From Dehalobacter sp. DCA (GTDB taxonomy: Bacteria; Bacillota; Desulfitobacteriia; Desulfitobacteriales; Syntrophobotulaceae), in the NCBI RefSeq assembly GCF_000305775.1, contig NC_018866.1:1426001-1490000 (forward strand): DNA of 64,000 nucleotides. The letters run 5' to 3'. Every line of letters begins with the position of its first letter. Position 1 is the first letter of the stretch. The notes under the pieces are model-generated. The model was not told the DNA's origin, did no database searches, and saw nothing but the letters and a program-made list of their open reading frames with translations. The position numbers and the translations under genes are program-made. Shown piece after piece: positions 1 through 64,000 of this stretch.

Positions 1-541
<541 letters not shown>

Positions 542-633
542 TTATATTTTTCCTGGGAAGGCTTGTTTGCTGTTTCGCCAAAATGTCAACCAGAAGCTTA
601 CCAAATTATCGAATTTAGCGTTAGAATAACCCG

Positions 634-2907
634 TTAGATCTTTGACAATCGGGCATACTCAGCAATCAGTTTCTTAACTTCACCGCTGAAAACAACCGTG
701 ATCTCGGCACTGTTCCCTTCACCTTTTACGGACATTACAATGCCGTGGCCGAATTTGGGGTGCCCGACTTTGTCACCGACCAGAAAGCTCCCGGGATCGG
801 AGCTGACAACGGACGCTCCACTGTCCTTCCAGCTTTTACGTCCGGCAAAGGAATTGCTTGCAGTGGAAGCAGCATCACCACCGGCATATTTCCTGGTTTG
901 GGAAGAAAGACCGAATCCCCTGCCAAGAATTTCACGACGGGAAGCCTCCTCTGTCAGAAGCTCCTCGGGTATTTCTTTTAGGAATCGCGAAGGCACACTG
1001 CTCTGAATATGCCCATAGACCATCCTTTGTTCCGTCGTGCTCAGGAAAAGCTTTTCTCTAGCCCGGGTGATCGTAACATAGCACAGCCGTCGTTCTTCCT
1101 CGAGCAGAACCTGTTCCAAAAGGCTTCTGCTGCTCGGGAAGATCCCATCTTCCATTCCGACTGCAAATACAACTGGGAATTCCAATCCTTTGGCGCTGTG
1201 CATGGTCATCAACTTTACGGCGTCTTCCGCTTCATCAAAACTGTCAATTTCAGCGACCAGAGAAACCTGTTCGAGGAATCCTCCCAGAATAAGCATATTC
1301 TGGTCAGTCTCCAGATCAGGATCCTCAAGGTAGTCCTGAAGGTTGTTGTCGTACTCGGCTGTTACGGAAAGGAATTCATTAAGGTTTTCTATCCGGGATT
1401 CAGCCTCCACCGTATTTTCCGCTCGGAGAGAGGCCATGTATCCTGTATCCCTTATGATCTTCTCCGTCAACTCGGTCAGCGGCACACCCTTTTGAGCTTC
1501 TTGACGGAATCCAAGCATCAGTTCATGGAAATTCGTTAGTGTGCCAACGCCTTTGGTCTGGAGACCGGGAATATATGCCACTTCAGCCAGCGCATCCAGA
1601 ACCGGCATGCCCTGTTCCTCAGCGTACTCCAATATTTTATCCAGGCTGACTTTTCCAATACCTCTTTTGGGCACATTAATGACCCTGGCGAAGCTGACAC
1701 GGTCGGCAGGATTGTTCAGCAGCCGCAAATAGGCCAGGATATCCTTGATTTCGAGGCGTTCATAGAACTTAACCCCGGAATATATTTTGTAGGGTATGCT
1801 TTCCTTCATGAAGTGTTCTTCCAGCACCCGGGACTGGGCATTCGTGCGGTACAGGATCGCAAAATCGTTATACCGTCTGCCTTCTGTATCAGCCAGATCA
1901 CGGATTTTCCCAGTCACAAAGCGGGCTTCGTCATGCTCATCTGTCGCTTTAAAGAGAACAATTTCCTCTCCTTCCGTATTTTCTGTCCAGAGAGATTTCC
2001 CTTTGCGATTATAATTATTGCTGACGACTTCGTTGGCCGCCCGCAGAATCTTCTGCGTCGAACGGTAATTCTGTTCCAGCTTCAACACTTTGGCTTCCGG
2101 GTAGTCTCTTTCAAAATCCAGGATATTCTGGATATCTGCACCTCTCCAGCCGTAAACGGACTGGTCGTCGTCCCCGACGACGCAAAGGTTGCGATAGCGT
2201 GCAGCAAGCTGCTTGATCAGAATATACTGAGCATGATTGGTATCCTGATACTCATCGACGAGGATGTAACGGAATTTTTCCTGATAGTAGCTTAAGACAT
2301 CCGGGTCCTCCCTGAATATTCTCACTGTCAGCATGATGATATCATCGAAATCTAAGGCATTATTGCTATAGAGCTTTCTCTGGTACAGACGGTAGGCCGC
2401 GGCCGCTTTTTCGGTAAAGAAATCTCTGGCCTCCGCAGCAAAAGCATCCGGCCCTAAAAGCTTATTCTTGGCATCGCTGATCGTCGCTAAAACAGCCCGC
2501 GGCGCAAATTTTTTATCATCAAGATTCAGTTCCTTCAGACACTCTTTAAGCACCGTCAGCTGGTCCCCGGCATCGTAGATCACAAAGCTCCGGGAATATC
2601 CCGGCAGGGCATTGATTTCCCGCCTTAAGATCCGCACGCAGGTAGAATGAAAGGTCGCTACCCAGAGCCCCTCACCCTCACTGCCTACCAGCGCAAGAAC
2701 GCGGTCTCTCATCTCCTTGGCAGCCTTATTGGTAAACGTAATCGCCAGGATGTTCCAGGGATTAACGCCTTTGGCCACCAGATGCGCGATCCTGTAAGTT
2801 AATACTCTTGTCTTGCCTGAACCGGCCCCGGCTAAAATAAGAAGAGGACCGTCTCCACTTTCAACTGCTTCCCGTTGGACAGGGTTCAGGTCCTTAAGAT
2901 AATACAT
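634..2907 (-). CDS. pcrA: ATP-dependent DNA helicase PcrA/UvrD
   Basis: Superfamily 1A 3'-5' helicase for repair, rolling-circle replication and clearing of transcription complexes. Visible motifs in order: Q-motif (L-N-x-x-Q), Walker A G-A-G-S-G-K-T near residue 27, motif II D-E-Y-Q-D-T, motif III G-D-D-D-Q-S-V-Y-G-W-R-G-A, motif IV Q-N-Y-R-S, motif V T-M-H-S-A-K-G-L-E-F and motif VI Y-V-T-I-T-R-A. The C-terminal tail has G-D-K-V-x-H-P-K-F-G-x-G-x-V, the small domain that in PcrA contacts RNA polymerase. At 757 residues it is full length. The ATG at 2907 is preferred over an upstream GTG because AAAGGTGAT lies at correct distance. It follows the MazG-like gene after 151 bp and precedes ligA. 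Confidence 0.97.
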   Translation of the reverse strand: MYYLKDLNPVQREAVESGDGPLLILAGAGSGKTRVLTYRIAHLVAKGVNPWNILAITFTNKAAKEMRDRVLALVGSEGEGLWVATFHSTCVRILRREINALPGYSRSFVIYDAGDQLTVLKECLKELNLDDKKFAPRAVLATISDAKNKLLGPDAFAAEARDFFTEKAAAAYRLYQRKLYSNNALDFDDIIMLTVRIFREDPDVLSYYQEKFRYILVDEYQDTNHAQYILIKQLAARYRNLCVVGDDDQSVYGWRGADIQNILDFERDYPEAKVLKLEQNYRSTQKILRAANEVVSNNYNRKGKSLWTENTEGEEIVLFKATDEHDEARFVTGKIRDLADTEGRRYNDFAILYRTNAQSRVLEEHFMKESIPYKIYSGVKFYERLEIKDILAYLRLLNNPADRVSFARVINVPKRGIGKVSLDKILEYAEEQGMPVLDALAEVAYIPGLQTKGVGTLTNFHELMLGFRQEAQKGVPLTELTEKIIRDTGYMASLRAENTVEAESRIENLNEFLSVTAEYDNNLQDYLEDPDLETDQNMLILGGFLEQVSLVAEIDSFDEAEDAVKLMTMHSAKGLEFPVVFAVGMEDGIFPSSRSLLEQVLLEEERRLCYVTITRAREKLFLSTTEQRMVYGHIQSSVPSRFLKEIPEELLTEEASRREILGRGFGLSSQTRKYAGGDAASTASNSFAGRKSWKDSGASVVSSDPGSFLVGDKVGHPKFGHGIVMSVKGEGNSAEITVVFSGEVKKLIAEYARLSKI

Positions 2908-3058
2908 TGATAAGATCACCTTTCTGTCATTTCCAAATTAAAATCTTCAAAATATAAACGTTTATGGCCAACACAAAAATATTATCCTTATTTTACCACA
3001 TAAGAAGCAAAAAGGGAACAGGTGTTCGAGAAAAAATAATTAGATTAATTATAAGAGA

Positions 3059-3376
3059 TTAATCGCAATATCCTTTATTTTTCAGTTTGCTGAGATGCGA
3101 TGTCAGAACCTCATTGAGATCAATCCCGTAATGCTCTTCCAGAACGAACATCATGGTGACCGCAGTCTGAGCAACATCCATCAGCTCCTTGGCGACCATC
3201 TGCATCGCTTCTGCCTCTTCTACCCGCAGCGCCTCTCCGTTTAAGCCACGGAACTTGCCGATCGCCTGAGCAAGTTCTCCAGATTCTTCCATGATCTTTA
3301 ACGCAGTACTTTCGAGGGAAGGGTTCAGCCTGTTCAAACGCGGCAATGTGATGGTCTTCATTACTTTTTCGTTCAT
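3059..3376 (-). CDS. MazG-like nucleotide pyrophosphohydrolase family protein
   Basis: A 105-residue all-helical protein. It has E-E-S-G-E-L-A-Q-A-I-G-K and, downstream, E-L-M-D-V-A-Q-T, which match the E-x-x-E...E-x-x-D metal-binding pattern of the MazG/all-alpha NTP-PPase superfamily. Members hydrolyse (d)NTPs to monophosphates for housecleaning; the substrate here is not readable. Its start overlaps the stop of the upstream zinc-ribbon gene (ATGA), so the two are translationally coupled, and both trail the his operon. The ribosome binding site is GGGAG. The HisE domain of the nearby HisIE belongs to the same fold superfamily, but this is a separate short protein with no cyclohydrolase part. 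Confidence 0.75.
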   Translation of the reverse strand: MNEKVMKTITLPRLNRLNPSLESTALKIMEESGELAQAIGKFRGLNGEALRVEEAEAMQMVAKELMDVAQTAVTMMFVLEEHYGIDLNEVLTSHLSKLKNKGYCD

Positions 3377-3558
3377 GCTTTTTCTCCCTTAACAGGCATT
3401 ACGACATCTTCACTTTGAACAAATGTATTGCAGGCTGTGCAAGAATAGCTGATGGTTTTGATTTTCACTGTACGGTCCCCGTTCTTTTCTTCTCTCACTG
3501 TTTCAGTCAATGCCATTGGCTGCAAGAATTGACATCTCGGACAATATTGATGATCCAT
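3373..3558 (-). CDS. small zinc-ribbon protein of unknown function
   Basis: A 61-residue protein with two C-x-x-C knuckles, C-P-R-C at residues 6-9 and C-T-A-C near residues 40-43, separated by a charged beta-rich stretch. This is a typical single zinc ribbon. I do not recognise a named family. It sits between hisIE (63 bp upstream) and the MazG-like gene, whose start overlaps its stop, so it is probably the penultimate gene of the his transcript. A role in nucleic-acid or protein binding would be a guess. Confidence 0.6.
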   Translation of the reverse strand: MDHQYCPRCQFLQPMALTETVREEKNGDRTVKIKTISYSCTACNTFVQSEDVVMPVKGEKA

Positions 3559-3621
3559 TTAACTCATCCCCCATCAACAGGATAATACCCAGTATTCTAA
3601 GCATCCTTGTGAAATATAAAT

Positions 3622-4302
3622 TTATTTTCTTCTTGAATTGAGCTCTTCGGCAATCTCAGATAGAGGTACGTTTCTGTCTTCCAGCATGACAAGCAGGTGG
3701 TACAACAGATCGGAAGCTTCATAACGGATCTCACTCAACGAATCGTTTTTGGCGGCAATGATAACTTCCGCGCACTCCTCCCCGACTTTTTTTAGGATCT
3801 TGTCGATCCCTTTGGTAAAGAGATAGGTTGTATAGGCACCTTCCGGCCTCTCGATATTTCTCTGCTTGATAACTTCGGCGAGCATTTCCAAAGTCCTGCC
3901 CAAAGAGACAGGAGGTTTGGTACCCGGTTCGCCGCAGCACGTTTCAGAGCCTGGCAGATAGTGAAAACAGGAGTAATAGTTTTCATGACAGGCCATTCCA
4001 CTTTGTTTCACCTTCAGAAGAATCGTATCCCGGTCACAGTCAAACCGGATATCAATCACTTCCTGGTAATGACCTGATGTCTCCCCCTTGACCCAGAGCT
4101 GATTTCTGCTGCGGCTGAAATAACACGCTTTGCCTTCAGTCAGGGTTTTTTTCAGCGCTTCCTGATTCATGTAGGCGAGCATCAGTACTTCACCGCTTTC
4201 AGCATCCTGGGCAATGGCCGGAACAAGACCTTTTTCATCCCACTTCACAGCCTGTACGGCTTTGGAAATATCGATGCTCCCTGACTCAAATCTACTGTTC
4301 AT
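3622..4302 (-). CDS. hisIE: HisIE, phosphoribosyl-AMP cyclohydrolase / phosphoribosyl-ATP pyrophosphatase
   Basis: Bifunctional enzyme for steps 2 and 3 of histidine synthesis. The N-terminal cyclohydrolase (about residues 15-130) shows A-Y-M-N-x-E-A, S-R-S-R-x-x-x-W-x-K-G-x-x-S-G, the D-C-D-R-D segment and the zinc-ligand cysteines in G-M-A-C-H-x-x-x-x-S-C-F. The C-terminal pyrophosphatase (about 137-226) has the [12 protein letters not shown] metal site. At 226 residues it is the normal size of a fused HisIE. It is the last biosynthetic gene of the his operon, after hisF with a 114-bp gap. Confidence 0.96.
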
Positions 4303-4416
4303 CTCGGTTGACTCCTAACTTTTCTTAATCATTATTTTCCGGGGATCTAATTACTAAGATATTTTTTCAATATCCAAATTTGCTTATCTTTTCTGTGATT
4401 ATCAATTTCTTTAAGA

Positions 4417-5175
4417 TTATCTTCGAACGGGTATGCCTTTTCCTGCCAGATAATCTTTCGTCTCTTTAATGCTGTATTCCCTGTAATGGAAAATGGACGC
4501 AGCAAGTACAGCGTCTGCTTCTCCCTCTGTCAGACCTTCAGCCATATGTTCGAGTGTTCCGACCCCGCCGCTCGCAATTAACGGAATAGATACCGCTCTA
4601 CCAACGGTCCGGTTCAGTTCGTTGTCATAGCCCTCTTTGGTTCCGTCACGGTCCATCGAAGTCAGCAGGATTTCACCCGCCCCAAGTTCTTCAACTTTCC
4701 TGGCCCATTCCAGAACATCGATCCCGGTCGGTTTGCGGCCTCCGTGCGTGTATACTTCCCAACGGCCCTCTCCGACTTTGCGGGCATCGATTGCGACAAC
4801 AATGCACTGGCTGCCGAAGGCGAGAGCCCCTTGTTCGATTAACTCCGGATTTTGAACTGCAGCCGTATTTAAGGAGATTTTATCTGCTCCAGCCCGCAGC
4901 ATTCTTCGGATATCCTCAATGGTTCTTAAGCCCCCGCCAATGGTAAACGGAATAAACACTTTCTCAGCAGTTCTTCGGACGACATCGACCATCGTTTCCC
5001 GTCCTTCGGCAGAAGCCGAAATATCCAGGAAGACAAGCTCATCGGCACCTTCGCAGTCATACAGCGAGGCAAGTTCCACAGGGTCTCCCGCATCCCGCAG
5101 ATGAATAAAATTAGTCCCTTTAACTACCCGGCCGTCATGAACATCGAGGCAGGGTATGATTCGTTTGGCAAGCAT
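4417..5175 (-). CDS. hisF: HisF, imidazole glycerol phosphate synthase cyclase subunit
   Basis: A (beta/alpha)8 barrel of 252 residues that with HisH converts PRFAR and ammonia to imidazole glycerol phosphate and AICAR. The N-terminus I-I-P-C-L-D-V carries the catalytic aspartate (D11), and V-A-I-D-A carries the second (about D130). The two phosphate-binding half-barrel signatures T-I-G-G-G-L-R and S-G-G-V-G are both visible, as is S-M-D-R-D-G-T. The ribosome binding site is AGGAG. The operon order hisH-hisA-hisF-hisIE is conserved. Confidence 0.97.
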
Positions 5176-5270
5176 TCAATTTGCTCCTTTTGCTTGGGTT
5201 AGTTACCGTAATGGATAGCCTGGTGACGTAATCAGCAGGTGTATAAGTATTGTAAATTAGAAATTATATT

Positions 5271-5999
5271 CTAGCAGATAACCTGCAGGGCCTCTTCCAG
5301 GGTGAAAGCGTCGGAATAGATCGCTTTGCCGACGATCGCGCCTTCAATCGTTATTCCACGGTCAGCCTCCGCTTTCAGTTTCTTCAGGTCATCCAGTGCG
5401 GAAATGCCACCGGAAGCAATCACTTGCAGGCCGGTTGTCTCAGCCATACTGACGGTGCTGGCAATATTCGGGCCGCCAAGCATCCCGTCCCGGGAGATGT
5501 CGGTGAAGACGATCCGGGACACGCCGACTTGCTTCATCGCTTTGCCGAGATCCTCCGCTTTGAGATCGGTGCTTTCCGCCCATCCCTGAACCGCCACCAT
5601 ACCGTCTTTGGCATCGATGCCGACAATAACCTGATCGCCATACCTACGGACAGCCTCCATCACAAGCTCCGGGTGCCTTACCGCGGCCGTCCCGAGTATG
5701 ATCCGGGCTACGCCTAATTCCAGCAGTTCTTCGATTCTGTCCAGTGTCCGGATACCGCCGCCCACCTGAATTTTTAATGAAACATTCTTGACAATATCCC
5801 GAATGGCTTCATCGTTCACGGGTTTTCCGGAGAAAGCCCCGTTCAGGTCGACGATATGCAGAACCTTTGATCCCTTAGCCATAAAATCAGCCGCCACCCC
5901 GGCAGGATTGTCGGAGTATACGGTTGCATCCTCCATTCTGCCCTGCAGGAGACGGACAACTTTGCCATCTTTTAAATCAATTGCCGGATAGATGATCAT
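5271..5999 (-). CDS. hisA: HisA, ProFAR isomerase
   Basis: Performs the Amadori isomerisation of ProFAR to PRFAR. It is a beta/alpha barrel homologous to HisF, with catalytic aspartates in Y-P-A-I-D-L-K (D8) and V-G-I-D-A-K-D, and half-barrel phosphate sites V-G-G-G-I-R and A-S-G-G-I. The start at 5999 is chosen because its ATG overlaps the hisH stop (ATGA), giving 242 residues, the family norm; the in-frame upstream extension is inside hisH. The 95-bp gap to hisF is unusually long for this operon and contains a 14-base match to the outer arm of the interspersed repeat (5207-5220). Confidence 0.96.
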   Translation of the reverse strand: MIIYPAIDLKDGKVVRLLQGRMEDATVYSDNPAGVAADFMAKGSKVLHIVDLNGAFSGKPVNDEAIRDIVKNVSLKIQVGGGIRTLDRIEELLELGVARIILGTAAVRHPELVMEAVRRYGDQVIVGIDAKDGMVAVQGWAESTDLKAEDLGKAMKQVGVSRIVFTDISRDGMLGGPNIASTVSMAETTGLQVIASGGISALDDLKKLKAEADRGITIEGAIVGKAIYSDAFTLEEALQVIC

Positions 6000-6607
6000 T
6001 GATTTTTCACCCATTTCCCAAAATTATCGAGCATGATCAGACCCCAGGGGCTGGACTTCTCTGGGTGGAACTGCGCACCCCAGACATTGTCTTTGCCGAC
6101 CAGCGCAGGGAACTCCAGTCCATACTCGCTGGTTCCGGCAATACAGTCCCGATCGGCTGGCTGAGCGAAATAAGAGTGGACAAAATAAAAATAAGAATGG
6201 TTCGGAATATCCTCACAGAGCCTGTTCGGTCTGACAACATTCAGCGTATTCCAGCCCATATGCGGAATCTTTAGACCCGGCGGAAATTTGACCACCCGGC
6301 CTTTCAGAAAACCAAGACCGGCATGTTCTCCATGTTCCTCGCCAATCTCAAAAAGCAGCTGCATACCGAGGCAGATGCCCAGAAAAGGTTTGCCGCTTTG
6401 TACATACTGTTTTAAAGGGTCAAGCCAACCGCCTTTGGCCAGCGCATCCATAGCGTCAGCAAAAGCGCCGACGCCGGGCAGAATAACTCCGTCCATACCG
6501 GTCAGCCTCTCCGGAGACTCCATGATCTCCGCTGAAAACCCAAGTTTTTCAAACGCCTTTTCTACACTGCGCAGATTTCCGCGTCCATAGTCTACTATGC
6601 CTATCAT
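5996..6607 (-). CDS. hisH: HisH, imidazole glycerol phosphate synthase glutaminase subunit
   Basis: A class I glutamine amidotransferase of 203 residues that feeds ammonia to HisF. The nucleophile elbow G-I-C-L-G-M-Q places the cysteine at residue 79, and the His/Glu partners lie in F-H-P-E-K-S near the C-terminus. The oxyanion strand P-G-V-G is present. It overlaps hisA by four bases, indicating translational coupling, and follows hisB after 71 bp. Confidence 0.96.
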   Translation of the reverse strand: MIGIVDYGRGNLRSVEKAFEKLGFSAEIMESPERLTGMDGVILPGVGAFADAMDALAKGGWLDPLKQYVQSGKPFLGICLGMQLLFEIGEEHGEHAGLGFLKGRVVKFPPGLKIPHMGWNTLNVVRPNRLCEDIPNHSYFYFVHSYFAQPADRDCIAGTSEYGLEFPALVGKDNVWGAQFHPEKSSPWGLIMLDNFGKWVKNQ

Positions 6608-6678
6608 TCTAATGATGTCCTCCAGTAATTACATGCTGTTTTGCCAGCTAGTACCTTGTCAACCTTAAAAGCTCTATT

Positions 6679-7263
6679 CTATAAGCTTCCCTTGGTGGAG
6701 GGCACGCCGTCAACACGGCTGTTTTTTCTCACAGCAAGTCCGAGGGTCCTGCCCACGGCCTTGAATACAGCCTCGAGAATGTGGTGCCTGTTTTTTCCGT
6801 CCAGCAGGCATATATGCAGCGTAATGCCGGCATTCGTCGCCAAGGCCCGGAAAAATTCTTCCGCCATTTCTACGGGGAAATCACCAACCATCCCTTCCGG
6901 GCAATCCACTTTCCAGACCAGGAATCCGCGATTGGAGATATCCGCGGCAACCTGAACCAGGGCTTCATCCATCGGAAACAGGCAGTCCCCGACCCTCTCA
7001 ATTCCAGACTTGTCTCCAAGCGCTTCTTTCAACGCCTGTCCAAGGACAATCCCGCAATCTTCCACCAAGTGGTGCTGGTCAACTTTCAAGTCCCCTCCGG
7101 CTTCGATCTCCAGATCAAAATGGGCGAACCGGCAGAAAGCATCAAGCATGTGATCAAAGAAACCGATTCCTGTATCTACGCTTACTCTACCGCTGCCGTC
7201 AAGCGCCAGCGCCAGAGTAATTTCCGTCTCCAGGGTTGTTCTTTTCAGATTCGCACTCCTCAT
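6679..7263 (-). CDS. hisB: HisB, imidazoleglycerol-phosphate dehydratase
   Basis: A monofunctional 194-residue dehydratase; the histidinol-phosphatase domain fused in enterobacteria is absent. Manganese-binding histidine motifs are visible: F-D-H-M-L near residue 36, D-x-H-H-x-x-E-D near 63, and H-H-I-x-E-x-x-F-K-A near 160. The Shine-Dalgarno sequence AAGGGGG is well placed. No histidinol-phosphatase gene is seen in the window, so that step must be encoded elsewhere. Confidence 0.96.
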   Translation of the reverse strand: MRSANLKRTTLETEITLALALDGSGRVSVDTGIGFFDHMLDAFCRFAHFDLEIEAGGDLKVDQHHLVEDCGIVLGQALKEALGDKSGIERVGDCLFPMDEALVQVAADISNRGFLVWKVDCPEGMVGDFPVEMAEEFFRALATNAGITLHICLLDGKNRHHILEAVFKAVGRTLGLAVRKNSRVDGVPSTKGSL

Positions 7264-7333
7264 TCTATAGGCCCCCTTATTAACCTTGTCTTTATATTAT
7301 ACATGAAGATACTATTCTTCCGCCATCACGATT

Positions 7334-8620
7334 TCAAAGCGGCTTCTGTCTGGCCTCTATCGCCCTAGCATGCGCCTCCAGCCCCTCTTTGCGGGCCAGG
7401 TATGCAATCTGAGCGGCATCTCTTTGCAAGGCTTTTTCAGAATAATTGATTACACTCATTCTTTTGACAAAGGTGTCGACGCCTAGGACAGAGTAAAAAC
7501 GGGCGGTCCCTCCGGTCGGCAGGACATGATTCGGTCCCGCAAAATAGTCGCCAACCGGTTCCGGCGTATATCTTCCCAGAAATACCGCTCCGGCATTTTT
7601 TACTTTGCCCAGCCAGGCAAACGGATCCTGCACAACAAGCTCAAAGTGTTCAGGGGCAATGCGGTTCACAAGGTTGATCCCTTCTTCAAGATTTTCAACC
7701 AGGATTGCAGCCCCGTAAGTATCCCAGGAAGCCCTGGCAATTCCAGCTCGCGGTAACGCTTCAAGCTGGCGCTCCACCTCAATCACAGTCTTTTCCAGCA
7801 AATCGGAACATGATGAAATGAGAATTGCTGAAGCAAGCCTGTCATGCTCGGCCTGCGAAAGCAGGTCTGCCGCCAGCTCCTCCGGGACAGCATTTTCATC
7901 CGCAAGTATCAAGATCTCACTTGGTCCGGCCAGCATATCAATGTCCACGGTTCCATAGACCATTTTCTTAGCAAGGGTCACAAAGATATTGCCCGGCCCT
8001 GTAATCTTATCCACCTGTGCAATCGTCGCTGTGCCAAAAGCAAGGGCGGCGACCGCCTGGGCGCCTCCAACCTTATAGATCTCTTTGACACCACACTCTG
8101 CGGCAGCGACCAGCACCTCCGGCAAAAGGCTTCCATCTTTCAGGGGCGGAGAAACCATGACGATCTCCTCGACTCCGGCTACAGCTGCCGGAAGCGCATT
8201 CATCAGAACAGAAGATGGATAAGCCGCTGTTCCTCCCGGAACATAGATCCCAACCCGCTGCAGAGGACGAATGATCTGACCGAGGATACTGCCGTCTTCA
8301 GCAGTATCAAACCAGGAAACCCTTTTTTGCTTTTCGTGGTAGGTCTTGACGTTATTGATCGCCTGGCTGATTGCTTCCAAGTACTCATCATCTACTTTTC
8401 GGTAAGCTTCCCAGATCTCCTGGTCGGTGACCCGCAGTCCCGAGGCCTTCAGATCAACCCCATCAAACGCGGCAGTCAGTTCATAAATGGCTTCATCGCC
8501 CTGTTCACGCACCTTTTGCAGGATTCCTGCCACTTTTTCTTCCAGGTCACGGTCATCGCCGTAGGATTTATTAATAAGCTTCTTCAGGTCAATATCCTGA
8601 ATTTTTTGCACAGTCTTCAT
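7334..8620 (-). CDS. hisD: HisD, histidinol dehydrogenase
   Basis: A zinc enzyme of 428 residues that oxidises L-histidinol to L-histidine with two NAD+. Family signatures include Y-V-P-G-G-T-A-A-Y-P-S-S, the G-P-G-N-I-F-V segment, the A-G-P-S-E dinucleotide-binding loop, S-Q-A-E-H-D (zinc ligands) and A-P-E-H-F-E-L with the catalytic Glu-His. The start at 8620 has AGGAGG eight bases upstream; the in-frame extension to 8641 has none. hisG lies 23 bp upstream. Confidence 0.97.
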   Translation of the reverse strand: MKTVQKIQDIDLKKLINKSYGDDRDLEEKVAGILQKVREQGDEAIYELTAAFDGVDLKASGLRVTDQEIWEAYRKVDDEYLEAISQAINNVKTYHEKQKRVSWFDTAEDGSILGQIIRPLQRVGIYVPGGTAAYPSSVLMNALPAAVAGVEEIVMVSPPLKDGSLLPEVLVAAAECGVKEIYKVGGAQAVAALAFGTATIAQVDKITGPGNIFVTLAKKMVYGTVDIDMLAGPSEILILADENAVPEELAADLLSQAEHDRLASAILISSCSDLLEKTVIEVERQLEALPRAGIARASWDTYGAAILVENLEEGINLVNRIAPEHFELVVQDPFAWLGKVKNAGAVFLGRYTPEPVGDYFAGPNHVLPTGGTARFYSVLGVDTFVKRMSVINYSEKALQRDAAQIAYLARKEGLEAHARAIEARQKPL

Positions 8621-8643
8621 CGTTTTAACCTCCTTTGGCAATG

Positions 8644-9315
8644 TCAGTCGTACTGCTGGACAAGGACTCTCATTTTCTCTGCAAGTCCCTGGATGCGTTC
8701 GTATTTTACCCGATAGGAAACACGGTTGGCAATCATTCTGCTTGTAGCTTCAAGGATCTGGGCGACCTCGGCCAGATTATTCTCCTTTAAGGTCTTACCG
8801 GTTGAGACAATATCCACAATCATTTCAGCCAGACCTACCCGGGGAGCAAGTTCAATATTGCCATGCAGCTTGATCGGTGTGACCTGCATACCATGCTCAT
8901 TGAAAAACAGCTGGGCGACTCTCGGAAACTTGGTTGCCGCTCTCTTATGATTCAGCACGCTCAGGTCATACAGCCCATCCGGCAGCTTCTGCGGCAGGCT
9001 CTCCTCCGGCATCGCCACGACAAAGCGGCAGTACCCGAATTTTAAGTCGACCAGCTCGGCGACATCTTTGTTTTGTTCGATTACAGTATCCTTGCCGACA
9101 AAACCGATATCCGCAGCTCCCTGTTCCACATAGGTCGGGATATCCGTCGGGCGGCAAATGATGATCCTCGCCTCTGATCCGGGAAGATCAAACAACAGTT
9201 TACGGGAATCGTTTTCTACCGATCTGCAGTCCAGCCCCGCTTCAGTCAGAAGCGCCACTGAATCTGTCAGTAATTTTCCTTTTGGCAGCGCTATGGTTAA
9301 ATAATTTTTCGGCAC
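8644..9315 (-). CDS. hisG: HisG, ATP phosphoribosyltransferase catalytic subunit (short form)
   Basis: First committed step of histidine synthesis. At about 223 residues it is the short HisG, lacking the C-terminal ACT-like regulatory domain and therefore needing HisZ, which lies directly upstream. Visible signatures are A-L-P-K-G-K-L near the N-terminus, D-I-G-F-V-G-K-D, and the PRPP loop V-D-I-V-S-T-G-K-T. Two starts are possible: a GTG at 9315 with AAGGGG upstream (preferred; gives [10 protein letters not shown]) or an ATG at 9342 without a clear ribosome binding site. Confidence 0.95.
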
Positions 9316-9450
9316 AATGCAAAGCCCCTTCCAAAAATTCATGATTAGACCAATGGTCTTAATTAATTGCTAACAATGTTAAATGAAAATCATTAAGTGA
9401 AAATCGTGTATAAGTTAGAAACTATTCAGCCTGCCCATTAGGCAGGACAT

Positions 9451-10611
9451 TTATTTATTGCTTTCAATCTTCTCCAGCAGTGCAATCCCTCGGCTGGAAG
9501 CCAGGTTCCTGGCATCGGTTTCCGCCAGGAACCCAAGGGCCATCTCCACTTTTTTGCCGCTCTTTCTGAGTTCCCGGCAGCGCTTGATCACAGCTCCCGG
9601 AGATTGCCCGTAAACCAGAACATCGGCCTTATCCAACTCATAATCTACAGCCTTCTCAAGCATAAGCCCAAGATTAACCGCAAAACCTGTCGCGCCGTGG
9701 TCCATTCCAAAATCTGCGTAGAGGCCGTCGTATCGTCCTCCTTCAATCAGCGGAACACCGACCCCCGGAAGATAACCTTCAAAGATTGCGCCGGTGTAAT
9801 ACGAGAATCCTCTTAATATCCCAAGGTCCAGGGATACGTAGTCCTGGACTCCGAATTCCTTTAAATACAAATAAATGGTCCGTAAAGATTCTACAGCTTT
9901 TCTGATCGGCTTAATGTGCGTCCAGTTTTGAAGTTTATCCAGGACTTCTTCTTTGCCGGTCAGATGCGGCAAGGAAAGAAGAAGTTCTTTCGCCGATTCA
10001 GGCAAATCGTTGGAAGAAACGATTTGCTCAAGCTTCACCATATCCTTACGCGCTATACCGTCTTCCAGCTCCTCCCTCACTTTGGTTGCAAACTTCATTT
10101 CTTCGGCAAGCCCCGAGAAAATCCCGTTATGCCCAAGGTTCAGCTGGAAATTCTTGATTTCGAGCGTCTTCATCATTTCTATGGCCAATGCAACAACTTC
10201 AGCGTCTGCAATGTCATTGTCCGAACCGATCAGCTCAACACCCACCTGCCTGAACTCCCGGTAACGGGCGGAATCATTCCTGTAAACATCGCCACTGTAA
10301 CAGAACCGCAGAGGAAATTGTCCGCCTTTCTGTCTTGTAGCAACCATCCTGGCAATCGGGGTCGTGAATTCCGGTCTTAACGCGAGAATATGACCGTTCT
10401 TGTCAAAGAACTTATATAAATGGTCATCCTTATCTGCGTCCGGCTCCACACAGGCCCGGTATTCAAGCCCGGGAGTCGCAACTTTCTGATAGGACCAATG
10501 TTTGCACACACGGATTGCTCTTCCTTCCAGTTCCTCCAACTGTGCTAATTCAGCTGGCAGAAGATCAAGCATTCCCTCCGGAATTTTAAGCCCCAATGAT
10601 GAACGTTCCAT
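9451..10611 (-). CDS. hisZ: HisZ, ATP phosphoribosyltransferase regulatory subunit
   Basis: A paralogue of histidyl-tRNA synthetase (386 residues) that forms a hetero-octamer with short HisG and carries histidine feedback. Class II synthetase-like motifs remain: motif 2-like F-R-Q-V-G-V-E and the histidine-binding G-G-R-Y-D-G-L. The anticodon-binding domain of a true HisRS is replaced by a degenerate end. Together with the short HisG next to it this makes HisZ rather than HisRS nearly certain. It follows yerC after 30 bp. Confidence 0.95.
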   Translation of the reverse strand: MERSSLGLKIPEGMLDLLPAELAQLEELEGRAIRVCKHWSYQKVATPGLEYRACVEPDADKDDHLYKFFDKNGHILALRPEFTTPIARMVATRQKGGQFPLRFCYSGDVYRNDSARYREFRQVGVELIGSDNDIADAEVVALAIEMMKTLEIKNFQLNLGHNGIFSGLAEEMKFATKVREELEDGIARKDMVKLEQIVSSNDLPESAKELLLSLPHLTGKEEVLDKLQNWTHIKPIRKAVESLRTIYLYLKEFGVQDYVSLDLGILRGFSYYTGAIFEGYLPGVGVPLIEGGRYDGLYADFGMDHGATGFAVNLGLMLEKAVDYELDKADVLVYGQSPGAVIKRCRELRKSGKKVEMALGFLAETDARNLASSRGIALLEKIESNK

Positions 10612-10641
10612 AATTACTGCACCTCATTTTTCTGAAAGTTC

Positions 10642-10947
10642 TTATTCTTTGTGGTTTTTCTCCATCCGCTCGAGAACCATCTTGTAACCGTCAGCGCCAT
10701 AGTTTAAACAGCGTTTGACCCTGCTGATGGTGGCAGAGCTCGCTCCGGTCATTTCGGCAATCCTGGAATAAGTGACATCTTCCTCCAGCATACGGGCGAC
10801 TTCCAGCCGCTGCGCGAGGGCCTTGATCTCCGCTACCGTAGCCAGATCCTCAAAGAAGCTGTAACATTCCTCTTTCGTCTTGAGCAGAAGGATTGCTTCA
10901 AAAAGAGAATCGGTCAGGGTGTCCCTGATCCTTTCGTCACTCAACAT
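10642..10947 (-). CDS. yerC: YerC/YecD family TrpR-like regulator
   Basis: A 101-residue all-helical protein of the TrpR superfamily. The reading head Y-S-R-I-A-E-M-T-G-A-S-S-A-T-I-S-R-V lies near residues 60-78 and is followed by the family's C-L-N-Y-G-A-D-G-Y end. YerC-type proteins often lead histidine operons in Firmicutes and have been proposed as the histidine regulator (HisR); that role here is inference. It is the first gene of the his transcript. An inverted repeat overlaps the -10 of its own promoter, fitting autoregulation and control of the operon. Confidence 0.85.
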   Translation of the reverse strand: MLSDERIRDTLTDSLFEAILLLKTKEECYSFFEDLATVAEIKALAQRLEVARMLEEDVTYSRIAEMTGASSATISRVKRCLNYGADGYKMVLERMEKNHKE

Positions 10948-10984
10948 GATTACTTACCTCCCGGGGTTATCTCTTTTACACTTT

Positions 10985-11013
10985 AGTTTATTAAAGTATT
11001 CGTCCGGTGTCAA
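10985..11013 (-). promoter_or_regulatory. sigma-A type promoter of yerC-his operon with overlapping operator-like repeat
   Basis: On the minus strand TTGACA (11008-11013) is followed after exactly 17 bases by TAAACT (10985-10990). An inverted repeat ACTTTA-N6-TAAAGT at 10980-10997 covers the -10 element, an obvious site for a repressor, probably the TrpR-like YerC. The divergent hisC promoter starts about 60 bp away, but the repeat does not reach it. Confidence 0.75.
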
Positions 11014-11073
11014 GTACAATATGAATAAAAATCATAATCGTGATCCCGTTTAAAAAGATTAATCAGAATTGGC

Positions 11074-11102
11074 TTGCAGGCCCGATATACTCAGGATATA
11101 AT
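11074..11102 (+). promoter_or_regulatory. promoter of hisC
   Basis: TTGCAG (11074-11079), a 17-base spacer and a perfect TATAAT (11097-11102). The hisC ATG follows 77 bases after the -10. The promoter would fall inside the longest possible reading frame, which supports the downstream hisC start. Confidence 0.75.
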
Positions 11103-11178
11103 CTACTCAACGTCTTATTTTTTACCCAGAAATGAAGAAAACCGGTGGTTTATTTTACTGAAAAGAGTGAGTGAACAA

Positions 11179-12255
11179 ATGAGCAAATACTGGAGCAAAA
11201 TTGCGGCTGGTCAGAGACCGTACGTACCGGGAGAACAGCCGAAAGACAAAAAATATATCAAGCTGAATACGAACGAATGTCCCTATCCGCCTTCGCCCTT
11301 AGTCCTCAAAGCGATCAAAGAAGCTGCGAATGAAAAACTGAAGTTATACCCCGATCCGAACGGAGAGGACTTGCGCCAGACCGTAGCCGAATATTACGGC
11401 CTGAAGAAGGAGTGGGTATTCGTTGGAAACGGCTCCGATGAAATCCTGGCTTTTGCGTTTATGGCTTTTTTTGACCCGGGCAGCACGATCCTTTTCCCGG
11501 ATGTTACCTATAGTTTCTACCCGGTCTATACCAATCTGTTTCAGCTGGACTACCGTCTGGTTCCGCTGCGGGAAGAATTTTCTTTATACCCGCCTGATTT
11601 CTACGATTCCGAAGGCGGCGTCATTTTTCCAAACCCCAATGCCCCTACCGGCAACTATGTAACGATGGAAATGATAGAAAAAATCCTTATCCGTAATCCG
11701 GATAAGGTGATCATCGTTGATGAAGCTTATATCGATTTTGGCGGTGAAACTGCCATTCCGCTTATTGCGAAGTATCCGAATCTGCTGGTGATCCAGACTC
11801 TGTCCAAGTCCCGGTCTCTGGCAGGCTTAAGGGTAGGCTTTGCTTTAGGTCAGAATGAGCTGATGGAAGGCTTGAACCGGATCAAAGACTCCTTTAATTC
11901 CTATACGTTGGACCGCCTGTCTATGGCCGGAGCAATCGCAGCCATGAAGGATGAAACTTACTTTCAAGCCACAAGGCAGAAAGTGATGCAAACCAGGGAA
12001 AGAATTGTTCCGATACTCAGGCAAATGGGCTGGCAAGTGATTCCTTCACTGGCAAATTTCATTTTCATATCCCACCCCGTGCTCAAGGCTGAAGAGGTCT
12101 TCACCGCACTCCGACAACAAGGCATTCTGGTCAGGTACTTCCGCCAGCCAAAGATTGACAATTACCTGCGTGTCAGTATCGGCAGTGACGAGGAGATGGA
12201 CAGCCTGCTTACCGCGTTCAGTAAACTAGTACCATGTACAATAAAACGTTCTTGA
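11179..12255 (+). CDS. hisC: HisC, histidinol-phosphate aminotransferase
   Basis: A PLP-dependent fold type I aminotransferase of about 358 residues, converting imidazole acetol phosphate and glutamate to histidinol phosphate. The sequence shows Y-V-P-G-E-Q near the N-terminus, F-P-N-P-N-A-P-T-G, V-D-E-A-Y-I-D-F and the PLP lysine in T-L-S-K-S-R-S-L-A-G-L-R. The substrate-gating segment reads T-N-E-C-P-Y-P-P where relatives commonly have N-E-N-P; cysteine at this position is unusual but the neighbourhood is intact. The ATG at 11179 is chosen over the in-frame one at 11074 because that one lies in the promoter. It is divergent from the his operon and ends in front of repeat copy 1. Confidence 0.93.
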   Translation: MSKYWSKIAAGQRPYVPGEQPKDKKYIKLNTNECPYPPSPLVLKAIKEAANEKLKLYPDPNGEDLRQTVAEYYGLKKEWVFVGNGSDEILAFAFMAFFDPGSTILFPDVTYSFYPVYTNLFQLDYRLVPLREEFSLYPPDFYDSEGGVIFPNPNAPTGNYVTMEMIEKILIRNPDKVIIVDEAYIDFGGETAIPLIAKYPNLLVIQTLSKSRSLAGLRVGFALGQNELMEGLNRIKDSFNSYTLDRLSMAGAIAAMKDETYFQATRQKVMQTRERIVPILRQMGWQVIPSLANFIFISHPVLKAEEVFTALRQQGILVRYFRQPKIDNYLRVSIGSDEEMDSLLTAFSKLVPCTIKRS

Positions 12256-12291
12256 AATAAATTACCCAGATATATGAGTGCGTTAGACTCC

Positions 12292-12406
12292 TGGGTTGGC
12301 CTGTGTGTCACAATTCCGCTTTCGGCTGTTGCGCCATCCGTGGCACAAACAGCCGCGCTCCGCCTCCACGCTCCGCTTAACGCTGGAACTGTGACCCCCA
12401 GACCCA
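12292..12406 (+). repeat. interspersed palindromic element, copy 1
   Basis: Member of a five-copy family (others at 28934, 34003, 40506, 47331). The core CGCTTTCGG, an inner hairpin (TTGCGCCA with TGGCACAA) and GCGCTCCGC...GCTCCGCTTAACGCTGG are conserved. The outer arms differ most from the other copies but still pair with each other (TGGGT with ACCCA, and GTCACAATTCC with GGAACTGTGAC). It lies between the convergent ends of hisC and the ArsC-like gene. Confidence 0.75.
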
Positions 12407-12465
12407 ATTTTGGGTAATCAAGCTTGTATGAATTATTTAAATTGCCTTTTGTGCCAAGAATGACA

Positions 12466-12804
12466 CTACTCCCATAATTCCCAAACTTCAGGGACATACC
12501 CTACTGTCGCCTGTTTACCGTTACGGACAATCGGAGTCCGGTAAAGCTTGGGATTATTCAGCAGCAGTTCTTCTCTGACAATTGAACTGCTGATTTTGTT
12601 TAGATTTAAGCGCGAATAGTCCTTGCTTCCGGTATTAAACAGATTGTTCAGGCCAAGGGCTGCTTTGACGTTCTGCAATTCCCCTTTGCTTAATCCCTTT
12701 TGGTCCAGATCAATGAACTGATATTGAATGCGGCGCTCTTTAAACCAGCGTTCCGCCTTTTTTGTATCAAAACATTTTTTAATCCCAAATATCTGTATGT
12801 TCAT
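12466..12804 (-). CDS. ArsC/Spx-family thioredoxin-fold protein
   Basis: A 112-residue protein. I-F-G-I-K-K-C-F-D-T-K-K-A at the N-terminus is the ArsC/Spx family active-site loop with a single cysteine (C11) and no C-x-x-C pair. The later R-x-P-I-V-R-N-G-K segment fits the R-T-P-I-V family signature. It could be a glutaredoxin-dependent arsenate reductase-like enzyme or an Spx-like regulator; lack of the CxxC redox switch argues against canonical Spx, and no ars genes are nearby. Function is undetermined. It is monocistronic and convergent with hisC. Confidence 0.8.
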   Translation of the reverse strand: MNIQIFGIKKCFDTKKAERWFKERRIQYQFIDLDQKGLSKGELQNVKAALGLNNLFNTGSKDYSRLNLNKISSSIVREELLLNNPKLYRTPIVRNGKQATVGYVPEVWELWE

Positions 12805-12913
12805 AAACTCTCCTTAACCTCCCGCTCAGGTTTTGACGGGGTTTCTTTCGTTCTTTGGGATTGAATAAAGCTTGTTGTCCATCTTCTGTATTAAGAGTAA
12901 AGAATAACATGTA

Positions 12914-12948
12914 AAAACGAAGATGTCCAAATATTTTAGACATCTTCG
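12914..12948 (-). terminator. intrinsic terminator after the tiny-peptide genes
   Basis: Ten-base arms CGAAGATGTC (12918-12927) and GACATCTTCG (12939-12948) form a perfect stem with an 11-base AT-rich loop. Read on the minus strand the stem is followed by TTTTT, so it should end transcription coming from 13286-13001. Confidence 0.7.
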
Positions 12949-13000
12949 ATCAAGCAAGCAACTTACATTATTTTATTATCCAGCGATTCAGTCGTAAGAC

Positions 13001-13126
13001 TTAGAATATTACGCCAAGAGCAATTAAAATCAAAATTGCAATCGCAATAATAGCTACCCCATAATTAGGGGGCGCATACACTGGTCTGGCAACCGGCATG
13101 CTGCAGCAACAGCCACCTCTATTCAT
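13001..13126 (-). CDS. tiny hydrophobic peptide, 41 aa, sporulation YjcZ-like architecture
   Basis: An ATG at 13126 with GGAGGAG upstream opens 41 codons ending in TAA. The N-terminal half has G-G-C-C-C and prolines/tyrosines (A-P-P-N-Y-G). The C-terminal half is one membrane helix of Val/Ile/Ala/Leu ending G-V-I-F. The plan of a Gly/Tyr-rich short head plus one C-terminal helix is that of the YjcZ/tiny sporulation protein group, but the match is by composition, so the family is tentative. A sister gene lies 43 bp upstream. Good ribosome binding site and repeated architecture make a real gene likely. Confidence 0.7.
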   Translation of the reverse strand: MNRGGCCCSMPVARPVYAPPNYGVAIIAIAILILIALGVIF

Positions 13127-13169
13127 TCTTTGCTCCTCCTCTCCGGGACATTTATCTTATTTTGTTATC

Positions 13170-13286
13170 CTAGAATACGATTCCCATTGCAATCAACAAT
13201 AAAATGATGACAACGACAATTGCGATCCCGCAAAGACATCCGCTGCCCATGCCGCCGCCATAAGCGCCTACACCATCAACAGCCAT
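13170..13286 (-). CDS. tiny hydrophobic peptide, 38 aa, YjcZ-like sporulation protein
   Basis: An ATG at 13286 is preceded by AGGAGGTG at ideal distance and opens 38 codons ending TAG. The head is Gly-rich (G-A-Y-G-G-G-M-G-S-G-C-L-C-G) and the tail is a hydrophobic helix ending M-G-I-V-F, like the neighbour at 13001-13126. The Y-G-G-G head followed by a Val/Ile/Leu helix is the hallmark of the YjcZ family of small spore-associated membrane peptides. Both genes probably form one transcript ended by the hairpin at 12914-12948. Confidence 0.72.
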   Translation of the reverse strand: MAVDGVGAYGGGMGSGCLCGIAIVVVIILLLIAMGIVF

Positions 13287-13508
13287 TTTTTTGCACCTCC
13301 TGTTATTTTGTATTCGCTTTATTCTATTCGCATTTCCATAATATGGTACTTCATTTTAGCAAAGTGCAAAAATATACCCTCCCCCAACAGTTCACTGTCA
13401 AGGAAGAGTAATTTATAGGACTTAGGCGGTACAATCCCAACCTACAATTATCCAGCCAAAATTTGCGCCTAAAGCTTGAAAATAGGTTCGCTACACCGCA
13501 TGTGAATT

Positions 13509-14138
13509 TTATCTTCGCGGAAATGGTCTTCTGGCCCTTGGCTCCTTTAGAACCTCAGCCCAGATCACGCCGCGCATTACTTCCGAAGATGACAGAACGA
13601 AAGCCAAGGCCGGTTTTTTTTGCGGAATTTGATCTGTTCCCTGTGTGATCTGCCTGTTGGCATAATCACTGCCTTCGGCTCCCCAGGTTCCTTCCTGGTC
13701 TGCGGTTCCTTCATCGCCGCCGAGGCCTTCAATGCCCTGGGTGCCCTCGTTCGAAATATACCGATCATAGTCCGATCGTCCTTCTTCTCTCCATTTGTTT
13801 TCTGTTCTTTGGACGGTTTCAGCTTTCCGCGGAACTGAAGAAGCAGAAGTTGGAGGGGCAGCAGCCTTTTTCTTGACGGTTGATCCGTACGGTCCAGCCT
13901 GCAGCTCTCTCTCAGCCTTTTCCACAGATTCCCTAAGCTGTCTTTCCAGATCTTCGAAGAAATTTCCTTTTTTCTTTCTTTCCATCCGGGAAATGTCCCT
14001 GTCCATCTCGGCTGTCAGAGGTTCGAACAACGGCTTGTTGTCCTCCGGCCTTACAGGCCTGCGTTGCGGAGGCTTGTCTTTATTGGCAAAGAAGCTGTAA
14101 ATTACAACCGCAATAATGATAAATGTTATGATATCCAC
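13509..14138 (-). CDS. membrane-anchored hypothetical protein of the nfeD-floA operon
   Basis: A 209-residue protein with one N-terminal membrane helix (about residues 3-17) followed by a charged, proline- and glutamate-rich, low-complexity region with Gly-Thr-Glu-Gly repeats around residues 130-165. A bitopic protein with a long disordered cytoplasmic part is the likely form. It is third in a unit nfeD-floA-this gene with 10 bp between floA and it, the position where Bacillus has yqfB, but I see no convincing sequence match. The function is unknown; a link to the flotillin scaffold is suggested only by position. Confidence 0.65.
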   Translation of the reverse strand: MDIITFIIIAVVIYSFFANKDKPPQRRPVRPEDNKPLFEPLTAEMDRDISRMERKKKGNFFEDLERQLRESVEKAERELQAGPYGSTVKKKAAAPPTSASSVPRKAETVQRTENKWREEGRSDYDRYISNEGTQGIEGLGGDEGTADQEGTWGAEGSDYANRQITQGTDQIPQKKPALAFVLSSSEVMRGVIWAEVLKEPRARRPFPRR

Positions 14139-14148
14139 TGAACATCAC

Positions 14149-15150
14149 CTACTTCTTGGGTATCGTCGTTTCCGGTTCATCTCCTTTGGCTGTGACAGCG
14201 ATATTATCCCGCATGCGGGTATCTGCAATTACGTTCTGCAGATTGTAATAATCCATAACGCCAAGGCGCCCTTCTTTTAAAGCTGACGCCAGTGCCAGCG
14301 GCACCTCGGCTTCCGCATCCACGACTTTTGCTCTCATTTCCTGAACAGACGCTTTCATTTCCTGTTCCCTGGCTACCGCCATCGCTCTGCGTTCCTCCGC
14401 TTTGGCCTGGGCAATCCTCTTGTCCGCTTCGGCCTGATCTGTTTGCAGCTGCGCTCCAATGTTTTTGCCGACATCGACATCGGCAATATCAATTGAGAGG
14501 ATTTCAAAAGCTGTTCCGGAATCCAACCCTTTATTCAAAACGGCCTGGGATATCATGTCCGGATTTTCGAGGACATTGGCATGGGAAGAGGAACTACCAA
14601 TACTTGTGACAATCCCTTCACCGACACGTGCGATGATCGTTTCTTCGCCTGCGCCGCCGACCAGACGGTCAATATTGGCTCTTACGGTAACCCTTGCTAT
14701 AACTCTTAATTCAATCCCATTTTGTGCAACAGCAGAGACGGTGGGTGTTTGGATAACTTTCGGATTAACGGACATTTGCACCGCTTGCATAATATCACGT
14801 CCTGCCAAATCAATGGCTGCGGCTCTTTCAAATTTAAGCGGTATGGCTGCTCTTTCCGCAGCAATCAATGCGTTAACGACTTTGTCGACATTTCCTCCGG
14901 CAAGGTAATGGGCCTCAAGCTGCGCCGGGGTAAGCCCCAGACCAGCTTTATGTGCTTTAATCAATGGGTTCACAATCCTGATCGGTGCAACTCGCCTAAG
15001 TCTCATCCCGATCAGCGTGAATATGCCGATATTAACACCAGCTGCCAAAGCCGAAATCCAGAGACCGACCGGAATAAACGTAAACAGAACCATTAGGATA
15101 ATCAGAACCAGCATAATCAGTATCACCGTTGTAACAAGTGCCGTTGTCAT
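14149..15150 (-). CDS. floA: FloA, flotillin-like membrane scaffold protein (YqfA)
   Basis: A 333-residue protein with an N-terminal double hydrophobic segment (residues 5-50), an SPFH/band-7-like domain, and a C-terminal Ala/Glu/Lys-rich coiled-coil region (about 235-300) with repeated A-E and E-M-K-A units. FloA organises functional membrane microdomains in Firmicutes. Length and the I-x-R-x-x-x-P sequence near residue 57 match the YqfA family rather than the larger FloT. It is co-transcribed with the NfeD protein 14 bp upstream, the classic pair. Confidence 0.93.
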
Positions 15151-15164
15151 ATGTTTATGACCTC

Positions 15165-15665
15165 CTATTCATTTTCTTCCCTGCTCACAATGATTCTTGT
15201 ACCCTCGACCGCGATGACCTTTATCGCAGAATCTTTCGGAATGAAGCTTCCATCTGTGACGACATCGACCCGTTCCCCTTCAATCTGCGCTGTACCTGCC
15301 GGACGGAGCAGGGTCAGGGCTTTTCCGGTTTTCCCGAGATAGTGTATATAATCTGTTTTGGGTGCTACGAAGCCTTCTTCGGTTCTCTGCTTTTCCCCCA
15401 AAGCTACCTTGCGCCAGAGTTTTTTCAGCCGACCTGTTTTATACCCAATATAGATCAGCAGCCCTGCCACAATAAGTATGATCAGAAGATACAAGACACC
15501 CTCGGCAAACGAATCGGCCACTAAAAATACTCCGCCAATCATCATCAAAAGCCCGATGATTCCAGAGACGCCAAAGCCTGGAATAATGAATATCTCCAGA
15601 ATAACCAGAATGATTCCTACAATAATCAAGGAAAGAGAAATACCGACAAAAACATCCAAATTCAC
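15165..15665 (-). CDS. NfeD-family membrane protein
   Basis: A short-form NfeD of 166 residues: three N-terminal membrane segments (about residues 8-80, with the G-F-G-V-S-G-I-I-G motif) and a C-terminal OB-fold domain (about 105-163) containing G-K-x-G-x-A-x-T-x-L-R-P-A-G. The long NfeD protease domain is missing, as usual for partners of FloA. It probably interacts with FloA in membrane microdomains. Confidence 0.88.
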
Positions 15666-15836
15666 ACCCCCCTTTCTTCGCTTATTTTAGCATAATTTTA
15701 CTTTTTCGGCTATTCTTTCTGCTGTCACGCCAGATTCATGAATTCATTCTTAAAGACAGCCGTTTCCTAAACCTTACAATATCCGGCAATGATTAAATTC
15801 ACCTTAGAGCTTATTCGATAATGTATGATTCATTCT

Positions 15837-15870
15837 GCAGACAAATGATCTGCATTAATCATTTGTCTGC
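15837..15870. promoter_or_regulatory. perfect 13-bp inverted repeat upstream of the 15923 gene
   Basis: GCAGACAAATGAT and ATCATTTGTCTGC are exact complements with an 8-base loop. In addition CTGCATTAATCAT occurs twice (15850-15862 and 15867-15879). A TATAAT at 15897-15902 follows, without a good -35, so the repeat could be an operator for an activator- or alternative-sigma-dependent promoter, or a terminator-like hairpin. Confidence 0.45.
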
Positions 15871-15922
15871 ATTAATCATATCTTAAGCTTACTGCTTATA
15901 ATAATAGTCAGAGGTGATATAA

Positions 15923-16204
15923 ATGCCTGAGTTATTAAAATTCTTTCTATATTCTATTTTTGCTCTTGGAATGATTTTCCTGGCAGTAATAGCTTCTTGG
16001 GTCTTTTTGCTTCTCCTAGGCATCGGGATTTCCACCCATGTCATCTATCAGAAATTTTTCAGCAAGAAGAAAAAGACCACACTCGGGGCGAATGCCTTTC
16101 GCCAAGGAACATGGAATAAAACCGCCAATGGCAGTCAGCGGGAATATATGACTGTGATTGATGCGGATAATACAGAGAACGAATACCGGATACCGAAGAT
16201 ATAA
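15923..16204 (+). CDS. small membrane protein of unknown function
   Basis: A 93-residue protein with GAGGTGAT at proper distance from its ATG. One long hydrophobic stretch (about residues 8-44, possibly two short helices) is followed by a lysine-rich positive segment (K-K-K-K near 51) and a polar C-terminus with D-A-D-N-T-E-N-E-Y. The positive-inside rule suggests a cytoplasmic tail. I do not recognise it. It is one of the few plus-strand genes and stands alone. Confidence 0.6.
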   Translation: MPELLKFFLYSIFALGMIFLAVIASWVFLLLLGIGISTHVIYQKFFSKKKKTTLGANAFRQGTWNKTANGSQREYMTVIDADNTENEYRIPKI

Positions 16205-16247
16205 CAACTTTAAGAAAACAGTGTAAAGGAAGAAGCCGATAAGCAGT

Positions 16248-16730
16248 TCAGATGAAAAGCTCTATGTCAGCTTCCAGGGCATCCTGCAGATAATCTTTTG
16301 CTGTCATGATTTTGACATCCGGAATCATTTCTTCAAGTGTAAAACCCATGATCTCAAGGGAAAGCTTGCATATGTAAAAGCTTACTCCCTTTTTTTGCGC
16401 TCCTTTCAGAAAAGCGGAAAGATCAGGGGCATCCTGCTCCTCCATCATCTGTTTCAGCATGGCCTTTCCGATACCAGCCATATTCATCCGGGAAAGCGGC
16501 AAGTCTTCCGGACCTTTCGGTGCCGTCATTCCTAACATTTTCTCATAAACCGTTTTGTCTTCTAAAGACATCTTCTCCGGATCGCGTATCAGACACAGAC
16601 CCCAAAAAGCGAAAAAGATACTGACTTTCATGTTGAGCTCGCGGGCCGAATTAGCCAGGATCAAGGCCGCCATCGCCTTGTCATAATCCCCGCTGAACAA
16701 AATCAGGCTGAGTTTCTTCTCTTTTTCCAT
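16248..16730 (-). CDS. DsrE/DsrF/DrsH-like family protein
   Basis: A 160-residue single DsrE-fold domain. It has the S-G-D-Y-D-K-A-M-A-A-L-I-L-A-N start, the F-F-A-F-W-G-L-C-L-I strand with a cysteine, and a second cysteine in F-Y-I-C-K-L-S-L-E-I-M-G, which match the DsrE2/peroxiredoxin-like group. Members carry persulfide sulfur or bind small sulfur species. The gene directly downstream of a cysteine-desulfurase homologue (76 bp) suggests transfer of sulfane sulfur between the two; that is inference. The ATG at 16730 is preferred because of the GGTGG upstream. Confidence 0.82.
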   Translation of the reverse strand: MEKEKKLSLILFSGDYDKAMAALILANSARELNMKVSIFFAFWGLCLIRDPEKMSLEDKTVYEKMLGMTAPKGPEDLPLSRMNMAGIGKAMLKQMMEEQDAPDLSAFLKGAQKKGVSFYICKLSLEIMGFTLEEMIPDVKIMTAKDYLQDALEADIELFI

Positions 16731-16806
16731 GATAAGCACCACCATTTCTTAGATGTATGTTTTTATTTTCGGTAATGGTCCTCATCTTTATACAGGCTTG
16801 ACTGCC

Positions 16807-18141
16807 TTAGCTGTACATTTTCAAATATCGTCTTCTGTCTTTGGCAATTTCCTGCAATACTTCCAGCAGCCTGCCAACTTCGTGAGGTTCATTGTATAAA
16901 CCAAAACTGACTCTTACCATCCCGGGTCTGTTTTCCGGAAGATGATCCGCAGCTGCGCTTAAGATGGCTGGTTCGACTTTCATGAGCTTTTGGACGTAAG
17001 GATGCGCGCAAAAACACCCGCTCCTGACAGAAATGCCGGCTTCTCCGGCTAATATATCCGCCAGTTTCTCATGATAAACGCCCTTCATATTAAAGGGAAC
17101 AATCCCGACGCGCTCCTGACTTTGATCTTCTGCACAATAGATATCGATACAGTCTATTTTTTTTAGTCCCTGAATCAGTTGTGCTGTCAGGTTTTTTTCA
17201 TGCTTGTACACATTTCGCATCCCGACTGCACTTAAGGTTTTTATACTTGCGGCCAAGGCCAGCACACCCATTAAGTTGGGCGTTCCAGCCTCATCTTTGG
17301 AAGGAGGATCATTCCAGATTACGAAATCGCGAGTTACAGCTTTGACTGTTCCTCCGCCCTGATAATCAGGGCTTCCCTTCAGAAAAAAGTCTTTGGGACC
17401 AATCAGAACGCCAGTCCCAAAAGGCGCATACATCTTATGTGCGGAGAACACAAGAAAATCAATATGCTTGCTGGAAGCGGAAGGCTTCGTATCAAACGGC
17501 TGATGAGGAAGCAGCTGCGATCCGTCAACCATGACCTTGGCGCCATATTTATGGGCCCATTCAGCAATTCGATGTACGGGATTGACATAACCTGTTACAT
17601 TTGAAGCTCCGGCTACAGTTACCAGCTTGACCCGGCCTTTATATTTCTCCAGCTTTTCAATAAAATCGTTAAAAATTAGCCTGCCGCATTCATCCACCTC
17701 AATATAGTCGACCTCATACTTTTCCCGCCAGGGAAGGTCATTGGAATGATGCTCCATGGAAGTGGAAAGGATAACACTTTTTATGTATGGGTCCATGTCC
17801 TGTGACAGCCTGAAGGCCACTTTATTGATAGCTTCTGTGGCATTCTTAACAAAGATCACCACATCCCTTTTGTGGTCTGCACCCACAAAATCCATCACTG
17901 TTTTCCTGGCATTTTCATATTTTTCCGAAGACAATTTGGACTTGTAGCCGGCCCCCCTGTGAATTGACGAATAATACGGTGCAAAGCTGCTGATTTCCTG
18001 GAGCACTGAAACAAAAGGCGGCGTCGTTGCTGCGTTGTCAAAATTGATTCCCCTGCTGTTTTTACCGTTTTTGAGCTCAACCTCCGCATCAATTCCGACA
18101 ACAAGTTTAGCGTAATTCATTTTGGTAATAGCAATACTCAT
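16807..18141 (-). CDS. class V aminotransferase, cysteine desulfurase / selenocysteine lyase homologue
   Basis: A PLP enzyme of 444 residues. Visible are D-N-A-A-T-T-P near residue 35, S-M-E-H-H-S-N-D-L-P-W, V-D-G-S-Q (PLP aspartate), F-S-A-H-K-M-Y-A-P-F-G-T-G with the Schiff-base lysine, and R-S-G-C-F-C-A-H-P-Y, where the first cysteine fits the SufS-type persulfide cysteine. The shape is closer to the Csd/SufS group II than to IscS. No suf genes adjoin, so a specialised sulfur role with the DsrE protein downstream is likely, though a general desulfurase cannot be excluded. Confidence 0.85.
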   Translation of the reverse strand: MSIAITKMNYAKLVVGIDAEVELKNGKNSRGINFDNAATTPPFVSVLQEISSFAPYYSSIHRGAGYKSKLSSEKYENARKTVMDFVGADHKRDVVIFVKNATEAINKVAFRLSQDMDPYIKSVILSTSMEHHSNDLPWREKYEVDYIEVDECGRLIFNDFIEKLEKYKGRVKLVTVAGASNVTGYVNPVHRIAEWAHKYGAKVMVDGSQLLPHQPFDTKPSASSKHIDFLVFSAHKMYAPFGTGVLIGPKDFFLKGSPDYQGGGTVKAVTRDFVIWNDPPSKDEAGTPNLMGVLALAASIKTLSAVGMRNVYKHEKNLTAQLIQGLKKIDCIDIYCAEDQSQERVGIVPFNMKGVYHEKLADILAGEAGISVRSGCFCAHPYVQKLMKVEPAILSAAADHLPENRPGMVRVSFGLYNEPHEVGRLLEVLQEIAKDRRRYLKMYS

Positions 18142-18200
18142 TTTCCTCTCCCCTATAACATAATGATCCCCTCATAGTTTATTGACCAAGCGAGAATTTG

Positions 18201-18755
18201 TTACTTCATTACGCGCAAACTCATTTTATATTCATGAATTAGCGTTGAAAACTGCTCATTATTGGCTTTCTGAGCCACTAAGACACCGCTTTTTTTTAGT
18301 AATCTTTGATGAACTTCTTCCCGGTTGACTAAGAACTGGAGCATCTTCCTTAGTGAAGTGTCCTCAGTCAGCGTGAGATGCCGCAGGTACAGTCTCTTGG
18401 CCCTGATCTCCGCTTCTTCATTGATCTTGAGCATCTCATTAATATCCGTACTTTTCTCAACATATTCCATATTCCAGGACTCCTGCCCGGAATTGGCAAG
18501 CGGCAAATCAGCAAGGCCAAGCTTTCTGACTGCAGCTGCAATGATCTCCATATGCGCAAGCTCTTCCGAGGCCATCATACCCAAAAGATCACGAATATAT
18601 GGATTGGTCACATGCAGGCATTGATACATATGACGTGTAAAAGCAGTAAATTCCCCGTCTTTCCCGCCGATATGTTCCAATAAGCTCCGGGCCAGCTTCT
18701 CATTTTTCTTCTCAACATAAACCGGATATAGTAAACGTTTCTGGTAACTAAACAT
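18201..18755 (-). CDS. manganese-catalase / CotJC-like ferritin-fold protein
   Basis: A 184-residue protein from the ATG at 18755 (AGGAGG eight bases upstream). The N-terminus R-L-L-Y-P-V-Y-V-E, then G-G-K-D-G-E-F-T-A, S-E-E-L-A-H-M-E and N-R-E-E-V-H parallel the L-x-Y-P-V, G-G-x-x-G-E, E-E-x-x-H-x-E and E-x-x-H ligands of Mn-catalases and the spore coat protein CotJC, so a di-metal site is probable. It would detoxify peroxide or act in the spore coat. It is shorter than true Mn-catalases (about 270). No cotJA/cotJB are adjacent. Confidence 0.75.
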   Translation of the reverse strand: MFSYQKRLLYPVYVEKKNEKLARSLLEHIGGKDGEFTAFTRHMYQCLHVTNPYIRDLLGMMASEELAHMEIIAAAVRKLGLADLPLANSGQESWNMEYVEKSTDINEMLKINEEAEIRAKRLYLRHLTLTEDTSLRKMLQFLVNREEVHQRLLKKSGVLVAQKANNEQFSTLIHEYKMSLRVMK

Positions 18756-18798
18756 CCCAATTCCTCCTGACGGCCATGGCAAATCATTCTTTAGCTTA

Positions 18799-19434
18799 TT
18801 ATATTGACGATCCTTTCAACCGGTTCCGGCCCATGCATTTTAAAAAGCCCTCGCTTTTGTTCCCGTCGAGCATGTATCGGATGTATGCATATCTGGCCTT
18901 GTTGTATTCCTGAAATATTCTCCTGGCTTTCTCGGGATCATGGTAGACCTTCCAATAACCGGTCAGCAGAGGTTTTTTATCGGGGAAATAGATAAAATCT
19001 GCCACATCGTCCAGTGGGAAGCCCAGAAATAGTCCAATTTCGTGAGGGAAAGGCCCGACGATCCATTTTTGTTTTAAAGTCCGTATTGCCGTATCCTGAT
19101 CCGTCTCCCCGCAATAACCAAGCGCTCTTAAGAAATGCTGATTTTCAGGGATTTGCAGTATTGAGGATAATCTGTCTGCAGCATAAAATAATACGCTGAC
19201 AGAAGCTTTGTTCCTGACAATTTCCTGAACCGTCACATAGGGGTAAAGCCTATCTTTGATTTGATCCCAGGTCTCCAGCATATCTTTTTTGATGGCAGTG
19301 GTAAATGTAAGCAGTTCAGCCGGCTTGGATGCTATAAGCAGCGGTGCGAGATGATAGGTGATATTATCGAGCAGATATTGCCTGGTCCCCTGTTTTTTTC
19401 TTTGGCTGGTGTAAGTCGCGATGAAGTCCTGCAT
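18799..19434 (-). CDS. DUF3793 family protein
   Basis: A 211-residue protein; GGAGG precedes the ATG at 19434. It has the family's P-H-E-I-G-L-F-L-G-F-P-L-D-D-V segment near residue 140 and the G-Y-W-K-V-Y-x-D-x-E-x-A-x-x-x-F-x-x-Y-x-K element near 170, both typical of DUF3793 proteins of anaerobic Firmicutes. Members are often found near iron, flavodoxin or sulfur genes; the biochemical role is not known. Here it is upstream of the Mn-catalase-like and desulfurase genes and may be the first gene of that group. Confidence 0.78.
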   Translation of the reverse strand: MQDFIATYTSQRKKQGTRQYLLDNITYHLAPLLIASKPAELLTFTTAIKKDMLETWDQIKDRLYPYVTVQEIVRNKASVSVLFYAADRLSSILQIPENQHFLRALGYCGETDQDTAIRTLKQKWIVGPFPHEIGLFLGFPLDDVADFIYFPDKKPLLTGYWKVYHDPEKARRIFQEYNKARYAYIRYMLDGNKSEGFLKCMGRNRLKGSSI

Positions 19435-19501
19435 ATCATCCTCCAAAAACAAATCTTCAATGGTACTAGATTTATTTTCCTAAATGCCAGAACGGATTAT
19501 A

Positions 19502-19544
19502 CAAAAAACCTGTTTCCTTATTTTTTGTAAGGAAACAGGTTTTT
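19502..19544 (-). terminator. strong intrinsic terminator downstream of the paaK-ACT operon
   Basis: A 17-bp perfect stem (19504-19520 with 19528-19544; arms contain AACCTGTTTCC and its complement) with a T-rich seven-base loop. It is flanked by A/T runs on both sides, so it can work in both directions; on the minus strand it ends transcription from 21303-19605. Confidence 0.85.
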
Positions 19545-19604
19545 CATCTTATTATTATATTTTAATGCTATTTTAATGCTGTGTTTGATCGCTTACTTTC
19601 TTCT

Positions 19605-20000
19605 TCATTTGAGCGCGAGTTTGTCCATCGCAGCCTGCATGATTTCAGCATCCCTGACTCTTAGAACGACCTGGGCTTGCTCGTTTTCCTTTTCCACAAA
19701 ACCATACATATATTCGACGTTCACGCCCTCGGCAACAAGCTTGTTCAGTTGTCCAGCCAGACCTCCCGGACTATCGGGAACTTTTAGCACCCAAACCTGG
19801 GTGATCTTGACGACACAATTGCGCTCCCGGAGTTTCTCCGCAACTTCTTCCGGATTCTCCACGATAATTCTGAGTACACCGTAATCTTTGGTGTCAGCAA
19901 GGGACAGCGCGCGGATATTGACTTGAAGGTCAGCTAAAGTATTCAGTGCGTCTGCCAGACGGCCCTGGGCATTTTCCAGAAAAATTGACAGTTGTAACAT
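19605..20000 (-). CDS. tandem ACT-domain protein
   Basis: A 131-residue protein with two ACT modules: L-S-I-F-L-E-N-x-x-G-R-L-A-D-A at the start, then V-P-D-S-P-G-G-L-A-G-Q-L near residue 75. Such proteins routinely sit next to phenylacetate-CoA ligases and are thought to sense aromatic amino acids or their keto acids. It follows paaK after 37 bp. The ATG at 20000 with AAGGGGG upstream is preferred over an in-frame extension. Confidence 0.88.
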   Translation of the reverse strand: MLQLSIFLENAQGRLADALNTLADLQVNIRALSLADTKDYGVLRIIVENPEEVAEKLRERNCVVKITQVWVLKVPDSPGGLAGQLNKLVAEGVNVEYMYGFVEKENEQAQVVLRVRDAEIMQAAMDKLALK

Positions 20001-20037
20001 ATGTTTTTCCCCCTTTATTTTTTTCATTTAGGAGAAT

Positions 20038-21303
20038 TTAGCTTAATTGTTTTTCCTTGCGTTTATCAATTACACGCTTCGCTTTTCCTTCGCTGCGCGG
20101 GATACTCTTCGGCTCGACAAGACGCACCCTGGCTGCAATATTAAGGATCTCATGTATTTTAGTTTGAAGCCTTTGCTGGAGCTCCTCGAGTTCCCGGATC
20201 TCATCGTTGAAGCTTGCCGCATTCACCTCAATCTGCACTTCGAGGGTATCAAGATTACCCTCACGGTCCACAACAATCAGATAATGCGGTTCGATTCCGC
20301 CTACCGACAGGATCGCTTCTTCAATCTGGCTTGGGAAGACGTTGACACCGCGAATAATCAGCATATCATCGACTCTGGCCGACACTCTCTTCATCGTCCA
20401 GCCGGTGTGGCCGCACGTACAGCTTCCATAGGTGATGCTGGTAATATCTTTCGTTCTATAGCGAAGTCCGGGGAAACCCATTTTGTTAAAGCTGGTAAGA
20501 ACGAGCTCTCCTGTTTCTCCTTCCGGCAGAACATTTCCGTCTTTGTCGAGAATTTCAGGGTAGAAGTTCTCATCGATATGCAGCCCTTCGCCTTTCAGGC
20601 ACTCCAAAGAAACGCCGGGTCCCATCGTTTCACTCAATCCATAGATATCGAGCGCCCGAATACCAAGTCTGGTTTCAATCTCAGCTCTCATCTGTTCTGT
20701 CCAGGGCTCAGCGCCAAATATCCCGACCCTCAGCTTCAGGTCTTCTTTGGTCATACCCTCTTCCCCCAGACTGTCTGCCAGATAAAGTGCGTACGACGGA
20801 GTACAGCAAAGAACCGTACTTCCAAAGTCACGCATCAGCATCAGCTGACGCTGGGTGTTGCCGCCGGAGATCGGAATGACTAAAGCCCCAAGTTCTTCAC
20901 ATCCGTAATGCAGTCCCATACCGCCGGTAAACAAGCCATAGCCGTAAGCGACCTGTACAACGTCGTTGGACGTAATGCCGGCCCTTCTGAGACCGTTGGC
21001 CACAATTTTGGCCCATAACTGAATATCTTCACGGGTATACCCTACAACGGTCGGTTTTCCCGTTGTCCCTGAGGAAGCATGGATTCTGACCATCTTTTCC
21101 AATGGCTCGGCAAATAATCCAAAAGGATAATTCTGGCGTAACGCTTCTTTATCCGTCAATGGTATCTTCCGAAAATCCTCCAGGGATTTGACATCACCGG
21201 GATAATAGATACCCACCTCAGCTAGTTTTTTCTTGTAGTAGGGAGCTTTTAAGACCTGTTCAATGGTCTTTCTTAAATGAAGTAACAACTCATCCTGAGT
21301 CAT
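20038..21303 (-). CDS. paaK: phenylacetate-CoA ligase
   Basis: An ANL-superfamily enzyme of 421 residues activating phenylacetate or a related aryl acid with ATP and CoA. Motifs: the P-loop S-S-G-T-T-G-K-P, Y-G-L-S-E-T-M-G-P-G, and the R-x-K-D hinge (R-T-K-D-I-T). Y-G-S-C-T-C-G-H-T is the cysteine-bearing loop common in anaerobic paralogues. In anaerobes these paralogues usually work with indolepyruvate/phenylpyruvate ferredoxin oxidoreductase (not in this window) in amino-acid fermentation. AGGAGG precedes the ATG at 21303. Confidence 0.9.
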   Translation of the reverse strand: MTQDELLLHLRKTIEQVLKAPYYKKKLAEVGIYYPGDVKSLEDFRKIPLTDKEALRQNYPFGLFAEPLEKMVRIHASSGTTGKPTVVGYTREDIQLWAKIVANGLRRAGITSNDVVQVAYGYGLFTGGMGLHYGCEELGALVIPISGGNTQRQLMLMRDFGSTVLCCTPSYALYLADSLGEEGMTKEDLKLRVGIFGAEPWTEQMRAEIETRLGIRALDIYGLSETMGPGVSLECLKGEGLHIDENFYPEILDKDGNVLPEGETGELVLTSFNKMGFPGLRYRTKDITSITYGSCTCGHTGWTMKRVSARVDDMLIIRGVNVFPSQIEEAILSVGGIEPHYLIVVDREGNLDTLEVQIEVNAASFNDEIRELEELQQRLQTKIHEILNIAARVRLVEPKSIPRSEGKAKRVIDKRKEKQLS

Positions 21304-21544
21304 CCTACCATCCTCCTGCCTCAAACTTATTTTGACACGCTAACTGTTAACAATAGGTATATTATATATCAAGATAATCCATATTTGAATCTGTATTTTG
21401 AAATAGCGCTTGTAAGTTTTCCTGTTATCAACATAAAAAGGATGCCCTGGATTCCCACGACACCCTCTGCAGTCTGTTATTCTTCTACTGACACCGATGA
21501 TTTTTCTCTGCTATAGCTATTTCTATTGGAAGCTTAACAACGTT

Positions 21545-22726
21545 TCAGCGTCCGGCCAGTTTCCTTAATTGTTCGACTTTATCAAGCTTCTCCCACGGGA
21601 GGTCAAGGTCATTGCGACCAAAATGCCCGTAGGCCGCGGTCTGTCTATAGATTGGTCTGCGGAGATCCAGAGTGTTGATGATTGCAGCCGGGCGAAGATC
21701 AAACGTTTCATTAATCAGCGTGATGATTTTATCATCACTGACCTTGCCCGTCCCAAATGTTTCAACTGAAATGGAGACAGGACGTGCAACCCCAATCGCA
21801 TAGGCGATCTGAATCTCACAGCGGTCAGCTAGGCCCGCTCCGACAACATTTTTGGCCACATAGCGCGCGGCATAAGCCCCGGACCGGTCAACCTTCGTAG
21901 GATCTTTTCCGGAAAACGCCCCGCCACCATGTCTAGCCATACCGCCATAGGTGTCAACGATAATTTTTCTGCCGGTAAGTCCTGCATCACCCTGAGGCCC
22001 GCCAATCACAAATCTGCCCGTCGGGTTGATATAATAACGGGTATTCTCATCCAGCATTTCAGATGGAACCACTGGTCTTACGACATGCTCCAGAAGGTCG
22101 TTTTTGATCTGCTCCTGGGAAACCTCAGGATGATGCTGGGTCGAAATTACAATCGTATCGATTCTTTTGGGTTTTCCGTCCTCGTATTCAACGGTAACCT
22201 GCGTTTTACCGTCAGGTCTTAAATAGTTCAGCACTTCCGCCTTACGGATTTCAGCTAGCCTGCGGGCCAGCTTATGCGCAAGATCAATCGGCACCGGCAT
22301 GAATGTTTCGGTTTCGTTTGTCGCATAGCCAAACATCATCCCCTGGTCTCCTGCACCGATCTCACTGATATCTTCTTCGGATATTTTTGCCTCCAGTGCT
22401 TTGTTAACGCCTAAGGCAATATCACTGGACTGCTCTCCAATCGAGGTCAGCACCGCACATGTATCTGCGTCAAAGCCATATTTGGCTCTCGTATATCCAA
22501 TCTGTCTGATGGTTTCCCTTACGACTCTTGGAATATCCACATAACAATGGGTGGTAATCTCGCCGCTTACCAGAACCAGCCCGGTTGTCACAGATGTTTC
22601 ACAGGCAACTCTTGCTTCTCTGTCCTGACACAGGACGGCATCAAGAATTGCATCCGAAATTTGATCGCATATTTTGTCGGGATGTCCTTCGGTAACAGAT
22701 TCTGAGGTAAATAATTTGTAACCCAT
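21545..22726 (-). CDS. metK: S-adenosylmethionine synthetase
   Basis: Makes SAM from methionine and ATP. At 393 residues it is full length. Signatures: [15 protein letters not shown] near the N-terminus, [11 protein letters not shown], and the P-loop-like [17 protein letters not shown] clear AAAGGAGTGA lies upstream. It follows coaBC by six bases. No SAM riboswitch is seen before it, which fits its place at the end of the yicC-to-metK transcript. Confidence 0.97.
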
Positions 22727-22732
22727 CCAAAA

Positions 22733-23941
22733 TCACTCCTTTGATCCAATACCTTTGTTCAAGGCAATCTCTTGCACCAACCTTCTGGCGACATCCAGCT
22801 TGCTCATTTTGGGCAGATCTATCTTTCTGCCATCGGGATAAAGAAAACTAACAATATTGGTATCTGTGCCAAAACCTGCACCAGGTGCTGTGACATCATT
22901 GACTACAAGCATATCGGCCTTTTTGCGTTTTAACTTTTCCAGACCGTTTTCAATCACATTTTGGGTCTCGGCAGCAAAGCCAACCAAGTACTGGTGTTTC
23001 TTCCGAGCCCCCAAAGCTGACAGAATATCTGGATTCGGAACTAATTCTAGGATAACAGACTCTCCGTCTTTTTTGATCTTTTGCTCATTGCGGACTGCAG
23101 GTCGAAAATCAGCAACAGCAGCTGCTTTGACGACGATATCCTGTTCCGCATATCGTGTCATAACTTCCAGATACATCTCTTCCGCTGAAATAATCCGGAC
23201 CGTTTCCACGCCGAACGGGGGCAGGATATCCGAGGGTCCGCTGACCAGGGTCACCTGTGCGCCTGCCTCAGCAAACGCCTCAGCAATTGCATAGCCCATG
23301 CGGCCTGAGCTGTAATTTCCAAGATATCTGACCGGATCAAGTTCCTCGCGGGTGCCGCCGGCCGTAACTAGCACTTTCCGGCCTTTCATGATTCCCCGGT
23401 TTAACATAAAATTCTGAAGGAAATCAATGATCTCCGCAGGCTCACTCATCCTGCCGTCACCCTCTGCTCCGCAGGCTTGGTATCCTTTGGCTGGCCCGAT
23501 CATATGAATACCCCGCTGCTGAAGAATCCCCAGATTCTGCTGCGTTGCAGGGTGATGATACATGGCATGATTCATCGCCGGAGCTACAAAAATTGGATTA
23601 TTGACAGCCAGTAAGACGGTAGAAAGAAAATCATCAGCAAGACCGACAGCCATCTTCGCAATGATATTGGCTGTCGCCGGAGCGATTAAGGTGATGTCTG
23701 CCTTCTGGGCCAGAGAAATATGTTCAATGTTCCACATTTTAGGTTCCGTGAACATTTCCGTATAAACCGGCTGTCCTGATATGCTTCTAAATGTCAAAGG
23801 CGCAACGAGCTCTGTCGCTGATTTTGTCATCACGACAGAGACCTCTGCACCGCTTTTCACCAGTCTGCTGGCGATGTCGACCGCTTTGTAGGCAGCAATA
23901 CTGCCTGTTACGCCCAGAAGCACACGTTTACCGCAAAGCAT
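22733..23941 (-). CDS. coaBC: CoaBC, bifunctional phosphopantothenoylcysteine decarboxylase / synthetase
   Basis: Two coenzyme A steps in one 402-residue chain. The N-terminal flavoprotein domain (about 1-185) shows G-S-I-A-A-Y-K, the substrate clamp P-A-M-N-H-A-M-Y and A-C-G-x-x-G-x-G-R-M. The C-terminal CTP-dependent synthetase (about 187-400) has V-T-A-G-G-T-x-E-x-x-D-x-V-R, N-x-S-S-G-x-M-G and the K-K-D motif. It overlaps rpoZ by 14 bases, indicating coupling. Confidence 0.96.
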   Translation of the reverse strand: MLCGKRVLLGVTGSIAAYKAVDIASRLVKSGAEVSVVMTKSATELVAPLTFRSISGQPVYTEMFTEPKMWNIEHISLAQKADITLIAPATANIIAKMAVGLADDFLSTVLLAVNNPIFVAPAMNHAMYHHPATQQNLGILQQRGIHMIGPAKGYQACGAEGDGRMSEPAEIIDFLQNFMLNRGIMKGRKVLVTAGGTREELDPVRYLGNYSSGRMGYAIAEAFAEAGAQVTLVSGPSDILPPFGVETVRIISAEEMYLEVMTRYAEQDIVVKAAAVADFRPAVRNEQKIKKDGESVILELVPNPDILSALGARKKHQYLVGFAAETQNVIENGLEKLKRKKADMLVVNDVTAPGAGFGTDTNIVSFLYPDGRKIDLPKMSKLDVARRLVQEIALNKGIGSKE

Positions 23942-24143
23942 CTGACGTTACCTTATCAAAAAAGTCAGGATAGACTTTTCCGTCTGCAATCTCAAGCAAA
24001 GCCCTGCTAACAGGTTTTGTATCTTTAAATTCACTTGCATCCAAATTGTTCATGAGTACCCTGGCCCTTTTGGCAGCTGCCACCACTAGGGTATATTTAC
24101 TGTCTGCCTGGGACATCAGAACATCCAAAGAAGGCTGCTTCAT
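23928..24143 (-). CDS. rpoZ: RNA polymerase omega subunit
   Basis: A 71-residue omega subunit that aids folding of beta-prime. It begins K-Q-P-S-L-D-V-L and carries Y-T-L-V-V-A-A-A-K-R-A-R, the characteristic helix, with K-P-V-S-R-A-L-L-E-I-A-D-G-K-V following. AGGAGGAA lies before the ATG. The order gmk-rpoZ-coaBC is conserved across Firmicutes. Confidence 0.93.
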   Translation of the reverse strand: MKQPSLDVLMSQADSKYTLVVAAAKRARVLMNNLDASEFKDTKPVSRALLEIADGKVYPDFFDKVTSDALR

Positions 24144-24181
24144 CGTTATTCCTCCTTCAAATTAGAACGACTTTAAAATTA

Positions 24182-24763
24182 TTATGGCTTTGAACTCACC
24201 CGGCATTTTTCTGCAATCATAATACTCTTAAGCTTTTCTACTGCAGTGCCAATTTCGTCGTTCTCAACAGCATAATCATAATCCTTCATATTTTTCATTT
24301 CCTGAACGGCTTGTGCCAGTCTGCGCTGCACGACCTCAGGTGTTTCCGTTCCTCTTCCATAAAGCCTTTCAGCGAGCTCTTCCAGGGAAGGCGGAACAAT
24401 GAAAATAAACACACCATCCGGAAAAGCCTTTTTGACAATTTTTGCTCCCTGCATATCGATTTCCAGTAAGATGGTCTTGTTTCTCTTCAGGACACTTTCC
24501 ACATGAAATCTTGGGGTTCCATACAGGTTTCCGCAAAACTCTGCCCATTCCAGAAACTCATTATTCTCAACCATTTTAAGAAATTGATCCCTGGAACGAA
24601 AATAGTATTCTTTTCCCTCTGTTTCTCCCGGTCTTGGTGCCCTAGTCGTTACAGAAACAGAATATTCCAGATCGCCGCACTCGGCAAAAAGCCGCTTACA
24701 CAGTGTTCCTTTTCCAACTCCTGCAGGACCTGAAACCACAATCAGCAGTCCTTTGTCTTCCAT
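24182..24763 (-). CDS. gmk: guanylate kinase
   Basis: Phosphorylates GMP to GDP. The P-loop S-G-P-A-G-V-G-K-G-T lies near residue 10, followed by the GMP-binding S-V-S-V-T-T-R-A-P-R-P-G-E and G-K-E-Y-Y-F-R-S. At 193 residues from the ATG at 24763 it is family-sized. The start is uncertain, since neither this ATG nor one seven codons upstream, inside remA, has a strong ribosome binding site; coupling to remA (one base apart) is likely. Confidence 0.95.
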   Translation of the reverse strand: MEDKGLLIVVSGPAGVGKGTLCKRLFAECGDLEYSVSVTTRAPRPGETEGKEYYFRSRDQFLKMVENNEFLEWAEFCGNLYGTPRFHVESVLKRNKTILLEIDMQGAKIVKKAFPDGVFIFIVPPSLEELAERLYGRGTETPEVVQRRLAQAVQEMKNMKDYDYAVENDEIGTAVEKLKSIMIAEKCRVSSKP

Positions 24764-24764
24764 T

Positions 24765-25034
24765 TTAATCAGCCGGATCTTCATTACTGGATTCTTTGGC
24801 GGTCAGACGATGGGCAACCGTTTCAGGCTGAACAGCCGACAAAATCACGTGGTGGCTGTCACACATAATGACGGCACGCGTTCTTCGCCCATAGGTGGCG
24901 TCGATGAGCATTCCTGTATCGCGCGCTTCCTGAATAATTCGCTTAATGGGTGCTGATTCCGGACTTACAATCGAGATAATTCTGTTGGCCGATACAATAT
25001 TGCCAAATCCTATATTAATCAATTTGATATCCAA
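24765..25034 (-). CDS. remA: RemA family regulator (DUF370)
   Basis: An 89-residue protein of the RemA family, ring-forming DNA-binding proteins that activate biofilm matrix genes in Bacillus. N-I-G-F-G-N-I-V-x-A-N-R-I-I-x-I-V-x-P-x-S-A-P-I-K-R and [11 protein letters not shown] are near-diagnostic. The start is a TTG at 25034 with GGAGGT seven bases upstream. Placement between yicC and gmk is the family norm. Confidence 0.93.
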
Positions 25035-25094
25035 TTCCTATACCTCCCATATTCAATACGCTGCATACCGGCGTTATTGCTCTTTTTCATCGTG

Positions 25095-25973
25095 TTACTC
25101 GATATTCTGAACCTGTTCCCGGATTTTCTCCAATTCACTTTTTCCTTGGACAACAATATGTGAAATCTCCAGATCATTTGCCTTAGACCCAATGGTATTG
25201 ATCTCTCTGTTCATTTCCTGAATCAGAAAATCCAGTTTCCGTCCAATCGGCTCATTGGTTGAAAAGGCTTTGGTAAATTGTTCAAAATGGCTCCCGAGCC
25301 TGACCAGCTCTTCCTCAATAGAAGACCTGTCGGCAAAAATGGCAATTTCGGTAATCAGTCTAGCTTCATCCAGTGAAGTGTCCGCCAGAAGCGCCGCAAG
25401 CCTTTCCCTTAATTTTTCCTGATATTCCGCGACAACCTGCGGCGCTCTTACAGTTACTTGATCAACCATTCCGGAAAGGTCATCTAATTTTTTCAGCAAA
25501 TCCTTGGCCAGTCTCTCCCCTTCAGTCCTACGCATTTGAATTAACTGGTTCAGCGCCTCCTGTAAAGCCATATTGAGATATGGCCACAAGGCTTCGGCAT
25601 CCGTCTCTTCGTTTTCAACACTGAGTACTTCAGGGAGCGAAACCAGACTAAAAAGATCGCTCTTATACGTGGTATTGAGCAAATTTGCCAATTCCTTCAG
25701 AGAATTATCATACGACAGCACTAAATCTTTGTCAACCTTAACTAATCTCTTTTTTTCTTCCGTTTCCTTGATATTTACGTAAATATCAATGCGGCCTCGC
25801 TGGACTTTTTCCTGCACGGCTTTACGAAAACGTTCCTCAATGATATTCAGGTTCCTTGGTAGTTTCACCAGGACTTCCAGGAAGCGATTGTTCACTGACT
25901 TCATTTCTACTGAAATCTGAACTCCAAGTCCCTGAGCTTCCCCTCTGCCAAAACCAGTCATACTGTTTGCCAA
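25095..25973 (-). CDS. yicC: YicC family endoribonuclease
   Basis: A 292-residue protein opening with S-M-T-G-F-G-R-G, the YicC hallmark, with the N-N-R-F-L-E motif near residue 30 and the conserved R-K-L-D-F-L-I-Q-E-M-N-R-E-I-N-T-I-x-S-K end. YicC proteins are RNases; in Bacillus the homologue YloC precedes remA and gmk just as here. The start is probably the TTG at 25973, four codons before M-T-G-F-G. It heads the operon driven by the promoter at 25997-26026. Confidence 0.93.
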   Translation of the reverse strand: MANSMTGFGRGEAQGLGVQISVEMKSVNNRFLEVLVKLPRNLNIIEERFRKAVQEKVQRGRIDIYVNIKETEEKKRLVKVDKDLVLSYDNSLKELANLLNTTYKSDLFSLVSLPEVLSVENEETDAEALWPYLNMALQEALNQLIQMRRTEGERLAKDLLKKLDDLSGMVDQVTVRAPQVVAEYQEKLRERLAALLADTSLDEARLITEIAIFADRSSIEEELVRLGSHFEQFTKAFSTNEPIGRKLDFLIQEMNREINTIGSKANDLEISHIVVQGKSELEKIREQVQNIE

Positions 25974-25996
25974 TTTCCCTCAACTCCTTACGGACA

Positions 25997-26026
25997 ATCA
26001 TACCATTTCTTTGCTCCGAAGGGCAA
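25997..26026 (-). promoter_or_regulatory. promoter of the yicC-remA-gmk-rpoZ-coaBC-metK operon
   Basis: On the minus strand TTGCCC (26021-26026), an 18-base spacer and TATGAT (25997-26002). The yicC TTG start follows 23 bases downstream of the -10. Confidence 0.6.
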
Positions 26027-26102
26027 GAATACCGTCTGCATGCTTTAGTGCTTGAAGTCTTTTCATTTATCATAGCTAAGAGATTGCGGTTGAGAGCTTT
26101 AG

Positions 26103-26150
26103 ACAGTTTGTCCAAGAATCCGCACCGGTGCGGATTCTTGGACAAACTGT
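26103..26150. repeat. 48-bp perfect palindrome without spacer
   Basis: Each half is 24 bases (ACAGTTTGTCC... up to ...CGCACC, then its exact complement), centred between 26126 and 26127. It lies 76 bp upstream of the yicC -35 in the 580-bp gap 25974-26553, which holds no credible gene. RNA from either strand would fold into a near blunt hairpin; DNA could form a cruciform. There is no U tract beside it, so it is not a standard terminator. Confidence 0.9.
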
Positions 26151-26317
26151 TGATAGGAGGTTTTGCACAATTGCCAGCCAATTATATTAAGTCATATATA
26201 GCTTAAAAATTCAGCTTCTCCTATTACAGTCATTATCTTTACTGTTTTCTGTCCATGGACGGACAACTGTCGCGGTGCCATGGATAGCAAGGAGCGACAA
26301 CATGCAGTAAGCAGCAG

Positions 26318-26386
26318 GGTTTTGGCATGTTAGCGAGGGTTTCTGGCTTTAGTCGCGAGAACAGGGGAGCGGTGGATCTGTGCAAG
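26318..26386 (+). repeat. second repeat family, copy A
   Basis: The segment beginning GGTTTTGGCATGTTAGCGAGG, with GCGAGAAC, AGCGG and TCTG-TGCAAG further on, matches in order a segment on the opposite strand at 57289-57362. The 75 bases upstream contain inverted repeats (TGTCGC with GCGACA at 26268-26299). No coding sequence is seen in 26151-26400. The shared pieces suggest a decayed interspersed element or a structured RNA. Confidence 0.5.
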
Positions 26387-26400
26387 ACTGCACTACCCAT

Positions 26401-26435
26401 AAAGAAAAGACGCCAGTTTTTAAAATTGACGTCTT
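26401..26435 (-). terminator. intrinsic terminator of dapF-dapL
   Basis: Arms AAGACG and CGTCTT enclose an AT-rich imperfect stem. On the minus strand the hairpin is followed by TTTTCTTTA, as expected at the end of transcription about 120 bp past the dapL stop. Confidence 0.65.
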
Positions 26436-26553
26436 CGCTTGGGGCTAAGTTGTGATACGTCCCCATAATCAGACTTAATATTATTCGATGGTTGTTGATC
26501 GTTTTGCTCTCTGTTTTTTGTTCTGTGTTCAGCGTTAAAAACGCTCAGGCCTG

Positions 26554-27795
26554 TCAGCTTAACGCGATTTTGGTTCTTATCCTTTCAATCGCCCTTTCAG
26601 TATTCTCTTTGGTATTGAAAGCCGTCAGCCGGAAGAATCCTTCCCCACTCGCACCGAAGCCGGCTCCGGGTGTTCCGATAACATTTGCCTCTTTCATCAG
26701 CTTGTCAAAGAATTCCCAGGACCCCATCTGTCCCGGTGTTTTTAGCCAGATATACGGTGCATTCACACCGCCAAAGACGGTATATCCCGCTTTTTCTAGA
26801 CCAGCCCGGATAATTGCGGCATTATCCATATAATAATCAATGGTTTCTTTGACCTGTTGTTTCCCTGCCTCAGAAAATATGGCAGCAGTGGCAGCCTGGA
26901 TCGGATAAGATACTCCATTGAATTTTGTGGTCTGCCTTCTAAGCCATAATTTATTCAGACTGTGCGCTTCTCCTTTGGAATCATAGACCATGACTTCCTT
27001 TGGAACGATGGTATATGCGCAGCGAGTCCCGGTAAAACCAGCCGTCTTGGAAAAACTCCTGAATTCCACGGCCACTTCGCGCGCACCTTCGATTTCAAAA
27101 ATACTATGGGGAACACCGTCTTCCCGTATGAAAGCTTCGTACGCAGCATCAAATAAGATGATGGCCTTATGATCGCGTGCATAATCGACCCATTTCTTCA
27201 GTTCTTCAGCCGAAAGTGTCGTTCCGGTCGGATTATTCGGATAGCACAGGTAGATCATATCTGCTTTCGTGCCGGGAAGCGCCGGTTTCAGTCCATTTTC
27301 CTGATTACAGGGAAGATAAACGATTCCTTCAAACTGCCCTTTGTCGTTGTTATAAATACCGGTACGTCCAGCCATGACATTGCTGTCCACATAAACCGGA
27401 TAAACCGGGTCTGTAACAGCCAGGATATTGCCAGTTCCAAATATCTCCTGAAAATTGGCGGTGTCCGTCTTGGCCCCGTCACTGATAAACACTTCGTTAA
27501 CTGCCAGGTCGACACCGCGGGGCTTGAAATCGTGCTCAATGATTTTTTCAATCAGGAACTCATATCCCTGTTCTGGGCCATATCCTCTAAAGGTTTTCTG
27601 TTGGCCCATTTCCTCGACAGCCTGATGCATTGCTTCGATGACGGCTGGCGGAAGCGGGCGGGTCACATCACCAATACCCATTTTTATTAAGTCACAGTCC
27701 GGGTTTTCCTGTCTGAATTGCTTTTCCCGGCGGGCTATTTCCGAAAAGAGATAGCTTCCAGGCAGTTTAAGATAATTTTCATTGACAAAAGCCAT
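26554..27795 (-). CDS. dapL: DapL, LL-diaminopimelate aminotransferase
   Basis: A PLP enzyme of 413 residues converting tetrahydrodipicolinate directly to LL-diaminopimelate, bypassing the succinyl/acetyl routes. The opening [16 protein letters not shown] is diagnostic. C-Y-P-N-N-P-T-G-T and the PLP lysine in [14 protein letters not shown] are visible. The ATG at 27795 has AGGAGAG at proper spacing. It follows dapF by 82 bp, so the window encodes the last two steps to meso-diaminopimelate for lysine and peptidoglycan. Confidence 0.97.
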
Positions 27796-27877
27796 TCTAT
27801 TCACTCTCCTGTAAATATGTAGTTATAATTCCCTGATGTAGTCTTTACTATAGTAGTCATTCAAGTATGATGATGTC

Positions 27878-28714
27878 TTATGATTCAAGCGTACTTCCGC
27901 GAAAAACACAGACTGCTGGACCCGTCATATGGACTTGCTGACCTTCCTGCCATTCAATCTTCAGATCCCCCCCGGGCAAATGAACAATCACAGTTCTATC
28001 GGTTCTACCAGCCAGTACTGCTGCAACCACAGATGCGCAGGCTCCCGTTCCGCAGGCCAGCGTTGGGCCAACTCCACGTTCCCACACCTTAACGGTTATT
28101 TCACCTGAATTGTCTACCTTGACAAACTCCACATTTGTTTTTCTCGGAAACAGCGGGTGTTTCTCGATCGCAGGACCCAGCGTTTCAAATGGAAGCAATT
28201 CCAAATCCTCGGTAAAAATAATACAATGCGGATTTCCCATCGATACCGCCGAAAAAATATATTCTTGCCCGGCAACCTCAAGTTTTTGGCTGAGTGCAGT
28301 ATCTGTTCCGGCCAAAACAGGTATCTTAATGGGATCAAGACACGGCTCGCCCATGTTAACCGTAACATGGTGTACAGCTCCCCGGCAGATCTCCAGTTTG
28401 ACATCCAGAACTCCAGCCAACGTTTCTATCTTAAGTGAATCTCTCTGAACGTAACCGGCTTCATAAACATATTTGGCAAAACAGCGTATGCCATTGCCGC
28501 ACATCTCCGGTTCAGAACCGTCCGGATTAAATATCCTCATCCTTGCATCGGCTACATCGGAAGGCAGAATCACAATAAGACCGTCACCGCCAACGCCAAA
28601 CTGTCTGTGGCAAAGCTGGACAGCGGTTTCAGCATAATCCATACCCGTCGGAAAAAGAAAATGATCCAGGCAGATAAAATCGTTTCCCAGACCATGCATT
28701 TTCACAAAATCCAT
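27878..28714 (-). CDS. dapF: DapF, diaminopimelate epimerase
   Basis: Interconverts LL- and meso-diaminopimelate without cofactor. The two active-site cysteines are visible in E-M-C-G-N-G-I-R-C and L-A-C-G-T-G-A-C-A-S. M-H-G-L-G-N-D-F marks the N-terminus. At 278 residues it is full length. AGGAG lies upstream, and the promoter at 28808-28836 drives dapF-dapL. Confidence 0.97.
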   Translation of the reverse strand: MDFVKMHGLGNDFICLDHFLFPTGMDYAETAVQLCHRQFGVGGDGLIVILPSDVADARMRIFNPDGSEPEMCGNGIRCFAKYVYEAGYVQRDSLKIETLAGVLDVKLEICRGAVHHVTVNMGEPCLDPIKIPVLAGTDTALSQKLEVAGQEYIFSAVSMGNPHCIIFTEDLELLPFETLGPAIEKHPLFPRKTNVEFVKVDNSGEITVKVWERGVGPTLACGTGACASVVAAVLAGRTDRTVIVHLPGGDLKIEWQEGQQVHMTGPAVCVFRGSTLES

Positions 28715-28807
28715 AAAGGGTTCTCCTCTCGCTGCCTTTTACAGAGTCTGTTCAAAAATGACCTTATCGGCCAAGGCCCATGGGCCTACACCAGCTAAGT
28801 TTCTTTA

Positions 28808-28836
28808 AGAATACTATGAGAACAGCAAAGGGTCAA
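28808..28836 (-). promoter_or_regulatory. promoter of dapF-dapL
   Basis: On the minus strand TTGACC (28831-28836), a 17-base spacer and TATTCT (28808-28813). A short palindrome ATACAT-A-ATGTAT (28853-28865) lies 16 bases upstream of the -35 and might bind a regulator. A 14-bp palindrome AGGCCCATGGGCCT lies in the leader near 28780. Confidence 0.7.
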
Positions 28837-28933
28837 TATTTTTGTCTGAAGTATACATAATGTATGTTTTCATTATGGTAGATTAATTCGTAGGTCCCGT
28901 AAGCTGCAATAATACGTAGCTATGTTTGGGTCA

Positions 28934-29039
28934 GTCTCCATAATGGATGGCCACTTTCGGTCATTGTGTCATCCCTGACACAAAATCCCGCGCTGCGCAA
29001 TCCATGCTCCGCTTAGCGCTGGCTATCCATTACGGAGAC
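28934..29039 (+). repeat. interspersed palindromic element, copy 2
   Basis: Outer arms begin GTCTCCATAATGGAT and end ATCCATTACGGAGAC and pair over about 18 bases. The core has ACTTTCGG, the inner hairpin TTGTGTCA/TGACACAA, and CGCGCTGCGC...GCTCCGCTTAGCGCTGG. It begins only 11 bp past the stop codon of the Ca2+-ATPase gene. The 336-bp gap 28715-29050 otherwise holds only the dapF promoter region. Confidence 0.85.
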
Positions 29040-29050
29040 ATATTTTAGAG

Positions 29051-31807
29051 TTAGTGAACGCTTTTCTTAAAGCTAAAATTTGGGCTGGATTTAGTTGGCT
29101 GATATCTGTTCCGGAGCAGTCTTGTCAAGCCGATCAGCAGGCTGGGTCCACCGGCAGCCACCAGAATGACAAGCCATTGCCAGCCGACCAGCGCTGTAGT
29201 CTTGAAAATTGCCTGCAAAGCCGGAAGATAGATTACCGATAGCTGCATGGTAACAGAGATTGCTACTGCCACGACCAGCAATGGATTGGAAAATATACCA
29301 ACCTCAAAGATTCCGCGGCGTTCCGACTTGCAATCAAAGACATGAAAAAGCTGAGAAAAAACAAGCGTGGTAAACGCCATGGTCCGTGCCGCTAAAAGAC
29401 CGACGCCGTACCATAAACCGATGACAAATACAAAGAGTGTCGCTAAACCAATAATCGTTCCCCTGATTAGAATCTTTTGCCCTAATCCCCGCGCAAATAC
29501 ACTTTCCTCCGGCTGACGCGGAACCCTCTTCATGATATCCGGTTCTGTTCCGTCCACCCCCAAAGCCATCGCCGGCAAACCGTCCGTAACCAGATTGACC
29601 CAGAGAATCTGTATCGGCAGCAAAGGCAGCGGTAGCCCTGTAAGCGTTCCCAGAAACATGGTCAGCACTTCTCCGAGATTGCAGGAAAGAAGATACCGGA
29701 TAAACTTTCGGATATTGTCATAAATTCCTCTTCCTTCTTCGACCGCTGCGACGATCGCCGCAAAATTGTCATCAGAGATTACCATGGCCGACGCCTCTTT
29801 GGTGACATCGGTTCCGGTCTGCCCCATGGCGACTCCAATATCCGCTTCTTTCACAGCGGGGGCATCATTGACGCCGTCTCCGGTCATCGCCACAATTTGG
29901 CCGTTCTTTTTTAAAGCCCTGACGATTCTAAGTTTATCCCTTGGTGCGACCCGGGCAAACACCGAAATATTCATGACTATGTGGCTTAGATCTTCATCTG
30001 TCATTTGATCAAGTTCTATTCCGGTAACGACCCGTTCATTAAATCCGCGAATGATCCCGAGTTCTTTCGCGACAGCCTGCGCCGTCAGCTTATGGTCCCC
30101 GGTAATCATGACTGGCTTTATCCCGGCAGCCTGGCATACTTTTATCGCTTTCACCGCACTCGTACGTGGCGGATCAATCATCCCTGTCAAACCCAGGAAT
30201 ATTAGATCATTTTCCACATCACCGTTTGGTTCGCCGCGCCGAACATCTTTCAACCCAAGCGCCAGAACCCTGAGTGCATGCGATGCCATCTCATCATTGT
30301 AAAACAGAATTTGCTTTCTTCTTTCGGAGGTCAGTTCCACCACGCCATCCTTCGTCATCTCCCGCGAGCATAGTCCCAGAACAACATCCGGCGCTCCTTT
30401 GACGTAGGCTTTATATTCCTCCTTATTCTTATAAATAACCGTCATCCTTTTCCGTTCCGATTCAAAAGGGATTTCCGCAACCCTTTGTTCCTTCCGTTCC
30501 AAAGCCTCCCGCCAGACTCCCGCTTTGGCGGCCGCAACCAGAAGGGCGCCTTCCGTCGGATCACCTTCGATTCCCCAGATGCTGTCCTGACCTTTGCCTC
30601 TGAAAAGTCCTGCCACCTGAATTCCTTTCTTGGTTAATACAGCATTATTGCACAGGGCTGCACACCTTAGCAGTTCTTTCAGAGGGCCTTTATCCTTATA
30701 CGGGTCAGCGCCATGATAATCGCCTTTGGGGTCATAGCCCTGACCCGTCAGCGTAATGACTTGGTTATCACAAAAAATCCGCCGAACCGTCATTTCATTT
30801 TGGGTCAGCGTTCCGGTCTTATCTGAGCAGATTACAGTCGCGCAGCCCAGGGTTTCCACAGCCGGAAGCTTTCGGATCACTGCGTTGCGTTTGACCATCC
30901 GCTGCACACCGATTGCCAGCGCAACCGTAACAATTGCCGGAAGACCTTCAGGGATCGCAGCGACTGCCAGAGATACTCCGGCAAAAAACATCTTTTCGAA
31001 GCTTTCTCCTTGTAAAACTCCTGTCACCACGACAACAACACAGACGGCAAGACTGATCGTGACCAGCCATTTCCCAAGCTGAGCCAGCCTTTTTTGCAGA
31101 GGCGTCTCTTCCTCCTTCACCTCCTGAATCATTCCGGCAATCATACCCATCTCGGTATTCATGCCTGTGGCTATAACGATCCCAAGTCCCCTCCCGTTCA
31201 CAACCACGGTTCCCATATAGCCCATGTTTTTCCGGTCGGCAACCGAACTGTATTCGTCATTCAAAGGCTGGTTCATTTTAGCGACCGGTTGGGATTCTCC
31301 GGTTAGCGCTGATTCTTCCACACGAATGTTTGAGGTGTTCAGCCATCGGATATCGGCAGGTATCCGGTCACCTGCTTCCAGCATGAGAATGTCCCCCGGA
31401 GCCAAGCCGGATGCAGGTACCTTTTCCGTCCTACTATTACGCAGAACCATCGCCTCCGGTGCCGTCAGGGAACGCAGCGATTCCATGGACCTTTCAGCCT
31501 TGTATTCCTGAATAAAGCCGAGCACTGCATTCAGAAAAACAATAGCCAGAATGGTTACTGCGTCCGCAATTTCCCCCAGCAGACCTGAAATAAGCGTAGC
31601 AACCATCAGCACCAGAACCATGAAATCCTTAAACTGACCCAAAAATAAGAAAACCGGGTTAACCCCTTTTTTTACAACCAGAGAATTCGGACCAAATTCC
31701 GCCAGCCGCCGGCTGACTTCCCTATCACTAAGACCCTTTTCAGGATCTACTTTAAATCCTTTGCATATTTCTCCGCCGGTTAATATGTGCCATACTTGCC
31801 GCTGCAT
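29051..31807 (-). CDS. calcium-transporting P-type ATPase (P2A, PMR1/SERCA type)
   Basis: A 918-residue membrane pump. It has an N-terminal cation-ATPase domain, the actuator T-G-E-S at 169-172, M4 P-E-G-L-P at 286-290 (Ca2+ ligand region), the phosphorylation motif D-K-T-G-T-L-T with D329, K-G-A-P-D in the nucleotide domain and [10 protein letters not shown] in the hinge. Hydrophobic segments at about 53-100, 245-300 and in the C-terminal third fit ten helices. Length and motifs match Ca2+-exporting pumps of Firmicutes, though Mn2+ cannot be excluded. It is a single gene, transcribed divergently from rqcH. Confidence 0.93.
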
Positions 31808-32012
31808 TTCCTGCTCCTCCTTTTCATTTCCATTAGTACATGCTATTCGGCCTGTCCAGAAAAAATTCCCGGATTTGTGTTATACTGATATTGAATTTTT
31901 CTGCCCTTCATTGTTCATTCTAGGGTAAGGATCCGTAATATATAGCCGCTTTCGACGTCTATGGGTTGACTGCCCTGCCGAGAAAACATTTAAGTTTGAA
32001 GGAGTTAACGAT

Positions 32013-33830
32013 ATGGCCCTTGACAGTATTACACTCTATCATCTATTGAAAGAGCTTACGCCGGTTCTGGTTGGAACGCGTATTGATAAAATTCAGCAGC
32101 CTGAAAAAGAGGAGGTCCATCTTCTACTGCGGAGTCCCGGAAAAAATTTGCGTCTGCTGTTAAATGCCGGCAGCACTTCCGCCAGACTGCATCTGACTGA
32201 GCAAAATAAAAAAAATCCTGTCTCACCTCCGATGTTCTGCATGATTCTACGCAAACATCTCGAAGGCGGCAAGATTATCGGGATCAGTCAGTTCGGACTG
32301 GAACGCATCATTACCCTGACCGTACAGAATTACAATGAAAGAGGCGATCTTCAAGATTATCAGCTTATCCTGGAAGTCATGGGCAAGCACAGCAATTTGA
32401 TTTTAGTTGATCCTCAGACCAACATTATTCTGGACGGAATCAGACGGTATTCCCATCTCCTGAGCAGACACCGGGAAGTGCTTCCCGGAAGATTGTATAT
32501 CTCACCGCCTTCCCAGCATAAAGCCGAAGCTGTCAGCGATGAACAAAAATGGATGTCAGTCATCCTCGGGTATCCGCTTGATCGAAAAGTCTGTGATGTC
32601 CTGGTGAATCTGTTTGACGGTATCAGTCCTGAACTGGCCAAAGAGCTTGTTCTGAGGGCTTGTCTTGAGCTAGATGTGCTTCTTGACAACTGCGGACAAA
32701 TTGACCTGAGCCGTCTTTTCCAGGCTTATTCCTTTTTCCTGCTGGCCAAACAGGATACAGCCGCTGATCCGTGCGTATATTATCAGTCCGGACGGGACAA
32801 GAACATGCCGGCTGCTTTTACCTTTATTCCGTATGTGCAGTACGAAGGTCTCAAACTTCAGAAAACATCGTATCTAAATGACGCGGTAGATTTGTATTAC
32901 ACCCAAAGAATGACCAGTCAGAAGAATGAGGCCAAAAAAGGCTCGCTCCGCAAGGTTGTCCAGGATCATTTTGTCCACATCAGCAAGAAAGACGTTATCT
33001 ATTGTGATACAATCGCCAAGGCTCAAAAAGGGCTGGAATATCAAAAACTCGGAGAACTTTTGACGGCCAATCTCTATACGCTTGCATCGGGCATGAAAGA
33101 AGTTACCGTAGAAGACTACACCGATCCCGATTACAAATCTGTTACGATTGCGCTTGATCCAAACCTGACCGGCATTAACAATGCTCAGCGCTACTACAAA
33201 ATCTACAATAAGGCCAAATCAACGATCAAAAAAACCACACCTCTGCAGGAAACTGCCCAAGAAGAAATGAATTATCTCCAGACACTAGCTCTAAGCATTG
33301 ACCAGGCTGAAGACGATATCGAACTTAATGAGATCTATCAGGAACTGATCGATCAGGGATATATCAAAAAACAGGACAGGCACCAGATGAAAAAGAAACA
33401 AGCTGCCGGAAGAGAACAGAATTCTATTTCTCAGCCACATGTTTATTTGTCTAAAAATGGCAAAACGATTTTGGTCGGACGCAACAATAAGCAGAATGAC
33501 CGGATGACCTGGAGGGAAGCGAAGCCGGGTGATCTATGGCTTCACGTCAAGAATATTCCTGGTTCCCATGTCATTGTTCCTCTGTCTGAAGAGGAGGAGT
33601 TCCCGGACGATAATACCTTGCTCGATGCCGCGGCACTGGCCATTTATTTCAGCCAGGCCAGGGGGTCTTCCCATGTCCCTGTCGACTATACTCACGTCCG
33701 GCAAATCAAAAAACCCCGGGGGGCCAAACCCGGGATGGTTGTTTATGAGCAAAACTGGTCTCTTCTACTGACACCGGAGCAGGATGCTATCGAGCGGCTC
33801 CTAGCTACCGAACAACCGATAACTCTATAA
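32013..33830 (+). CDS. rqcH: RqcH (NFACT family; ribosome quality control, formerly FbpA)
   Basis: A 605-residue protein that binds stalled 50S-peptidyl-tRNA and recruits tRNA-Ala to add C-terminal alanine tails for degradation. Domain order: NFACT-N (about 1-200, including the G-x-R-I-D-K-I-Q-Q-P start and the L-x-x-x-M-G-K-H-S-N segment), HhH and coiled-coil middle (about 370-450), NFACT-R (about 465-570, with W-L-H-V-K-N-I-P-G-S-H-V). The ribosome binding site AAGGAG lies ten bases before the ATG. It is a stand-alone plus-strand gene. Confidence 0.93.
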   Translation: MALDSITLYHLLKELTPVLVGTRIDKIQQPEKEEVHLLLRSPGKNLRLLLNAGSTSARLHLTEQNKKNPVSPPMFCMILRKHLEGGKIIGISQFGLERIITLTVQNYNERGDLQDYQLILEVMGKHSNLILVDPQTNIILDGIRRYSHLLSRHREVLPGRLYISPPSQHKAEAVSDEQKWMSVILGYPLDRKVCDVLVNLFDGISPELAKELVLRACLELDVLLDNCGQIDLSRLFQAYSFFLLAKQDTAADPCVYYQSGRDKNMPAAFTFIPYVQYEGLKLQKTSYLNDAVDLYYTQRMTSQKNEAKKGSLRKVVQDHFVHISKKDVIYCDTIAKAQKGLEYQKLGELLTANLYTLASGMKEVTVEDYTDPDYKSVTIALDPNLTGINNAQRYYKIYNKAKSTIKKTTPLQETAQEEMNYLQTLALSIDQAEDDIELNEIYQELIDQGYIKKQDRHQMKKKQAAGREQNSISQPHVYLSKNGKTILVGRNNKQNDRMTWREAKPGDLWLHVKNIPGSHVIVPLSEEEEFPDDNTLLDAAALAIYFSQARGSSHVPVDYTHVRQIKKPRGAKPGMVVYEQNWSLLLTPEQDAIERLLATEQPITL

Positions 33831-33851
33831 TCAGCATTCAATAGAGGAGCT

Positions 33852-33899
33852 AACATGTCAAAACCTCTGGGCTTTCAGCAAATGAACCGTTGACATGTT
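33852..33899 (+). terminator. inverted repeat downstream of rqcH
   Basis: Ten-base arms AACATGTCAA (33852-33861) and TTGACATGTT (33890-33899) around a 28-base spacer, 21 bp past the rqcH stop. It is followed by T/A-rich sequence but no solid T run, so a terminator role is plausible only. The rest of 33831-34138 holds repeat copy 3. Confidence 0.4.
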
Positions 33900-34002
33900 T
33901 ATAATATTTGAAGTGATCAGCAGGAATATGAAATTTTTCGGTAATAGACTAAGTCATAGACCCCTAAATAGCTAGAGAAAACTTCGCAAATACCATAAAA
34001 TA

Positions 34003-34104
34003 GACTCCGTAATACGTAGTCAGCGTCAGCGAAGCACGATGCGGAGCGCGGCTTTTTGTGCCATGAATGGCACAAAGCCGAAAGCGACTATGTATTACGG
34101 AGTC
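34003..34104 (-). repeat. interspersed palindromic element, copy 3
   Basis: Reverse orientation. The outer arms GACTCCGTAATACGTAGTC and GACTATGTATTACGGAGTC pair with each other but differ from the arms of the other copies. The inner hairpin is TTTGTGCCA/TGGCACAAA. The conserved blocks GCTTTCGG, GCGCTCCGCATCGTGCTTCGC and GACGCTG are present. It lies between the convergent ends of rqcH and pyrE, 34 bp past the pyrE stop. Confidence 0.85.
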
Positions 34105-34138
34105 CTACCTAAATAACAAATTCTTTACTTGTCTAGGT

Positions 34139-34744
34139 CTATTTTATTCCCCGGCTCCCAGGTTTCTCCCACGGGATACCCTGCTTGCAAAGCGGGCAAT
34201 CATCCGGCTCATAAGCTTCAATATTCATCTGGATCAAGCTGTGCAGCAAAAGTCCGTCAAAATCAGCTTTGCCACCACTACGGTCCACAAGCACACCTAC
34301 ACCGACCGGAACTGCACCGGCTTCCTTGACGATATTGATGACTTCTTTAACCGATCCGCCGGTCGTAATAACATCTTCGACCACGAGGACTTTTTCGCCA
34401 GGTTCAAGCTTGAATCCTCTCCTGAGCGCCATTTCCCCATTCTGCCTTTCGGTAAAGATCGCTTTTACCCCTAAGTTCCGGCCAACCTCATGGGCGACGA
34501 CAATCCCGCCCATCGCAGGACCAATAACAGTTTCGATCTCCATTCCTTCAAACTTTCCGGCCAGGTCCTTTCCGAGTACTGCAGCTTTCCTCGGATACTG
34601 AAGTACCTGGGCGCACTGCATGTAACGCGCGCTGTGTTTCCCTGAAGTAAGAAGAAAATGGCCTTGAAGCAGCGCTCCGGTCTCCTTGAAAATATCGAGA
34701 ATGTCATTTTCATTTAATCTTTCAGTCGTTGAATGATCAGACAC
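34139..34744 (-). CDS. pyrE: orotate phosphoribosyltransferase
   Basis: Joins orotate to PRPP, giving OMP. The PRPP loop V-L-V-V-E-D-V-I-T-T-G-G-S and the opening G-A-L-L-x-G-H-F-L-L-T-S-G-K-H-S are clear. The probable start is a GTG at 34744 with AAGGTGG seven bases upstream, giving 201 residues; longer in-frame options add a segment unlike the family. It is separated from the rest of the pyr operon by two diguanylate cyclase genes and about 3.2 kb. Confidence 0.95.
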   Translation of the reverse strand: MSDHSTTERLNENDILDIFKETGALLQGHFLLTSGKHSARYMQCAQVLQYPRKAAVLGKDLAGKFEGMEIETVIGPAMGGIVVAHEVGRNLGVKAIFTERQNGEMALRRGFKLEPGEKVLVVEDVITTGGSVKEVINIVKEAGAVPVGVGVLVDRSGGKADFDGLLLHSLIQMNIEAYEPDDCPLCKQGIPWEKPGSRGIK

Positions 34745-35214
34745 GTTTATTCCACCTTCCAAAATATGATTTCTGAATTTATCCATAAAATACCAGTACG
34801 ATGACATTTTACATGTATTATGGCACTTAAAATATTCTACCACATTGATTCAGAAAAAAGGAACTATTTTGGTGTGATCTATCTCAAATTTTGTTCTGTT
34901 CATTTGAGAAAGGAGCATTCCCGTGAATATGAGCACGCATTCAGCATTTCCGCACTGCCGAGCTGCTCTTGAAGAATAGGATATCTTCGATGGCTACAAA
35001 CAATGTTTTCATACTTAAAACGTTTGCCGCATTATTTACAAAAATAGTTATTATATTTATTATTTTTTGTTATATAATAGATTACAGAAATATTTCTTAC
35101 TTTATTTTACATTTCTTTTATTTACTAGTAATCACTATTTGATAATATCTAAAAACTAAAATAATCTATTATTTATGATTAGAAAATAATAGATCATTTA
35201 CCAAGGTGGTTTAA
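34745..35214. other. AT-rich divergent intergenic region pyrE / diguanylate cyclase
   Basis: No gene is seen. The part from about 35000 on is strongly AT-rich. ATCTATTATTT (35164-35174) and AAATAATAGAT (35184-35194) form an 11-bp inverted repeat just before the ATG of the cyclase gene, and ATAATAGAT occurs again near 35075. These could be operator sites for the cyclase gene. The pyrE promoter must be here, but I find only a weak TAGAAT (minus strand, near 34845). Confidence 0.5.
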
Positions 35215-36708
35215 ATGCTATTTCAGGATTTTGATGTCTATTTCAAAAGTGAGCAGGATAAAGAAGAAAAACTTCTATATGCCTTCATGAGCCTTGAAAA
35301 AATACCCGATAGCGTGTTCTGGGTCGATGACGAAGGAAACCTCTCTTTCGTCAATGAAGCCGCCTGCCGGACATTGGGCTACACCAGAGAAGAGCTGCTC
35401 ACCTTCAATATTAGGGACTTTGACCCTATTGTTGCGGGCGGAATTAACCAAAACATTATTGAATATGTTGATTACGGAGGACTTTCTCTTTTCCGGACAT
35501 TTCACAAACATAAGGACGGTCATCTAATCCCGGTCGAAGTATTAAGCACCGTCAGACAATTGGTCGGCAATAAATATCTCGCTACATCCATTGTCCGCGA
35601 CATCACGGACCGGGTCCAGGTAGAGGAAGAATTAAAAGAGACGTACAACCGTCTTGAGGTCTTATATAATATTTATCAGGCGACGACAAGTGAAAAGAAC
35701 ATTAACAGACTCATCCGACAAGCTGCCGATATCATGAAAAGCACGTTTGAATTTGATGCTTTTGTTTTTTACATTTATGATGACTACCTGCAAGGACCGG
35801 CGTTATATTATACGCTTGGACTGCCCAAAGAAATCATCCGCAAAATAGAAATTCTGCCGCAGTATGTCGGTTTTATCGGTCAAAGTCTTACATCAGGCTT
35901 TATGGCATACTCCAAGTATACGGAAAAAACTAAAATTGATGAAAGCATCAAACAGTTATTTCTTGATTATGGCTTTACTGATGAAATGGCTTTTCCGATC
36001 ATGTTTGAACAAAAAACGATCGGCGGCATTGGACTGATTAATAAGCATAATAAGCCTTTCAAAGCCAAAGATAAGGAATTGCTGCAGGCTGTTTGCGGGC
36101 AGCTCAGCACGGTTATCCAAAATCTCAAGCTGATCCACTCTCTGAGCAAAGAACTGAAAGAGCACAAACGCACAGCTGAAGCTTTAAAAAAAGTGAATGC
36201 TGAATTGGAAAAATCAGCATTCACCGACCAGCTCACAAATATTTGGAACCGAAGATGCTTTCTGAAGAATTCGGCAATTGAAATTGAACGTTCCAGACGT
36301 AACAAGTATCCGCTTTCCCTGCTGCTTCTGGATATTGACCACTTCAAATTGATCAATGACAACTATGGACATCAGGCTGGGGATCAGGCCTTGATTGAGT
36401 TTGCGAACCTTCTGCGGGATAATATCCGAAGCTTTGACTCTTTAGCACGTTGGGGAGGGGAAGAATTCCTGATCCTGGCGCCTCACCTTCGGGCCGGAAA
36501 CGCCGTGCAGTACGCCGACAGGCTCAGGGAGTTGATTGCGGAACACCTGTTCCAGGAAGTCGGAGAAATCACGGCAAGCATCGGGGTCACCGAACTAGCC
36601 AATACCGATAACATAGATTCCTGGATCAAGAAGGTGGATAACGCTCTCTACCGAGCCAAGGAACAAGGACGCAACAGGGTTGAGTTCAATGGCGTTGTCA
36701 TCCTCTGA
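35215..36708 (+). CDS. PAS-GAF-GGDEF diguanylate cyclase
   Basis: A soluble 497-residue signalling enzyme making c-di-GMP. It has a PAS domain (about 25-135, with F-W-V-D-D-E-G-N-L-S-F-V-N-E-A), a GAF domain (about 150-305), a short coiled coil (about 310-335) and a GGDEF domain (about 335-495). The active site reads G-G-E-E-F at 414-418 and is intact; the inhibitory I-site R-S-F-D lies at 405-408, five residues before, so product inhibition is expected. No membrane segment is visible, so the signal is likely cytoplasmic. Its 3' end overlaps the 3' end of the convergent cyclase gene by 11 bp. Confidence 0.93.
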   Translation: MLFQDFDVYFKSEQDKEEKLLYAFMSLEKIPDSVFWVDDEGNLSFVNEAACRTLGYTREELLTFNIRDFDPIVAGGINQNIIEYVDYGGLSLFRTFHKHKDGHLIPVEVLSTVRQLVGNKYLATSIVRDITDRVQVEEELKETYNRLEVLYNIYQATTSEKNINRLIRQAADIMKSTFEFDAFVFYIYDDYLQGPALYYTLGLPKEIIRKIEILPQYVGFIGQSLTSGFMAYSKYTEKTKIDESIKQLFLDYGFTDEMAFPIMFEQKTIGGIGLINKHNKPFKAKDKELLQAVCGQLSTVIQNLKLIHSLSKELKEHKRTAEALKKVNAELEKSAFTDQLTNIWNRRCFLKNSAIEIERSRRNKYPLSLLLLDIDHFKLINDNYGHQAGDQALIEFANLLRDNIRSFDSLARWGGEEFLILAPHLRAGNAVQYADRLRELIAEHLFQEVGEITASIGVTELANTDNIDSWIKKVDNALYRAKEQGRNRVEFNGVVIL

Positions 36709-37852
36709 AATTAGCCCACAAGCTTCCCTGGACATCGTCTACCAGAGATCCTGCCTCAAACCGGTTCCTACCGTTGGCTTTCGCTTTATACAGCTGGAGG
36801 TCAGCTTTTTTGATCAGTTCCTCGGCCGATTCTTCTTTAAGCTCGCTGATTCCTCCGCTTACTGTTATATGTATGCCTTCCCGAAAATCAGTTAGTGCTA
36901 TCTTATATCTCAGCCGTTCCGCCAGGAATAAAACCTCATCCGAGGCAGTATCAGGCAGGATAATGACGAATTCGTCCCCGCCATATCTGCCGATAATATC
37001 GGTACTCCGGCATGCCTGGCTCAATATTCCGGCAACACGGATGATGACATCGTCTCCGCATTGATGACCGAACCGGTCGTTGATGTCTTTAAAATCATCG
37101 ATATCCATCATAATGATAGACAGTGGATAATCAATCCGTTTGGCACGTTCAATCTCTTCCTTGAGTTTCAGAAAGAGATTTTCATGGTTATATAGGGATG
37201 TCATCGAATCGCGGACGGATAGGTCGGCCAATATTGTATTCTTGGTTTCAATTTCTTTCTTATAAATCAAGGACAATAATCTGATTCTGAACACCATCCT
37301 GCAAAAAATCCAGGCGCACAGGTTCATTATAAAGGCATTGATACGCAGAATCTCCACCGTATATGGATCGGGTTGATAGTATGGAATAACCCCGAAAAAG
37401 AAAAGGTAAATGGTAAAATACAAAATAAAACTTGTCAAAGGAGTTAAATAGATAAAAGCTGCTATGCCGAATACCGCAATAATATAGGGATTAATAGAAA
37501 CAAGTTCATTTTGCGGCAGAACACTAAGCGCGCAGCCAAAAACCAGTAAAATGATTAAATATCCAACTTCTGTACAATAGATGATTTCCTTTCTGTAAAC
37601 GTTGCATTTCCGGTATACTTGAATAAGAAGCGGAAGCATCAGCAAACTGATCGGAACAAAAATCAATATGCTGATTTCAACGTCTACGACCGCACGCGGG
37701 AAAAAAATCAGAAGCAAACTCTCACAAATGCTAAAAAATCCCGCGACAACAATTAGCTTTAAAAAATTATCTTTCCAAAGCTGCCGCGAAAATTCATCCT
37801 TGTTTTCTTTTGGAAGAACCATAAAGTATTTACGTAAACGTTCAAACCTCAT
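36698..37852 (-). CDS. membrane-bound GGDEF diguanylate cyclase
   Basis: A 384-residue protein. The N-terminal half (about 30-190) has five or six membrane helices with no recognised sensory domain. The C-terminal GGDEF domain (about 210-370) has G-G-D-E-F at 291-295 and an I-site R-S-T-D at 282-285, so it should be active and feedback-inhibited. It is convergent with the PAS-GAF-GGDEF gene. Both interrupt the pyr region between pyrE and pyrF. Confidence 0.9.
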   Translation of the reverse strand: MRFERLRKYFMVLPKENKDEFSRQLWKDNFLKLIVVAGFFSICESLLLIFFPRAVVDVEISILIFVPISLLMLPLLIQVYRKCNVYRKEIIYCTEVGYLIILLVFGCALSVLPQNELVSINPYIIAVFGIAAFIYLTPLTSFILYFTIYLFFFGVIPYYQPDPYTVEILRINAFIMNLCAWIFCRMVFRIRLLSLIYKKEIETKNTILADLSVRDSMTSLYNHENLFLKLKEEIERAKRIDYPLSIIMMDIDDFKDINDRFGHQCGDDVIIRVAGILSQACRSTDIIGRYGGDEFVIILPDTASDEVLFLAERLRYKIALTDFREGIHITVSGGISELKEESAEELIKKADLQLYKAKANGRNRFEAGSLVDDVQGSLWANFRG

Positions 37853-38013
37853 GAATTGCCTAACCTCATGAATTTTTTCATGCTGTCAAGTTATGCTGTC
37901 ATTTTTATGCTGTAAAATATAGCTTCAAACAATATAACAATATCATGTCAACTTATAACGTCACAACTATATAACGATAGCCAAATCCTGTCAATACAAA
38001 TACTGTTCCTATT

Positions 38014-38706
38014 TTAATCCCATAGGTGCTCTATGGCTTCCCTGGGATTCTCATTCAAGGTAATCGGTCTGCCGACTACCAGATAAGAGCTTCCGGCTTC
38101 CAGGGCCATGCGCGGGGTAAGAACCCGTACTTGGTCATTTTTTTCGCTCCAGGCCGGCCGGATCCCCGGTGTTACGAGAAGAAAATCTTCTCCGCATTCC
38201 TCCCGGAGAATTTTTGCTTCCTGCGCGGAAGAAACGACCCCGTTCAAATTTGCTTTCCTAGCGAGCATTGCCAGTTTCAGTACCTGCTCCTGCGTACTGC
38301 CCTGCACCCCGATCGATGTCAGGTCTTCCTGTCCCATACTTGTAAGGACGGTTACGCCGATGATGGTTTTGCCGGCCTTTTGGCCGACCTCGGCCGCTCT
38401 GGCCATCATTTCATATCCGCCGCTGCAGTGGACATTGATCATATCCACGCCGGAGGCGGTCAGCACCCTTAGGGTTTTTTCGACGGTGGTAGGAATATCA
38501 TGCAGCTTGAGATCGAGAAATATTTTAAATCCGAGCTCCTTGAACTGTTGAATCAGGCTTAAACCTGAAAGCGCATAAAGCTCGAGGCCGACCTTCAGCC
38601 AGCACCCGCTGCCGGCAAGCACCCGGGCAATGTCCAGGGCTTTTTCTTTCGTATTGACATCCAGGGCAACGATAACTTTTTCATTTAAACTTTGCAAAGT
38701 TTCCAT
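38014..38706 (-). CDS. pyrF: orotidine 5'-phosphate decarboxylase
   Basis: Converts OMP to UMP. V-A-L-D-V-N-T near residue 13 and the catalytic D-L-K-L-H-D-I-P-T-T block are visible. The start is taken at 38706 (AAAGGA eight bases upstream), giving 230 residues; the longer frame runs back into pyrD. It is the last gene of the pyrR-to-pyrF operon, four bases after pyrD. Confidence 0.95.
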   Translation of the reverse strand: METLQSLNEKVIVALDVNTKEKALDIARVLAGSGCWLKVGLELYALSGLSLIQQFKELGFKIFLDLKLHDIPTTVEKTLRVLTASGVDMINVHCSGGYEMMARAAEVGQKAGKTIIGVTVLTSMGQEDLTSIGVQGSTQEQVLKLAMLARKANLNGVVSSAQEAKILREECGEDFLLVTPGIRPAWSEKNDQVRVLTPRMALEAGSSYLVVGRPITLNENPREAIEHLWD

Positions 38707-38710
38707 TTTT

Positions 38711-39637
38711 TCATCCTTTCTGCGCATGGGCAAGTCCAACGGTTTCCCCGACCGACTGATAACCTCTCTGATTGCAATAGGCCTTAATTCCTTCCAAAAT
38801 CTCAACAGGCGCAAGCGGATTGCCAAAATTAGCTGTTCCGATGCTCACTGCCGAAGCACCTGCCAGCATGAACTCGATAGCATCCTGCCAGGTCAAAATT
38901 CCTCCCATGCCGATGACCGGCAGCTTTACAGTCTGATAGACCTGATAGACCATTCTGACGGCTACCGGCCGGACTGCGGGACCGGATAACCCCCCCATCG
39001 TGTTGGCCAACACCGGTTTCTGGGCATTGAGATCAATCTGCATGCCCAGAAGCGTATTAATCAAAGAAATGATATCCGCCCCGCCACTTTCCACAGCTTT
39101 AGCCATCGCTGTAATATCGGTCACATTCGGAGACAGCTTCGCAATCAACGGCAGATCCGTTTCCTTTCTGACGGCAGCGATGACTTCTTCCGCACTCTTG
39201 GGATCAGTTCCGAAAGCCATCCCGCCGTGTTTGATGTTCGGACAAGAGATGTTAACTTCCAGGGCTGCAATCCCGCAGCCGCGTTGGAAGGATGATGCCA
39301 TCAGAGCATAATCTTCCAGTGAGAAGCCCGAGATATTGACAATCACTGCTGTGTCCAGCAAGGCTAACTCCGGTAGATAGTTTTTTAAGAAAGCCTCCAG
39401 TCCGGGGTTTTCCAAGCCTACAGAATTCAGTAGGCCTGATGGAGTCTCCGCGAGCCTCGGTACAGGATTCCCAAGACGCGGAAGCGGTGTAATCCCTTTG
39501 ACTGTGATCCCACCGAGAACAGAGGGTTCATAAAACGGAGCATAGGTTTCACCGAAGCCATACGTGCCGGAGGCAGTGATGACAGGATTTTTAAGCTTTA
39601 ATCCTGCCAGATCAGTCTCAAGATTAAATGTCTGCAT
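38711..39637 (-). CDS. pyrD: dihydroorotate dehydrogenase class 1B, catalytic subunit
   Basis: An FMN enzyme of 308 residues that oxidises dihydroorotate. Key elements: A-S-G-T-Y-G-F-G-E near residue 25, N-I-S-C-P-N-I-K with the catalytic cysteine, K-L-S-P-N-V-T, and G-G-I-L-T-W near the FMN phosphate. The cysteine and the adjacent pyrK identify class 1B, which passes electrons to NAD+. The ATG at 39637 has AGGAGGTG upstream and overlaps pyrK by 14 bases. Confidence 0.96.
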
Positions 39638-40451
39638 CCCAGACCACCTCCTGCCCATTCATTACTGGTCCCTCTTTGCAGACGCGTTTTCGTTTCAGTC
39701 CGCCGTTTTCGGCTCTGACAGTACAGACACAGCCCAAACATGCGCCTACCCCGCAGGCCATCCGCTCTTCCAAAGAAACCTCCAGCGGAACATCGCTGTT
39801 TAGGCAAATTCCTGCGACAGCCTTCAGCATACCGTTCGGACCACAGGCTGCAGCCTGCAGAAGCCCCTCGCGCAGCAATTCATGCGTGCTTCCGACAGCC
39901 AGATGCTTTTCCAGCAGTGTGGTGACCAGACCTTTCTCTCCAAAACTTCCGTCCAGCGTTGAAAGTTCAACATCCAAACCTTTTTGCAGCAGTAGATTCA
40001 AATCTGCACTGTCCAGAAAATCTTTGTTTTCTCCTCCCCAGAGGACTTTTATCTTTACTGGATATTTCTCCGCGGACTGGATTACAGAGAACAGCGGAAA
40101 CATCCCTATTCCGCCTGCAATCAGCAGAAGTTCCCCTTTCTCCGGGATTGAAAAGCCCGTCCCCAGCGGTCCCAGCACACTAAGCACTTGACCCGCCGGT
40201 ATCCTCGAGAGTAGTTCAGTTCCTTTCCCTTTGATTCTGTAGTAGATGGTCACTTCTCCACGTTCAGGGTCGATCCCGGCAATGCTAAGTGGTCTGCGCA
40301 GAAGCGGGTCACTCGTGTCCGTGACCTGGATATGCAGGAACTGGCCTGGTCGAGCTGTTTTTGCAGCTTCTCCGCTCAAAACAAGTTTGTACAAGCCTTG
40401 AGCGGGGTGTCCGATCCCTTCATTAATCACGACTTTTTCCTTGAGGTTCAT
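39624..40451 (-). CDS. pyrK: dihydroorotate dehydrogenase B electron-transfer subunit
   Basis: A ferredoxin-reductase-type protein of about 275 residues that carries FAD and a [2Fe-2S] cluster and links PyrD to NAD+. R-P-L-S-I-A-G near residue 65 is the FAD motif, [11 protein letters not shown] the NAD site, and [11 protein letters not shown] plus a later cysteine are the cluster ligands. The reading frame is open for another 114 codons upstream, through repeat copy 4 into carB, but the ATG at 40451 with GGGAG nine bases upstream fits the family. Confidence 0.94.
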
Positions 40452-40505
40452 GATGCTCAACTCCCTGTAGATCGATTCGTATATTACATTACAACAATGC
40501 TCGGT

Positions 40506-40614
40506 TAGTCTCCGTAACGGATCACCGCTTTCGGTCGTTGTGTCATCCCTGACACAAAATCCCGCGCTTCGCATCCGTGCTCCGCTTGGCGCTGGCCATC
40601 CATTACGGAGACTA
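40506..40614 (+). repeat. interspersed palindromic element, copy 4, inside the pyr operon
   Basis: Outer arms TAGTCTCCGTAACGGAT and ATCCATTACGGAGACTA; core CGCTTTCGG; inner hairpin TTGTGTCA/TGACACAA identical to copy 2; CGCGCTTCGCATCCGTGCTCCGC and GGCGCTGG. It fills most of the 196-bp gap between carB (stop at 40648) and pyrK (start at 40451). It is therefore transcribed within the operon mRNA and would form a long hairpin there. Confidence 0.87.
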
Positions 40615-40647
40615 GTCTGCAGCCAGTGAAAGGTATAGCTACTTAGA

Positions 40648-43600
40648 TTAGCCGAGCGGTATGATGCTCGGCGTATTGGCCTCCAGAACATGCAGCCAGG
40701 CTTCAGCCGTATCCATACTGGTAAAGCACGGTACGCCATGTTCGACGGCACTTCTACGGATCGCAAAACCGTCGCTGGCAATGATTCTGCCATGTGTGGT
40801 TGTATTTAAGACACACTGGACACGACCCTTGCGGATTTTCTCAGTGATATCGTCCGATCCGGAATGAAGTTTACCAACCGTGTCAACTTCAATACCGGAC
40901 TGGCGAATCGCCTTGGCCGTCCCTTCCGTGGCAATGATTCTAAAGCCAAGTTTGGCAAAACGTTTAACCAGCCGTATCCCGTCTTCTTTATCACGGTCAG
41001 CCAGGGTGGCAAGCAGCGTGCCGTAAACCGATATCTGCATGCCGGCGGCCATCAATGCTTTCTGGAGCGCTTTTTCATAATCATAATCAATCCCCATGAC
41101 TTCTCCGGTTGATTTCATTTCGGGACCCAGAGAAGGTTCAACGAGCAGCAGCTTGGAGAAAGAGAATACCGGCGCTTTTACCGCAACCTTCTCTCCAACC
41201 GGCCACAAACCGGATTTAATACCCATGCTTCCCAGCTTCTCTCCAAGAATAACCCGGGTGGCCAATTCCACAATCGGCACGCCGGTAATCTTGCTTAAGA
41301 AAGGAACCGTACGGCTGGAGCGGGGATTGACTTCCAAAACATAGACCTGATCTTTATAGATGACATACTGGATATTCAACAAGCCTTTTATCCGCAGGCT
41401 CCGGGCCAGCGAAACGGTTAAGTCCTCGATGATTTCCTTGACGTGGTCTGCAACCGTTTGCGGCGGATAGACCGCAATCGAATCGCCGGAATGAATACCG
41501 GCCCGTTCCAGATGTTCCATGATTCCGGGAATGCAGACGGTTTCCCCGTCGGAAATCGCATCGACTTCGACCTCTTTGCCGAGAAGATACTGGTCGATCC
41601 AGATGCTTTGTCCCGGAAAATCCGCCAAAGCCCTTGCAAATACGCCCTGGAGTTCCTGAGGCTCATAAACAATTTGCATAGCTCTTCCTCCAAGCACATA
41701 GGAAGGACGTACAATCAGCGGATAACCGATATCCTCTGCAAGCTTTTCAGCTTCTTCCATGCTGGAAACACATCCGCCGCGGGGCCGGCGAGCACCCAGC
41801 TGCTGCAGAACTTCATCAAAGATTCCTCTCTCTTCCGCTCTGTCCGTGTCTTCAACCGTCGTGCCAAGAACCCGGTAACCGCGTTCCGCCAGTCCTTTGC
41901 ATAACCCGATCGCAGTCTGTCCGCCAAATTGGACGACGATACCCTCAGGTTTTTCTTTCTCGAGGACTGCCGTGACATCCTCAATTGTGAGCGGTTCAAA
42001 GTAAAGCCTATCGGCCGTATCAAAGTCAGTAGACACTGTTTCCGGATTATTGTTGATAATGATACTCTCAATACCTGCCTTGCGCAGCGCCTTCACAGCA
42101 TGAACCGAGCAATAATCAAACTCGATGCCCTGACCGATCCTGATCGGCCCCGATCCCAGGACGACAACTTTCCGTCGATCTGTCGGCTGGACCTCATCCT
42201 CGACATCATAGCTCGAGTAAAAGTACGGGGTCGTCGCCTCAAACTCCCCGGCGCAGGTATCGACCATTTTAAAGACAGGCTTCAGGTTGTTTTGGATCCT
42301 GAAATCATAGACCTGCTGCTCTGTCGTATTCCAAAGTCTGGCAATCTGACGGTCGGAATAACCAAGCCGTTTTGCTTTCGCCAGAACTGTCAAATCCCAG
42401 ATCTGTTGCTTTATTTCTGCGGATGTCCTGACAATCCCTTCTATTTTCTTCAAAAAGTAAGGATTCCACTCATTTAACCGATTAATTTCGTCTACAGTCC
42501 ATCCCCTCCGGAAAGCTTCCGCGATCACGAAGAGCAGATTATCCTCCGGCAGGCTACATCTTTTCCGAAGAAGTTCATCGTCGATATACTCCATCTCTTC
42601 AAGCAGGATGCCGTAGGCTTTAGTTTCTAGGGAGCGTACTGCCTTTAAGAGGGCCGTCTCCAAATTACGGCCCAAACCCATAACCTCTCCGGTCGCCTTC
42701 ATTTGCGTACCAATCCTGCGGTCGGCATCGGAAAATTTATCGAAAGGCCAGCGCGGGATTTTCACGACCACATAGTCGATCGCAGGTTCAAAGCAGGCCG
42801 AAGTCTTCCCGGTTACTGCATTCGGCAGTTCAGCCAGCGTATAGCCAATCGCTATTTTGGCAGCTACCTTCGCAATCGGATAACCGGTCGCTTTGGAAGC
42901 CAGCGCGCTCGAACGGCTCAAACGCGGATTGACCTCAATGACACAGTATTCAAGTCTTTCCGGATGCAGCGCATATTGAACATTGCAGCCTCCCTCAATA
43001 CCGAGGGCCGCCACGATTTTCAGGGCCGAAGTCCGAAGTGTCTGAACTTCCTTATCCGTAAGCGTCTGACAGGGCGCCACGACGATGCTGTCACCGGTAT
43101 GGACGCCGACAGGATCTATATTTTCCATATGGCAAACCGTGATACTATTGCCGCAGCTGTCCCGCAGCACCTCATACTCAATTTCTTTCCAGCCGGCTAC
43201 ACTTTTTTCGATTAGAATCTGCCCAATCATACTGGCTTTGATTCCGCTGGCGGCAATCGTTGCCAGGGCATCCGCATCTTTGGCGATTCCGCCGCCGGTA
43301 CCGCCCAGCGTGAATGCCGGTCGAACAATCACCGGATAGCCGATTTCTTCAGCAAATTCCAGGGCCTCCTGCACATCAGAAACAATCGAACTTGCCGGGA
43401 TCGGTTCCCCGATTTCGTTCATCAAATTCCGGAAAAGCTCCCTGTCCTCCGCCTTGCTGATGCTCTCCAGCGGCGTTCCCAAAAGCGTAACACCACAGCG
43501 GTCCAGAATACCGGCTTTGGCTAGCTGGAAAGCCAGGTTCAGTCCAGTTTGGCCGCCCATAGTCGGAATGAGTCCGTCGGGTCTTTCCTTCTCAATAATT

Positions 43601-43824
43601 CTCTCCAAAAACTCCAGTGTCAGAGGCTCGATATATACTTTATCGGCAATTTCCTTATCCGTCATAATCGTAGCCGGATTGGAATTGACCAGAACAATTT
43701 CCACGCCTTCTTCCCTTAAAGCCCGACAGGCCTGCGTTCCAGCATAGTCAAATTCAGCCGCCTGTCCGATCACGATGGGTCCTGAACCAATCACCATGAC
43801 CTTCCGCCAATTTTGTTTCGGCAT
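40648..43824 (-). CDS. carB: carbamoyl-phosphate synthase large subunit
   Basis: A 1058-residue duplicated ATP-grasp enzyme that makes carbamoyl phosphate from bicarbonate, ammonia and two ATP. Both halves carry the G-S-G-P-I-x-I-G-Q nucleotide start (residues about 13 and 560), E-V-N-P-R-x-S-R-S-S near 300 and E-V-N-P-R-S-S-R-T near 840. The C-terminal allosteric MGS domain (about 930-1058) is present. It directly abuts carA. The N-terminus [10 protein letters not shown] is typical of Firmicutes. Confidence 0.97.
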
Positions 43825-44919
43825 TTACATTTCCCCCCAATTAGCGTTCAGCATCTCTGCAAAGCGGTCAAATATTTCATCATTTTCCTCAGGGCCCGGT
43901 GCAGCTTCAGGATGATATTGCACAGTTAAAACCGGATATTTTTCGTGCTTCAGGCCTTCAACCGTGCCATCATTCAAATTCGCATACATGATGTTAAACC
44001 CAGTTCCTCGAAGCGATTCTTCACTGACAGCATAACCATGGTTCTGAGAAGTCATGGTTACTTTGCCCGTTTCTTTGTTCTGAACAGGATGGTTCCCTCC
44101 GCGATGCCCAAACGGTAGCTTGTAGGTTGAAGCGCCCGCGGCTATTGCCATAATCTGATGACCCATACAAATTCCCATAATCGGTAATTCTGCAATCAGT
44201 TTCCCCATATTCTCGGCGATCTCCGGCAGACGGGATGGATCTCCAGGTCCATTGCTCAGCACAAGTCCCTGTGGCCTCAACTCCATTATTTTCTGAGAGG
44301 GAGTCCCTGCAGGGAAAACATGCAGCCGGTAACCTCTTTTTTGCAGGCAGCGCAAAATATTCTTTTTGGCGCCAAGATCAAGTACGGCCAACTCCGGACC
44401 GTTACCGGGAATGACATATTCTTCGTCAGATGTCGCCTGGTACACCCAATGTTTTTCAGGGTCAAAATCCTGCGGCGTGCTTTTCTGCCAGAACGCTGCG
44501 GCCTGTTCCAGTTTCTCGACCATTATGCCGGACATCGTCCCATTGTTCCGGATATAGCGGGTCAACGCCCGGGTATCGACGCCTTTTAAGCCAGGGATAT
44601 TCTGTTTCATACAGAAATCTTCCAGGCTTCCATCGGCATGCAGGCTGCCTTCGCCAGCCGAGAGCTCCCGCACGATGATACCCTTAAGCAGTACCTTGTC
44701 AGCTTCGCTCTCTTCATTATGCCAGCCGTAGTTCCCGATCTGCGGGTGCGTAAATGTCAGGATTTGTCCGGCATAGGACAAATCGGTGATCATCTCCTGA
44801 TATCCGCACATCGAAGTATTGAATACGACTTCCCCTTTGATCACGTGGTCTCGGCCAATCCAGGAACCAAATTTTTCTCCTTCAAAAGCTTTTCCGTCAC
44901 TTAAAACCAGCCAAGCCAT
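43825..44919 (-). CDS. carA: carbamoyl-phosphate synthase small subunit
   Basis: The glutaminase subunit, 364 residues. The N-terminal CPSase domain shows F-N-T-S-M-C-G-Y-Q-E. The class I amidotransferase domain has the nucleophile in G-I-C-M-G-H-Q and catalytic H/E in Q-Y-H-P-E-A. The start overlaps the pyrC stop by one base (TAATG), so translation is coupled. A single car pair beside the pyr genes probably also serves arginine synthesis; that is not visible here. Confidence 0.97.
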   Translation of the reverse strand: MAWLVLSDGKAFEGEKFGSWIGRDHVIKGEVVFNTSMCGYQEMITDLSYAGQILTFTHPQIGNYGWHNEESEADKVLLKGIIVRELSAGEGSLHADGSLEDFCMKQNIPGLKGVDTRALTRYIRNNGTMSGIMVEKLEQAAAFWQKSTPQDFDPEKHWVYQATSDEEYVIPGNGPELAVLDLGAKKNILRCLQKRGYRLHVFPAGTPSQKIMELRPQGLVLSNGPGDPSRLPEIAENMGKLIAELPIMGICMGHQIMAIAAGASTYKLPFGHRGGNHPVQNKETGKVTMTSQNHGYAVSEESLRGTGFNIMYANLNDGTVEGLKHEKYPVLTVQYHPEAAPGPEENDEIFDRFAEMLNANWGEM

Positions 44920-46256
44920 TATGCTTCCTCCTTATTATCTAAAAGCTTTCTTCCGGCCATTCGTATTTTTCCGCCGACAATGGTCATTACTGGGAATCCC
45001 TGCATCTCCTGTCCCAGGAAAGGGGTATTCTGCGACTTTGTCTCCATTGTCTCCGCAGAAATCATTTCCCGGTATTCCGGGTCAAACAGGACCAAGTCGG
45101 CCTGGCTCCCGGGTTGAAGTGTTCCACTCGGCAGGCCGAAACGGCGAGCCGGGTTCGCCGACCATAAAGCGATGACCTGATCCGGGGTTATTTTTCCTTT
45201 TAACACGAGGTTCTGCCAGACTGCGGCTAGGACTGTTTCCAGCGCGTTGATCCCAAACGGTGCTTCGGCAAAAGGCCGAGTCTTTTCTTCCCAGGTATGC
45301 GGGGCATGGTCTGTCGCCAGCATATCGATCGTCCCGTCCAGCAAGCCTTCCAACAGCGCAATCTGGTCTTCTGCAGAAGGAAGCGGTGGATTGACTTTAT
45401 AAGAGGCATTGGTCAGGCTAACATCCTGATCCATAAAGATCAGATGGTGCGGATTCACTTCGGCCGTTACATCCACACCCATTTTTTTTGCTTCTCTGAT
45501 AATCTGCACACTTTCTTTGGTCGATACATGCGCAATATGGAGTTTCCCTCCTGTTTCAGCCGCCAGCAGCACATCCCTGGCCACCATTACGCTCTCGGCG
45601 CTGGCCGGAATTCCTCTTAAGCCGAGTCTCGCACTCATTTCACCTTTGCGCATCACACCGTGTCCGGCCAGGCTGTCATCTTCACAATGGCTGATGATCG
45701 GGCAGCCGGTTAGCTTGGCGTATTCCAGTGCCAGACGCATCATCTCAGCATTCTGGATTCCTTTACCGTCATCGGAAAACGCAACTGCTCCGCCGTCGAG
45801 GATATCCATCATCTCGACCAGCTCTTTGCCAAGAAAACCTTTCGTTACCGCCGCGATCGGATAGACTCTGGCCATAGCGGCGCGTTCTCCCTGCAGCCGC
45901 ACAAATTCCGTTAGCGCACGGTTGTCAACAATCGGCGTTGTATTGGCCATGGCGAGTATCGAGGTAAATCCTCCTTTTATCGCAGCTCTGGAACCGCTGC
46001 GGATATCTTCCTTCTCCTCTTGACCGGGTTCGCGGAGATGCACGTGCACATCAATTAGACCGGGGAACAAATATTTTCCTTCCCCCTCAACCTGCAGCAC
46101 ATCGTCAAGCCGCTGGGCTTCCAGCGCTTCCAGAACGTCTGCAGGCTGCAGGTTCCCGGCTGATTTCACGATAACGCCATCTTTAACCAAGACATCATTG
46201 ATCCCGGACAATCCTTGGGCCGGGTCAACCACATACGCATTCTTAATCCACAACAC
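44919..46256 (-). CDS. pyrC: dihydroorotase
   Basis: A class I dihydroorotase of 445 residues that cyclises carbamoyl aspartate. The metal site D-V-H-V-H-L-R-E-P-G has H71 and H73; further ligands lie in H-C-E-D, H-V-S-T and A-T-D-H-A-P-H-T. The type is the Firmicutes PyrC, longer than E. coli's. It overlaps the pyrB end by 14 bases. Confidence 0.96.
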   Translation of the reverse strand: MLWIKNAYVVDPAQGLSGINDVLVKDGVIVKSAGNLQPADVLEALEAQRLDDVLQVEGEGKYLFPGLIDVHVHLREPGQEEKEDIRSGSRAAIKGGFTSILAMANTTPIVDNRALTEFVRLQGERAAMARVYPIAAVTKGFLGKELVEMMDILDGGAVAFSDDGKGIQNAEMMRLALEYAKLTGCPIISHCEDDSLAGHGVMRKGEMSARLGLRGIPASAESVMVARDVLLAAETGGKLHIAHVSTKESVQIIREAKKMGVDVTAEVNPHHLIFMDQDVSLTNASYKVNPPLPSAEDQIALLEGLLDGTIDMLATDHAPHTWEEKTRPFAEAPFGINALETVLAAVWQNLVLKGKITPDQVIALWSANPARRFGLPSGTLQPGSQADLVLFDPEYREMISAETMETKSQNTPFLGQEMQGFPVMTIVGGKIRMAGRKLLDNKEEA

Positions 46257-47178
46257 TGCCTGTCCCTCCTATCAGCAAGTAAATCAAAGCCATCCGAACG
46301 GCAACGCCGTTGGTGACCTGCTCTTCAATCACAGACTGCACACTGTCAGCCAAATCACTCGTAATCTCGACGCCTCTGTTCATCGGACCGGGGTGCATGA
46401 TAATGGTATCTTTGCCGGTTTGTTTTAACTTTTCCTGGCTAAGACCATATAACCTGCTGTATTCCCGGATTGACGGAAAGAGGCCGCTTTGCTGCCTTTC
46501 CAACTGAAGACGGAGAGCCATCACCGCATCGGCCCCGGGCAGTTCTTTATCCAAATCGTAAGAGGTTTTCACACCAAGGTAATTCATTTCCGATGGCAGC
46601 AGTGTCGGCGGGCCAACCAAAACGACTTCGGCACCAAGTTTTTTCAGTCCGAGGACATTGCTCCGCACAACTCTAGAGTGCAGCGCATCGCCGACAATCA
46701 CAATTTTCTTGCCTTGAAGTTCGCCCAGTCTTTCCTGCATCGTAAAAAAGTCCAGTAAGGCCTGAGTCGGATGGGCATGCTGGCCATCACCACCATTGAT
46801 CACGCCGGCTGAAAGCTCATCGGCGAGGAACTCTGCCGCCCCTGAGCTGCCATGCCTGATGACTACCAAATCAACTTTCATGGCCTGAAGCGTCTTCGCT
46901 GTATCCAGAAGGGTTTCTCCCTTACTTACACTGCTTTGGGCAACTGCAATATTTGACGTATCTGCTCCAAGGATTTTGGCCGCAGTCTCGAAGGAAGTCC
47001 TGGTCCGGGTGCTGTTTTCATAAAAAAGCATGACCACAGATTTCCCTCTCAGTGTCGGTAATTTCTTATTGGGTCTTGCCAGAATCTCTTTCATCGGAGC
47101 CGCGGTCTTCAAAATATGTTTAATTTCTTCCGCTGTCAGTTTGTCCAGATCAAGCAGGTCCTTGTGCTTCCAGTTCAT
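46243..47178 (-). CDS. pyrB: aspartate carbamoyltransferase, catalytic subunit
   Basis: Joins carbamoyl phosphate and aspartate. F-Y-E-N-S-T-R-T-R-T-S-F-E is the carbamoyl-phosphate site, H-P-T-Q-A-L-L-D-F the next, and H-P-G-P-M-N-R-G-V-E the C-terminal one. At 311 residues it is normal and unregulated in the Bacillus manner, since no pyrI is seen. The ATG at 47178 has GGAGG eight bases upstream. It is preceded by repeat copy 5 and the second PyrR attenuator. Confidence 0.96.
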   Translation of the reverse strand: MNWKHKDLLDLDKLTAEEIKHILKTAAPMKEILARPNKKLPTLRGKSVVMLFYENSTRTRTSFETAAKILGADTSNIAVAQSSVSKGETLLDTAKTLQAMKVDLVVIRHGSSGAAEFLADELSAGVINGGDGQHAHPTQALLDFFTMQERLGELQGKKIVIVGDALHSRVVRSNVLGLKKLGAEVVLVGPPTLLPSEMNYLGVKTSYDLDKELPGADAVMALRLQLERQQSGLFPSIREYSRLYGLSQEKLKQTGKDTIIMHPGPMNRGVEITSDLADSVQSVIEEQVTNGVAVRMALIYLLIGGTGSVVD

Positions 47179-47330
47179 GCGTACGCCTCCCATCAATCAT
47201 TTCTTCATGCCTGAATTTACTTCTCAATCCATTCCAACCCCAAATTTCTTTCCATGCTTTTTAAGTTCGTTTTATCAGAGAATTTGGTTTGATTGTATAA
47301 AATATATTCGGAATCTTTGACCCGAGATTT

Positions 47331-47435
47331 ATCTACGTAATGGATAGCCAGCGTCAAGTGAAGCACGATGCGGAGCGCGGATGTTTGCGCCACGGAGGGC
47401 GCAATCTTCCGAAAGCGGCTATCCATTACGTAGAT
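47331..47435 (-). repeat. interspersed palindromic element, copy 5, in the pyrR-pyrB gap
   Basis: Reverse orientation. The outer arms ATCTACGTAATGGATAGCC and GGCTATCCATTACGTAGAT form a perfect 19-bp stem. The inner hairpin is TTGCGCC/GGCGCAA, with G-C pairs in place of the A-T/G-T pairs of other copies. The core GCTTTCGG, GCGCTCCGCATCGTGCTTCAC and GACGCTGG is conserved. It lies just after the attenuator terminator in the 395-bp gap 47179-47573, so it appears only in read-through mRNA ahead of pyrB. Confidence 0.88.
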
Positions 47436-47456
47436 TTACCCGATCATCGTAATCCC

Positions 47457-47542
47457 CAAAAAAGAAAAACCTCCCACCAAAAGGAAGGCAGGAGGAATTG
47501 AATAATCAACTTTCTCGCTTTCCCTTGGCTATCTCTCAGGAT
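47457..47542 (-). promoter_or_regulatory. PyrR-dependent attenuator before pyrB
   Basis: On the minus strand a PyrR-loop-like segment (47542-47522, ATCCTGAGAGATAGCC) is followed by a terminator: CCTCCTGCC pairs with GGTGGGAGG (47495-47487 and 47478-47470, two G-U pairs) and then TTTTTCTTTTTT. The pattern is that of Bacillus pyr attenuators, where UMP-bound PyrR frees the terminator. The binding loop is less canonical than the first one. Confidence 0.75.
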
Positions 47543-47573
47543 AACATTTAAAGGGTTGGACTCAAAATGTTCG

Positions 47574-48220
<647 letters not shown>

Positions 48221-48254
48221 TTTTAAAGGCAACTGATTCAATTTTATCATAATT

Positions 48255-48283
48255 AGTTTAGTGTACTATGCATCAAATGTCAA
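48255..48283 (-). promoter_or_regulatory. promoter of the pyr operon
   Basis: Minus-strand TTGACA (48278-48283), a 17-base spacer and TAAACT (48255-48260). The -35 overlaps the last codons of rluD. The transcript would start near 48248, giving a leader of about 130 nt that contains the whole first PyrR attenuator. Confidence 0.8.
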
Positions 48284-49245
48284 TCGCTATTCTTTAGCTT
48301 TTCCAGAACGTCCCGAAATGATTCGGGTGGATCTGCCGTAAATGTCATCTTTTCTCCGGTCCGCGGATGAATGAAACTCAGTGTCTCGGCATGAAGAACC
48401 TGCCCGGTCAAGCCAAAAGGATTTTTCTTTGGCCCGTAAAGCGGGTCTCCCAGCACAGGGTGTTTCAAATATGCCATATGCACTCTGATCTGGTGGGTCC
48501 TTCCTGTATCCAACACCGCCTTGATCTCGGTAAAATGCATAAATCGTTCCAGAACATAATAGTGCGTCACCGCATTGCGGGAATTCTTAAAAACAACCGC
48601 CATTTTCTTACGATCCTTTGGATCTCTGCCAATGGGTGCATCCACAGTTCCCGACGGTTCCGACATTAATCCGTGAATGACAGCCCTGTAGCTTCGTCCG
48701 ACACTGTGCTCTTTAATCTGATGGGCAAGATGATGATGCGCGTTATCCGTTTTGGCAACAACCAACAGCCCGGAAGTATCTTTGTCGATTCGGTGAATAA
48801 TTCCCGGGCGGATGACACCATTAATCCCGGAGAGGTTTTGGCAGTGATACAGCAGTGCGTTGACCAGCGTTCCGCTCCACGCACCAGGAGCAGGATGCAC
48901 CACCATGCCCTGGGGTTTATTGACGACGAGAAGATCATCGTCTTCATACACAATTTCCAGCGGTAATTCTTCAGGCAGAACATCCAGCTTCTGCGCAGGA
49001 GGAATACTGATCTCAATACGGTCTTCTTCCTGAACCCGGTAATTGGCCTTCTTAGGCTGGCTATTGACCAGCACGCGTTCCTGCTGGATAAGGTTTTGTA
49101 TATAGCTTCTGCTCAGTGAGGTGCATTCCGCCAGCGCCGTATCCAGCCGCTGGCCGGGAGCTGCCTGAACAAACTGCCATTCCTCGCTGTCCGGCTCCTC
49201 AATAAAATGATCCTGCGTTTCTTCTTCAAAATAATGATTCGTCAT
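48280..49245 (-). CDS. RluD-family rRNA pseudouridine synthase
   Basis: A 321-residue enzyme with an N-terminal S4 RNA-binding domain (about 30-90, L-D-T-A-L-A-E-C-T-S-L-S-R-S-Y) and a catalytic domain with H-R-I-D-K-D-T-S-G-L, whose aspartate is the nucleophile. It resembles RluD/YlyB, which modifies 23S rRNA. A 25-residue acidic N-terminal extension precedes the S4 domain. The order lspA-rluD-pyrR is classical in Firmicutes. It overlaps lspA by 20 bases. Confidence 0.92.
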   Translation of the reverse strand: MTNHYFEEETQDHFIEEPDSEEWQFVQAAPGQRLDTALAECTSLSRSYIQNLIQQERVLVNSQPKKANYRVQEEDRIEISIPPAQKLDVLPEELPLEIVYEDDDLLVVNKPQGMVVHPAPGAWSGTLVNALLYHCQNLSGINGVIRPGIIHRIDKDTSGLLVVAKTDNAHHHLAHQIKEHSVGRSYRAVIHGLMSEPSGTVDAPIGRDPKDRKKMAVVFKNSRNAVTHYYVLERFMHFTEIKAVLDTGRTHQIRVHMAYLKHPVLGDPLYGPKKNPFGLTGQVLHAETLSFIHPRTGEKMTFTADPPESFRDVLEKLKNSD

Positions 49246-49711
49246 TTGTATCCTCTTTCATTCGCATCAAAAGAATAATCAACAAGATACCGCCGATGAC
49301 AATCATGCTGTCGGCGATATTAAAAATATAGGACCAGACCTTGAAATCAAGAAAATCAATCACTTTTCCGGTAAGCAATCGGTCCCAGAGATTACCGAGC
49401 GCTCCGCCCCCGATCAGACCCATGCTTACCCGCATAAGCCTTTGTCCCTGCGGCACTTTTCTTTGAAAATAGAACAGGGCGGCAAGAACAATTACAGAAA
49501 CAGTGACCAGCACCCACTTTTGGCCCTGCAGCATGCCAAAGGCCGCACCGGGATTCAATATATATGTCAGATGGAAAAAGCCCGGGATAACGACCCGGCT
49601 TTCTCCCAGCGTCATATTGCTTTGAACGACCCATTTACTGAGACGGTCTAAGACTAAGACAACGATCAGTGTTACCCAGGTATATAAGAATGGCAAAAGG
49701 TTACCCTCCAT
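49226..49711 (-). CDS. lspA: lipoprotein signal peptidase
   Basis: Membrane aspartyl protease that cuts prolipoprotein signal peptides. It has 161 residues with four hydrophobic segments. Both catalytic boxes are visible: N-P-G-A-A-F-G-M-L and G-G-A-L-G-N-L-W-D-R-L...G-x-V-I-D-F-L-D-F with the two aspartates. In most relatives it follows ileS or ylmH; here it follows pduL. Confidence 0.95.
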   Translation of the reverse strand: MEGNLLPFLYTWVTLIVVLVLDRLSKWVVQSNMTLGESRVVIPGFFHLTYILNPGAAFGMLQGQKWVLVTVSVIVLAALFYFQRKVPQGQRLMRVSMGLIGGGALGNLWDRLLTGKVIDFLDFKVWSYIFNIADSMIVIGGILLIILLMRMKEDTNDESLF

Positions 49712-49722
49712 CTAATGAATCA

Positions 49723-50304
49723 TTAATCCTCAATGATCACCGTTCCGGTATCTCCGTTTTTAAGCCCCAGCGCATTCGCTTCATCGGTATCGATGTGCAG
49801 ATCAAGTGCATAAGTTGATTTTACTCTGACCAGAACGTTATGAAGAATGCCGCCACGAGGTCCTTCAAAAAGCACTTTTACCATATCCTTATCCTTGATA
49901 CCATACTGCAGCGCATCGTCTTCACTGGCATGGATATGACGCATCGCAGCAATGACTCCGCGTTCCAGACTTACTTTTTTATCTCCGGCTGAAATATCAA
50001 TACCGGGTGTCCCTTCGGTATTGCCGGAATCTCTTGCCGAAATGTTTAATCCCATTTTAATCGCATCTGTCACAGCAAGTTCAATCTGGGTTTCATCACG
50101 GGCAGGCCCCAGGACACGGACTCCCTCAAGTTTCCCTTTGGGACCGATCAGTGTTACGGTCTCTTCAGCCGCAAACTGTCCGGGCTGACTCAAGTCTTTC
50201 TTTTTAGTAAGTGTACTGTTTTCACCAAAAAGCTGGTTGATATGTTCCTCCGAAAGATGAAGATGACGATTGGATATTCCAACCGGAACAGAAAATGTAC
50301 GCAT
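49723..50304 (-). CDS. pduL: PduL-type phosphate acyltransferase (phosphotransacylase)
   Basis: A 193-residue PduL enzyme interconverting acyl-CoA and acyl phosphate. N-R-H-x-H-L-S near residue 15 and R-H-I-H-A-S near 120 are the zinc-binding histidine motifs, and D-L-H-I-D-T-D-E-A-N closes the second barrel. No N-terminal microcompartment-targeting helix is seen and no pdu/eut shell genes lie here, so it probably acts as a cytosolic phosphotransacetylase for acetate metabolism. AGGAG precedes the ATG at 50304. Confidence 0.92.
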   Translation of the reverse strand: MRTFSVPVGISNRHLHLSEEHINQLFGENSTLTKKKDLSQPGQFAAEETVTLIGPKGKLEGVRVLGPARDETQIELAVTDAIKMGLNISARDSGNTEGTPGIDISAGDKKVSLERGVIAAMRHIHASEDDALQYGIKDKDMVKVLFEGPRGGILHNVLVRVKSTYALDLHIDTDEANALGLKNGDTGTVIIED

Positions 50305-50642
50305 GATGTTCACTCCTCAATGTTTGTTTGAATGATTGCTCCATGGTCCATGATCGCAACAATTGCTTGTCAAGAAGCTTTCCGACATAAATGACCGCAA
50401 TACTTTAATGTTTCTATTATAAACCAGATAGCTGCAGATATCCCGCACAGTACGTTCAAGATTCAAAAAAGACTTTTTTGTCTTCAAAGACTCCGATACC
50501 GGCAGACCTGGCATTGGGAACTAGAATTATTTTACCATATGAAGTCAAACCCCGCGACGGTACAGGAAGTGTAAAGGCGTTTAAATTGCCTTCACGGTGT
50601 CGAATACGTCATGGATGACATGGCATTCGGTTGAGAATACGG
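50305..50642. other. intergenic region upstream of pduL
   Basis: No convincing gene. It holds a minus-strand TATAAT near 50420 without a good -35, a small AAGAC/GTCTT hairpin near 50470, and about 115 bp of leader before pduL. No known riboswitch pattern was recognised. Confidence 0.4.
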
Positions 50643-50666
50643 AAAACTCGTCTCAGGACGAGTTTT
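50643..50666 (-). terminator. terminator downstream of sepF-yggT
   Basis: A ten-base perfect stem AAAACTCGTC / GACGAGTTTT with a TCAG loop, 52 bp past the yggT stop. Its own A/T ends supply a short U tract in either direction. Confidence 0.75.
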
Positions 50667-50717
50667 CTATTTGCGATATTCAATATCTCACTGCATTTGC
50701 TGGACGCTTCTTCCGTT

Positions 50718-51011
50718 CTAAATAATGAGCCTGGCAATAAGCGCATAAAGTGGCGCAAGAATCACACTTTTGATCAGCACGATGGCCAGGACAGCAAAAA
50801 ACGGGGCAAAATCCACCATCATTGCCTGGTTACCAAGCCGTATTTTTCGAAAAGGCCTCAAAAGTGGTTCAGTGATATCGTAAATGATCCGAATAAATCT
50901 GTTGCTTGGCGAATGAGGTATCCAGGATAAAATACAGCGTATGATTACAAGCCATTCCAGGATCAGAAGGACCTTGTCGATAATTGCGTAACTCCAATAA
51001 AGAATCGTAAT
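50718..51011 (-). CDS. YggT family membrane protein, start codon non-canonical
   Basis: About 97 residues. Two hydrophobic helices are seen: the first (W-S-Y-A-I-I-D-K-V-L-L-I-L-E-W-L-V-I-I-R) leads into the hallmark R-C-I-L-S-W-I-P-H, followed by I-Y-D-I-T-E-P-L-L-R-P-F-R; the second is D-F-A-P-F-F-A-V-L-A-I-V-L. This is plainly YggT (YlmG), which sits after sepF in Firmicutes. No ATG, GTG or TTG lies in frame between the sepF stop and the second half of the protein. The best candidate is an ATT at 51011, eight bases after a GGGGGGG tract that can act as ribosome binding site. An indel in that tract is the alternative. Confidence 0.82.
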   Translation of the reverse strand: MTILYWSYAIIDKVLLILEWLVIIRCILSWIPHSPSNRFIRIIYDITEPLLRPFRKIRLGNQAMMVDFAPFFAVLAIVLIKSVILAPLYALIARLII

Positions 51012-51057
51012 TCTGATTACCCCCCCAAGATTAATGCCTGTGGATGAATGCCTTCGG

Positions 51058-51585
51058 TTAATTGTTGATTTTAGGCCAGAGGATATCCCGCTCGGTCGTT
51101 TTGTAATTCAGCTCGCCGCTAATATCCACATTATTTGGGACAAACAGAAAAATACCATTGCCAACCTTCTGCATATTCCCACCTAAAGCATAGGTCGTAC
51201 CGCTGATAAAATCAACGATCCGCTGGGACAAATGACCGTCGGTCCGTTCCAGGTTCAGAATAACTGATTTGCGGGCTTTAAGGTGTTCGGCGATTCCCTG
51301 GGCTTCCTCGAAAGAGACCGGCTCTACGACGATGACCCTTACCTGCTTTTGGGTGTGAATGCTGACCACAGAAGCCTGTTTTCTTTTCAGGGCATTGTCT
51401 TTGTATGTTTCCCTGCTGAAGGATTCGCTTGGAGCAGGTTCTCTGAGCGCATTATCTCTGAAACTGCTGTTTCTGGACTTTTCTGCTCTTCCGGAATACT
51501 CTTCTTCTAATTCTTCAGGTTCGAAATCGTCCTCATCGTCCCCAAAACCCATAATACCTATAAATTTGTCAAGTATCTTTGCCAT
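51058..51585 (-). CDS. sepF: SepF, cell-division protein
   Basis: A 175-residue protein that anchors FtsZ to the membrane and bundles it. The N-terminal amphipathic helix (M-A-K-I-L-D-K-F-I-G-I-M-G), an acidic linker (about 15-75), and the SepF core (about 85-165, with V-I-L-N-L-E-R-T and R-I-V-D-F-I-S-G-T-x-Y-A-L-G-G) are all visible. The second of two ATGs is preferred: GGAGG lies six bases before it. Confidence 0.94.
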   Translation of the reverse strand: MAKILDKFIGIMGFGDDEDDFEPEELEEEYSGRAEKSRNSSFRDNALREPAPSESFSRETYKDNALKRKQASVVSIHTQKQVRVIVVEPVSFEEAQGIAEHLKARKSVILNLERTDGHLSQRIVDFISGTTYALGGNMQKVGNGIFLFVPNNVDISGELNYKTTERDILWPKINN

Positions 51586-51633
51586 TTTCATCCTCCATGA
51601 TTTTAATTTTTCAATAAGTTTTATTTAAAATAA

Positions 51634-52323
51634 TTAATTCCTGTGTCCAAAAATCGTGCTTCCGACCCGGACAATCGTAGTGCCCTCTTCGACCGCAGTT
51701 TCATAATCCTGGCTCATCCCCATCGACAAGTGGGGAAGCCCATTAGGCCCTCCGGCACCTTTCGTCAGTAAATCATCTCTGATCTCCCTGAGTTTCCGGA
51801 AATACCCTCTTGTTTCTTCGGGTCCGGCATTAAGGGCCCCAATCGTCATTAGTCCGTGAACAGTCACATAGGGGAAGTCGTGCACGCTATCCATAAAGTC
51901 CTGAAGTTCTTCGATCTCGAGACCGGCTTTGGCCTCATCCCTCGCAACATTGACCTGGACAAGCGTCTTCCATCTGATCTGGCGTTTTTCCCCTTCCAGA
52001 TTCAGCTTCTCCAGCAGAGCAAAGCGATCCAGCGAATGAATTAGCGCGATGCTGTCGTCTAGGTATTTTACCTTATTCGTCTGCAGACGGCCAATGATAT
52101 GCCACTGGCAATCCTGCGGCAGCAAGAGATGCTTGGTCTGCCACTCCTGTACTTTATTTTCCCCGAAAGCCCTTAAGCCTGCCCTGTATGCCTCCATGAT
52201 CCTGTCTTCAGGTACTGTCTTGGATACGGCCAGAAGTGCGATATCTTTCGGGCTGCGGCCTGCTCTCGCAGCAGCTGCCGCAATTTTTTGCTGTACTTCC
52301 GAAATGTTATTGATTATACTCAT
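51634..52323 (-). CDS. ylmE: YlmE/YggS family PLP homeostasis protein
   Basis: A PLP-binding barrel of 229 residues. The PLP lysine K35 lies in L-L-A-V-S-K-T, and G-E-N-K-V-Q-E and S-M-G-M-S-x-D-Y are family signatures. It regulates PLP levels rather than catalysing a known pathway step. The start ATG has GGAG upstream. Order pgeF-(HlyD-like)-ylmE-sepF-yggT. Confidence 0.94.
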   Translation of the reverse strand: MSIINNISEVQQKIAAAAARAGRSPKDIALLAVSKTVPEDRIMEAYRAGLRAFGENKVQEWQTKHLLLPQDCQWHIIGRLQTNKVKYLDDSIALIHSLDRFALLEKLNLEGEKRQIRWKTLVQVNVARDEAKAGLEIEELQDFMDSVHDFPYVTVHGLMTIGALNAGPEETRGYFRKLREIRDDLLTKGAGGPNGLPHLSMGMSQDYETAVEEGTTIVRVGSTIFGHRN

Positions 52324-52432
52324 TGGACTCCTGCCGCCTTTGTTGGCGTATGATCATTTATATGTTCTACATTTTCCTTGATTTCCCTGCTTCTTATGCA
52401 AGAAATGGCTTAATTTATTGATTTTTTTAAAA

Positions 52433-53410
52433 TCATGACTTTACATACATGCCTTCAATGCCCTCTCTCGGGCTAACGACAACCTGAACGCCCTCTGGAA
52501 GGCCTTCGACACAGACTAAATTCTCGTTGCTGTCCTTGACAATGACACTCTGGTAGCGGATCACGCCATCCTCCAGGACATAGACTCCTTTTTCCTCACC
52601 GGAGGTGCACAAGGCACTGGCAGGAACGACCAAACCCTTGGTCGGGGACCGAAATCTCCAGACAATTTCGCGTATCCTGTTCTCCGTGGTCCCTTGCACA
52701 TATTGACTAAAACGGATCACTGCTCCTCCGGGCTGCGCCGAAAGTTTCATGACCGTACCATAGCATTCTTCGTCATCAATCACAAACTCAACAACATCTC
52801 CAATAGCCAGGGAATCCTGGATCCCCAGATACACAAACACCCAGCTCGGATAGAGGTTGTTCACCATTTTGCCGATCGGGGAATGCAGACTGACCGTGGT
52901 ATTCTGACTGTTATCCGCAGACTGACCGTTCCCCTGGGCAGTCTCTGTCTGCTCTGTTTCTGTCCGATCATTTTGCGTCTGGGCCAATAATCTGTCCAGA
53001 TCCATATTCATCAGATTTTCCGGTGTCATGATCTGTTCCAGCCCGTCCCGCTGCGAATAAAACAGGCCCGAAACCGGTGCGCTTATCCATATTCCTGAGT
53101 CAGATTGCTCATGTCCTACTCCGGCAGGGATCACCCGGGCTACTGATTCACCCTTTTTAAATCTTCTTCCTTCCTCGCCAACCAGTACAACGGTTCCTTC
53201 AGCCGGCGCCGTCAGTACGGTTTCCGTATTGGCAAATACGGCCTTCACTGTTTTTTCGTGTTCTACAAGGCCCTGATGAACAGTCTCAAATGAAAGTGAG
53301 CCAGCAATCCACGATGACCGGTAATCCCAAAGGAATAGGCCGATTATAGACAAAACCAATATAATAAAAAATACATTAAATCTTTTTCTGGTTTTTTTAG
53401 CCATCATCAT
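52433..53410 (-). CDS. HlyD-like membrane-anchored periplasmic-adaptor-type protein
   Basis: A 325-residue protein with an N-terminal membrane helix (about 11-25) preceded by a basic stretch. It continues with a biotinyl-lipoyl-like beta region (about 60-110, A-P-A-E-G-T-V), a low-complexity Gln/Asn/Thr linker (about 150-180) and a beta-barrel C-terminal half with G-L-V-V-P-A-S-A-L near residue 265. The architecture is that of HlyD/MFP proteins. Homologues lie at this same place in the ylm cluster of many Clostridia with no partner transporter; their role is unknown, perhaps in septal envelope or sporulation. Confidence 0.72.
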   Translation of the reverse strand: MMMAKKTRKRFNVFFIILVLSIIGLFLWDYRSSWIAGSLSFETVHQGLVEHEKTVKAVFANTETVLTAPAEGTVVLVGEEGRRFKKGESVARVIPAGVGHEQSDSGIWISAPVSGLFYSQRDGLEQIMTPENLMNMDLDRLLAQTQNDRTETEQTETAQGNGQSADNSQNTTVSLHSPIGKMVNNLYPSWVFVYLGIQDSLAIGDVVEFVIDDEECYGTVMKLSAQPGGAVIRFSQYVQGTTENRIREIVWRFRSPTKGLVVPASALCTSGEEKGVYVLEDGVIRYQSVIVKDSNENLVCVEGLPEGVQVVVSPREGIEGMYVKS

Positions 53411-53428
53411 TCCTCTTACAAACAGTAC

Positions 53429-54229
53429 TTATGAGAATCCAATATAAGCGGCCATCCTGCCGGTTATCCCTTCTCTCCTATAAGAAAAGAATTCTCCGGG
53501 ATGACAGGATGTGCACATTTGAGCGGTCAATATATTCTCTGCGCGAATTCCGGCGGAGACCAACAACTGACGGTTTGCTTCCTGTAAATCCAGACTGTAC
53601 TCACCCTGTGCCGTTTCCGAAAGCACGGAAGGTTCGTTCCATTTTTCTCGAAATATTGAAGCGACGGAATCTCCAACGACATAACAGCAGGGTCCGATGC
53701 AGGGGCCGATGGCGGCCAAACATTCTTCCGCATCAGCTCCGACTTGAATCATCTTGTTCACCATTTCTTGGACGATATTGGCCGTCGTTCCTCTCCAGCC
53801 GGCATGCGCAAGCCCGATGATTCTGCTGTGCGGATGGAAAAAGAAGACAGGCACACAATCCGCATAAAAACTAAGCAGTCCTACGTCCTGCGCCGTAATC
53901 ATTCCGTCGCAGGACGGCAGCGCCGATACCAAGTCCTGCATACCCCTGCCCCGGTCTGTTTCTGCTACAAATCGAACAGCGGTACCGTGAACCTGTTCAG
54001 CGGCAACACAGTCTTCTGGTGAACGCCCTATTCCGGCCAGAAATATCCGTCTGTTATGTAAAACATCATCAATCGTATCACCGACATGCAAAGCCAGATT
54101 CAAAGAGGAATAAGGCGGGCTGCCGACGCCCCCGTCCCTGGTCGAGAACACGGCGGTTACTCCGTGAAGGGACCATTTAGGAATTGTCAGGTAAGCCAGT
54201 CCGCCGACCGTTTGTCTTTCCCATGCCAT
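53429..54229 (-). CDS. pgeF: PgeF/YlmD, purine nucleoside phosphorylase of the laccase-domain (DUF152) family
   Basis: About 266 residues. The zinc/copper-site residues lie in V-H-G-T-A near residue 80, H-A-G-W-R-G-T near 155 and C-I-G-P-C-C-Y. Family members are adenosine/inosine phosphorylases or editing enzymes of peptidoglycan precursors. The ATG at 54229 has GAGGT eight bases upstream; an ATG five codons earlier lacks one. Confidence 0.92.
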   Translation of the reverse strand: MAWERQTVGGLAYLTIPKWSLHGVTAVFSTRDGGVGSPPYSSLNLALHVGDTIDDVLHNRRIFLAGIGRSPEDCVAAEQVHGTAVRFVAETDRGRGMQDLVSALPSCDGMITAQDVGLLSFYADCVPVFFFHPHSRIIGLAHAGWRGTTANIVQEMVNKMIQVGADAEECLAAIGPCIGPCCYVVGDSVASIFREKWNEPSVLSETAQGEYSLDLQEANRQLLVSAGIRAENILTAQMCTSCHPGEFFSYRREGITGRMAAYIGFS

Positions 54230-54316
54230 ATGATTATACCTCATTGCAGTCAAACCTTAAATCATTTCTATCTATTATATCGAAAAAAACCTTTGAATAC
54301 AGCTCTCTTACAATCT

Positions 54317-54571
54317 TTAGTTGATATTGATTAAATCCCTGCCGTCGACCAGGATTACATCAATACCGATCTTGATCACTTTTTCCCAAGGAACAAATAC
54401 GTCGCCCGTCCTCCCACTGCCAAAAAAGCCTTTCCCCCGGGAGGAGGCCATGATAATGATGCCTTTCACAATCCCTTTTTCCAAATCCAGATCAAGGTCG
54501 ATGACCGGCCCTAAGCGCCGCCCGTCCTCTATGTTGATAATATCGAGTACCCTCAATTCAGAGACTCTCAT
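54317..54571 (-). CDS. YlmC/YmxH family PRC-barrel sporulation protein
   Basis: An 84-residue single PRC-barrel domain: M-R-V-S-E-L-R-V-L-D-I-I-N-I-E-D-G-R-R-L-G at the start and P-W-E-K-V-I-K-I-G-x-D-V-I-L-V at the end. It matches YlmC/YmxH, of unknown function, found after sigG in spore formers. AGGAGG lies nine bases before the ATG at 54571; the longer frame is not supported. Confidence 0.9.
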   Translation of the reverse strand: MRVSELRVLDIINIEDGRRLGPVIDLDLDLEKGIVKGIIIMASSRGKGFFGSGRTGDVFVPWEKVIKIGIDVILVDGRDLININ

Positions 54572-54640
54572 GGCAAAGCCCCTCCTCTCACTTACTATCA
54601 TATGAGGAGGGGGTGCAATCATGACATATTTGAATTGAAT

Positions 54641-55414
54641 TCAGACATGCTTGCGCATATACTTAAGAGCTGCCTTTTCCAGACGGGAAACCTGGGCTTG
54701 GGAGATCCCAATTTCGTCGGCCACTTCCATCTGGGTTTTGCCCTGGAAGAAGCGCAGCGAGATAATCTTCTTTTCCCTTTCTCCGAGTTTGCCCATACCT
54801 TCCTTGATCGAAATCGATTCCAGCCAAAGTTTGTCCGACTGTTTGTCATCACCGATCTGATCCATGACAAAAATTGGATCGCCACCATCATGATAGATCG
54901 GTTCAAAAAGCGACACAGGTTCCTGGATCGCATCGAGCGCAAAAATAACATCTTCATGGGAGATTTCCAGTTTCTCGGCAATCTCATTGATTGTCGGCTC
55001 CCGCGAGCACTCGGACGCCAGCTTGTCCCGAACCTGTAGGGCTTTATAAGCGATATCCCGTAAAGATCTGCTGACTCTGATCGGATTGTTATCCCTTAAA
55101 TAGCGCCGTATCTCCCCAATAATCATTGGGACAGCGTAGGTAGAAAACTTGACGTTCTGACCAAGATCAAAATTGTCGATCGCCTTCATCAGGCCAATAC
55201 AGCCTACCTGAAAAAGGTCGTCCACATGCTCCCCTCTATTGCTGAACCGCTGAATCACGCTGAGCACCAGCCGAAGATTTCCCCGGACTAGCTGTTCGCG
55301 GGCCGACTTGTCCCCAGCCTGAAATTTCAAAAACAGTTCTTTCATCTTGGCACCACTTAAGACGGGCAGTTTGGACGTATTCACCCCGCAGATCTCAACC
55401 TTGTTTAAGACCAT
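54641..55414 (-). CDS. sigG: sporulation sigma factor G
   Basis: Late forespore sigma factor, 257 residues. The start N-K-V-E-I-C-G-V-N-T-S-K-L-P is diagnostic of sigma-G (anti-sigma binding region), followed by region 2 (D-D-L-F-Q-V-G-C-I-G-L-M-K-A) and region 4 with the HTH (T-Q-M-E-V-A-D-E-I-G-I-S-Q-A-Q-V-S-R-L-E). The ATG at 55414 has GGAGG; the longer frame lacks support. It lies 80 bp after sigE. Confidence 0.96.
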   Translation of the reverse strand: MVLNKVEICGVNTSKLPVLSGAKMKELFLKFQAGDKSAREQLVRGNLRLVLSVIQRFSNRGEHVDDLFQVGCIGLMKAIDNFDLGQNVKFSTYAVPMIIGEIRRYLRDNNPIRVSRSLRDIAYKALQVRDKLASECSREPTINEIAEKLEISHEDVIFALDAIQEPVSLFEPIYHDGGDPIFVMDQIGDDKQSDKLWLESISIKEGMGKLGEREKKIISLRFFQGKTQMEVADEIGISQAQVSRLEKAALKYMRKHV

Positions 55415-55437
55415 TAAAATACCCTCCAGATGTGGTT

Positions 55438-55465
55438 TTTCATGGTTATTCTCTGGAGAGTATGC
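55438..55465 (-). promoter_or_regulatory. possible sigma-F/sigma-G promoter of sigG
   Basis: On the minus strand GCATA (55465-55461), a 16-base spacer and CATGAAA (55444-55438) resemble the G-x-AT(A/G)...CAT-x-x-TA pattern used by forespore sigma factors. It lies about 24 bases before the sigG ATG. Such a promoter is expected from Bacillus but the match is partial. Confidence 0.35.
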
Positions 55466-55494
55466 CCTAACCGCAGACAAGTTATTCCAAATCG

Positions 55495-56232
55495 TTATTC
55501 CAGCCGGACAAATTCTTTCCGCAGTCTGCGTATGATGCGCTTTTCGAGTCTAGATATGTATGATTGCGAGATTCCGAGGCGGTCAGCCACCTCCTTTTGC
55601 GTCTTTTCTTCGCATCCGCCCATGCCAAATCTGAGCTCCATAATCAGCTTTTCCCGCTCACTCAGACTGCCCATTGCGAGGTCCAGCAGCTGCCTGTCGA
55701 CCTCCTCTTCGATCGGGCGCGAGATGATATCGTTCTCGGTTCCCAGTACATCGGACAGAAGCAGCTCATTGCCGTCCCAGTCGATATTCAGAGGTTCATC
55801 GAAAGAAACCTCTGTCCTTATTTTATTATTTCTGCGCAGATACATCAGAATTTCATTTTCAATACAACGGGAAGCGTAAGTGGCCAGCTTGATTTTCTTG
55901 GCGGGATCAAAGGTATTGACCGCTTTAATCAAACCGATCGTCCCAATCGAAACCAAATCCTCGATACCGATTCCAGTGTTCTCAAATTTGCGGGAGATAT
56001 AAACAACCAGTCTTAGGTTGCGCTCGATCAGCATATCTTTCACCGAAAGGTCCCCATGCTCGAGTCTCGTGATCAGATACTCCTCTTCTTCCAGGCGCAG
56101 CGGGGGTGGCAGGGCTTCGCTGCTGCCGACATAAAAGACCTCCCTTACCCGATGCAGTTTCAGGGACAAAAAAATTAATTTTTTCTTAAATGCCAACATT
56201 ACTGCCCTATAGTACTGTTTGATGCGGTTCAT
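55495..56232 (-). CDS. sigE: sporulation sigma factor E precursor
   Basis: Pro-sigma-E, 245 residues, first mother-cell sigma factor. The N-terminal basic/hydrophobic pro-region (about residues 1-32) precedes [14 protein letters not shown], the conserved mature start. Region 2 ([13 protein letters not shown]) and region 4 ([19 protein letters not shown]) are intact. Its ATG overlaps the spoIIGA stop (TGATG), so protease and substrate are translationally coupled. Confidence 0.96.
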
Positions 56233-57125
56233 CAGGCGATCTCCTCCTTGCCAACTGGCATTTGAATATGTTCCGGATGCAGCAGGGCCACAAATTTACC
56301 TTCCGAATTCAGACCATGCGGGACCAAGGCGGCGGTAACGGCATGTTCCCATACTTTTTCCCCCTGACGGATCTTAACAGATCCGAGCCGGATTCCCGGC
56401 AGCCAGGTTTGGCCATTGATTCCCCTGGCGGAGATGAACACCATTTTTTGTATACAGGGGTCTTCACTGTTCCAGATATAAGTCCAGGGGTTGGCACTCT
56501 CCCTCCAGGGCATAAGCAGAAACCTTTGAATTTCTTCCGGTAGGGCCTGGGCCACAGCTTTTTCTTCCACGACCATCACAGGTGTCCCGGTCAGCGGGTC
56601 CCGCAGTTCGTTTCCGGTATCCAGCAGTGCCTTAATCTGTGCCTGCCGGCCATTCTCAAAAGACAGCTCAACCTCGTAGCACACATTGTCGAGAAATAAC
56701 GTCGTTTTTTGGATTTTCTCCCAGACCCGGCATCCTGCGGTCAGAATCAGGGCAATCACAGGCAGGACCCATAAATCCTTTAAAGCCAGCCCTGTGCCTT
56801 TCAACCCAAGCCAACCCGCCAGCGCATAATAGATTCCGGCGCTTAAGGATGCCAGAAGGCTGAAATACAGGAGTCCTTTAGCCAGATCAGGGATTGTTTT
56901 GGTCTTTAAAGCCACTGCGACCATGCCGACAGGAATCAGGATTCTGGAAACAGCAATGACCAACGAGGGACCAAAGATGATGAATACAATTGGCAGCTCG
57001 CCAAGAAGAACTGCTCCCAGTAGATTTCGAACCTGAATCTTTTTTCGAAGCAGATGGGCCGTAAAAACCAACAAAAAAGCATCCATAGCCCCATTGATGA
57101 ACAGAATAATATCCAGGTAGACCAT
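56232..57125 (-). CDS. spoIIGA: SpoIIGA, sigma-E processing aspartic protease
   Basis: A 297-residue membrane protease that removes the sigma-E pro-sequence at the sporulation septum. Five hydrophobic segments fill residues 1-130. The soluble domain carries the catalytic D-T-G-N at 169-172 followed by D-P-L-T-G-T-P-V. It is directly upstream of sigE as in all spore formers. A minus-strand TATAAT at 57165-57170 might be its -10. Confidence 0.94.
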
Positions 57126-57443
57126 ACCCGAAATCCTTTCTGCGCGAAGTCATTTCATTAACAAATTATACCTCTGCACAGAGAGAAATCCTGTCGCTTT
57201 ACGTGGGCTTGGGATGCGATTTTTTTGGCTAAGGGAATACAGATTATGGGGGATATTTGGTTATTTTTTCTTTTCCGGGGTATCAGCCTTGCCCAGAGCA
57301 CCCCGCTTGCACGTTCTCGCAGCTGCTCGCTCTAATCTAATCCTCGCTGACGTGCCAAAACCTCAGGAATTCAATGTATGTGGTCGCTAAATTAACCGCC
57401 AGCATATTGGTGGTAGTTCGTTAAATATTAACGTTTGTAGAAA
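57126..57443. other. intergenic region upstream of spoIIGA
   Basis: No gene is visible. It contains the likely spoIIGA promoter (TATAAT on the minus strand at 57165-57170; a TGTCGC near 57191 loosely resembles a Spo0A box) and copy B of the second repeat family at 57289-57362. Confidence 0.5.
57289..57362 (-). repeat. second repeat family, copy B
   Basis: Read on the minus strand it begins GGTTTTGGCACGTCAGCGAGG and continues with GCTGCGAGAAC, AAGCGGGG and CTCTGGGCAAG, in the same order and near the same spacing as copy A (26318-26386). GCACGT and ACGTGC within it can pair, with further GAGC/GCTC pairing inside, so a folded RNA is possible. Confidence 0.5.
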
Positions 57444-57896
57444 CTACATTGTCCTGCGGCGGATTACCTGATTTAAAGCTGTAAAGGTCTGCGGTCCTGC
57501 AACACCATCTGGGATAAGTCCATTATCTCTTTGGAAAGCAATCACAGCTTCCCTGGTCTTAGACCCGAATACTCCATCAGCCATTCCTGGGTCATAACCG
57601 AGTTCTTTAAGGATTGACTGCAGTGTAGCAACTTCCGGACCTCGGGAACCGACTTTGAGAAAAGCAGGTTCAGTAAGGGTTCTGTTCAAAGCAGCTGTCG
57701 TTACCGGACCTACAATTCCGTCCCGTACCAGCCCGTTATTTTGCTGAAAGGCCATTACTGTTGATTGGGTACGGGGACCAAAAATACCATCTGGAGTTCC
57801 AGGGTCATAGCCCAGTTCAATCAGCGCAATTTGCAGCTGTCTGACATCATTACCACGCATCCCCAGCTTGAGAGTTCTAGTTAGCCGAAGGCTCAT
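57444..57896 (-). CDS. protein made of two peptidoglycan-binding domains
   Basis: A 150-residue protein consisting of two tandem PG-binding modules (about 10-68 and 82-140), each with the G-x-x-V-x-x-L-Q-x-x-L-x-x-L-G-Y-D-P-G-x-x-D-G-x-F-G signature and ending G-V/I-x-G-P-x-T. No signal peptide or catalytic domain is seen. The two units are close relatives, so an internal duplication is likely. GAGGGGGT lies before the ATG. Position next to spoIIGA may hint at a spore-envelope role, which is speculative. Confidence 0.88.
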   Translation of the reverse strand: MSLRLTRTLKLGMRGNDVRQLQIALIELGYDPGTPDGIFGPRTQSTVMAFQQNNGLVRDGIVGPVTTAALNRTLTEPAFLKVGSRGPEVATLQSILKELGYDPGMADGVFGSKTREAVIAFQRDNGLIPDGVAGPQTFTALNQVIRRRTM

Positions 57897-58067
57897 TGAA
57901 GCTACCCCCTCGATGTTAATTATCCTTATATTTTCTAGTAAGTTCTGGGCATTATTTTTTTATAAGCTTACCACCATCTTATGTTTTCTTAGGGCGACTA
58001 TGTGAAAAAGACCTGCCCCAAAATTCCCAAGCGCTTGGAAGCTCTTCGGTTATCAAAAAAAATACAT

Positions 58068-58111
58068 GGCGGTGCCGCAAAGCTACAAAAAAGTAGTTAT
58101 GCAACACCGCC
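58068..58111. terminator. bidirectional intrinsic terminator
   Basis: GGCGGTG (58068-58074) pairs with CACCGCC (58105-58111), with an inner stem GCTAC/GTAG around A6. On the minus strand it is followed by TATTTTTTTT, ending the permease transcript 46 bp past its stop. Confidence 0.8.
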
Positions 58112-58157
58112 TTCTTTTATCGTGAATGAAAAGCCAGTAAAATTTTAGGACCTCTGT

Positions 58158-59432
58158 TTAAAATCCCAGATTTGAAGTTTTGCTTTTTTTAACAGGCATA
58201 AACACGGAGAGGAAGGATAGAGCCAAGCATATAGCTCCAGCCGACAATAACGATGTCATTGGTTTAATCATATTGCTGCCGGCAAAATAGAAGAAATCCC
58301 GCATCACCTCTACGCCAAAGCGTAAAGGCATCCAGGAATATAACCAAAACTTTGACGCAGAGGAAAGCATTTCATAAGGCAGAGAAATCATTGGCAGCCC
58401 AAAAAAGAATATCAGCATGACAAGTACAATTCCCTGAGCACCTAATCCGTTTACCAGCATTGACTGCATTAGGAAAAAACTGAAGCTTATCAGTGTAAAA
58501 TATAAACAGAACTCAAAACTGTTCGGAATCGTCATTTTCAATAAGCCGTTTCCAACAATCAAGATAACCAACGAAGCAATGAAGCAAAACGCAATGGCAC
58601 AAACGATCTGTATTCCAATCGTAAGCGCCTTTTCCGTTTTTTTAGTTGGCTCAACTTTCTTTATTACAAAAAAGAGGAGTATGGATGATGTTAAGCCGGT
58701 CATCCAAGCCAACATTGTGACAGAAACAGGTGCATTGCCATTGGCACTGTGATCGGGAATAACGTTAACTTTGTCAATTGTAAAACTTACGAGCGTATTC
58801 TGCTGCAGACTTTGCATCATTTGCCTCTGCGCTTGCATTGCTGCGGCTTGGGCGGAAGCCGTTTGACTGGTTTGCTTTGACGGGCTTTGGCCGATCTCCG
58901 GAGTTTGTTTAGTCGCGCTGGCTAGCTGAGCTGCTAGCTGTGTTCTTAATTTGTCATTGATACCCGTCTCCATTTTTTCCATAACCTGCGTCAAAACATT
59001 GGCTACGGTTTGACTCATTCCGTTATTGATATATACCTCAACTTCACCAGGCGTCTGGTTTGCACTTGTGACAGACATCACCTTTTTACTAAAGTCCTTT
59101 GGAATAATCAGAGCACCATAATATTTCTGATCATTCATTGCATCCATCGCCTCATTTTTGTCAGTGAGAATCGTCCACTTAAAGGCTGAGTTGTCCTGGC
59201 CGCCGATTGATGTCATTACCGAGTCTACTATTTTTTGCCCAAAATTCAATTCTACTCCGGACTGCAAGGCTACTCCCTCATCCTGCAAAACTAAAGCCAT
59301 AGGCGCACCTTTCAATTCAGCATTAATCGTTGATCCTAAAAGTGCAATTGTCAGCACCGATGCAAATAGAATCACCACTGCTAATCCAATCCACAATATT
59401 TTTTGTTTTAAAATACCAACAATAATCTCCAT
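58158..59432 (-). CDS. ABC-2 type permease / YhgE-like membrane protein
   Basis: A 424-residue protein with one N-terminal membrane helix (about 9-32), a large extracytoplasmic region (about 33-230, with a Gln/Ser/Ala-rich stretch near 180-205), and five or six helices in the C-terminal 190 residues. This is the ABC-2 membrane family 3 layout. No ATPase gene is adjacent. Divergent tetR control suggests a drug, lipid or toxic-compound exporter. The start is put at 59432 (AAAGGG upstream), as the longer frame would cross the operator. Confidence 0.75.
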   Translation of the reverse strand: MEIIVGILKQKILWIGLAVVILFASVLTIALLGSTINAELKGAPMALVLQDEGVALQSGVELNFGQKIVDSVMTSIGGQDNSAFKWTILTDKNEAMDAMNDQKYYGALIIPKDFSKKVMSVTSANQTPGEVEVYINNGMSQTVANVLTQVMEKMETGINDKLRTQLAAQLASATKQTPEIGQSPSKQTSQTASAQAAAMQAQRQMMQSLQQNTLVSFTIDKVNVIPDHSANGNAPVSVTMLAWMTGLTSSILLFFVIKKVEPTKKTEKALTIGIQIVCAIAFCFIASLVILIVGNGLLKMTIPNSFEFCLYFTLISFSFFLMQSMLVNGLGAQGIVLVMLIFFFGLPMISLPYEMLSSASKFWLYSWMPLRFGVEVMRDFFYFAGSNMIKPMTSLLSAGAICLALSFLSVFMPVKKSKTSNLGF

Positions 59433-59505
59433 TATCTCAACCCTTTCCCTATTTTCTTTTTTAGGCTGTAATCTTGGGCTATGTAATTCACCCACACCGC
59501 TATTG

Positions 59506-59526
59506 AAATCAACACAGTGTTGATTT
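59506..59526. promoter_or_regulatory. operator-like palindrome between the permease and tetR
   Basis: Ten-base arms AAATCAACAC and GTGTTGATTT around a single central A. A minus-strand TATAAT (59527-59532) touches its edge, so protein bound here would block the permease promoter. This is the typical arrangement of a TetR-type autorepressor site. Confidence 0.75.
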
Positions 59527-59629
59527 ATTATAAAAATATCATAGAAGGTTACCGTGATCAATCAACAGATCATTTGGAAATGTTTATATTTCCACGTATC
59601 TCCCTAATTGTTACATAGGAGTGATTTTT

Positions 59630-60244
59630 ATGACGAGAATCGCTGGTCCAAAAAAGTCCATTCAGACAAAACGCATTTTCATGGATGCTTTCATTGCGTT
59701 AAATCATGATAAAATGATCGATAAAATGAGTATTAAGGAGCTTTGCAATCGAGTCGGGTTAAATAGGGGAACATTCTATCTTCATTTCCAGGATATTTAT
59801 GATTTACGTGAGCAAATTGAAAACGAGTTGCTGAATGGTATGAAAGAAATTTTTCTTGAGTTTAGCAAAGATATCATTATAATAAGAGACCCTCATATAG
59901 CAAGAAATGCCTTCAGCAGTATACTTGCCTATATCCAAAAGCATCACTTGTATTTTGAAGCCCTTCTCGGCCCAACCGGTGACATTTCGTTTATTAATAA
60001 AATCAAAGATTATGTAAAGCTTGTGCTCCTTGATAATTTATTATTACGCGATAAGGAAAAAAACATAAATAAAGACCATTACAGATTAATTTTAGAATAT
60101 GGTCTATCGGCAAATGTCGGTATTATTATATATTGGATAAAAAACGGTATGAAAATACCCATAGATGAACTGGTTACCTTATATAACGAACTAATGTTTA
60201 ATGGCTTGGCTCAAGGTATTTTAACCCCCAATATTCCCTCCTGA
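59630..60244 (+). CDS. TetR/AcrR family transcriptional regulator
   Basis: A 204-residue regulator. The N-terminal HTH (about 10-60) has the M-S-I-K-E-L-C-N-R-V-G-L-N-R-G-T-F-Y-L-H-F form of the TetR family, followed by helical ligand-binding sequence like the TetR C-terminal type 39 group. AGGAG precedes the ATG at 59630. It is divergent from the permease gene and presumably represses it through the palindrome at 59506-59526. Base composition is clearly more AT-rich than the neighbours, a hint of acquisition. Confidence 0.87.
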   Translation: MTRIAGPKKSIQTKRIFMDAFIALNHDKMIDKMSIKELCNRVGLNRGTFYLHFQDIYDLREQIENELLNGMKEIFLEFSKDIIIIRDPHIARNAFSSILAYIQKHHLYFEALLGPTGDISFINKIKDYVKLVLLDNLLLRDKEKNINKDHYRLILEYGLSANVGIIIYWIKNGMKIPIDELVTLYNELMFNGLAQGILTPNIPS

Positions 60245-60373
60245 ATTCTGAAGGAAATATAATAGGTTATGAAGCACATGGTAATCAATGACATGTACTA
60301 TTTTTTTGAATTTTTTATAGTTCAAACTTAGCTAAGGTTCATATAATAATATGAACAGTGATCAGGCAAAGAT

Positions 60374-60434
60374 GAGAGGGGGCGAGGCCACCGGCAAATC
60401 CTGATTGCCGTCAGCCTGCCCCCTCTCTTAATCT
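60374..60434 (+). terminator. intrinsic terminator downstream of tetR
   Basis: GAGAGGGGGC (60374-60383) pairs with GCCCCCTCTC (60418-60427), inner CGGCAA with TTGCCG, then TTAATCTTTT. It lies 130 bp past the tetR stop. The remaining 60435-60567 has an 8-bp hairpin (AAGGTCAT/ATGACCTT, 60476-60505) and no supported gene. Confidence 0.7.
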
Positions 60435-60567
60435 TTTATGCCGGTACTGCCCGTTTACGCTTGTGGAGGATCATGAAGGTCATTGTCCATTGTTTCGATG
60501 ACCTTTATATCCTTTGTTAATTCGCTCATACATACTATACTTAGCTTGTTCAAAGGTTCTAAAAGAA

Positions 60568-61434
60568 TCAGGAATGAACTCTAAGCGGTTTCTTGGGGGG
60601 CGGCCACTCTTTAATCGTCTCTGCCATGTATTCAATCAGCCGGTTGGCCTCTTTTCTTTTTTCTTCTTTCAGGTTCGGATCGATATGCGCCAGATTGGTG
60701 AGCGCTGTCGTCAGATCGAAGAAGGTATCGGCAATTGTTTTGCAGCAAGTGTCGCACTTTTCTACATACTTGATATGAGCGTCGGGGTCATATTCGGTTT
60801 TAAGGTTGTGGGTCGGCAGGGCGGGTTGACCGGCAGAAGGGGCCATACCGAAAGAAGGGGCTTCTGCTTTCTCAGGATTCGTTGGCACTGACGCAGCCTT
60901 AGCCTGCTCCTTTTTTAATTCGGAGATGGTGCTGTCGATCGTCTCCAGCCCTTTTTTGAGTACTTGATTCACCTGAAGAGCCTGGTCCTTTTCCTGAAGC
61001 GCCTGTTCCTTCGCCTGATTAGCCTGATCTCTGTCCCTAAGCGCCTGCTGCAGCTCCTGTTTCGTCATACTGCCGACGTTATTGTGCGCGATAAATTCCT
61101 CCCGCTCCTCTTCTGGTAAACCTAGCAGGAGGAGGGCCTGGGTGTAGGTCAAAATCGACACTGGTGTCGATTTTGACCTGTCGGATCCGTCAGAAAATTT
61201 AGGCCCGTATTCCTCATAGAGCTTGATCAGTCTTTCGGCAGTTTTCTGGGAATAACTTACAGACTCTGCCAGCCACTTACCCCATTCCCCGTGTTTGACC
61301 AGATCCTTGGCTTCCAGCAAACGACGGCCGATTTCAATAGCGCTGGCAAGTACTATTTTTTTGGTTTGGCAGGTTATCATATTTATTTCAGCCGCTATGA
61401 CAAGCGGCGTGCGTTCGCCGGTCGAGTTATCCAT
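60568..61434 (-). CDS. DUF3102 domain protein
   Basis: A 288-residue protein. The N-terminal helical domain (about 8-75) contains I-G-R-R-L-L-E-A-K-x-L-V-x-H-G-E-W-x-x-W-L and S-Q-x-T-A-E-R-L-I-K-L-Y-E-E-Y-G, matching DUF3102, which looks like a DNA-binding domain. A segment L-T-Y-T-Q-A-L-L-L-L-G-L-P-E-E-E-R-E-E follows, then a Gln/Ala/Glu coiled coil (about 125-190) and a C-terminal region with C-D-T-C-C. Such proteins are often on mobile or accessory loci; their function is unknown. It interrupts the usual ftsZ-spoIIGA neighbourhood. A 34-bp palindrome lies in the coding sequence. Confidence 0.8.
   Translation of the reverse strand: MDNSTGERTPLVIAAEINMITCQTKKIVLASAIEIGRRLLEAKDLVKHGEWGKWLAESVSYSQKTAERLIKLYEEYGPKFSDGSDRSKSTPVSILTYTQALLLLGLPEEEREEFIAHNNVGSMTKQELQQALRDRDQANQAKEQALQEKDQALQVNQVLKKGLETIDSTISELKKEQAKAASVPTNPEKAEAPSFGMAPSAGQPALPTHNLKTEYDPDAHIKYVEKCDTCCKTIADTFFDLTTALTNLAHIDPNLKEEKRKEANRLIEYMAETIKEWPPPKKPLRVHS
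61146..61179. repeat. 34-bp near-perfect palindrome inside the DUF3102 coding sequence
   Basis: Sixteen-base arms (61146-61161 and 61164-61179; AGGTCAAAATCGACAC and its complement) flank a two-base centre. It encodes the residues around S-K-S-T-P-V-S-I-L, just before the conserved T-Y-T-Q-A-L-L segment, at a spot that seems variable in the family. Confidence 0.9.
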
Positions 61435-61767
61435 CCCGCCCACCCTTTCATTATGAGTCCAACTACAGCATATGCAGATGGGCTTCGGATGGTGAGGGCT
61501 TGGCTTTTATTAAAAGATAGGTGTATGGCCTTACCAGCACTGTTCATGAGAAAGGGAATGTAACGAAAACTTTAGTTTCGATGCGTCCCCTCATATGATC
61601 TTTATGCTGATTCCTTCAAATATTGCAGACTTGGAATAAGCCCAGAGGTTTCAAAATGTTAGCGAGGCTGCGACAGCCCATGAAAAAGTTAAAGACAAAG
61701 CTAAAGACGCCCAAATAAGACGCCTTCAGCATTGAATAGAACCAACTTTTATGCTTAAAAGTTGATG
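61435..61767. other. intergenic region between ftsZ and the DUF3102 gene
   Basis: No gene is supported. It has a short hairpin CGAAAACT/AGTTTCG (about 61564-61580), a TGTTAGCGAGG string (near 61660) shared with the second repeat family, and a CAACTTTT/AAAAGTTG stem (61743-61764) three bases past the ftsZ stop that may act as a weak terminator. Confidence 0.5.
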
Positions 61768-62832
61768 TTATCTTTTATATTTCAGGAAATTCGGGATATC
61801 CACGTGATCCTTGAATGGATTATAGTCTTCCATCTTGGTTATCTCCTGCGGGTTCTTTACTTTTTTGACAAAGCTGGACCGCTGGTCAAAGCCTGTGGCG
61901 ATGACCGTTACCCGGACATCATCTTTTAGGTTTTCATCAATGACTGCACCGAAGATAATGTTGGCCTCCTGATCGGCTGCTTCACCGACAATCTCGGAAG
62001 CTTCGTTGACTTCAAGCAGGGTCAGGCTTGGACCGCCGGTGATATTCAGCAGAACACCCTTCGCACCTTCAATCGAGGTTTCAAGCAGCGGACTCGAAAT
62101 TGCCTTACGGGCGGCGTCGACCGCTCTGTTTTCTCCGGAAGCCTGTCCAATACCCATCAGTGCCGAACCGGTATCGGACATGATGGTCTTGACATCGGCA
62201 AAGTCAAGGTTGATAAGTCCCGGAATAGTGATCAGGTTGGAAATCCCCTGTACGCCTTGCAGCAGTACGTCATCCGCAATGCTGAAGGCTTCCTGGACCG
62301 TCGTATGTTTATCGACAACCTGCAAGAGTCTGTCATTTGGAATGGTAATCAGCGTATCAACCTTTTCCTTCAGTTCAAGGATTCCTCTTTCAGCCTGCAT
62401 GGCTCTTTTGCGTCCCTCGAACGAGAAAGGCCTTGTAACAACGCCGACAGTCAGGGCTCCAATTTCCCTGGCGATCTCGGCAACAACGGGAGCGGCTCCC
62501 GTTCCTGTTCCCCCTCCCATACCGGCGGCAACAAAAACCATATCGGCACCGAGCAGCGCTTTGGCAATCTCGTCACGGCTCTCTTCAGCCGCACTGTGAC
62601 CGATTTCCGGATTAGCTCCTGCACCGAGTCCTTTGGTGAGTTTAATGCCGATTTGTATTTTTTCAGCTGCCCTGGACATTTGAAGCGCCTGAGCATCTGT
62701 ATTCAGCCCGATGAACTCTACTCCTTTAAGACCAACGGAAATCATTCTGTTTACGGCATTGTTTCCGCCGCCGCCCACTCCTATTACCTTGATCCGTGCA
62801 AACTGCATCTCATCACTAATGAATTCGAGCAT
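61768..62832 (-). CDS. ftsZ: cell-division protein FtsZ
   Basis: Tubulin-like GTPase of the Z-ring, 354 residues. The GTP motif G-G-G-T-G-T-G is at 106-112, the first glycine loop [13 protein letters not shown] near 18, and the T7 loop N-L-D-F-A-D-V near 207. The C-terminal tail ends I-P-N-F-L-K-Y-K-R, the peptide that binds FtsA/SepF/ZapA. AGGGG precedes the ATG. No ftsA lies between ftsQ and ftsZ, common in this group. Confidence 0.97.
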
Positions 62833-62984
62833 CTTTTCCCCTGCCTCTCCTTATTCTAGTCCTCATCTATTGGTTATGTTTTTCCGATGCAAACGGTTAA
62901 TAGTCAACCCAACTATATGAGTTCGAGATGAGAAACTATTACTCCTCTTTTTCCGTCATAATATTTAAATTTTTTTGGTTCCAA

Positions 62985-63329
62985 TCAAGTTTTATGATAT
63001 TTATTAATGATATGCCGGCGAATAATACTGATGTTTTGGAATAATCTGGTGCCAAAGGCCACCACGGCAGCAAGATACAGGTCGACGCCTATTCTGTCCC
63101 CGATAAATGCCAGCAGGCTGGCCATAATGATATTGACAATAAAACCGCTGAGAAAGATTGTACTGTCAAAATGATCTTCCTGATAGGACCTTATACCGCC
63201 CATGACTGAGTCCAGTGCGCCTAAAATCGCCACTGAAAAGTATTTGGTATAATCAACCGGAATACTAAACGGACTTACAAACCCAATGAACAGTCCAATA
63301 ATTAATCCGAAAACCGGCAGCAGCCACAT
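62985..63329 (-). CDS. sbp: Sbp, small basic protein (DUF1290)
   Basis: A 114-residue membrane protein with three hydrophobic segments (about 4-22, 27-45 and 60-100) and a basic tail (R-R-H-I-I-N-K-Y-H-K). I-G-F-V-S-P-F-S-I-P-x-x-Y-x-K-Y-x-S-V-A-I-L-A-L-D is the family start. It lies between ftsQ and ftsZ as in Bacillus; function unknown. Confidence 0.9.
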   Translation of the reverse strand: MWLLPVFGLIIGLFIGFVSPFSIPVDYTKYFSVAILGALDSVMGGIRSYQEDHFDSTIFLSGFIVNIIMASLLAFIGDRIGVDLYLAAVVAFGTRLFQNISIIRRHIINKYHKT

Positions 63330-63342
63330 GATCTATCCCTCG

Positions 63343-64000
63343 CTATCTTCCTAAAACAGGTTTCCCTGCAGTTAAATCGATATATTTAATTGCTTTTTCA
63401 ACTGTTTTGTATTCTTCACTGTTTAACAATTCCTGAAGCAGCGTCAGCTTTTCTGTAAACTCGGCATCAAATCCTATTTTCACTTCAATGCCGGAGGTCA
63501 TATAAAGGCTTATTTGCCCGTCCGTTGTACTGTGAACCTCTCCAATCAGCGGCAGAAGTTCCGCAGGGGCTTGTCCCAGCAAAAGAAGGGCTTTGTTCAG
63601 ATTCACATTGTCAATCTTTTGCCCAGGCCCGATTGTTCCAGGGACTTCGATTCCGGTCAGCACTGGGTTGTCTTCCGCGGGCCAGGAATCATAAAACTTC
63701 AGAATGACGCCGTGCAGATCCACGACGACAACCCCGTCACCAGTTAATATCATTGCGACCGGAACACGTTCCTGTACTTTGACCACCAGCGTTGCCGGCA
63801 GTTCTTTTTTTACCTGCACCTGATCAATCAGAGGGTGCAGCTTGACCTTCATCGCCAGGGCTTCGGTATCGGTCAAAAAAATATTCTCACCCTTTACTGT
63901 TCCCAAAAGCTGTAATACTTCATTCGCGGTGACATTGCTTAATCCTTCTGTCCTGACTTCCTTCACGTTAAAAAAATCCGATTTGGAAAACATATAAAAT
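63343..64000 (-). CDS. ftsQ: FtsQ/DivIB cell-division protein, N-terminus beyond the window
   Basis: About 219 codons of an open frame that continues past position 64000. F-F-N-V-K-E-V-R-T-E-G-L-S-N-V-T begins the POTRA domain, which in the family follows the membrane helix, so the visible ATG at 63993 is internal. The beta domain has V-Q-V-K-K-E-L-P-A-T-L-V-V-K-V-Q-E-R-V-P-V-A, the most conserved block. It acts in the divisome with FtsL and DivIC. Confidence 0.9.
   Translation of the reverse strand, partial: FYMFSKSDFFNVKEVRTEGLSNVTANEVLQLLGTVKGENIFLTDTEALAMKVKLHPLIDQVQVKKELPATLVVKVQERVPVAMILTGDGVVVVDLHGVILKFYDSWPAEDNPVLTGIEVPGTIGPGQKIDNVNLNKALLLLGQAPAELLPLIGEVHSTTDGQISLYMTSGIEVKIGFDAEFTEKLTLLQELLNSEEYKTVEKAIKYIDLTAGKPVLGR

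Follow-up and report, generated by a model that had tools for sequence, protein, structure and literature searches.

What keeps a 48-bp perfect palindrome in a bacterial genome is the question raised by the interval between dapL and yicC in the 64,000-nt stretch of Dehalobacter sp. DCA analyzed here (the window). The palindrome, read directly from the sequence at 26103-26150 (no strand is assigned to this or the other palindromes), consists of two 24-nt arms, ACAGTTTGTCCAAGAATCCGCACC and GGTGCGGATTCTTGGACAAACTGT, that are 100% complementary, with a spacer of 0 nt and no mismatch, exactly as the sequence-only reading had described; it matched CM R1 at 57.6 bits (E 1.6e-12). The chance expectation for such a sequence is approximately 1e-10 to 2e-10 per window (64000/4^24). 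No other perfect palindrome in the window is as long; the runner-up, TTGATATTTACGTAAATATCAA, has 22 bp and lies within yicC (25768-25789). An assembly artefact is an unlikely source of 26103-26150 because many genomes that were assembled independently carry comparable perfect palindromes, with different inner sequences, at loci unrelated to this one.

The dapL-yicC interval

The palindrome sits between dapL (minus strand, ending at 26554) and yicC (minus strand, starting at 25973), on the upstream side of yicC and about 130 nt from its start. A weak promoter-like site (26026-25997, minus strand) is located between the palindrome and yicC, and the sequence-only reading had likewise placed the palindrome upstream of the promoter of the yicC operon. 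The link to yicC is one of position, and a functional link was not supported. The palindrome was absent between dapL and yicC in the four congeners compared, in which an interval of approximately 0.13 kb stands in place of the roughly 0.53 kb at 26033-26567 (no strand assigned), and a role as a yicC regulatory element was ruled out on this ground. Besides the palindrome, the replaced interval holds two further dispersed repeats, one of which (26253-26298) has approximately 18 copies in the genome, and the other (26299-26450) several further copies, including five at 90% identity. The view that the palindrome is not a normal terminator was right: it lacks a T tract, and no intrinsic terminator (GC-rich hairpin plus T run) was detected within 25900-26600. 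Likewise, no Rfam family exceeded its gathering score for the palindrome, and only sub-threshold microRNA-type matches to the bare hairpin were obtained; terminators and known RNAs were thus rejected.

A family of symmetric sites

A search for the half-site of 26103-26150, allowing up to three mismatches, retrieved no other copy in the window or in the 3,069,953-bp genome, yet divergent relatives of the half-site are present. Related perfect palindromes in the genome share a constant outer arm (TTGTCCnAnA) and differ in their inner bases, always on both arms; the 38-bp family core of the palindrome in the window is TTGTCCAAGAATCCGCACC joined to GGTGCGGATTCTTGGACAA (26108-26145). A relaxed pattern retrieved two further 38-bp palindromes at genome positions 358627 and 706587, with the same outer arm and other inner bases, and a fourth member, a composite palindrome, was located at 2644447; these genome-wide counts cover matches to the patterns used. 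The composite lies between rodA and minE (L123, at 2644447; L242 and L240) and holds GAATGC/GCATTC and GACAC/GTGTC stems within one TGTCCCAAA stem. One congener has an identical copy; another differs by partial changes to both arms of the second stem.

In relatives, the core reads TTGTCC-n-A-n-A-W-n-C...., with inner sequences such as GACAGC, GACAAC, GAATGC, and TTACGC that are complemented on the opposite arm. A strict pattern applied to approximately 85,000 species genomes retrieved 30 stretches, mostly from Desulfosporosinus, and a covariance model detected the family in 29 of the 73 genomes of the order. The family is abundant in Desulfosporosinus and in the genus of the window. No match was detected in the phage records searched (INPHARED), and the plasmids searched yielded two, one of which adjoins a PcfJ gene. 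Perfect TGTCC...GGACA palindromes were also observed on Uhrbacteria and Staskawiczbacteria contigs (L088, L075, and L077), several of them near a gene resembling a PaaX/Cas2-type regulator; these possibly represent an unrelated, convergent system.

Symmetry was examined in 77 family copies comprising 54 distinct sequences, which are related and in part share cores by descent. Complementarity was 90-100% at every pair, and the inner 12 pairs were 96% complementary versus 64% when arms were shuffled between copies. The two central pairs were Watson-Crick in 95% and 99% of the copies, the second showing three pair types, and mismatches among the 77 copies were not enriched in G-T. About two thirds of the copies were perfect and 26 of 77 imperfect; the one in the window is neither unique nor unstable in kind. 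Because the center is symmetric where a hairpin loop could not use pairing, the constraint resembles dimer recognition of duplex DNA, and a dimer with two-fold symmetry that reads the duplex fits the data better than an RNA hairpin or a cruciform.

DUF3102 genes and their predicted product

The palindromes are closely associated with genes encoding DUF3102 proteins (PF11300). DUF3102 genes occur in all 29 palindrome-bearing genomes of the order; of the 44 others, 37 have none and seven have them without a TGTCC-type palindrome (co-occurrence, Fisher p 4e-14; copy-number rho 0.89; the p-values ignore shared ancestry). DUF3102 was the sole gene family enriched among the genes beside 83 palindromes. 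Furthermore, a one-sided flank common to many palindromes (TTTATAnGAGGnTTGTCAC...CATATnnTGTGAATAAAG) proved to be the promoter region of DUF3102 genes. Among 78 DUF3102 genes, 14 have an upstream palindrome only, 43 an in-gene palindrome only, and one both (p 1.4e-5), an exclusivity that partly reflects the manner in which the loci were gathered. Many of the remaining 20 carry a near-palindrome in the linker, and two genes without an upstream or in-gene palindrome (L189 and L228) have the palindrome GGTTTGAAATGC|GCATTTCAAACC 53 nt past the stop codon. Upstream palindromes sit just before the predicted DUF3102 promoter, and in-gene palindromes occupy a fixed place, the linker after residue ~84. 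The outer arms differ by type, with TGTCC in upstream and solo sites and GGTCA in in-gene sites. The solo palindromes follow the same grammar and are intergenic, in the same genomes as DUF3102 genes. None of 9000 synonymous recodings (45 genes) matched the observed in-gene symmetry, and the in-gene palindromes are encoded with paired codon changes.

Genomes contain up to 38 DUF3102 genes, and that of the window has roughly nine paralogues. Lone DUF3102 genes adjoin unrelated housekeeping genes. Most prophage DUF3102 genes have no clear palindrome, and some on viral contigs have one. On viral contigs (L254-L280), DUF3102 directly follows a PcfJ gene, overlapping it in several cases, and a small PcfK-like gene sometimes precedes. 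In one congener, two decaying DUF3102 genes (L235 and L238) have lost much of their sequence, with the in-gene palindrome nearly or fully intact. The half-site in the window, AGAATCCGCACC, is identical to the left arm of the palindrome inside a DUF3102 gene of a congener (L179). An assignment of solo sites to single paralogues within the genus looked suggestive by eye but was not significant, and the matching of solo to in-gene sites was statistically weak (p 0.04 for mean identity and p 0.38 for near-identical pairs). The literature searched contained no study of what DUF3102 does, nor any of these palindromes.

The window itself contains a DUF3102 gene of 291 aa (60571-61443, minus strand), which adjoins ftsZ (61771-62832, minus strand) and covers the whole PF11300 profile (196.7 bits, cut-off 24.4; E 2e-58). 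Its coding sequence holds the palindrome AGGTCAAAATCGACAC(tg)GTGTCGATTTTGACCT (61146-61179), whose symmetry was matched by none of 200 synonymous shuffles and whose core recurs unchanged in the solo site at 706587 in the genome. The core is exactly kept in the orthologue of one congener, and in two others all that is present at the locus beside ftsZ is a remnant of DUF3102 together with a palindrome of the TGTCC type. The best match in the window to a leader HMM, a profile of upstream-type DUF3102 leaders, is the promoter/leader-like stretch TCAC...AGCC...CATATGCTGTA of this gene (61464-61495, minus strand; E 0.24), where there is no upstream palindrome. The second-best match on both strands of the window is at 26154-26179 (plus strand), beside the 48-bp palindrome. 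Its E value of 0.96 is poor by itself, and the assignment as a candidate relic of a DUF3102 promoter/leader thus rests on its exact position by the palindrome, since leaders normally follow upstream-type palindromes in this register, together with flank alignments. No DUF3102 coding sequence was recognized by eye next to 26103-26150.

The AlphaFold model of the DUF3102 protein of the window, built from a 36-sequence alignment, is confident (pLDDT 85.9). It has helices at residues 13-84 and 100-120, then an extended coiled coil at 128-184, and ends in a pair of C-terminal helices. Foldseek placed ParB, Spo0J, and Noc at the top, with probabilities of up to 0.89 but E values of 0.4-1.2. VIA-align superposed residues 30-144 on the DNA-binding domains of Noc, Spo0J/ParB, and KorB at Z 4.7-6.1, all below the value of 8 under which a score is suggestive and not proof. 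ParB/Noc-type proteins again led the list, among them Noc (7nfu, Z 6.1, rmsd 2.6 over 95 aa; 7ol9, Z 5.8; the Noc-NBS complex 6y93, Z 5.7), Spo0J (4umk, with parS, Z 6.0; 1vz0, Z 5.5), KorB (1r71, Z 4.7), and SopB (Z 4.6), and Raf1 was the only unrelated family that scored as high (Z 6.1, rmsd 4.1). The ParB CTPase domain and its motifs (GxxRxxA and ENxxR) are absent from the protein, in which the matching domain begins near residue 30. A PDB sequence search returned coiled-coil matches only, and comparison with Pfam matched no transposase or nuclease family. The model is suggestive of a ParB/Noc-like helix-turn-helix domain for DNA binding, plus a coiled coil.

A putative docking site and competing explanations

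The explanation that we favor, with some reserve, is that the palindrome is a symmetric duplex site for a putative dimer of DUF3102, a ParB/Noc/KorB-like protein without a CTPase domain. The association with DUF3102 genes and the symmetry of the sites make DUF3102 the candidate binder of the palindromes, which its dimer would recognize as double-stranded DNA. Where the site lies within or next to the DUF3102 gene itself, it would probably serve autoregulation. The solo sites would be either orphaned by gene loss or extra docking sites, which DUF3102 probably marks or nucleates on, by analogy with Noc/NBS and ParB/parS. The palindrome at 26103-26150 is probably such an orphaned docking site for a DUF3102-type protein, left with a relic promoter after gene loss, and one of the nine or so paralogues in the genome may still bind it. 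The sequence-only reading had offered two options, that the palindrome was new or that some protein or mechanism maintained it, and the second is upheld in outline by the family-wide paired changes and the tie to DUF3102 genes; maintenance by a protein is plausible, with DUF3102 as the named candidate.

Known systems offer partial parallels. The NBS bound by Noc is a perfectly palindromic duplex, GGATATTTCCCGGGAAATATCC (PMC8429893). The palindromes described here resemble the Noc/NBS system of Bacillus in their perfect symmetry and in the superposition of the predicted DUF3102 DNA-binding domain on Noc. On the other hand, DUF3102 lacks the N-terminal CTPase domain, its palindromes span 28-56 bp versus 16 bp for NBS, and a genome holds many paralogues, whose sites often differ in inner sequence and lie inside or next to the respective gene. 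ParB/Spo0J and parS are similar in predicted fold class and palindromic sites, and one parS of B. subtilis is located inside spo0J; however, the parS sequence is nearly universal, whereas the DUF3102 palindromes vary between paralogues and the protein lacks the CTP-binding motif. KorB of plasmid RK2 has a DNA-binding domain similar to the DUF3102 model and regulates genes from palindromic operators, but it has a CTPase domain and its many operators share one sequence. The REP/RAYT system also ties dispersed palindromes to one protein family and its own gene. REPs are imperfect and are paired with HUH nucleases, whereas the palindromes here are mostly perfect and their partner is DUF3102; no Y1 (HUH) transposase partner was found, as DUF3102 alone is enriched beside the palindromes and matched no transposase profile.

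A mobile palindromic element of the REP/MITE type, in which the palindrome is the recognition end, DUF3102 the carrier or mobilizer, and the solo sites non-autonomous copies, would account for the dispersed and patchy distribution, the high number of DUF3102 genes in some genomes, and the presence or absence of palindromes between close relatives. It would also fit the difference of the core as a block at two orthologous sites whose flanks are conserved, namely 706587 (GACACC versus TGAGGC) and the site beside ftsZ (CGCACC versus TGAGGC). Nevertheless, we consider it unlikely, as terminal repeats and target duplications were not found, the in-gene palindrome is fixed in place within a working gene, and DUF3102 matched no transposase or nuclease family. 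Clean transposition was rejected, since the presence/absence junctions compared were replaced intervals or internal deletions in decaying DUF3102 copies, with no clean insertion. IS21-like ends were rejected as well: all six genomic matches to the half-site GTGTCGATTTTG fall into facing pairs, at three sites, and the palindromes are therefore not two abutted ends of an insertion sequence resident in the genome.

Control of DUF3102 mRNA stability or translation by an RNA hairpin is less probable still. The predicted hairpin is strong (z -7.6 and -8.4), transcripts would include the in-gene copies and some of those in leaders, and changes are paired, but the two central pairs, which would form the loop, are as complementary as the stem, the second through three pair types. 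In addition, upstream sites precede the predicted promoter, and neither an Rfam family at threshold nor a U tract was found. The lowest probability is given to a functionless mutational product in which template switching at a hairpin re-perfects the arms. The imperfect copies could be its intermediates, and at one locus in different Desulfosporosinus (L033 versus L083 and L085) one base has been inserted at mirror positions of both arms. However, the unpaired tip would be beyond the reach of such repair, yet the center is symmetric, and it would remain unexplained why the palindromes occupy a fixed place within DUF3102 genes, alternate between upstream and in-gene positions, and co-occur with these genes.

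If the palindromes are DUF3102 sites, this would give DUF3102, for which no role was described in the literature searched, its first function, site-specific DNA binding, and would account for a class of long perfect palindromes. More tentatively, and with a distinctly lower likelihood, DUF3102 could form a new CTPase-less branch of ParB-like proteins, with dozens of paralogues that each have their own diverged site in or beside the gene as separate protein-site pairs, and with cores that are block-swapped between loci. A protein's own site within its coding sequence, encoded with paired codon changes, would then represent selection at the DNA level that shapes protein sequence, and the many diverged protein-site pairs per genome would provide a testbed for the evolution of ParB-like specificity.
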